Source of the DNA: a virus | Virus record (IMG/VR): IMGVR_UViG_3300025872_000285 | Span: 1-25,062 of that record | Strand: one strand, 5' to 3' | DNA length: 25,062 nucleotides | Position numbers and translations under genes: made by a program | Shown here: in pieces, positions 1-25,062 of the stretch | How the letters are laid out: each line of letters opens with the position of its first letter | Numbering within the stretch: position 1 is the stretch's first letter | Notes under the pieces: model-generated | Databases searched by the model: none | Seen by the model: the letters and a program-made list of their open reading frames with translations, nothing else | Told to the model about the DNA's origin: nothing

Positions 1-356
1 TCTTTTTCAGCATCCTTAAATGTAACATACAATTGTTTGATGAGAGCCTCATTTGCCGTAAGCAATGCCCCAGCCATGGCCTTGGGGGTGGGGGACACAT
101 CTTTAAAAGTGATGGTCCGCATCTCAATAAACTTCTGTAGATTGAACGGAGCGTACTCGTCCAACTTCCGCAGATTCTCCGCAATGGGGTCAATAGACCC
201 ATAGGCATCTTCATAAATGTCTGAGAAAAGACCATGGTATTGGCTGAAGTCTTCGCCTTCCACATTCCAATGGAAGCCATGGGCCATGAAATAGAAAGTC
301 ACGACATCTGAGAGAAGAGCCTTGAGCGACTTGGTGAGTCCGGTGCTGGATGCCAT
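1..356 (-). CDS. dps: Dps-like ferritin, 3' end cut by window edge
   Basis: The start is the ATG at 356, preceded by TAAGGAG with good spacing; 118 codons are visible before the window ends, against about 150-170 for full Dps proteins. Dps proteins form dodecamers that oxidise and store iron and protect DNA. The N-terminal helix and the family signature are clear: HWNVEG at residues 29-34, then F37, H41, D56 and E60, followed by NLRKL. H29, H41, D56 and E60 match the ferroxidase positions of Dps in both identity and spacing. The position of the further metal-binding Asp, four residues after H41, is S45, with D46 next to it. The missing C-terminus prevents judging DNA-binding tails. It is divergent from the replication array and has its own likely promoter. 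Confident as a Dps/ferritin-like protein; activity is unproven. Confidence 0.88.
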   Translation of the reverse strand, partial: MASSTGLTKSLKALLSDVVTFYFMAHGFHWNVEGEDFSQYHGLFSDIYEDAYGSIDPIAENLRKLDEYAPFNLQKFIEMRTITFKDVSPTPKAMAGALLTANEALIKQLYVTFKDAEK

Positions 357-370
357 GTGGTCTCCTTAAA

Positions 371-421
371 AACAGGGCTGGGGCGCTTCAGTAACTCTAC
401 ACCAAAGCGCCCCAGCCTGTT
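371..421. repeat. Near-perfect long inverted repeat in divergent control region
   Basis: Arms 371-388 and 405-421 are reverse complements apart from one extra base in the left arm (17 of 18 positions pair), with a 17-base spacer. The arms enclose the suggested -10 of the leftward dps promoter, so this could be an operator. It could also form a hairpin in rightward or leftward RNA. There is no T-run after either arm, so it is not a classic terminator. Confidence 0.75.
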
Positions 422-423
422 AA
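394..423 (-). promoter_or_regulatory. Candidate promoter for the dps-like gene
   Basis: On the minus strand TTAACA (423-418, five of six with the -35 consensus) is followed after 18 bases by TAGAGT (399-394, four of six with the -10 consensus). Transcription would start near 387, about 30 bases before the ATG at 356, leaving a short leader with the TAAGGAG ribosome site. The inverted repeat 371-421 overlaps it. This is pattern matching only. Confidence 0.4.
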
Positions 424-424
424 C

Positions 425-444
425 CACCACCGGTCACCACCGGT
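425..444. repeat. Tandem 10-bp repeat CACCACCGGT x2
   Basis: The ten-base unit CACCACCGGT occurs twice without a gap (425-434 and 435-444). A ten-base period places both copies on the same face of the helix, as expected for cooperative protein binding. It lies between the two divergent transcription units, next to two inverted repeats. The function is not known. Confidence 0.7.
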
Positions 445-473
445 TACCGAGGAGAACCACCAACTCGGTAGCC
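442..473. repeat. Inverted repeat GGTTACCGAG / CTCGGTAGCC
   Basis: The arms 442-451 and 464-473 pair at nine of ten positions around a 12-base spacer; the inner TACCGAG/CTCGGTA part is perfect. It follows directly on the tandem repeat. Candidate operator or hairpin in the divergent intergenic region. Confidence 0.6.
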
Positions 474-526
474 GAAGACTAGCCTCAACAATCGGTGTAT
501 GCAACACTTTGCGGTCGGTTTGTGTG

Positions 527-532
527 TATAGT
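527..532 (+). promoter_or_regulatory. Possible -10 element for the rightward array
   Basis: TATAGT lies 25 bases before the TTG start at 557 and fits a -10 box (five of six). No convincing -35 is present at 16-18 bases upstream, so the promoter may need an activator, possibly acting through the repeats at 425-473, or may be a chance match. Confidence 0.25.
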
Positions 533-556
533 CTCCGCCACACCAAGGAGCCACCG

Positions 557-1774
557 TTGACCAACAAGATTCAGGGGCCGTTTGCCCCAATGCCAATATG
601 GGCATTTGACCTGATTAGCAAGCGTGGAACGCCCACGCACACGCACATCTTGATGACCGTCATGCGCCTGACACCCCTGTCCGGGCCCAAGCCCATGACC
701 GTTGCCGTCCTCGCCCAATCTTCGGGGATGTCCCCCGAGACTGTTAAGCGCTCTCTCCGATGGCTGGAGTCAGCCGGAATCATCTCGTCTGAACGCCTGT
801 CGGGGAACCGTGGGAAGCACATCGTGGTGCGCTTCAAGCCACCCAAAAGGGGGGTCACCCATGACCCCACCCTACCCCAAGGGGGGGTCACCCATGACCT
901 ATCAGGGGGGTCACTGGTGACCCCACCCCGAGCCTCTGAGCAGGGCGAATTCCATAGTAGAGATAGTATTAGAGACATAGTACAAAGGGAAATGTCTAAA
1001 GACATTTCCCTTTGTGGGCTTCGCCCATTTTACGAAGGAGAAGAATCCATGCCGATTTTTGGCGCCGATCCCGACGACACCCGTGAATGGGATGAGACCC
1101 CCGCTTTGGAGAAACTCGCTCACGACACGAGTGATGTGCTCCAGCACTTCAATTTCGTGGCCCGTCAGGTCGGAGGGACCCCCGTGGAAGTGAAAGACCG
1201 CCCCGCCTTTCGGGTACAGATCAAGCGTCTTCTGAAAAACGGAGTGACCCCCGCCGACCTCCAGCGGATGATTGAGAAGTTCTTCACTTTCTCCCGCCAT
1301 GTGGAATCCCCAACCTCGTGGAAATCCTTCTGCGCCAACAGCGTCCAAGCATCCCTGCTGTCCGAAGCCACGGAAATCATCGCCGTCAGCCCGATTCTCG
1401 GATGGATTGCGGATGAGTTTGAGCACACCGATGTCCTCCCGTGGGATGAAGAGATCAACACCCGTATTCGGAAACTGATTTGGCGCCGAGCGATGGACTT
1501 GGCGTACACCTACCCCGAACTGCTCGCTGACATCGTCGCCACCCCGGTCTACGACGCCACGCAACACCCCGACGGTACGGAGTTGTTGTCCACGCTTCTG
1601 TTCTCAGCCAGCACGCTCCTGAGCGAACCCGGTGAAGCCTCAGCGGTGGCTTGCCTCACAGAACATGGCGTGAATGTCCCGGATGACTTGATGGGGCATG
1701 CTACTCTCCGCAAACCCGCCGCCTCGCTTCGCCAAGCCGTAGCGACTTACCAACAATTCCGGAGAACCCAATGA
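557..1774 (+). CDS. Winged-helix replication initiator-like protein
   Basis: The TTG at 557 is chosen because AAGGAG (545-550) lies six bases before it; an in-frame TTG at 509 has no ribosome site. The protein has 405 residues. Residues about 45-95 form a winged helix-turn-helix (SGMSPETVKRSLRWLESAG, then a basic wing GNRGKHIVVRF), as in phage replication and replisome-organiser proteins. A glycine- and proline-rich linker with the repeated GGVTHD motif follows, then an acidic helical C-terminal part without a family I recognise. The linker DNA contains three symmetric iterons, an A+T-rich stretch and a perfect inverted repeat, an arrangement like lambda O. The stop overlaps the helicase-loader start (ATGA). 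The initiator role is inferred from the fold, the neighbours and the embedded origin-like DNA; a transcriptional regulator is the alternative. Confidence 0.72.
   Translation: MTNKIQGPFAPMPIWAFDLISKRGTPTHTHILMTVMRLTPLSGPKPMTVAVLAQSSGMSPETVKRSLRWLESAGIISSERLSGNRGKHIVVRFKPPKRGVTHDPTLPQGGVTHDLSGGSLVTPPRASEQGEFHSRDSIRDIVQREMSKDISLCGLRPFYEGEESMPIFGADPDDTREWDETPALEKLAHDTSDVLQHFNFVARQVGGTPVEVKDRPAFRVQIKRLLKNGVTPADLQRMIEKFFTFSRHVESPTSWKSFCANSVQASLLSEATEIIAVSPILGWIADEFEHTDVLPWDEEINTRIRKLIWRRAMDLAYTYPELLADIVATPVYDATQHPDGTELLSTLLFSASTLLSEPGEASAVACLTEHGVNVPDDLMGHATLRKPAASLRQAVATYQQFRRTQ
849..1015. other. Candidate replication origin inside the initiator gene
   Basis: Three dyad sites of the form GGGGTCA-N4-TGACCCC start at 851, 884 and 907. 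The first and third are perfect in both arms (third spacer CTGG); the second has a shortened right arm (TGACC). The first two share an 18-base identical unit (849-866 and 882-899). They are followed by an A+T-rich tract (about 950-1015, about one third G+C by hand count) that contains a 15-bp perfect inverted repeat. Iterons followed by an A+T-rich unwinding region inside the initiator gene is the known layout of lambda-type origins. Origin function is an inference. Confidence 0.6.
982..1015. repeat. 15-bp perfect inverted repeat, 4-base loop
   Basis: Arms 982-996 and 1001-1015 pair perfectly around the loop TAAA. The repeat lies inside coding sequence, where such length and perfection are not expected by chance. 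It sits at the end of the A+T-rich tract beside the three iterons, so it may be part of the origin, for example a single-strand initiation hairpin or primase site, or it may form an RNA hairpin in the initiator transcript. Confidence 0.8.
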
Positions 1775-2373
1775 CCGTAGGAGCACCGCCCACCGAATGG
1801 AAATCGGCACGCTGGTGGCAGAACCGTTCTCTTGAAGAGCGCTTGACATGGGCGCATCTTCCACCGCGATGGCATGGGGCAACGTACACAGCAGACAGGT
1901 TGTCGCCTACGAACGCTTATGCGATTGGGGAGTTTCTCAACGCCGAATCCAAAAGCAACGGACTGTTTCTTCACGGGCCGAGCGGTTGCGGTAAAACACC
2001 CACCGCTGTCGGACTCTTTCGCTACATTCTCACTTCTCACAAAGTGTCCGGCAGGTTCATCACTGCTGAGCGCTACGTTGAGATGCTCAAGGATCAGTTT
2101 GACAACGACAACGAGTTGCCCGAGATGTACTCCATGCCCCACATCGTCAAGTACCTCAAGGGTGTGTTTGACATCGTCGTGTTGGATGCTGTGGGGCAAG
2201 AACGGGCTACTGAGTTTTCGTATCACGAAATCGGAAGCCTGTTGCGTCGTCGCAACGAGGATTGCCGTACCACCATTGTGACAACGCACTTGTCACCCAC
2301 CGAGTTCATTCGTCGGTACGGAGATCGTGTGGCATCGGTTCTTGAAGACATGACTATCGTTCGGGTGGCGTGA
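1771..2373 (+). CDS. DnaC/IstB-like AAA+ helicase loader
   Basis: A 200-residue ATPase that would load the replicative helicase onto DNA opened by the initiator. The Walker A motif GPSGCGKT is at residues 69-76. A Walker B-like strand (VFDIVVLDAVGQE) lies near 128-140, a sensor-1-like TTIVTTHLS near 170, and an arginine (GDRVASVLED) sits near the C-terminus, in the order and spacing of DnaC and IstB proteins. The Walker B acidic pair, usually DD before a hydrophobic-Gly, reads DA, so hydrolysis may be weakened. The ATG overlaps the upstream stop, and the helicase and primase genes follow closely, which supports the loader role. Confidence 0.82.
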   Translation: MTVGAPPTEWKSARWWQNRSLEERLTWAHLPPRWHGATYTADRLSPTNAYAIGEFLNAESKSNGLFLHGPSGCGKTPTAVGLFRYILTSHKVSGRFITAERYVEMLKDQFDNDNELPEMYSMPHIVKYLKGVFDIVVLDAVGQERATEFSYHEIGSLLRRRNEDCRTTIVTTHLSPTEFIRRYGDRVASVLEDMTIVRVA

Positions 2374-2807
2374 TGGAAGGAAACGATCTCGCCGCATTTG
2401 CACCGCTACAGCAAGCCGTCATTTTTGAAGGCGTACTCGCCAATCCTCCCGAGGGCTTGAAGTCGTGGCGTACACGCATCGCCCAACGCACGGGAGATTG
2501 GAAGACCGTTATCAACGCAATGACTCCGAGTGAATTGCCGTTGAAGTCACTCGCAGACTCCGTCAATCGTCGTGGTATCGGAACCATCGTGTATACGTTC
2601 ATGCCACCCGAGGCTGTTGACGCCATTGAACACTGGTTGATTCGTAAGGGCATCTCCACGCCGGTTGAGTCGTACACCGACATTGAGGCGCTCGCAGACG
2701 ACTTGCGCTACAACAGAAGCGTTCGTGTCATCTATGTTCCAACGCAAGAAGAGCAAGCGATTCTCGGTATCCGTGCTACAGTGCTCGGCTCTGAAAGGGC
2801 ATGGTAG
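2373..2807 (+). CDS. Small alpha/beta protein of unknown function in replication operon
   Basis: 144 residues from ATG 2373, with an alternative GTG at 2370; both overlap the loader stop. I do not recognise a family. The predicted pattern alternates hydrophobic strands and helices: GIGTIVYTFM, then a helix with DAIEHWLIRKG, then a strand SVRVIYVP, suggesting a compact alpha/beta domain in the second half. There are no cysteines, membrane segments or visible catalytic motif. It sits between loader and helicase and overlaps the helicase start by seven bases, so a role in the primosome is plausible but not shown by the sequence. Confidence 0.75.
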   Translation: MEGNDLAAFAPLQQAVIFEGVLANPPEGLKSWRTRIAQRTGDWKTVINAMTPSELPLKSLADSVNRRGIGTIVYTFMPPEAVDAIEHWLIRKGISTPVESYTDIEALADDLRYNRSVRVIYVPTQEEQAILGIRATVLGSERAW

Positions 2808-4063
2808 GCATGGCGTCACCGGAACATTTGCTGATCTCTAAAGTCATACAGACCGCTGACATCGCCACCCCAGTCAAGTCAGGGCTCAAGGCTGAGCACC
2901 TCACTGGCGCATGGTCGGAAGTGTGGATGTGGCTCACCGAGTTCTACCGCACACACGGTTCAGTACCCACGCCCCGAGTGTTCAAGACACAGTACGCCGA
3001 CATCCAGTTATACGACGCTGAGGCTGAACCGTTCTCTCGCTTGATTGACGAAATCTTTCAGGCGCACACACAGCATCGCCTCGTTGAAGTCATCTCCGAG
3101 GTCATGCCACTCATCAACGAGGGCAAGACGAAAGACGCTCTTGAACACCTGTCATCGGGTGTGCAAACTGCTTCCGTTGAAGTGTCCCGTATGCGGGACA
3201 TTGACATCATTCAAAACTGGGAGAACCGTGTCGCTCGTTACGAAGAGATGCGAAACACCCCAAACGCTCTTCGTGGTATTCCCACAGGTTTCTACGGGCT
3301 TGACCGCATCACCTCCGGGTTGCGCCCCCAGCAATACATCGTGTTCGTCGGTGAGCCCAAGCGTGGTAAGTCGCTCTTCGCACTTATCATCGCCAACTCT
3401 TGCCACATCCATGGCAAGACCCCGATGTTCGTTTCGTTTGAGATGAGTATTGAAGAGCAAGAGGCTCGTTATGACGCCATCATCTCTAAGACTCCGTACA
3501 ACAAGATTCTCCGTGGCGATCTCACGAAGCCGGAGATGGACCGCATCGCCAAAGCCTTGCGAGCCCGCAAGAACATGCAACCGTTCATCTTCAGTGAGGA
3601 CACCTCGTCACTCACAACGATCTCTGCACTTATGGGCAAGGCAAAGGAATACCAGCCCGACCTCCTCGTCGTGGACGGCGTGTATCTCATGGATGATGAA
3701 GAGGGGGAGCCAAAGGGTTCTCCGCAAGCGCTGACCAACATCACCCGTGGTCTCAAGCGCATGGCACAGAAGTTGGACATCCCCATCGTCTCCACGACGC
3801 AGGCTCTCTCATGGAAGTTGAACAACAAGAAGACCCGTGCCATTACTGCCGATGCCATCGGCTACTCGTCATCGTTTGTTCAGGACGCCGACCTCGTTCT
3901 CGGTGTTGAGCGCAATCCCGACTTGGATGACCAAGCCATCATCCGTGTTGTTGCGGCCCGTACTGCACCAACCGGCGAAGTACACATCAAATGGGACTGG
4001 GACCACATGGACTTTTCGGAGGTGACTGCTGATGGCTACGGTGTCGGAGACGCATTTGACTGA
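2801..4063 (+). CDS. dnaB: DnaB-type replicative helicase
   Basis: A 420-residue RecA-fold helicase that would unwind the fork 5' to 3'. Residues 1-130 form a helical N-terminal domain. The linker and entry signature GIPTGFYGLDRITSGL is at 159-174, Walker A GEPKRGKS at 184-191, and a Walker B strand DLLVVDGVYLM near 285-295, followed by a Q-containing strand (IVSTTQALSW) and a C-terminal segment with conserved arginines (IIRVVAARTAPTGEVHIKWDW). The length fits DnaB and T4 gp41-like helicases. The ATG at 2801 has GAAAGG upstream; ATG 2810 is an alternative. Loader and primase flank it. Confidence 0.93.
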   Translation: MVGMASPEHLLISKVIQTADIATPVKSGLKAEHLTGAWSEVWMWLTEFYRTHGSVPTPRVFKTQYADIQLYDAEAEPFSRLIDEIFQAHTQHRLVEVISEVMPLINEGKTKDALEHLSSGVQTASVEVSRMRDIDIIQNWENRVARYEEMRNTPNALRGIPTGFYGLDRITSGLRPQQYIVFVGEPKRGKSLFALIIANSCHIHGKTPMFVSFEMSIEEQEARYDAIISKTPYNKILRGDLTKPEMDRIAKALRARKNMQPFIFSEDTSSLTTISALMGKAKEYQPDLLVVDGVYLMDDEEGEPKGSPQALTNITRGLKRMAQKLDIPIVSTTQALSWKLNNKKTRAITADAIGYSSSFVQDADLVLGVERNPDLDDQAIIRVVAARTAPTGEVHIKWDWDHMDFSEVTADGYGVGDAFD

Positions 4064-4955
4064 TCTTGCCTCAGTTCTCAAGAGCATCGGCGTAGACGTT
4101 CGCCGTGCTGACGGAAGAGAAATATCAGGGCGATGCCCTGTCCATCGCCGTGTCACGGGTCGTGAAGATGGCTCGCCCTCATGGAGCATGAACGCCCAAA
4201 CCGGGCTTTGGATTTGCTTCTCCTGTGGCGCACGAGGAACGCTCAGCATGTTGGTTTCGGAACTAACGGGTGAGCCGGACGCCATCATGGCAGTTCATCA
4301 TTTCTTGATTGACCGCAACTTGGAACGGCTCACACTCGGAGCCGAGGCACCGGCAAAGAAGCCTGAGATTGACTGGGTGTCCTTTTCAAAGTTCGTCATG
4401 CCTCCGGAGTCTGCGATGGACAAGCGTGGGCTTGACGCTGAGCAAGTACTCATGCATGGGGTTCGCTGGGACACCATGAACAAGGCGTGGATCATTCCTA
4501 TCGTCAACCATTTTGGCGACTTACAGGGCTGGCAGACAAAGGCTTACGGGTGGGTGCGTAACTTTCCCGTTGGAGTAAAGAAGTCGGACAGCCTGTTTGG
4601 GATTGAGCGCTTTCTCGGTGGCACCGCTGTGTTGGTGGAGTCACCCCTAGATGTCGTCCGCTTCGCCAGCGTCTTTGAGAAGCCCCAAGCCTTAGCGACC
4701 TTTGGAGCCGCCGTTTCGGATAAGCAACTTTCCCTGCTGTCCACGGTGGCAGACCGTGTTGTTATCGCTATGGATAACGACGAGGCGGGTATCCGCTCCA
4801 GCAAATCTTTGTTCAACCGTTTGCCCCATTTTCGGAAAGGCACGCTATGGTGGAACTACTCCGGCACCTCAGCAAAGGACATCGGAGACATGACCGCTCA
4901 CGAGATGGCTGAAGGACTATCGTCAGCGTCCCGAGTCCTTCCATGGAACTTGTAA
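4032..4955 (+). CDS. dnaG: Short DnaG-type primase (zinc finger plus TOPRIM)
   Basis: A 307-residue primase. The N-terminal zinc-binding domain has CPVH at 35-38 and C62/C65 (WICFSCG). The TOPRIM core is visible as the glutamate motif (VLVESPLDVVRF, around residue 205) and the aspartate motif MDNDEAG (around residue 250). The protein ends shortly after, so the C-terminal helicase-binding domain of bacterial DnaG is absent, as in many phage primases. The ATG at 4032 has the strong site GGAGGTGA (4018-4025) and overlaps the helicase gene by 32 bases, suggesting coupled translation. It synthesises RNA primers at the fork. Confidence 0.9.
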   Translation: MATVSETHLTDLASVLKSIGVDVRRADGREISGRCPVHRRVTGREDGSPSWSMNAQTGLWICFSCGARGTLSMLVSELTGEPDAIMAVHHFLIDRNLERLTLGAEAPAKKPEIDWVSFSKFVMPPESAMDKRGLDAEQVLMHGVRWDTMNKAWIIPIVNHFGDLQGWQTKAYGWVRNFPVGVKKSDSLFGIERFLGGTAVLVESPLDVVRFASVFEKPQALATFGAAVSDKQLSLLSTVADRVVIAMDNDEAGIRSSKSLFNRLPHFRKGTLWWNYSGTSAKDIGDMTAHEMAEGLSSASRVLPWNL

Positions 4956-4978
4956 TACCAACTACCAAAGGAGACCCA

Positions 4979-5413
4979 ATGCCCAAGATCATTCGCCAAA
5001 GCCCTGAGCCCACCGACGAGGTGTATCTGTCTCGTCTTGTGGAGGAGTACATCAAAGCCAAGGAGTTCAGTGACTCCGCAGTGAAGCGCACTGAAGAGAT
5101 GAAGAAGGAACTGTCCAACATCGTGGACATTGATGGTTACACCGACCATGTCGGACACAAGTGGATTGAGACTCCGTCCGGCGTGCAACTCAAGCGTGAG
5201 CGCCGAGTGTCTATTAACTTGGATCACTCCGCGGCTCAAGATTGGGCTCAGGCCAAAGACTTGTGGGAAGAGATTTCCATCCCCGTGCGTATGTTGGACG
5301 AAGACGCCCTCGCAACTCTTGCCCTTGATCGCCCCGAACTTCAGAGCGAGATTCAAAGTCTGTACAAGGAGAAAGAAACTTGGGCATTTAAGGTAATAGA
5401 GCCCAAAAACTAA
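4979..5413 (+). CDS. Hypothetical helical protein, 144 aa
   Basis: The start at 4979 follows AAAGGAG (4966-4972); an in-frame ATG at 4943 lies inside the primase gene and has no such site. The first 60 residues are charged and likely helical or coiled coil (YLSRLVEEYIKAKEFSDSAV, then KRTEEMKKELSNIV). A central part with ETPSGVQLKRERRVSINLD looks like beta strands, and the C-terminus is acidic and helical (EIQSLYKEKETWAFKV). I do not recognise the family. The position after the primase suggests a replication or nuclease accessory role. Confidence 0.8.
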   Translation: MPKIIRQSPEPTDEVYLSRLVEEYIKAKEFSDSAVKRTEEMKKELSNIVDIDGYTDHVGHKWIETPSGVQLKRERRVSINLDHSAAQDWAQAKDLWEEISIPVRMLDEDALATLALDRPELQSEIQSLYKEKETWAFKVIEPKN

Positions 5414-5422
5414 TAACTGCTA

Positions 5423-5444
5423 TCCTTATAGGAGATAAGGAGGT
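5423..5444 (+). promoter_or_regulatory. Hairpin that includes the ribosome-binding site of the next gene
   Basis: TCCTTAT (5423-5429) pairs with ATAAGGA (5435-5441) around the loop AGGAG. The right arm contains most of the ribosome site AAGGAGGT (5437-5444) of the gene starting at 5453, and the loop itself is a second Shine-Dalgarno-like sequence. Folding would hide the main site, so translation may depend on opening of this stem. Confidence 0.55.
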
Positions 5445-5452
5445 AGTCAGCC

Positions 5453-5632
5453 ATGCCTAAAAACGAAGAACGCACACCTCCGGGGAGATGGGAATGTCCA
5501 AAATGCGGAACTTTAGTGGAGACGATGGTTCAGACGATTGGTCCTCCAACCTGTTCCCGCCACACTGGTGGAGCAGTCAAGATGACCCCCACAACCAAGC
5601 CGTTTCCCAAGCCAAAGGAGCACCAGAGTTAG
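5453..5632 (+). CDS. Small zinc-ribbon protein, 59 aa
   Basis: A 59-residue protein with CPKC at 15-18 and CSRH at 34-37, a four-ligand zinc ribbon, and a basic proline-rich tail (TKPFPKPKEHQS). Small proteins of this pattern, CPKCG followed by PPxCxxH, are common in actinobacterial phages; their role is unknown. The start has the strongest ribosome site in the neighbourhood (AAGGAGGT at 5437-5444), partly in a hairpin. The 3' two thirds overlap another reading frame (5494-5799). Confidence 0.78.
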   Translation: MPKNEERTPPGRWECPKCGTLVETMVQTIGPPTCSRHTGGAVKMTPTTKPFPKPKEHQS

Positions 5633-5799
5633 TCCTCACAATTGACACTATTGTCAATTTGTTGCGTGTCATCTCCGTCTGCCCCCCGAGTAACCTTGCA
5701 TCGGCATTGCTTTCAGGTGAAAACGCTGTTACTCTGGAAGAACGAGTTCGTCTCCTCGTTTGGTGCGAGAATCTTTCAAAAAACTTGTCTAATCAATAG
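5494..5799 (+). CDS. Possible overlapping CDS; start unresolved
   Basis: The frame is open from 5488 to 5799. The part after 5632 looks like a real protein (TIVNLLRVISVCPPSNLAS, then a LEERVRLLVWCENL helix). The first 45 codons overlap the zinc-ribbon gene in another frame and look unusual (several Trp and Asp, FPPHWWSSQDD). ATG 5494 has GGGGAG six bases upstream; ATG 5488 is too close to it. No ATG or GTG lies between 5632 and 5660, and a TTG at 5659 lacks a ribosome site. The C-terminal half is probably translated, but from which start is unclear. Confidence 0.45.
   Translation: MSKMRNFSGDDGSDDWSSNLFPPHWWSSQDDPHNQAVSQAKGAPELVLTIDTIVNLLRVISVCPPSNLASALLSGENAVTLEERVRLLVWCENLSKNLSNQ
5640..5659. 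repeat. Perfect 8-bp palindromic repeat AATTGACA/TGTCAATT
   Basis: Arms 5640-5647 and 5652-5659 pair perfectly around CTAT, starting eight bases after the zinc-ribbon stop. It is A+T-rich in an otherwise G+C-richer region. TTGACA appears on both strands, but no -10 box follows at the right distance on the plus strand. It may be an operator or an RNA hairpin at the junction of the two overlapping frames. Confidence 0.6.
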
Positions 5800-5806
5800 A
5801 GGAATT

Positions 5807-6067
5807 ATGTCTGACCGACAAATCGTATACAACAGCCTTACGCACACCATCTTGGAACTCAGCAAGTTCTACCGCAGAGCGATCACGGTAACTGACTTGC
5901 AGTCTTTCAATCCAGCGATGTTCAACCGCATCACAAAGATTGAGAGAAGCGTTTCTCTTCTGCTCTCTCGCAACTTGGTTAGCGGTGACACTTCATCGTG
6001 GGCAATCACCCCCGCCGGAGTACACACGTTGTACGCCATGGCACGCTCCGGGGGACACACCTCCTGA
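5807..6067 (+). CDS. Small winged-helix-like protein, 86 aa
   Basis: The ATG at 5807 follows AGAGGA. The order of elements fits a winged helix: helix (TILELSKFYRR), helix (TVTDLQSFNPAMFNRI), recognition helix (KIERSVSLLLSRN), then a wing (LVSGDTSSWAITPAGVHTLY) whose ITPAG turn is typical of MarR/PadR-like wings. Likely a DNA-binding regulator or replication accessory; the target is unknown. A longer frame from 5642 is open but lacks a ribosome site. Confidence 0.72.
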   Translation: MSDRQIVYNSLTHTILELSKFYRRAITVTDLQSFNPAMFNRITKIERSVSLLLSRNLVSGDTSSWAITPAGVHTLYAMARSGGHTS

Positions 6068-6068
6068 G

Positions 6069-6497
6069 ATGGCTCCTGACCCGCTTGACTTGTTGGGCGA
6101 CCTGCCTGATTGGCCCGGTTCCCGCCCACCAAAGAACCGCACGAAGTCAACGCCCGTAGCGCTTGACACAACCAATGGTGCTCGGTCTAAGATGTACCGC
6201 ATCAACGGTGCGGACATTGAGATGTTCTCCATCGGTGAAGCCGCCCGAGCACTCGGACGCACCGCCAGCACATTACGGATGTGGGAGAACCAAGGGTGGA
6301 TACCACGAGCCACATACAGATCGCCAGCGCCTCGGAAGAGTCAACTTCCGGGAAAAGTTCCGAAAGGGAGGCGTCTTTACAGCCGAGCACAGGTAGAGTT
6401 CCTGAAAGACTGTATCGTGCGCTTCAACTTGGACGACAAAAACTCCAAGCACTGGGAACAGTTCAAGACCTACGCCATAACACATTGGCCAAAATAG
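6069..6497 (+). CDS. MerR/excisionase-like DNA-binding protein
   Basis: 142 residues from ATG 6069, one base after the upstream stop, so coupled translation is likely. Residues 1-50 are proline- and charge-rich. Residues 53-80 form a MerR-type helix-turn-helix (FSIGEAARALGRTASTLRMW, then ENQGWIP), followed by a wing region with RRLYSRAQVEFLKDCI, the usual end of that fold. There is no effector domain, as in phage excisionases and small MerR regulators. No integrase is visible here, so regulation or replication control is more likely than excision. Confidence 0.78.
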   Translation: MAPDPLDLLGDLPDWPGSRPPKNRTKSTPVALDTTNGARSKMYRINGADIEMFSIGEAARALGRTASTLRMWENQGWIPRATYRSPAPRKSQLPGKVPKGRRLYSRAQVEFLKDCIVRFNLDDKNSKHWEQFKTYAITHWPK

Positions 6498-6502
6498 ACT
6501 CC

Positions 6503-6563
6503 GAGCACCTCGGTGCTCACGAGTAACACACATACACAAACACACACGAGAAAGACACACATC
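6503..6563 (+). promoter_or_regulatory. Leader of the SSB-like gene: hairpin plus CA-rich stretch
   Basis: GAGCACC (6503-6509) pairs with GGTGCTC (6512-6518) in a tight perfect stem, followed by an A+C-rich, G-poor leader up to the ATG at 6564. Such a stretch would be unstructured in RNA. The only Shine-Dalgarno-like element is a weak GAGAAAG (6548-6554). The arrangement could allow control of SSB translation, as known for the gp32 mRNA leader of T4; this is an analogy only. Confidence 0.4.
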
Positions 6564-7301
6564 ATGCCCAGATACGACGACGACGACGACTTTGAAAAAG
6601 ACGAAGAGCAGTACGAAGCGCCACGGCGCTTGCGTGTTGTTAATGAACACGATGATGAGGACGATGCCCCTGTCCGCAAGGCCAACGCACCTCGTTCTGC
6701 TGAACCCGCTACCCGCCGAGTGATCCGTGGTGGTTGGGAAGGCGTCAAGCAGTTGAAGTCCGATGTTTCGGATTCCTCCTACGCACAGCGCCTCAAGGTC
6801 TCGGAAGAACCCATCATCGTGAAGTTCCTTGAGGCGGCTCCGTATGCGGCCTACCGCCAGCACTGGGTGGAGCGCACGGGACAGAAGTCCTTCACTTGCA
6901 TCGGCAACATTGACCCCAAGGGATGCCCTCTCTGCGACTCCGGCAATCGCCCGAGTAACAAGTTCGCATTCAATGTGGTTCTGTTGACCCCCGGCGAAGA
7001 CCCCGTCCTCCGTTCCTACGAGGTCGGCTCCCGTGCGATTGACCAGTTGAAGAACTTCAATGACGACCCCCGTCAGGGACCGTTGCCGAAGCACTACTGG
7101 GCGATCAGCCGTTCCGGCAAGGGAGCCACGACCGCAACCAACCACCAGTTGGTCAAGGCTCGTGACCTTGAAGAAGAGTGGGGTGTCACCGAACTCTCGG
7201 AAGACATGCTCAACCACTTCCTCAAGTCGGCGTACACCGACGAAATTGTTCCCATCCCCACCCGTGCATCACTCCTCGGCGTTATCGCTGAAGACGAGTG
7301 A
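6564..7301 (+). CDS. Putative single-stranded DNA-binding protein with zinc motif
   Basis: 245 residues from ATG 6564; an upstream GTG at 6513 would only add the CA-rich leader. The N-terminus is very acidic (RYDDDDDFEKDEEQYE), then basic. The core has VKFLEAAPYAAYRQHWVERT, then FTCIGNIDPKGCPLCDSG, a likely zinc site, and strands FAFNVVLLTP. Phage gp32-like SSBs commonly have a zinc site inside an OB-fold with such spacing. The position between primase and polymerase suits an SSB. The acidic tail is N-terminal rather than C-terminal, which is unlike gp32 and gp2.5. Its stop overlaps the polymerase start (GTGA). Confidence 0.6.
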   Translation: MPRYDDDDDFEKDEEQYEAPRRLRVVNEHDDEDDAPVRKANAPRSAEPATRRVIRGGWEGVKQLKSDVSDSSYAQRLKVSEEPIIVKFLEAAPYAAYRQHWVERTGQKSFTCIGNIDPKGCPLCDSGNRPSNKFAFNVVLLTPGEDPVLRSYEVGSRAIDQLKNFNDDPRQGPLPKHYWAISRSGKGATTATNHQLVKARDLEEEWGVTELSEDMLNHFLKSAYTDEIVPIPTRASLLGVIAEDE

Positions 7302-9412
7302 TCGTGTCGGGGTTGAAACCCGAACAAGACCCGAGAGGGAGGGGCGATGACGCCCCTCCCTCAGTGGTTTCTACAGTAGAAGAACTCCACAATCTCGTTG
7401 CGATTATCCGAGAAGTTGGGGCGTTCGCCTTTGATGTGGAGACACGGGGTGTTGTTGAGCGTCATAAAGACGCTATGGATGCATTCAATACTGAGTTGCA
7501 GAACCATCTGTCAACGATGGTGTCCAAGTCACCGGCTGTGCGTGAAGCCACTCGTGAACGTCTCATGCAGAAATGGCGAGAGATACTCGCTCTTGACCCT
7601 TTACGCAATGAGGTCTTTTGGATTGGCATAGCCACGGACGGGCACTCATGGGCGATACCTATGGGTCACTCGCATGGGGAGATCATTGTTCCCGAAGAGG
7701 CAGGGGATGGCTCTACAGTGCCACCCCCGGGTTACCGCAAACTTCTTAAAGATGGTTCTGAGTCCGAGGCAAAGGCTCGGTATCACATACCAGCAGTCTT
7801 CTCAGACCCCCCGACACAATTACAACGGTCAGAGGTGTTTGGATGCCTAGAACAGTTGTTCGCTGATCCGGACATCATCAAGATTGGGCACAACGTCAAG
7901 TTTGACGCTCGCTCTATTCGCAAGTACTTGTCCAGCGAACTCCCGATGTCGGGATTCATGGACACGATGGTCATGCAACACATCGTTAACGAGAATCTTC
8001 GTGGCTATGGTCTGACAGACCTGATTGCTCATAATTATGGTGGCCACGACGCTTACTACCGAGACGGCAAATTGGGCAAGATCATTGACCATGTGCCGTT
8101 CTCCAAGGCCACTCGCTATGTGCATTTAGATGTGCGGTGGACATGGACGCTGTACAAACGGCTGTGGCGCAAGATCAAAAATCGTGAGGGGCTACGCAAT
8201 GCCTTGGAGCAGGACATGCTCGTCCTTCGGGTGCTCATGGACATGGAAGACGAGGGTATTCCGGTGACGAAGAGTGCCATGGTCATTCTTGGTCGTGAAC
8301 TGGACGGAAAGATGCGTGACTTACTCTTACAAATGAGTAAGTACACCCCGCCGGGGTTTAACCCCGACAGCAACAAGAGCAAGCAGGAGTTCTTGTTCAA
8401 AAAGAAATCCGCTGGCGGTCTCGGGCTCAAGTCTTACAAGAAGACAAACAAAGGGGCAGACTCCGTAGATGAGGAAGCCCTGCGCTACCTAGAAAATGCT
8501 CACCCCCTCATCCCGCTGTTACTGGAATGGCAGGAGACCAAGAAGACCAAGTCAACTTACGTTGATGGTTTGCTTCTCAAACTGGTGAACAACTGTCTTC
8601 ACCCATCGTTCCACCTGCACCGCACGGCGACTGGGCGTCTCTCGTCCAGTAGCCCAAACCTGCAAAACATTCCTCGTGACTCCACGATCCGTAGTCTGTT
8701 CGTTGCTCCGCCCAACCATACCCTTCTCGTAGCCGACTATGACCAAATTGAATTAAGGGTAATGTGCATGTTCTCCAAGGATAAGAACATGAGCAAGTTC
8801 TTCCTTCAGGAACAAGACATTCATGCTGGAGCGGCGGCATTGGTGCTTGGTAAGCGCCCTGATGAGGTCACGCCGGAGGAACGCCAACTTGGTAAGGGCG
8901 TTAACTTCTTAACCGCTTACGGTGGAGGTGCTCAAAAACTTGCACGGACAACCGGTATTACCGAACAGCGTGCTAGAGAAGTAATTAATAACTACTACAG
9001 ACAATTTAGTGGCATTTCTTCGTGGAAAGCCACTGAGATAATCAAAGCGAGACAGCGTGGCTATGTGACCACCCTGTCCGGCAGACGGCGTCGGCTGTCT
9101 GAACTACATAGCACTGACGAGTCGCTTCGTGCTCGTGCGGAACGGCAAGCGATCAACGCCATCGTGCAAGGATCAGCGGCTGACATCTGCAAGATTGCTA
9201 TGATTGATGTCCACGAAGCGTTAAAACCCTTTAACGCTAAAATATTAGTTCAGGTTCACGACGAGTTAGTGGTCGCTGTTCCTGACAACTGCGTGGATGA
9301 AGCACAACAAGTAATGGTGGACGCCATGGGTCACGGGCGGGTCATTGAAGGTATACCACTCAAAGTATCTTGCCACTCAGCAAACTCATGGTCGGAGGCC
9401 AAAGGTAAATGA
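7298..9412 (+). CDS. polA: Family A DNA polymerase with 3'-5' exonuclease
   Basis: 704 residues if the GTG at 7298 is used; GTG 7364 is an alternative that would place a hairpin upstream of the gene. The DEDDy proofreading domain shows D46/E48 (FDVETRG), NVKFD near 200 and YVHLD near 275. The polymerase domain has TGRLSSSSPNLQNIPRD, motif A DYDQIELR (480-487), motif B with R529, K533, F537 and Y541 at exactly Pol I spacing, and motif C HDE (654-656). There is no 5'-3' exonuclease domain, as in T7-type phage polymerases. Motif A has Asp where most members have Ser (DYSQIELR). It is the replicative polymerase of this phage. Confidence 0.95.
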   Translation: MIVSGLKPEQDPRGRGDDAPPSVVSTVEELHNLVAIIREVGAFAFDVETRGVVERHKDAMDAFNTELQNHLSTMVSKSPAVREATRERLMQKWREILALDPLRNEVFWIGIATDGHSWAIPMGHSHGEIIVPEEAGDGSTVPPPGYRKLLKDGSESEAKARYHIPAVFSDPPTQLQRSEVFGCLEQLFADPDIIKIGHNVKFDARSIRKYLSSELPMSGFMDTMVMQHIVNENLRGYGLTDLIAHNYGGHDAYYRDGKLGKIIDHVPFSKATRYVHLDVRWTWTLYKRLWRKIKNREGLRNALEQDMLVLRVLMDMEDEGIPVTKSAMVILGRELDGKMRDLLLQMSKYTPPGFNPDSNKSKQEFLFKKKSAGGLGLKSYKKTNKGADSVDEEALRYLENAHPLIPLLLEWQETKKTKSTYVDGLLLKLVNNCLHPSFHLHRTATGRLSSSSPNLQNIPRDSTIRSLFVAPPNHTLLVADYDQIELRVMCMFSKDKNMSKFFLQEQDIHAGAAALVLGKRPDEVTPEERQLGKGVNFLTAYGGGAQKLARTTGITEQRAREVINNYYRQFSGISSWKATEIIKARQRGYVTTLSGRRRRLSELHSTDESLRARAERQAINAIVQGSAADICKIAMIDVHEALKPFNAKILVQVHDELVVAVPDNCVDEAQQVMVDAMGHGRVIEGIPLKVSCHSANSWSEAKGK
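7335..7362. repeat. 12-bp perfect G+C-rich hairpin at SSB/polymerase junction
   Basis: Arms 7335-7346 and 7351-7362 pair perfectly around ATGA. It lies 33 bases after the SSB stop, inside the polymerase frame if the GTG at 7298 is used and just before the in-frame GTG at 7364. The short T tract after it (GGTTTC) is weak, so it may be an attenuator or mRNA stability element rather than a full terminator. Confidence 0.7.
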
Positions 9413-9915
9413 ACGACGACGACGAACTGTCCCCGCTGAATCAACGCACTTTCTTACTCACCATGTCACCGGGGGATGGGCAACGGATTGCCGAGGTTGC
9501 TGGGTTTTCCCCGCCTTCTGAGGAAGTCATGGAGCAAGAAACAAGCGATGTGCTGGGTAAATGGATTAGATTTCAACGCACCGGCATACTGGACGATATC
9601 GAGAAGTCGGCTCGGTGGCTGTCTGACATCATTCGCCAGCAGAACAAACTTGAGGATGACGAGTCCGATGTGTCCGTTGCGTTGTTTACCTCATTTGGGG
9701 TTTCATTGTTAGCCATGCTTATAGACAGTGAAAAACTAGAGGTCAACCAAGACATAGAGTTTGCGGACGACCTACCCTTGCTTATCCAGCAAGACCCGCT
9801 GTCACGCATCATTCAAATCATCCAACTCTTCTCGGTTCCCGGCATCTCTGCCGAATGGGATATAGAGTTCATGGAATCAGACGACGATGATTGGGAGGAC
9901 TACGACGATGAATGA
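9409..9915 (+). CDS. Acidic hypothetical protein, 168 aa
   Basis: The ATG overlaps the polymerase stop (ATGA). The protein is strongly acidic at both ends (MNDDDELS and ESDDDDWEDYDDE). Its middle is helical: WIRFQRTGILDDIEKSARWL, then a long hydrophobic helix (VSVALFTSFGVSLLAMLIDS) that could be buried rather than membrane-spanning. The acidic tail resembles the partner-binding tails of SSB-type proteins, but I see no OB-fold. Function unknown; the location suggests a replication accessory or DNA mimic. Confidence 0.8.
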   Translation: MNDDDELSPLNQRTFLLTMSPGDGQRIAEVAGFSPPSEEVMEQETSDVLGKWIRFQRTGILDDIEKSARWLSDIIRQQNKLEDDESDVSVALFTSFGVSLLAMLIDSEKLEVNQDIEFADDLPLLIQQDPLSRIIQIIQLFSVPGISAEWDIEFMESDDDDWEDYDDE

Positions 9916-10279
9916 CTGGTGGTCAAGGAAACTGAGCAATCAGCCTTCTCCTCCACGGACACCCCCGTCCGTCATGCCGTCTCGCCCCAACTCCATCCAG
10001 TTCCCCGCCGTGGCCCCGCCTGTACATCAGGTAACACCACAAGAGGCGCCGAGCATTACTCCTGATGGGGAAATCCGCATGGGAGATGCCATACGGTCAT
10101 GGAAGGGTGGGGAAGCGTCTCGTAAAGAGACGCAGAGTTGCCCTGAGTGCGGTAGCAACTTGGTCTTCAGCCGAGCCAAAGGCACGACCGTCAACGGTTA
10201 TCCCCCAGCACCCCGTTGCTACTCTTGTGGCTGGAACGGTAAGTACATGCAAGCAGATCAGGCTTCTTGGGCCGTCTGA
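9908..10279 (+). CDS. Zinc-ribbon protein with proline-rich N-terminus, 123 aa
   Basis: The ATG at 9908 overlaps the previous gene by eight bases. The first 60 residues are proline-rich and probably disordered. The C-terminus has CPECGSN and, after about 25 residues, PPAPRCYSCGWNGKY, a two-CxxC zinc ribbon that is a common pattern in phage proteins. It lies directly before recA, with the two probably on one transcript. Function unknown; nucleic-acid or protein binding is likely. Confidence 0.78.
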   Translation: MNDWWSRKLSNQPSPPRTPPSVMPSRPNSIQFPAVAPPVHQVTPQEAPSITPDGEIRMGDAIRSWKGGEASRKETQSCPECGSNLVFSRAKGTTVNGYPPAPRCYSCGWNGKYMQADQASWAV

Positions 10280-10298
10280 CAACAATAAGGAGCACAAC

Positions 10299-11306
10299 AT
10301 GAGCGAGAGCATTGAAGCCATCTTTGCCCAACTGAACAAGAAGTTTGGTGAGGGCACCGTGGTTCGTGGATCAGAAATGCATCAAGAACTTCCCCGCATC
10401 ACAACAGGCGTTTTGGCGTTTGATCTGATGCTTGGTGGCGGTTGGCCGGTTAATCAATGGTCTGAGATCATTGGGGATGAGTCTTCGGGTAAAACTGCGA
10501 TTGCTTTTAAAACAATTGCCGCCAACCAAGCCTTAGACCCAGACTGGGTTGTGCTCTGGATCGCCGCCGAGGAGTTTGTTCCTGAGTACGCACAAGCCAT
10601 TGGTGTGGACTTAGACCGCATTTGGATTGTTGAAACTAACGTGATGGAGCACGCCTACGACCTGATTGTCAAGTCTCTTGAGAATCGGGCGGTTGACTGC
10701 ATCGTGGTGGACTCCCTTCCCGCACTTGTTCCCGGTGACGAGGCTGAGAAACTCATGGAAGAGTTCACGGTGGGCCTTGGCGCCCGATTGACGGGTAAGT
10801 TCTTCCGAAAGTCTGGAAAGGCGCAGAAACGCTCCCTCATCGGAGAAGACCGTGGCTGTACTGGCCTCATCATCAACCAGTGGCGTGAAAAGATCGGCGT
10901 CATGTACGGAGATAACCGCACCACCCCGGGTGGTAAGGCAAAGAACTTCCACTACTTCACCCGTGTGGAGGTCAAGCGTGACGAGTGGATCAAGGTCAAA
11001 GACGAAGCCATCGGGCAGACCATTCGTGGTCGTACCATGAAGAACAAGACCTACCGACCCCAGCAGACGGCACAGGTTGACTTCTACTTTGCTGACGGCA
11101 ACGGGTTCCAACTCGGTGACTTTGACACGATCAAAGACATCGTCAACATTGGTATCTCCATCAACGCAATCTCCCGTGCCGGTGCCTTCTATAACTTTGA
11201 GGGTCAGAAGTGGCAGGGCAAAGAAGCGCTACTACTCGGTGTCCGAGAAGACCTTGACCTCCAAAAGAAACTTGCCGACATTGCCCGAAACCACTTCGCA
11301 GTCTGA
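10299..11306 (+). CDS. recA: RecA-type recombinase
   Basis: 335 residues from ATG 10299, with TAAGGAG upstream; the longer open frame from 10065 is out-of-frame read-through of the zinc-ribbon gene. Walker A is GDESSGKT (59-66), the catalytic glutamate lies in WIAAEE, and Walker B is DCIVVDSLPAL. The L1/L2 regions are recognisable: VGLGARLTGKFFRK, then IGVMYGDNRTTPGGKAKNF, close to the bacterial RecA IGVMFG-TTTGGNALKF pattern. It would form filaments on ssDNA for strand exchange and repair with the nearby nucleases. The basic C-terminal part is shorter than in host RecA. The 17-base start region is identical to that of the gene at 18529. Confidence 0.94.
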   Translation: MSESIEAIFAQLNKKFGEGTVVRGSEMHQELPRITTGVLAFDLMLGGGWPVNQWSEIIGDESSGKTAIAFKTIAANQALDPDWVVLWIAAEEFVPEYAQAIGVDLDRIWIVETNVMEHAYDLIVKSLENRAVDCIVVDSLPALVPGDEAEKLMEEFTVGLGARLTGKFFRKSGKAQKRSLIGEDRGCTGLIINQWREKIGVMYGDNRTTPGGKAKNFHYFTRVEVKRDEWIKVKDEAIGQTIRGRTMKNKTYRPQQTAQVDFYFADGNGFQLGDFDTIKDIVNIGISINAISRAGAFYNFEGQKWQGKEALLLGVREDLDLQKKLADIARNHFAV

Positions 11307-11454
11307 GTGGTATTGCTGTGACACCTCTCGTCCCGAGGGGTTCACTTACCACATGTTTGTAACTGTCTGTGATACCTGTTTTACAAAGTTTCCATACTAC
11401 GACTGCTACTGCGAACTCTCGCATGATTGCACACCTACCGAAAGCACCCCATGA
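11281..11454 (+). CDS. Small cysteine-rich protein; start uncertain
   Basis: An open frame fills the gap between recA and the next nuclease and ends in an ATGA overlap with it, which supports translation. Seven cysteines occur in about 40 residues (WYCCDTS, VCDTCF, YYDCYCELSHDC). The candidate starts are TTG 11281 (57 residues, 26-base overlap with recA) and ATG 11353 (33 residues, losing the first CC pair). Neither has a clear ribosome site. Likely a small zinc-binding protein. Confidence 0.5.
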   Translation: MPETTSQSEWYCCDTSRPEGFTYHMFVTVCDTCFTKFPYYDCYCELSHDCTPTESTP

Positions 11455-11789
11455 TCATTGGCTCAGACGGCGAAAACTCACGCCGGTTCATCAACAAGAA
11501 GTCACGGAAACAGGAAGAGCGCACCGCAAAAGCGTACCGAGGTAGTCGTAACGCTGGGTCAGGGTCAGGCTGGCTTCGTAAGAATGATGTCCGCTCGGAA
11601 CACTTTCTCATTGAAAACAAGTTCACAGATAACACCAAGTCTTACTCCATTAAGTTCACAGACCTCCGTGATCTAGAGGCAGTCGCTCTCCGTGAAGACC
11701 GCATCCCTGTATTGCAGTTTGACTTGGGTGGTAAGCGCTATGTAATACTCACGGAGGACGACTTCTTGGAGATGACTCATGGGGAATAA
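11451..11789 (+). CDS. PD-(D/E)XK nuclease, possible Holliday junction resolvase
   Basis: 112 residues from ATG 11451; the upstream in-frame TTG at 11427 lies in the previous gene. The basic N-terminus is followed by SGSGWLRKND46V, then FLIE54NK56, a typical D-x7-ExK active site, and a helix (LRDLEAVALREDRIPV) with strands VLQFDLGGKRYVIL and DDFLEM at the end. This order is typical of small phage resolvase-like and very-short-patch-like nucleases. Its role would be cutting branched DNA during replication or recombination. It overlaps the next nuclease gene by 11 bases. Confidence 0.72.
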   Translation: MIIGSDGENSRRFINKKSRKQEERTAKAYRGSRNAGSGSGWLRKNDVRSEHFLIENKFTDNTKSYSIKFTDLRDLEAVALREDRIPVLQFDLGGKRYVILTEDDFLEMTHGE

Positions 11790-12804
11790 CAAGTGGATAC
11801 TTGAGCAACTCAAGGAGAACGCCAAGTCTAAGGGCGTTATTCTTCCCATCGTCCGAGTTCAGTCAGCACTTGATAACGCCACGGCGCAGGCTAAGCGAGA
11901 TACATCAGGGCTACACCCCAGTGAGATATGTAAAAAGAACTGGTGCCCCCGTTCCTCGTGGTACGGGCTCATGGGGTTTCCACGCCCAACAACTGCTCCG
12001 GGGTTCAACCTGCTCAACATCTTTGCTGAGGGTAACGCCATCCATAACAAGTGGCAGACTTGGTTGTGGCACGCCGGTGTCCTCAAAGGCTGGTGGCAGT
12101 GTCAAGAGTGTGAGCACCGCTGGGAGGGTATCGGTGGAGAACACTGCCCCACCTGTGATTCAACACACATTCGTTATCGTGAAGTGCCTATCCGTAACGA
12201 GGAGTACAACATCACCGGTCATGCTGACGGCATCGTTGTTCAGGAGAACCTTGAAACGCTGATTGAAATCAAGAGCGTTGGTGTTGGAACCCTTAGGTTT
12301 GAAGCACCTGACATTTTCATACCTTATTCTAAGGGTGAGATAACCATTGATGAGGTGTGGAACAGAGTACGAAAGCCCTTCCCATCACATCTGAGGCAGG
12401 CTAATCTGTACATGTTCTGCACCGGCATTCACAGTTTGGCGTTCATCTACGAGTGGAAGCCGACACAGGATGTCAAGGAGTTCAATGTCCGCTTTCAGCC
12501 GGAGATCATTGACGACATATTGACTGGTTGCGCCAGTATCATGGCGCACCTAGACGGTAAACGCCCACCAATGCGCCCCTTGTGGGCGAATAGCATCACG
12601 CACAGCACCTGTAAAACATGTCCATACAAGAGTAAATGTTGGGGAGACGATGACACGGATAGTACGAACCACACCAGCGACAGACCCGGTGGAGAAGTTC
12701 AAGAGCAAGTTCAGCCTCCCAGCACGACCGGGATCAGCGCCTCCGGAGATACCCCGGGACCTAGACGGGTTGTCCGACGCGGACTTGATGAGTCTGTATC
12801 GTGA
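11779..12804 (+). CDS. Cas4/RecB-like Fe-S exonuclease with zinc-ribbon insert
   Basis: 341 residues; the ATG follows GGAG (11768-11771). The nuclease motifs are in order: GNAIH (H88), GHAD (D149), IEIK (E162, K164) and QANLY (Q206, Y210), the RecB/Cas4 set. C56 (WCPRSSW) and C277, C280 and C286 (CKTCPYKSKC) fit the four-cysteine Fe-S cluster that clamps the N- and C-terminal parts in Cas4, AddB and related enzymes. An extra zinc ribbon is inserted between the first two motifs (C107/C110 and C122/C125). The last 55 residues are disordered and overlap the next gene. It likely resects DNA ends for RecA. Confidence 0.88.
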   Translation: MGNNKWILEQLKENAKSKGVILPIVRVQSALDNATAQAKRDTSGLHPSEICKKNWCPRSSWYGLMGFPRPTTAPGFNLLNIFAEGNAIHNKWQTWLWHAGVLKGWWQCQECEHRWEGIGGEHCPTCDSTHIRYREVPIRNEEYNITGHADGIVVQENLETLIEIKSVGVGTLRFEAPDIFIPYSKGEITIDEVWNRVRKPFPSHLRQANLYMFCTGIHSLAFIYEWKPTQDVKEFNVRFQPEIIDDILTGCASIMAHLDGKRPPMRPLWANSITHSTCKTCPYKSKCWGDDDTDSTNHTSDRPGGEVQEQVQPPSTTGISASGDTPGPRRVVRRGLDESVS

Positions 12805-13147
12805 GTTTATGGCGTGGGTCTCGTACTCACAGTCAGAATTGGTGATGGCTGAGATTGACGAGGAAAAGCAGTCTCACAAGTGCCGTCTGTCTGAGTCCAC
12901 GATCCTGATCGGGCAGTGGAACTCAGCCGATAAGGCAGACCGAGTTACCTTAGCCAAAGCACGACGGGACGTTGATCCTGTGGTGGTGGCACAGCAGGAG
13001 TCGTACCAAGCCGCTCGTGCTTACCGTAAACTCGTAGAGACTATGTTTGAGTCTTGTGAGCGTGGGGCGCAATTGTTGTCCCGTGAACTCTCACGACGCA
13101 TTGGATTACACGGTAAAGATGTAAGGATGCAACGCTTTGGAGCCTAA
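12650..13147 (+). CDS. Helical hypothetical protein, 165 aa, long overlap with nuclease gene
   Basis: ATG 12650 has GGGGAG a few bases upstream, inside the end of the nuclease gene, giving a 155-base overlap in another frame. The first 40 residues are proline-rich, then the protein is almost entirely helical: DADLMSLYREFMAWVSYSQS, RVTLAKARRDVDPVVVAQQE, and a basic C-terminal helix (CERGAQLLSRELSRRIGLHG). This suggests a coiled-coil or helical bundle. I do not recognise the family. A position between nucleases suggests a recombination partner. A later start would remove the overlap, but the ribosome site favours 12650. Confidence 0.75.
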   Translation: MTRIVRTTPATDPVEKFKSKFSLPARPGSAPPEIPRDLDGLSDADLMSLYREFMAWVSYSQSELVMAEIDEEKQSHKCRLSESTILIGQWNSADKADRVTLAKARRDVDPVVVAQQESYQAARAYRKLVETMFESCERGAQLLSRELSRRIGLHGKDVRMQRFGA

Positions 13148-13325
13148 TATCTACGGGTGGTTAAAAGACCACCAATCCATTACCAGCCCCTCCGGCGTTA
13201 CCTACGATGTACCACGCTTTCAAGAAACTATCGCCTTGATTGACTCACTTCAAGCCGAGATTGAGCGCCTGCGGAACGAAATTGACCAACTAAAAAAAGA
13301 AAGGCTTATCCATGTTGACTCCTAA
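13137..13325 (+). CDS. Small coiled-coil protein, 62 aa
   Basis: The TTG start overlaps the previous gene by 11 bases, with AAGG upstream. Residues 1-25 include YGWLKDHQSITSPSGVTYDV; residues 26-58 form a clear coiled coil with heptads (IALIDSLQAEIERLRNEI, then DQLKKERL). No catalytic motif. The gene ends inside the next one. Function unknown; probably dimerises or binds a partner. Confidence 0.65.
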   Translation: MEPNIYGWLKDHQSITSPSGVTYDVPRFQETIALIDSLQAEIERLRNEIDQLKKERLIHVDS

Positions 13326-13500
13326 TCGGGCCGCTGAAGAGGCAAATGCTCGCCTAAGACAGCAGAGTGATTTGTACAACTTTGGTGGTGGCAAATCAAT
13401 GCACAAGATTCAGGATGACATCCGTGAGATTCGTAAATCGGTGCAGGAAATCACCGAGTTACTTACTACCTTTATTAAGTCGATACAGAATAATGGCTAA
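13312..13500 (+). CDS. Small helical protein, 62 aa
   Basis: ATG 13312 follows AAAGG and lies inside the previous gene by 14 bases. The sequence has an acidic/basic N-terminal helix (AAEEANARLRQQSDLY), a glycine turn (NFGGGKS), and a C-terminal amphipathic helix with regular hydrophobics (IQDDIREIRKSVQEITELL) suited to a coiled coil. It may pair with the coiled-coil protein encoded just upstream. Function unknown. It overlaps the resolvase gene by eight bases. Confidence 0.65.
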   Translation: MLTPNRAAEEANARLRQQSDLYNFGGGKSMHKIQDDIREIRKSVQEITELLTTFIKSIQNNG

Positions 13501-13858
13501 TAAGGCTAAGCAGAAGGGTACTTCCTTTGAGACGATGATCAAGGGCTACCTCAATGACAACGGGTTTCCTGACGCCGAGCGCACCCCACTCAAAGCCGGT
13601 GACGACACGGGCGACATAAACGGTATAAAAAACCGTAACACTGGTCGTAACGCCATCATTCAATGCAAGAATCAGAGAACCTTTCAACTAAGTCAGTGGT
13701 TAGACGACACCGTCAAGCAAGCCAAGGCCAAGGGTGATGCAGTTCCTGCTCTAGTTGTTAAACGCCCAAATAAAGGGGTTAATTCTCTAGGTGATACTTA
13801 CGCTGTTTTGCGTCTTTGTGACCTCGTAGACCTATTGAAAGAGGCCGGTTACTTCTAA
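13493..13858 (+). CDS. Holliday junction resolvase-like PD-(D/E)XK nuclease
   Basis: 121 residues from ATG 13493; the longer open frame from 13367 is out-of-frame with the previous gene. The core is KGTSFETMIKGYL (E13), then D41 in DTGDINGI, and IIQCK (Q57, K59), followed by a Ser-Gln-Trp helix LSQWLDDTVKQAKAKG. This layout is that of small phage resolvases and Hjc-like enzymes. The catalytic ExK is QxK, a variant known from Mrr-type nucleases. It would resolve junctions produced by RecA; it is the second PD-(D/E)XK resolvase-like gene within 2.5 kb. Confidence 0.82.
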   Translation: MANKAKQKGTSFETMIKGYLNDNGFPDAERTPLKAGDDTGDINGIKNRNTGRNAIIQCKNQRTFQLSQWLDDTVKQAKAKGDAVPALVVKRPNKGVNSLGDTYAVLRLCDLVDLLKEAGYF

Positions 13859-13862
13859 TATT

Positions 13863-13882
13863 TAAGGGCTACACAACCCTTA
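13863..13882. repeat. Short hairpin between resolvase and SpoVS-like genes
   Basis: TAAGGG (13863-13868) and CCCTTA (13877-13882) pair around an eight-base loop in the 40-base gap before the SpoVS-like gene. There is no T-run, so termination is doubtful; it may mark a boundary between the recombination genes and the next block. Confidence 0.35.
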
Positions 13883-13898
13883 CATATTGGAGTACAGA

Positions 13899-14189
13899 AT
13901 GTCGCAAGAACTGAACGCATCCGTTGATGACATCATCAAGGTATCCGGAAGCAGTAACCCTCAAAGTGTGGGCTCCATCATGGCCCGAGCCGTTATTGCT
14001 GGGCAATCCCCTCGTATGCGTGCCATTGGCGCATCAGCCGTGAATCAGGCCGCTAAAGCCTGCGCTATTGCACGAGGTTTTGTTGCACCTCGGGGCATTG
14101 ATCTTACCTTTGTGATAGGCTTTGATGACATTGAAGGTGAAAAAGGTACCACAATAAGTGCTATGTCATTCAAGCCCGTAGTGAGGTAA
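13899..14189 (+). CDS. SpoVS/Alba-like protein
   Basis: 96 residues from ATG 13899, with TTGGAG upstream; this start gives the usual length of SpoVS-type proteins (about 85-100). The core matches stage V sporulation protein S closely: a K-V-S strand, NPQSVGSIMARAV, then MRAIGASAVNQAAKA and CAIARGFVAPRGIDL, and a final strand with TTISAMSFKPV. SpoVS is a small Alba-superfamily protein thought to bind nucleic acid and to act in development in spore formers. In this window nothing suggests sporulation, so a role in phage DNA or RNA binding or in host control is inferred. It starts a new block after a gap and precedes a protein with two AT-hook-like motifs. Confidence 0.85.
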   Translation: MSQELNASVDDIIKVSGSSNPQSVGSIMARAVIAGQSPRMRAIGASAVNQAAKACAIARGFVAPRGIDLTFVIGFDDIEGEKGTTISAMSFKPVVR

Positions 14190-14191
14190 TT

Positions 14192-15460
14192 ATGGCCCCT
14201 AATTCATCCGGTAAAGCGCCCAAGAAAACTGGTCGCCCCCGTAGCACGCCTAAACGTGGTCGCCCCACTAAGGCCGTAGCGGCTCGGAAAGCGCGTGAGG
14301 CAGAACGTAAGAGCCGAAACGACACGAGTGTTGTTGGTACTCCGATTTCTTCTACCCCTGCGCCCACCTCGGGCTCTCGTGCTTACCAAGTTGCCATGGG
14401 CAAGATTAGTCGGGCTGAGCGTTTTTGGGGCATTAGCGCCCCACGATCAGACGCCACAATGTGGCAGGAGACTACTGGAGCAGGGGAAACAGACAAAGAG
14501 TTCCGTGAGCGTATTGCAGGTGGTCGCTCGGCCCCCGAACCCGAGACCCTCACTGTCCAGCGATCTCTTGGTGAGATGGCTAGGCGAGGAGAAACGCCGA
14601 TTGAGCCGATACGAGACCGTCCGCTTCCTTCACTCGTCGGCCCCGATGTCCCAACATTTATTGGAACTCACCGAGCCGTTCCTGCCGGTAGCCACGGTTC
14701 GGCATTTATACCTTCCTCAATGAGTACTCCTGTGGATACTGGCAAACCTGCCGAAGGTCCATTTCTTCCCCCCAACGGTCCGTGGCTGGTACGTTCTGGG
14801 GAAAGTATTGGGGAAACCGGTCCCTCATCTTCACTTGGTGGTCATAAAGAGCATGTAAGACCCGGCTCTCGGGCTCTTATACCCCCCGTGGTTCCTGATC
14901 AACCGGTAGCACCTTCGGTACACACCAACTTAGGTGGCATCCCACATCCGCTTGCACCGCAAGCCACAATTCCGGCTCACCTCACGAGTAGTCAGTTCCG
15001 TCCGAGAGGGGATACTCAGGTCACGGCCCCACAAGATAGCCGAGAGCCACGACTCATCCGCAGTAGGCGAGTACAGCCCGAACAGGCACGAGAAGAAGAC
15101 GCTGATATTTATGAGCGCTTGGTACACCTGAATGACAGCATTCGGCGCATGATGGAAGACACGGGAACTAAGGAATACCATCCCTCTAGGGGAGCCACCA
15201 GTCAACTCAGTGGACTCGTTGACCTCCGTGGTCGTGTTGGTGACTCCACCATGAAGACTTGGGTTGATGACGACATCAAGAAGGCTTGGGAAGAAAAGCA
15301 AGCCGCCGAACAAGACCCGGCCACCTATGTGGATAAGCGGGCTATTGCACACCAACATGACGAAGAGACCGTTAGTCCCGAGGAAGCACAGGCGGCTAAA
15401 GAAGCGGCTCTTGCTGACATGCGGGCTATGACCAAGAAGAAGAAGAAATCCAAGGATTAA
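14192..15460 (+). CDS. Large disordered protein with AT-hook-like N-terminus, 422 aa
   Basis: ATG 14192 follows the SpoVS-like stop by two bases. Residues 1-45 are basic, with two GRP cores (TGRPRS at 13-18, RGRPT at 22-26) as in AT-hooks that bind the minor groove. Residues 45-310 are rich in Pro, Ser, Gly and Thr without a recognisable domain. Residues 310-345 (IYERLVHLNDSIRRMMED) and 370-420 are helical, ending in a lysine-rich tail. The ends are nucleic-acid-binding in character; the middle is spacer-like. A scaffold, internal virion protein or DNA-organising protein are all possible; I cannot choose. Confidence 0.8.
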   Translation: MAPNSSGKAPKKTGRPRSTPKRGRPTKAVAARKAREAERKSRNDTSVVGTPISSTPAPTSGSRAYQVAMGKISRAERFWGISAPRSDATMWQETTGAGETDKEFRERIAGGRSAPEPETLTVQRSLGEMARRGETPIEPIRDRPLPSLVGPDVPTFIGTHRAVPAGSHGSAFIPSSMSTPVDTGKPAEGPFLPPNGPWLVRSGESIGETGPSSSLGGHKEHVRPGSRALIPPVVPDQPVAPSVHTNLGGIPHPLAPQATIPAHLTSSQFRPRGDTQVTAPQDSREPRLIRSRRVQPEQAREEDADIYERLVHLNDSIRRMMEDTGTKEYHPSRGATSQLSGLVDLRGRVGDSTMKTWVDDDIKKAWEEKQAAEQDPATYVDKRAIAHQHDEETVSPEEAQAAKEAALADMRAMTKKKKKSKD

Positions 15461-15462
15461 AC

Positions 15463-15621
15463 ATGCAAGGCCCGCTAGACCCGCTGTCATGGGACGAGAT
15501 GTTGGACGATCTCGGATACTCCGATGATGACGAAGAAGACACTTACTATTCCAATAAGAAAAATAGTAAGAACAAGAAGAAGACAAAGTTCCGAGATTAT
15601 GAATGGGATGATTACGAATAA
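15463..15621 (+). CDS. Small acidic/lysine-rich protein, 52 aa
   Basis: The ATG lies two bases after the previous stop, and the TAA overlaps the next ATG (TAATG). The sequence is acidic (LSWDEMLDDLGYSDDDEED), then lysine-rich (NKKNSKNKKKTK), then acidic and aromatic (RDYEWDDYE). It is disordered. Function unknown; support comes from the tight junctions on both sides. Confidence 0.6.
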   Translation: MQGPLDPLSWDEMLDDLGYSDDDEEDTYYSNKKNSKNKKKTKFRDYEWDDYE

Positions 15622-15761
15622 TGGCAAAGCGTTCATACCGACCTGACCCCCGTAATGAGTATTTGAAGCGTGGAGTTGTTAAACCACGCCCGATTACTCC
15701 GTTCGGTGGAGGGGTTCAAGGGGGTATGTTCAGCAGTGCCGGTACCGGCATGGATAGGTAA
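15621..15761 (+). CDS. Small basic protein, 46 aa
   Basis: Starts in a TAATG overlap and ends in another. The sequence is basic (AKRSYRPDPRNEYLKRGVV, then KPRPITPFGGG) and ends glycine-rich. No domain is recognisable. It belongs to the row of short proteins with R/P-rich character between 15.4 and 18.5 kb. Confidence 0.6.
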   Translation: MAKRSYRPDPRNEYLKRGVVKPRPITPFGGGVQGGMFSSAGTGMDR

Positions 15762-16252
15762 TGTCTAACGCATTTACTACTGGCCCCAGCCCTGACGGCA
15801 ACCGTAACTCAGGTAGCACTCTTCCGCTTCTTGGGCCAACCCCAGTATTCCGTAACGCCAAAGACCAGCGCCTATCAGCGTTTGGCTCTACTCCTGACAC
15901 TCAGTACCCCGATGGTTACCTTGGAACAATGTCTAGTAACCGCCGTCAGGACAAACTGACGAATGCTGTCGCTCGGGCGAACCAGCGCTCCTACTCTAGA
16001 GGCGTACATAAGGGTGAGCGTATTAATGCCGGTGACTACATTTGGCCAAAAGAGTTCAACCTTCTTACTGGGGTAATGCTTCAGTCCAAGGGTAAAAAGT
16101 ACGCCCCAACAGGTGCGGAGCCGACCGTTCTAACCAATGACGGCAAGGTTGGCCCCCGTGGAATTGCTCGTGGTTTGGAGCGCCCAAACCCCGAAGTTAT
16201 AGATATGCAACGACGAAGCATGCTAAAATCTCTAGCACCAGCATGGCGTTAA
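15761..16252 (+). CDS. Hypothetical protein, 163 aa, proline/glycine-rich
   Basis: Starts in a TAATG overlap. Low in hydrophobic residues at the N-terminus (TTGPSPDGNRNSGSTLPLLG), then basic (SSNRRQDKLTNAVARANQRS). The most ordered part is DYIWPKEFNLLTGVMLQSKG near residues 92-111, followed by GIARGLERPNPEVIDMQRRS. I do not recognise a family. It could be a small virion or DNA-packaging-associated protein; this is a guess from the composition. Confidence 0.75.
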   Translation: MSNAFTTGPSPDGNRNSGSTLPLLGPTPVFRNAKDQRLSAFGSTPDTQYPDGYLGTMSSNRRQDKLTNAVARANQRSYSRGVHKGERINAGDYIWPKEFNLLTGVMLQSKGKKYAPTGAEPTVLTNDGKVGPRGIARGLERPNPEVIDMQRRSMLKSLAPAWR

Positions 16253-16266
16253 CATAAGGAGAAACC

Positions 16267-16560
16267 ATGGCAAAAATTATGCCCTCTATTCATTCTCGTG
16301 GAGGTTCCACTTTTGGTGACTACGAGACTGGGCACACCCCCCGTCCGCACCGTTCTATGGCCGCTATTGAGCGTGAGCGCTACCTCAACAGTCAGGTGGT
16401 TCCTCGTGCCGAGCAACATCGTGATGAGTTGAACGAGGCCGGTGTTACTGGCGACAAGACCATGGTGCGTAAGCAGATTTGTGGCACCTGCGGAACGGTT
16501 GACTCGGCAGACAGCGAAGTGTGCAAGTCGTGCGGAAGCGACCCGAAGGCTGGTTACTGA
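16267..16560 (+). CDS. Zinc-ribbon protein, 97 aa
   Basis: The ATG follows ATAAGGAG. The N-terminus is basic and His/Arg-rich (TPRPHRSMAAIERERYL), the middle helical, and the C-terminus is a rubredoxin-like zinc ribbon with C72/C75 (CGTCG) and C86/C89 (CKSCGSD). The pattern, a short helical part followed by a terminal ribbon, suggests a nucleic-acid- or protein-binding adaptor. Function unknown. Confidence 0.75.
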   Translation: MAKIMPSIHSRGGSTFGDYETGHTPRPHRSMAAIERERYLNSQVVPRAEQHRDELNEAGVTGDKTMVRKQICGTCGTVDSADSEVCKSCGSDPKAGY

Positions 16561-16569
16561 GTAAACGCC

Positions 16570-16737
16570 ATGCCGTGGTCACCAAAAGACGCACCGAAGA
16601 AAACTAAGAAAGCCGACACTCCCAAAGAGAAAGAGGAGTGGGCCAAGGTAGCGAACTCTGTCTTGAGGAAGACGGGGAGCGACGCTAAAGCAGTGCGTAT
16701 TGCCAACTCTACAATTGCTAAAAGAGGTAAGAAGTAA
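16570..16737 (+). CDS. Small basic helical protein, 55 aa
   Basis: ATG 16570 follows the previous stop by nine bases and the TAA overlaps the next ATG. The sequence is MPWSPKDAPKKTKKADTPKE, then EEWAKVANSVLRKTG and SDAKAVRIANSTIAKRGKK. I recall small phage and bacterial proteins with the same plan (MPW-PKDA, KKADTP, W-x-VAN, AxRxAN), resembling ChaB-like helical proteins. No role is established from the sequence. Confidence 0.7.
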   Translation: MPWSPKDAPKKTKKADTPKEKEEWAKVANSVLRKTGSDAKAVRIANSTIAKRGKK

Positions 16738-17114
16738 TGGAAATCATTAGAGACCCCAAGCAACTTAAACCTGCTCCCGCAGGAGGTGGCGTCGGACAGC
16801 CCCCTTCTCCTCCGAATCGCCCCTTTGCCCCCGGAGACCCGCTTGACGATGGCGATGGCATTTGGCGCATTGGTCGCAACGATCACTTTGGCGCAGGCCT
16901 TTACCACGCCGGTAATAACCGTGTCGTGGGCCAACGTGGAGAATATTACGACCACACTCCTCGCCCCTTGGGTGTTCAGGAATTAGCGCGGGAATTCAGC
17001 GGTCAATTTGAGACTGGCCCCAAGCGCGGAAAAACTATCAAGAGCAAAACAAAAAAGGTTATGCCCCCTCTTAAGGAAGGCCCCCCGAAGCCCCCAGCAA
17101 AAAAGAAGGTCTGA
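16737..17114 (+). CDS. Proline-rich hypothetical protein, 125 aa
   Basis: Starts in a TAATG overlap. Residues 1-40 are proline- and glycine-rich. A short, more ordered part (DGIWRIGRNDHFGAGLYHAG, then NNRVVGQRGEYYDH) follows, then a lysine/proline tail (KSKTKKVMPPLKEGPPKPP). It has a possible beta-rich middle, is basic overall, and has no recognised family. Confidence 0.72.
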   Translation: MEIIRDPKQLKPAPAGGGVGQPPSPPNRPFAPGDPLDDGDGIWRIGRNDHFGAGLYHAGNNRVVGQRGEYYDHTPRPLGVQELAREFSGQFETGPKRGKTIKSKTKKVMPPLKEGPPKPPAKKKV

Positions 17115-17117
17115 CCT

Positions 17118-17411
17118 TTGGCTAAGCCGTGGCAGACTCACGAGGAATACCTCACTGATCAGGCCCTAGAGGCCGCCTTGAGTCTTACCCCCGATGAGAT
17201 TCGGGAACTGCGCCCCCAGCATCCGCTGGAACTCTTCCCCGAAAACCGTGGCTTCATTAAACAAACCGCCACTGTTATGGACATTCTTACGACTAACCGT
17301 TACACCGCTACCAACCGCTCATGGTTGTCTGGTATGCCCGTTCGCCGTACTCAACTGGCTGACGGTGACTGGACAGGCACGGGGCGCTACTCAATGGATG
17401 CACTTGGATGA
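17118..17411 (+). CDS. Hypothetical protein, 97 aa
   Basis: The TTG start lies three bases after the previous stop, with AAGG upstream. It is mostly ordered in appearance: a helix (HEEYLTDQALEAALSLT), DEIRELRPQHPLELFPE, then TATVMDILTTNRYTATNRSW and a GTGRYSMDALG end. It overlaps the next gene by four bases (ATGA). No family is recognised; it is the least disordered member of this block. Confidence 0.72.
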   Translation: MAKPWQTHEEYLTDQALEAALSLTPDEIRELRPQHPLELFPENRGFIKQTATVMDILTTNRYTATNRSWLSGMPVRRTQLADGDWTGTGRYSMDALG

Positions 17412-18301
17412 GCAGAGAGTTTGAACGTCAACTTAGAAGCGCAATGAAGAACCTTGGCACAGGTTCTATCCCCACCACGGATTACTCCATGGGGGAAACC
17501 TTTGCTCAGGGTGACCTGAAGTTTCCTTCAGCGCCCCAGTTCTCTATGCCGAAGCCTCGTGAATTGGGCATCAACCGAGACTTTAGCGGTAAACAAATGT
17601 CTTTGTACTTTCAAAATGCAAAGTTTAAAGGGCCAAAGAAAGAAACTATAGACAATATGAACCAAAGAGCCACCGAAGCAGGGGGAATCTTTGGTGAAGA
17701 GATGACCGCCCGTAAAGAGGGTCGTATGCCTCGCTCAGCCCGTGAGTCCGCTCGCCGTCAACAGGAAGCCGATATGCGGTCAATCCAGCAAGACTACGCC
17801 CGTGGTTACGGAGCCGATACGGGCAACGCTTATGAGGATGCTTATAGCGATACCCTAAATAAAGTACAGAAAACCCTGAATGAGCCCCCCATGCAGGACG
17901 AAAGTTCTAATCCGGCTCCTACTCCTGATAAGACTTTGGATGATGTAACTAAGACTCCTAAGGCTAAGACTCCTAAAGCCCCTAAAACTCCCAAGACCCC
18001 CAAGCCAACAAATACCGGGGGGGCTCCTGAAGCACCCAAAGCGCCCACCCCTCAAGCACCTCAAGCGCCCACTCCTCAAGCCCCTACCCCGAAGATTCCT
18101 AACGGGGGTCGTCGCACAGGGTCTCGCCGTGAGGACGCTGTGGGTGATACAGTAGGTGGTGTGAAAAGCACGACAAAGCCCCTGACTAAGCCATTGGTTA
18201 AACCTTTGACTAAGACAACCACGGGAGCGTCTCGTGGCACCGATACTTCTGATGCCCGTAACCCGGGTCGCCGGACACCCAAGAAGGGACGATACACATG
18301 A
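17408..18301 (+). CDS. Disordered protein with KTPK and APTPQ repeats, 297 aa
   Basis: ATG 17408 overlaps the previous stop. Residues 1-150 are basic, with a helical Arg/Gln-rich part (SARESARRQQEADMRSIQQD). Residues 180-230 are low-complexity: KTPKAKTPKAPKTPKTPKP, then APKAPTPQAPQAPTPQAPTP. Later come repeats of KPLTKPLVKPLTK and a basic end (GRRTPKKGRYT). Such Lys-Pro and Pro-Gln tracts are typical of flexible linkers or of proteins that bind nucleic acid by charge. Length may vary between relatives by repeat slippage. Function unknown. Confidence 0.75.
   Translation: MSREFERQLRSAMKNLGTGSIPTTDYSMGETFAQGDLKFPSAPQFSMPKPRELGINRDFSGKQMSLYFQNAKFKGPKKETIDNMNQRATEAGGIFGEEMTARKEGRMPRSARESARRQQEADMRSIQQDYARGYGADTGNAYEDAYSDTLNKVQKTLNEPPMQDESSNPAPTPDKTLDDVTKTPKAKTPKAPKTPKTPKPTNTGGAPEAPKAPTPQAPQAPTPQAPTPKIPNGGRRTGSRREDAVGDTVGGVKSTTKPLTKPLVKPLTKTTTGASRGTDTSDARNPGRRTPKKGRYT
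17951..18095 (+). repeat. Low-complexity coding repeat (AAGACTCCTAA-like and CCTCAAGC-like units)
   Basis: Two adjacent degenerate repeat families, each translated in frame: an A+C-rich unit encoding (A)KTPK, then a C-rich unit encoding AP-TPQ. The units differ by single bases, as expected from repeat expansion followed by drift. It is a likely hotspot for length variation. Confidence 0.7.
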
Positions 18302-18495
18302 CCGTCAACAATTCCCGATCCATGAATCTTGACCTGCAAAAGGGTCTCAATGATGGCGTTTTCAAGAGCCTTGCCCCCGACCGTGGTGGCGAGGTGGAGA
18401 TGCAGGCTATCCATGAGCGAGCCTCGCTACTCCAGCCCCAGTACGACATGAACGACCTCAAGATGGGTGTCGTTCAGTCTTCGCCGTACAACTGA
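18298..18495 (+). CDS. Hypothetical protein, 65 aa
   Basis: The ATG overlaps the previous stop (ATGA). The sequence has DLQKGLNDGVFKSLAPDRGG, then EVEMQAIHERASLLQPQYDM and NDLKMGVVQSSPYN. It is probably helical, without a recognised domain. It ends the run of overlapping genes; a 33-base gap with a strong ribosome site follows. Confidence 0.68.
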   Translation: MTVNNSRSMNLDLQKGLNDGVFKSLAPDRGGEVEMQAIHERASLLQPQYDMNDLKMGVVQSSPYN

Positions 18496-18528
18496 TCTAC
18501 CTAATTCGTAACACATAAGGAGCACAAC

Positions 18529-18987
18529 ATGCCTCGTCTATTGACCTGCCAATCCTGTGGCACCATGTACCGCATGCGGGACTACGATGGCCCTGCCGAG
18601 TACGACATGGAGTTGATTGAACTAATCAACCGTCACCTTGGTCAGGCGGTAAACCCCGATCCGGACGCCCATAAGTCCGTTATCTTCCGCTGTGACGACG
18701 CAACGTGGGAAAAACTCGGTGACGAGACAGCCGTCAAGAAAGAGTTGATGAAGAACGAGATTGAGGTTCGTGAAGTGCGTGACGACCTCAAGGTGGAGGC
18801 TTTGAAGTGCTTCCAGCGCCATAATCGCCCCGCTGACATGTGCATTGATTATGAAGATGACAGCAAGACCATCGGGCGCAAGATCGGTGTTCCGAAAGCC
18901 AACCGCCAATACCTCTGTCACTACTGCCCCTGCACCTCGTATGTGGTGCATCAAAACCGTAAGGCTAAGGGGATGTATGACTCGTGA
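18529..18987 (+). CDS. Cysteine-pair protein, 152 aa
   Basis: ATG 18529 follows ATAAGGAG; its start region is identical over 17 bases to that of recA. There are two cysteine clusters, C7/C10 (CQSCGTMY) at the N-terminus and C130/C133/C135 (CHYCPC) near the C-terminus, which could form one metal site in the folded protein. Between them lie acidic helical segments (AVKKELMKNEIEVREVRDDL). I do not recognise the family. The GTGA overlap with the next gene suggests coupling. Confidence 0.78.
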   Translation: MPRLLTCQSCGTMYRMRDYDGPAEYDMELIELINRHLGQAVNPDPDAHKSVIFRCDDATWEKLGDETAVKKELMKNEIEVREVRDDLKVEALKCFQRHNRPADMCIDYEDDSKTIGRKIGVPKANRQYLCHYCPCTSYVVHQNRKAKGMYDS

Positions 18988-19466
18988 TTGTATTCAACTT
19001 TGATGCCATAGCCCTCCCCTCCGATACTCTCGGAACTCGCCAGCCGAGCACCGAAGGTCGTCGTCTATGGGACACGCTGTTTCAGAAGTACATGGGTCGC
19101 ACGCTCGTTGTGGTCGACGGCCAGTATCGGCTTGAGTTGGTCAAGGAGTGGTTAAAGCGAGAGAACTTTAAGGTCTCTTCTATCCACCAAACCCCGACTA
19201 TCGTTCGTGACGGTAATACTCCAGCGGCGGAGGCGGTTTGGCACATCACATCCGCAATCTCCCGACCCCACTTCTACATTGATGTAAACCCCGAGACCTG
19301 TCAGATCGTCAACGCCCAAGGTGTGCCGACCCTCCTCTTGACAGTTCCTAAATACTTGCGCCCCGAATGGCACCAACCCCAAGCCAAGCGCTCGTGGGAT
19401 GTCGTTGTAGACGAGGTGGAAGCCCGTGCCATGCAGAAGTCCGAAGCGACATGGGGCGATCTATGA
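18984..19466 (+). CDS. HAD-like protein without the catalytic Asp, 160 aa
   Basis: The GTG start overlaps the previous stop. The N-terminus VFNFDAIAL has the place and hydrophobic pattern of HAD motif I (DxDxT), but the nucleophile position is Asn (N5) and the Thr position is not conserved. A strand TLVVVDG and helix LELVKEWLKREN follow. The end HFYIDVNPETCQIVNAQGV then PTLLLTVPKY resembles HAD motif IV, where the usual xxxDD/GDxxxD acids are reduced to one Asp. Likely a HAD-fold protein with lost phosphatase chemistry, or a look-alike fold. It may bind a nucleotide or a partner. It is tightly linked to the TGT/DpdA-like gene. Confidence 0.6.
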   Translation: MIVFNFDAIALPSDTLGTRQPSTEGRRLWDTLFQKYMGRTLVVVDGQYRLELVKEWLKRENFKVSSIHQTPTIVRDGNTPAAEAVWHITSAISRPHFYIDVNPETCQIVNAQGVPTLLLTVPKYLRPEWHQPQAKRSWDVVVDEVEARAMQKSEATWGDL

Positions 19467-20881
19467 GGGTGTTCTTTGGGGGTGCCGAAAAGGGTGCCCA
19501 ACGGCGCATCTTAGAAAGAGCCGGGGTTACCCGCTTCGGGGTGAACTTGACGCATTTTCCTATCCCTAAGACCAAGGAGTTGGTCTTATCCGAGGTGGTT
19601 ACCGGCGAAGTCATCCTGTACACCAGCGAGAACGACGAAGACCAGCACCGCTTTGACGAGTTCGTCCGACAACACGAACACAGCATTACCGCCATTATTG
19701 GTCGCCCCGACTACGACGGGTCGTGGCTGGGGGACAAGTACATCCCCGTATGGTCAGACGGCGAAGACCTTGAGCGGTTAGCGATCATTTGTCAGCGTCA
19801 CGGACGGGTTGCTATCTCAGACAAGGCGGTCAACGGTAAGACGATTCCCCGCATTCGGTCTCTCGCCCAGCGCTGGAACGCCCAACTGTACGGGCTCACC
19901 AGCAAGCCGGATGTCATTGAGGCGCTTCCGTGGCACACGGTGATTGTTGGCTCGTGGACGAGCGCTCTCCGCTACGGAGAAACTCAGGTGTGGGACGGTC
20001 ACGGACTTCGGCGGTATCCCGCCCAACAAAAAGAGTCGTCACGCAAGAAACATCGTGCGGACATTATGCGCCTCGGATTGAATCCTGACCTTGTACTCGC
20101 AGACGACACCACCGAAGTTGGGATGCTCGCTATCCGGTCATGGCAGGCATGGGAATCTCGGGTCTATGACCCTCCGAACAACTCTCCCAAGGAGGCACTA
20201 ATGACTAACTCTGAGGGCGAAATAATTACTATGACCCCCTCACCCTATGGTGGAGAAGTTGGGGTTTCAGGGGTATCAAGTATTGCTATGACCCCCCCTG
20301 AGAAGCGGCACGAGAATGAGCGTTTATTGCTACCAGTTATTGGGGTAGAGAAGATTACTTCAATAGGTACCCACACTGGTTCTGAGCAGGGCGAACAGTA
20401 CGAAATTGACCCTGAAGAGATACCCGTAATCCGGCACACAAACGCCCTTCTGCGACAGTGTGATAATTGCTATTTGGCTTCTAAATGTCCCGCATACAAA
20501 GAACACTCAGAATGCGGTTTCAAGTTGCCCGTGGAAATCCGAACGAAAGACCAACTTCAGGCCACGCTTCGTGCCCTTCTAGAGATGCAGGTGAGCCGGG
20601 TTCTGTTTGCTCGCTTCGCAGAAGAGATGGAGGGTCAGGGATTGGATTCCACCCTCAGTGGAGAGATTGACCGTATGTTTAATCTCGTTAACAAGTTTAA
20701 AGACATCTCTGATACCCGAGATGTTATCCGCATGGAGGTGGAGGCTCGCGGGTCAGCGGGCGTTCTGTCTCGTTTGTTTGGGCAGAAAGCGGGCGAGACC
20801 GCTCGGGAACTGTCATCTCCGCTTCCCCCACAGATCATGGACAACATGGCTATGGACATCATCAATTACGAGGATGATTGA
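19463..20881 (+). CDS. TGT/DpdA-like barrel protein with cysteine-rich C-terminal domain, 472 aa
   Basis: ATG 19463 overlaps the HAD-like stop (ATGA). Residues 1-230 read like a TIM barrel of the tRNA-guanine transglycosylase/DpdA type: DKYIPVW, then GRVAISDKAVNGKTIPRIRSL, then LYGLTSKPDVIEALPWHTV followed by IVGSWTSALRYG. In that family the last part normally reads HGLG..., then SVDSTSW; here the Asp is replaced by Val-Gly (VIVGSW) and the His by Tyr (LYGLT), so base exchange is doubtful. The middle is polar and variable. The C-terminal part starts with CDNCYLASKCPAYKEHSEC and ends with long helices. No deazaguanine pathway gene is visible. Barrel assignment is by pattern; the fusion is unusual. 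Confidence 0.5.
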   Translation: MRVFFGGAEKGAQRRILERAGVTRFGVNLTHFPIPKTKELVLSEVVTGEVILYTSENDEDQHRFDEFVRQHEHSITAIIGRPDYDGSWLGDKYIPVWSDGEDLERLAIICQRHGRVAISDKAVNGKTIPRIRSLAQRWNAQLYGLTSKPDVIEALPWHTVIVGSWTSALRYGETQVWDGHGLRRYPAQQKESSRKKHRADIMRLGLNPDLVLADDTTEVGMLAIRSWQAWESRVYDPPNNSPKEALMTNSEGEIITMTPSPYGGEVGVSGVSSIAMTPPEKRHENERLLLPVIGVEKITSIGTHTGSEQGEQYEIDPEEIPVIRHTNALLRQCDNCYLASKCPAYKEHSECGFKLPVEIRTKDQLQATLRALLEMQVSRVLFARFAEEMEGQGLDSTLSGEIDRMFNLVNKFKDISDTRDVIRMEVEARGSAGVLSRLFGQKAGETARELSSPLPPQIMDNMAMDIINYEDD

Positions 20882-20915
20882 TTCGCCAGCCGATTGCTGG
20901 TAAGGTCGCTCCCCT

Positions 20916-21134
20916 ATGATGCCCCTAGACGAATACCGAAAGTCCTTTGACTACCCATCTGCCTTCCAAGATTGGTGGAGCGATGTCGCCCACCACATTG
21001 CCGACATCGTCGGGGATGAGCAGAGTCGCTGGATGTACAGCGTCCTCAAGCACCAATGGCACGAATCCCCCACGGCGTGGAACATCGTGGACGACTGCTG
21101 GCACGACGAGCGTCGCATGGTGGGAGAGCGCTGA
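20916..21134 (+). CDS. Small Trp-rich hypothetical protein, 72 aa
   Basis: ATG 20916 or the adjacent ATG 20919. A 34-base gap with a short hairpin (CCAGC 20886-20890, GCTGG 20896-20900) precedes it. The sequence is helical with many Trp, His and Asp residues (DWWSDVAHHIADIVGDEQSR, then WMYSVLKHQWHESPTAWNIV). The end is acidic-basic (DDCWHDERRMVGER). No family is recognised. Its stop directly precedes the WhiB start, so it is probably co-transcribed with it. Confidence 0.7.
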   Translation: MMPLDEYRKSFDYPSAFQDWWSDVAHHIADIVGDEQSRWMYSVLKHQWHESPTAWNIVDDCWHDERRMVGER

Positions 21135-21539
21135 ATGGACTTAGCGGAGTGGACGGAGAATGCGTTGTGTCGGGGCTTTGCGCCTGACCCTTGGTACCCT
21201 CCGCTAGAGTCCCCTACCCCGAATGACTACTACGCAGTAGCCCGTGAGGTCTGTAACCGTTGCCCAGCATGGCGCTCATGCTTGGACTATAGTTACAGTA
21301 ACAAAGACGATGAAAAATACGGTATGTGGGGTGGACTAACTCCACAAGAGAGGAATGGGAAAAAGACGGCTCTGCGTCCGCATGGCACGATCACCCGCTA
21401 TCGTCAAGGGTGCGCCTGCGCTAAGTGCTCGGGAGCCGACAACGCCAAACGACCATACATTGATCTCTCGGTCTACCCAAGGGTTGGTCAGCCAGTCAAC
21501 ATTGACGAACTGAAATACCAAATCCTCCCGAACAGGTAG
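21135..21539 (+). CDS. WhiB-family Fe-S regulator with extra C-terminal cysteine module
   Basis: 134 residues; ATG 21135 follows the previous stop by one base, with GGGAGA upstream. It has the four WhiB cysteines at the standard spacing (C12, C40, C43, C49: C-x27-C-x2-C-x5-C) and the signature YGMWGGLTPQER at 62-73, which contacts sigma factor A in host WhiB proteins. After it come HGTITRYRQGCACAKCSGAD (about 83-102), a small cysteine module often seen in phage proteins, and a polar tail. WhiB proteins hold a 4Fe-4S cluster and control transcription; phage WhiB (TM4 gp49) is known to interfere with host WhiB2. Target genes here are unknown. Confidence 0.92.
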   Translation: MDLAEWTENALCRGFAPDPWYPPLESPTPNDYYAVAREVCNRCPAWRSCLDYSYSNKDDEKYGMWGGLTPQERNGKKTALRPHGTITRYRQGCACAKCSGADNAKRPYIDLSVYPRVGQPVNIDELKYQILPNR

Positions 21540-21548
21540 CCCGAGGAA

Positions 21549-21606
21549 GAGCGGGGAACCATCCCCGCTCCCGTGAGAGCACACGACTATCCCTTCCGGT
21601 GTGCTC
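21549..21606 (+). promoter_or_regulatory. Two successive hairpins upstream of the lipoprotein gene
   Basis: Hairpin 1: arms 21549-21557 and 21562-21570, a perfect 9-bp G+C-rich stem with loop ACCA. Hairpin 2: arms 21577-21584 and 21599-21606, a perfect 8-bp stem with a 14-base loop. The strong ribosome site AAGGAGG (21614-21620) follows eight bases later. No T-run follows either stem, so the pair looks like an mRNA processing, stability or attenuation element between WhiB and the lipoprotein gene. Confidence 0.55.
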
Positions 21607-21628
21607 CCCAACTAAGGAGGGTAAACCC

Positions 21629-22156
21629 TTGAAATTAACCACCCTGTCAATCATTGCCCTGACGGCTCTAACCACCGCCTGCGGGGTCTCGGAGGCTCCA
21701 ACGCCTCCGACCACAACCACACCACCCCGAGTGACCGTGGTGATCACACCACCCCCGACGACGACCACTACGGTCGCCCCAACTACGACGCTTTCTCCCG
21801 AAGAGATCGCCTACCTAGAGACCCAAGCCGCTTGGCAGGCTCAAGTAGACACGATGGCGTTGGCTCACCCACGGTGCGCCGAATGGCTTCCGCTGTTGCT
21901 GGAGGTCGGCGGGAAGATTGAGGACTGGCCCATTTGGAGCCGTGTGCTGTGGACTGAATCACGGTGCATTGACGGGCTGGAGGGCAACGGTTCCCTTGGT
22001 CTCGCCCAAATCCAGTGGTCGGTTCACGACGAGTGGGCGATGTCCATGGGTATCACCCGAGAAATGATCCTGACAGCCCGATACAACCTGACGTTCGCCG
22101 TGCGTCTACAGGAGGCATCCGGCTGGTCGCCGTGGAGATACCTGAATCTTCCGTAA
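21629..22156 (+). CDS. Lipoprotein lytic transglycosylase/lysozyme-like enzyme
   Basis: The TTG at 21629 is chosen because AAGGAGG lies eight bases upstream and because it gives a clean signal peptide (MKLTTLSIIALTALTTAC18). The cysteine is followed by Gly and a disordered Thr/Pro linker (PTTTTTVAPTTT), as in actinobacterial lipoproteins. The -3 residue of the lipobox is Thr rather than Leu. Residues 60-175 form a lysozyme-like transglycosylase domain: WTESRC with the likely catalytic E110, GSLGLAQIQ, and the closing helix with YNLTFAVRLQEASGWSPWRY. It would cut peptidoglycan on the outer side of the membrane. As a lipid-anchored cell-wall enzyme it might serve lysis, superinfection control or virion entry. 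Confidence 0.85.
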   Translation: MKLTTLSIIALTALTTACGVSEAPTPPTTTTPPRVTVVITPPPTTTTTVAPTTTLSPEEIAYLETQAAWQAQVDTMALAHPRCAEWLPLLLEVGGKIEDWPIWSRVLWTESRCIDGLEGNGSLGLAQIQWSVHDEWAMSMGITREMILTARYNLTFAVRLQEASGWSPWRYLNLP

Positions 22157-22167
22157 CTCCGTACTAG

Positions 22168-22194
22168 AGTGGTGTCCCGTAACGGGACACCACT
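22168..22194. repeat. 12-bp perfect inverted repeat before the glycosyltransferase gene
   Basis: Arms 22168-22179 and 22183-22194 pair perfectly around TAA. It lies in the 51-base gap after the lipoprotein stop; the ribosome site GAGGAG begins three bases after it. No T-run follows. It is a strong RNA hairpin that could limit read-through, protect the mRNA or control access to the ribosome site; as DNA it could be an operator. Confidence 0.75.
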
Positions 22195-22207
22195 GTGAGG
22201 AGTTGTT

Positions 22208-23293
22208 ATGAAGGTAGGAGTAGCATCCGGCGACTGGATTCATCCCGACCGTGTTGACGACGGGCTAGAGAAATGGGGTGGCTCGGGCTGGGCTCGTGTC
22301 GCCCAATACCTCCCCCACCTGACGGGCATGGAGTTCATCACGGGAACCCTTATCTTTGACCCCAAGCACGGGTCTTTCCAAATCCGCAGTGCCGATGAAG
22401 CCATCCATGACATTGATGTGGTTTGGATGCAACGCCTCATGCACTCAGGTGCGTCAACCAACATGAAAATCTCCCGCTCCATGGGGCAGATCATTATCAA
22501 CGACCTAGACGACTGGTACTGGGGTCTGTCGGCAAGTAACAATGCCTTCCTGAACACGCACCCCAAGTACAGCCCCGAGATCAACATCAACCATTACCGA
22601 TCAATCCTCGCTCAGTCTGATGTTGTCACGGTGAGCACTCCCTACCTCGCTGACCGAGTCAAATCATGGGTTACCAAGTGCCCGATCTTGGTTATTCCAA
22701 ACTACGTTGATACCCAGCGCTTCACCAAGCATGAGCACACCGACACGGATGTTCCCCTCGTTGGGTGGGCGGGAAGCACGGGTCACCGCAGTAACGATCT
22801 TGAGACCATTGCCGGTGTCATTCGCCCGATGGTCAATGCAGGTTCCATCAAGTTTCATCACACTGGGGCGCACCCGTCCATGAAGAGCGTGGCATCGCTG
22901 GTGGGTCTCCGTGACGATCAGGTGTCCACACTCCCGCTGACTGACCACCTGACTTATCCGTCTTATCTCAAGTTTGATGTTGGTGTTGTCCCGCTGAACA
23001 ACATTCCATTCAACCGAGCGAAGTCCGACATCAAAGGTCTTGAGTACAGCGCAAGTGGTATTCCGTTCGTGGCGCAGAACTTAGATGCGTACATTGACCT
23101 CCAGCGTTCGCTCGGTATTGGTCGTGTCGCCAAGCGTCCCACGGATTGGATTCGCCACTTGAATGCGCTACGCTCTCCCCATGTTCGTCGTGAGGAGGGG
23201 GAAGCCTGCTACGAAGCGGTGCAACACCGAGACATCAAATACGGCGTGCAGATACATCAGCAACTGTTTGACCAATGCAGGAGACCACAGTGA
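22208..23293 (+). CDS. GT4-like glycosyltransferase
   Basis: 361 residues; ATG 22208 follows GAGGAGTTGTT. It has the two-domain GT-B layout: an N-terminal half with IDVVWMQRLMHS, INDLDDWYW and SDVVTVSTPYLADRV, then a C-terminal half with LVIPNYVDTQRF, PLVGWAGSTGHRSNDLE and the donor-site signature DVGVVPL then NRAKSDIKGLEYSASGIPFV. The family transfers sugars from nucleotide donors; acceptor and sugar cannot be read. No signal or membrane segment is seen, so it acts in the cytoplasm. Phages use such enzymes to modify DNA, virion proteins or host surface glycans; beside a cell-wall enzyme, envelope modification is plausible. Confidence 0.88.
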   Translation: MKVGVASGDWIHPDRVDDGLEKWGGSGWARVAQYLPHLTGMEFITGTLIFDPKHGSFQIRSADEAIHDIDVVWMQRLMHSGASTNMKISRSMGQIIINDLDDWYWGLSASNNAFLNTHPKYSPEININHYRSILAQSDVVTVSTPYLADRVKSWVTKCPILVIPNYVDTQRFTKHEHTDTDVPLVGWAGSTGHRSNDLETIAGVIRPMVNAGSIKFHHTGAHPSMKSVASLVGLRDDQVSTLPLTDHLTYPSYLKFDVGVVPLNNIPFNRAKSDIKGLEYSASGIPFVAQNLDAYIDLQRSLGIGRVAKRPTDWIRHLNALRSPHVRREEGEACYEAVQHRDIKYGVQIHQQLFDQCRRPQ

Positions 23294-23691
23294 TTATCGG
23301 AATGATTGACCTACCATCGCTCGCTTTCCCCGACAAAGACTCATCATGGAGAGACCTAGCCTCGTGCAAGGGCTCTGATCTCAACAAGTTCTTTCGGGAG
23401 CGAGGTGACTCGGGCTATCCCGCAGAGCGCATCATGTGCGCCCTCTGCCCCGTGCGAAACAACTGCTTGGACTTTGCTCTTGCGAACCACATCCAGCACG
23501 GTTTCTTTGGCGGGTTCTCAAAGGATGAGCGCCAGCAGATTGACGCCGGAAGATTGTCACGAGAGATCACGATGACTCAACTGGTCAAAGACCTTCGCAA
23601 GTTGAAGCACAAGAACCCAGTGCGGAAAGCATCCGTGTTGTTTGCGAAGAGCGAAACCGAGATTCACAAGATGCTGTCCGAGGGCAGATAA
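23290..23691 (+). CDS. Second WhiB-family Fe-S regulator
   Basis: The start is the GTG at 23290, overlapping the glycosyltransferase stop (GTGA) with AGGAG six bases before it; ATG 23275 is an alternative without such a site. It has 133 residues. WhiB cysteines are C26, C50, C53 and C59 (C-x23-C-x2-C-x5-C), with SWRDLASCKGSDLNKFFRE at the start and the turn GFFGGFSKDER at 71-81. The basic helical C-terminus (LVKDLRKLKHKNPVRKASVL) could bind DNA. The first cysteine gap is shorter than in the WhiB at 21135 and the glycine turn differs, so the two are probably not recent duplicates. It ends the rightward array before a terminator. Confidence 0.9.
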   Translation: MIIGMIDLPSLAFPDKDSSWRDLASCKGSDLNKFFRERGDSGYPAERIMCALCPVRNNCLDFALANHIQHGFFGGFSKDERQQIDAGRLSREITMTQLVKDLRKLKHKNPVRKASVLFAKSETEIHKMLSEGR

Positions 23692-23697
23692 CAAAAA

Positions 23698-23744
23698 AAA
23701 GACCCCCCTCCCGCAACCGCACTGGTTACGAGAGGGGGGTCTTT
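23698..23744. terminator. Bidirectional rho-independent terminator
   Basis: A 13-bp perfect stem (23698-23710 with 23732-23744) whose core is six C/G pairs, with a 21-base loop that contains a further small AACC/GGTT stem. On the minus strand the stem is followed by eight T residues (A-run 23693-23700), a strong terminator for the leftward operon. On the plus strand the 3' arm ends TCTTT, giving a moderate terminator for the rightward array. It sits between the convergent genes ending at 23691 and 23752. Confidence 0.92.
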
Positions 23745-23751
23745 CTATGTC

Positions 23752-23934
23752 TCAGAGTGTCTCACACGCCGTCAGCACAGCGAGAAGGTGTTGCCGGTCA
23801 TCATCCGAGAGACCGTTGCTGTTCACCAAGTCGTAGGCGAGTACGACAAGAGCGTTGAGGTCTTCCTCAGCCTGAGTAAGACCAAGGGTCAAAGCCTCAA
23901 GGTAAGCCTGCCTCATGGTCTCATGGTCAGTCAT
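23752..23934 (-). CDS. Small helical protein, 60 aa
   Basis: The ATG at 23934 overlaps the previous gene by eight bases, with GAGGAAG nine bases upstream; a TTG one codon earlier is less likely. The protein is acidic and helical: TMRQAYLEALTLGLTQAEED, then LNALVVLAYDLVNSNG and DRQHLLAVLTACETL. It is the last gene of the leftward operon before the terminator. Function unknown. Confidence 0.7.
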   Translation of the reverse strand: MTDHETMRQAYLEALTLGLTQAEEDLNALVVLAYDLVNSNGLSDDDRQHLLAVLTACETL

Positions 23935-24196
23935 CAAAGTGCTCTTCCTCGTGTATCTCCAGCAGTGCTTCCGACTTCAACTCTTTCCCACACCACACGC
24001 AGGTATGACTCGGGAACTTCAGACGATCAGAGATGGGTTCTTTCGGCATCGCTTGCCACGAGTTTGGGTCAGGGCGAAACGAGGGGTCGCTTTGCTGATA
24101 CTGGTTAGTGCTCAGGGCGAACCCCCGTTCCTGCTTGGACATCCACTTCAGAAGATGAGCCAATGACTCTTCGTGCGACTCGCTTTCGTATTCCAT
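23927..24196 (-). CDS. C2H2 zinc-finger protein, 89 aa
   Basis: Start ATG 24196, five bases after the upstream stop; ATG 24214, overlapping the upstream gene, is an alternative adding six residues. Neither has a clear ribosome site, so translation is probably coupled. The acidic helical N-terminus (ESHEESLAHLLKWMSKQE) is followed by a polar spacer and a classic single C2H2 finger near the end: C66, C69, H82, H86 (C-x2-C-x12-H-x3-H). Single-finger phage proteins often bind DNA or protein partners. Function unknown. Confidence 0.78.
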   Translation of the reverse strand: MEYESESHEESLAHLLKWMSKQERGFALSTNQYQQSDPSFRPDPNSWQAMPKEPISDRLKFPSHTCVWCGKELKSEALLEIHEEEHFDD

Positions 24197-24201
24197 GGTG
24201 A

Positions 24202-24618
24202 TCACACTACCCATTTGTACGGCAAATCGGGGGACACATCAGGCCATACGAGCCCGTAGTGCTCGGGGAGTTTGCGGATGAGGTTGGAGCGATGAGAAAC
24301 GATGACCTCGTCGTCGTACAGGAACTCCGGAACGCTGTCGCTGATTGTTCGCAATCCGAGCGCCCTGACCTTGTCAGCGACGGTGTCTTTGTAGCCGAGG
24401 CTCACCCAGTGTTCACACATGGCAAGGGTGTACTGAGCCAGTACATCGGCGTACCCAGCCCACATCTTGACAGCGGGGTGACTGCGCCAGCCTTTGCTAC
24501 GACCCGTCAGAGTGTTGAGAATCTGAAGACCCTCCACACGCTGTTTACCGAGGCGCTGGCGGTCAAGCACCGTGGCATTGGCACGGAAGTCGTCGCCGTA
24601 CGGAATGAATGTTTGCAT
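24202..24618 (-). CDS. MSMEG_6728-like / pyrimidine-dimer glycosylase-type protein
   Basis: ATG 24618 is preceded by AAGGAG; the longer open frame to 24840 is out-of-frame read-through. It has 138 residues. The signature is that of the actinobacterial MSMEG_6728 family related to T4 endonuclease V: MQTFIPYGDDF at the start, then VLDRQRLGKQRVEGLQIL at 17-34, HPAVKMWAGY near 50-60, HRSNLIRKLPEHYG near 110-123, and DLPYKWVV at the end. The T4 enzyme uses its N-terminal Thr; here residue 2 is Gln and residue 3 is Thr. A role in UV damage repair is inferred from the family; the family's activity itself is little studied, as far as I know. Confidence 0.82.
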   Translation of the reverse strand: MQTFIPYGDDFRANATVLDRQRLGKQRVEGLQILNTLTGRSKGWRSHPAVKMWAGYADVLAQYTLAMCEHWVSLGYKDTVADKVRALGLRTISDSVPEFLYDDEVIVSHRSNLIRKLPEHYGLVWPDVSPDLPYKWVV

Positions 24619-24640
24619 GGTTCTCCTTGTAGTTGGTTGG

Positions 24641-24946
24641 TTACCAGTCTTCGTCTGTGTCTTCGTATCCACTGAAGTTGTCGTCATCTTCGCCGTATTC
24701 ATCATTGAATCGTGAGAGTTCCTCTTCCTCGTAGAAGACGACTGCGTCGTCCCACTCATAGAAGAAGTTGGGGTCGCCAATCTGTGAGTTATGCGCCTCA
24801 ATGATCTCGTAGCACGCCCCGTCAATCCCGTCTTTGACAAGGGAGACGTAATCGTTGGGGTCGTCAGGATTGATGACTCGGAGATTCACCTTGTCCGAAT
24901 CCGGCATGGGGCGAATCATGTAGTTGGGGATGAACTTGGATGTCAT
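24641..24946 (-). CDS. Acidic hypothetical protein, 101 aa
   Basis: ATG 24946 overlaps the stop of the gene upstream (CCATGA); the longer frame to 24976 lies within that gene. AGGAG sits 13 bases before the ATG, a long spacing. The N-terminal half looks ordered with strands (KVNLRVINPDDPNDYVSLVK, then ACYEIIEAHNS); the C-terminal half is very acidic (EEEELSRFNDEYGEDDDNF). It could be a DNA-mimic or partner-binding protein. Family not recognised. Confidence 0.75.
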   Translation of the reverse strand: MTSKFIPNYMIRPMPDSDKVNLRVINPDDPNDYVSLVKDGIDGACYEIIEAHNSQIGDPNFFYEWDDAVVFYEEEELSRFNDEYGEDDDNFSGYEDTDEDW

Positions 24947-25062
24947 GGGTTGATGCGGTACTCCTGATCGGGGCACAAGTAAGTAAGTGCCGAGGTAAGA
25001 ATGTTTATTTCAAGGCGAATCTCATCAGCGGTTTCTGCGCCTTCGTTGATGGATTGCGTGAT
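24943..25062 (-). CDS. Partial CDS, C-terminus only
   Basis: A minus-strand frame is open from the window edge to the TGA at 24945-24943. The last 39 residues read ITQSINEGAETADEIRLEIN, then ILTSALTYLCPDQEYRINP. Support comes from the ATGA overlap with the next gene of the leftward operon. It is helical and too short to assign. Confidence 0.6.
   Translation of the reverse strand: MTQSINEGAETADEIRLEINILTSALTYLCPDQEYRINP

Follow-up and report, generated by a model that had tools for sequence, protein, structure and literature searches.

The window, by which we mean the whole 25,062-base virus sequence analysed here, contains three consecutive genes that we designate P1, P2 and P3 (Table 1). 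The sequence-only reading had described them as joined by GTGA and ATGA overlaps, and both overlaps are present in the sequence. A Shine-Dalgarno sequence, AAGGAG, is located 6 nt 5' of the P1 start. The P1 protein has invariant Cys residues at C7, C94, C105, C130 and C133, with a CxxCP motif near the C-terminus. None of the three proteins gave a significant match in Pfam, NCBIfam or PADLOC, and PDB sequence searches with P2 and P3 also returned no significant match.

Table 1. Features of the P1-P2-P3 locus and its direct neighbours, with positions in the window
Feature	Position	Strand	Remarks
65-aa gene directly upstream of the trio	18298..18495	+	Kept in 64/64 eligible loci of the window clade
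P1	18529..18987	+	152-aa Cys-rich protein
P2	18984..19466	+	160 aa, GTG start; predicted HAD-fold pseudo-phosphatase
GTGA overlap, P1 stop / P2 start	18984..18987	+	
P2 motif I, Asn5-Phe-Asp7	18996..19004	+	Asn in nucleophile position
P3	19463..20881	+	472 aa, ATG start; putative non-catalytic DpdA/TGT barrel and Cys-rich helical domain
ATGA overlap, P2 stop / P3 start	19463..19466	+	
P3 TGT-type barrel, residues 1-235	19463..20167	+	AF2 pLDDT ~90, structural matches
P3 TVIVGSW, TGT/DpdA nucleophile site	19937..19957	+	Ile instead of Asp
P3 residues 330-445, Cys-x2-Cys-x5-Cys-x8-Cys and helices	20450..20797	+	Homology to stand-alone Bacteroidetes-phage protein
WhiB-like gene downstream of P3	21135..21539	+	Kept in 71/71 eligible loci

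Conservation and linkage of the three genes

In the clade to which the window belongs (80 contigs), P1 was found in 79 contigs and P2 and P3 in all 80; counted at eligible positions, the figures are 70/70, 73/73 and 72/72, respectively. The trio was also present, in a more diverged form, in 80 further contigs including that of Streptomyces phage BRock. In this diverged group, P2 was missing solely from five contigs in which P3 starts 125 bases or less from the contig end, and P1 was recovered by profile wherever about 5 kb upstream of P3 was present. The order P1-P2-P3 was retained in every sufficiently long relative. When the neighbourhoods in the 80 + 80 contigs were checked for relatives with unlinked genes, the trio proved to be linked. 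The claim of tight linkage thus stood as regards the retention of the trio, but not as regards strict overlap, which is not universal because genes intervene in some loci. P2 and P3 overlap or lie 5 bases or less apart in 43 of the 80 loci of the window clade and in 68 of 75 diverged loci. An ~80-aa gene, seen in examples, stands between P2 and P3 in about half of the window clade. Between P1 and P2, a nucleotidyltransferase gene with a G-S...D-L-D motif occurs in 63/64 eligible loci of the diverged group and was not found in the window clade. In BRock, gp39 (L083, 9268-10257) is nucleotidyltransferase-like and its GS...DLD motif looks intact.

For a sample free of selection by P3, contigs were gathered by TerL alone. 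P3 was present in 13/13 TerL-picked contigs of at least 68 kb, and the three TerL contigs without P3 were fragments of 55-63 kb. We also calculated dN/dS of the window genes against three relatives (L005, L033 and L002), obtaining 0.005-0.07 for P1, 0.04-0.07 for P2 and 0.04-0.09 for P3; the ratios against L002 are rough, as synonymous distances to it approach saturation. Purifying selection on all three genes is strong, and values of 0.005-0.09 rule out pseudogene decay of the trio. A search of bacterial genomes detected a single relative, in Terracoccus. The open-access literature covered, mostly in the form of titles, abstracts and passages, contained no description of the trio or of P3 from the BRock group.

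P2, a predicted HAD protein lacking the nucleophile

P2 was modelled by AlphaFold2 (AF2) with a pLDDT of 90. The best structural match was the 3'-phosphatase domain of T4 Pnkp (Z 14.6, rmsd 2.2 Å over 117 residues), and the model and its structural matches to HAD proteins assign P2 to the HAD Rossmannoid fold, as had been supposed from the sequence. In the N-terminus, VIVFNFDAIA, the HAD DxD motif opens with Asn. This replacement of the catalytic Asp, also part of the earlier description, is directly visible, and Asp was found at position 5 in 0/81 window-clade sequences. In the diverged group the nucleophile is missing in 71/77 P2 homologs, a count in which alignment gaps were scored as lacking it; the 6/77 that retain it count against the reading of the trio that we favour below. 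The acidic pair of motif IV is also incomplete, with D100 kept and Val at position 101 (V/N/T/S/I in the clade). P2 is thus predicted to be a HAD pseudo-phosphatase whose nearest structural relative is the T4 Pnkp 3'-phosphatase and whose catalytic residues have been lost. It differs from the T4 domain in its Asn nucleophile position, in the absence of the second motif IV Asp and in being a stand-alone domain.

The P3 barrel and its relation to DpdA

An AF2 model of P3 was built with 48 homologs. Past the well-modelled barrel, the linker (residues 236-320) and the Cys region were poorly modelled, with pLDDT values below 50 in much of their length. In a Foldseek search, ranking by E-value placed assorted, unrelated TIM barrels on top with marginal values. 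After structural realignment of the Foldseek top 1000 with VIA-align, the best 50 realigned structures were all TGTs (Z 12.9-13.8, rmsd 3.2-3.7 Å, ~220 residues). In terms of sequence, P3 matched phrog_887 with an E-value of 1.8e-37. An intact Bacteroidetes DpdA used as query matched P3 in 23/23 trio genomes (E 3e-5 to 2e-16, one match each); the family of this query matches the DpdA studied experimentally in Enterobacteria phage 9g, DpdA being a 7-deazaguanine DNA transglycosylase (PMC6884629). Structure and DpdA match together place the P3 barrel in the TGT/DpdA superfamily, and by sequence it is nearest to phage DpdA. The TGT/DpdA-like barrel proposed for P3 was therefore recovered by two approaches, and comparison of the P2 and P3 structures, which could have revealed unrelated folds, returned HAD and TGT folds. 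The zinc site of TGTs (CxCxxC...H) is absent from the barrel of P3; in its place, the Cys-x2-Cys-x5-Cys-x8-Cys motif stands ~100 residues past the barrel.

Loss of catalytic residues in P3

The nucleophile of TGT is Asp280 in the Z. mobilis enzyme, and the other catalytic acid is Asp102 (PMC6165067). The TVIVGSW site of P3 aligns with SVDSTSW, SCDSSSW, STDSSSW or SVDSVTW of intact phage DpdAs, so that the departure from the usual SVDSTSW, first noticed in the window alone, is evident in the alignment as well. Among 163 aligned P3 homologs, the residue at the nucleophile position is S, V, I, L, A or T, and D or E in none. The window clade lacks the DSG motif as well, and with it the second catalytic Asp, a loss beyond those in the sequence-only reading. 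The Asp of this motif is kept in the BRock group, including BRock gp36, from which the nucleophile has been lost; among the remaining diverged sequences in the alignment, D, E, H or S occupies the position. Both catalytic Asp residues are retained in 6/6 intact phage DpdAs aligned beside the P3 family.

P3 displays an invariant stretch, W165...G172-E/D-T174...W177...R184-Y185-P186...K190...R194, followed by an Arg/Lys-rich segment, a composition that would fit nucleic-acid binding. Position 173, next to the old active site, is E or D in 163/163 fused homologs and Thr in Bacteroidetes DpdAs.

The C-terminal domain and descent of P3

The fusion of the barrel to a Cys-rich helical domain, likewise read from the window, was confirmed by the invariance of Cys333, 336, 342 and 351 in 163 homologs and by the homology of the domain. 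In three Bacteroidetes-type phages, a stand-alone protein is the homolog of the C-terminal domain (E 4e-19 to 5e-15 at a search size of 100,000; hhalign probability 99%). In these phages (BS162P1, MT835482 and L088), the gene of the stand-alone protein directly follows a dpdA with both Asp residues kept, queC precedes, and a queE-like radical-SAM gene then follows, giving an operon queC-dpdA-(Cys-helical gene)-queE. The counterparts of the two halves of P3 are thus neighbours in a 7-deazaguanine DNA-modification operon, which indicates that P3 descends from a DpdA system and that the chemistry was lost; P3 differs in uniting what are two separate genes there. In a phylogenetic tree, the fused P3 family formed one clade (100/98) joined to the Bacteroidetes DpdAs that adjoin the stand-alone partner, although long branches weaken this join. 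As the fused family is a single clade with this position, loss of the nucleophile would most simply have been one early event.

We searched the 23 trio genomes for QueC and found it in 0/23, some of which may be incomplete contigs, while the same search detected it in the BS162P1 control (1/1). P3 was also the sole DpdA homolog in these genomes when intact DpdA was the query, with no second DpdA/TGT. These results led us to reject both an active 7-deazaguanine modification by the trio phages, for which the nucleophile of P3 is also absent, and a second, intact DpdA working with P3.

Two observations concern other dpdA genes. The catalytic motif of the MT835482.1 dpdA (L087, a human faecal phage; 3518-5716) is interrupted by an apparent intein, which separates SSDSS from TTWLGG. 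Arthrobacter phage Sonali (L182) has two genes annotated as queuine tRNA-ribosyltransferase: gp87, an intact DpdA with queC/queD/queE/folE beside it, and gp81, which comprises only 205 aa.

The conservation of position 173 raises the possibility that P3 is still an enzyme in which catalysis passed to this acidic residue, located in the strand that follows the former nucleophile loop, maybe with another base or substrate. That it could be a relocated catalytic acid is the main doubt concerning the dead-enzyme reading, and the very strong purifying selection on P3 is in accordance with an active protein. However, in the window clade both canonical Asp positions are Ile, Val or Leu or are missing, the nucleophile site drifts freely among the six residues given above, and the QueC result also speaks against modification chemistry. 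Taking both sides into account, we consider a catalytic P3 unlikely.

Genome context and hosts

TerL, portal, capsid and DNA polymerase are common to BRock, a myovirus carrying 29 tRNAs (PMC7453282), and two relatives, G001 (74 kb) and G016 (97 kb). The trio stands after homologs of pol, exonuclease and RuvC, at the end of the replication/recombination region; in G001 and G016 it is located away from the cluster of portal, capsid and tail genes. No tRNA genes were found in the window or in G001. The WhiB gene, the Streptomyces isolates and the Terracoccus genome match point to actinobacteria as hosts.

Several neighbouring genes were also recorded. Two WhiB-like genes, the one in Table 1 and another at 23275-23691, both conserved in relatives, flank putative lytic-transglycosylase-like and glycosyltransferase-like genes. 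Upstream of the trio, small conserved genes (15761-16252, 17118-17411 and the 65-aa gene), some of which also occur in the diverged group, alternate with proline-rich genes that are poorly conserved. A minus-strand frame cut by the contig end (3-356) is Dps/ferritin-like by eye (MASSTGLTKSLKALLSDVVTFYFMAHGFHWNVEGEDF...). Directly upstream of TerL lies a gene for a probably helical protein of ~80 aa (L170, 5621-5845; L176, 11173-11415; BRock gp157, which is L085 11055-11306, minus strand), a candidate small terminase of BRock-like phages.

The latter gene bears on the possibility that P3 itself is a small terminase or packaging factor, with the barrel recognizing the genome and the helical C-terminus oligomerizing and contacting TerL. 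The C-termini of 20/48 members gave weak matches to phrog_6902 (terminase small subunit), with an E-value of 0.0096 for P3 of the window, and P3 is a core gene in the TerL-selected contigs. P3 nevertheless lies far from TerL (~48 kb in G001 and ~31 kb in G016), and in G001, G016 and BRock the ~80-aa gene is by its position the likelier small terminase. The phrog_6902 match led to gp9, the TerS of Gordonia phage Orchid, for which a search of viral contigs yielded Orchid itself and no other relative; the likeness of P3 to gp9 is confined to a 23-residue Cys motif with an hhalign probability of 3.4%. This and the distance from TerL led us to set aside a small terminase identity for P3, and a packaging function of this kind seems improbable.

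We assign a similarly low probability to a tRNA-binding pseudo-TGT that would act on host or phage tRNA in the manner of QTRT2. In its favour, QTRT2 is itself a TGT without catalysis (PMC6165067), P3 matches TGTs best in structure, and BRock has its many tRNAs; but the sequence of P3 is nearest to DpdA, a DNA enzyme, the window and the 74-kb relative have no tRNA genes, and the phage genomes, with one DpdA/TGT match each, namely P3, offer no catalytic TGT partner.

If the trio encoded virion or late structural proteins, the enzyme folds would be mere scaffolds. The position of the trio after the replication/recombination homologs, away from the structural cluster, makes this about as improbable as the two preceding explanations. 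There are nonetheless small proline-rich flanking genes resembling those near TerL and portal, and the endolysin gene interleaved in the BRock module could instead point to a function late in infection or in the virion.

Least probable of all in our estimation is a counter-defence function, with the pseudo-DpdA as a decoy or competitor against TGT-like or 7-deazaguanine host systems (Dpd, or type IV CBASS Cap10): Cap10 is reported to be a TGT fold used in immunity (PMC11996544), and the diverged loci have their nucleotidyltransferase between P1 and P2, but the trio is core and strongly conserved in presence, unlike most accessory anti-defence genes, and found no match in PADLOC, which covers defence rather than counter-defence proteins.

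Proposed role of the trio

The reading that we favour, at a probability of about one half, is that the three proteins form a core complex around a dead DpdA, one that binds nucleic acid and has no catalytic activity. P1-P2-P3 would be a module belonging to the core of the BRock-like actinobacterial phages, a large group. P3 would be a non-catalytic DpdA; because the nucleic-acid-binding scaffold of the barrel is kept and the nucleophile is lost, binding of DNA would be expected, but no exchange of bases. The Cys-cluster/helical domain of P3, with a metal site deduced from the sequence, probably provides metal-stabilized oligomerization, and the stand-alone Cys-helical protein of the Bacteroidetes phages would be an apparent partner of DpdA. 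P2, with its Pnkp-type fold and lost nucleophile, is probably a binding subunit, and P1 probably a small, metal-binding linker. Together they would most likely constitute a DNA-binding accessory complex in phage DNA metabolism, a role suggested by the location of the genes at the end of the replication/recombination region. DNA is preferred over tRNA as the ligand of P3 because its nearest relatives are DpdAs and because no tRNA genes occur in the window or G001. The folds, the homologies, the missing catalytic residues, the conservation, the linkage and the purifying selection are observed; that metal is bound, that the proteins associate, that DNA is the ligand and which step they serve are points that we infer.

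The sequence-only reading had suggested recognition of modified DNA or tRNA. The evidence leans against modified DNA and phage tRNA as ligands of the trio, leaving host tRNA as a conceivable one; as QueC was not found and there is no second DpdA/TGT, these phages have no visible 7-deazaguanine to recognize.

Comparison with known proteins

Phage DpdA shares its TGT-type barrel with P3 but carries both catalytic Asp residues that P3 of the window clade lacks. P3 is in addition fused to the Cys-helical domain, and its associates are P1 and a pseudo-HAD protein in genomes where QueC was not found; the Bacteroidetes-phage operons have QueC and QueE. Non-catalytic or remodelled TGT folds are already known. 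In QTRT2, the non-catalytic subunit of eukaryotic TGT, both catalytic Asp residues are replaced, as in P3, but QTRT2 pairs with the catalytic QTRT1 and acts on tRNA (PMC6165067). Cap10 is reported to be a TGT-family protein remodelled for another task, as P3 would be; it differs in belonging to a bacterial defence operon and in binding a modified protein terminus (PMC11996544). The literature searched contained no phage family in which a pseudo-DpdA carries a Cys-helical domain and is firmly linked with a pseudo-HAD and a Cys-rich protein.

The closest described relatives of the whole trio are in Streptomyces phages BRock (gp36/gp38/gp42) and GiJojo (gp181/gp179), where the order of the trio genes is that of the window but extra genes, such as an endolysin and a nucleotidyltransferase, are interleaved. 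The order in BRock is gp42 (P1), gp41, endolysin, nucleotidyltransferase, gp38 (P2), gp37 and gp36 (P3). GenBank names for the BRock and GiJojo homologs are 'queuine tRNA-ribosyltransferase', 'dpdA-like' and 'hydrolase'. By sequence, the family thus already has its place in PHROGs (887) and in GenBank, but the enzyme name that it bears there is not supported by the catalytic residues.

These labels imply base-modified DNA or tRNA, and the known route to it was not found in these phages; the evidence suggests that for the trio branch the enzyme label is wrong on function. Whether phage DpdAs that lack the pathway have changed in function was a question that Hutinet et al. did not settle (PMC6884629). 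The P3 proteins of the trio represent a widespread core branch of DpdA in which the nucleophile is uniformly gone, and can be tested in isolated Streptomyces phages. The comparison also exposes a candidate partner protein of DpdA in the 7-deazaguanine operons of Bacteroidetes phages. More tentatively, and with the odds somewhat against it, an ancestral DpdA and its Cys-helical partner may, together with a pseudo-phosphatase and a Cys-rich protein, have become an indispensable nucleoprotein complex without catalytic activity, serving DNA recognition for replication, packaging or immune evasion and without a described counterpart. If true, this would be a DNA-recognition machine present across an entire group of actinobacterial phages.
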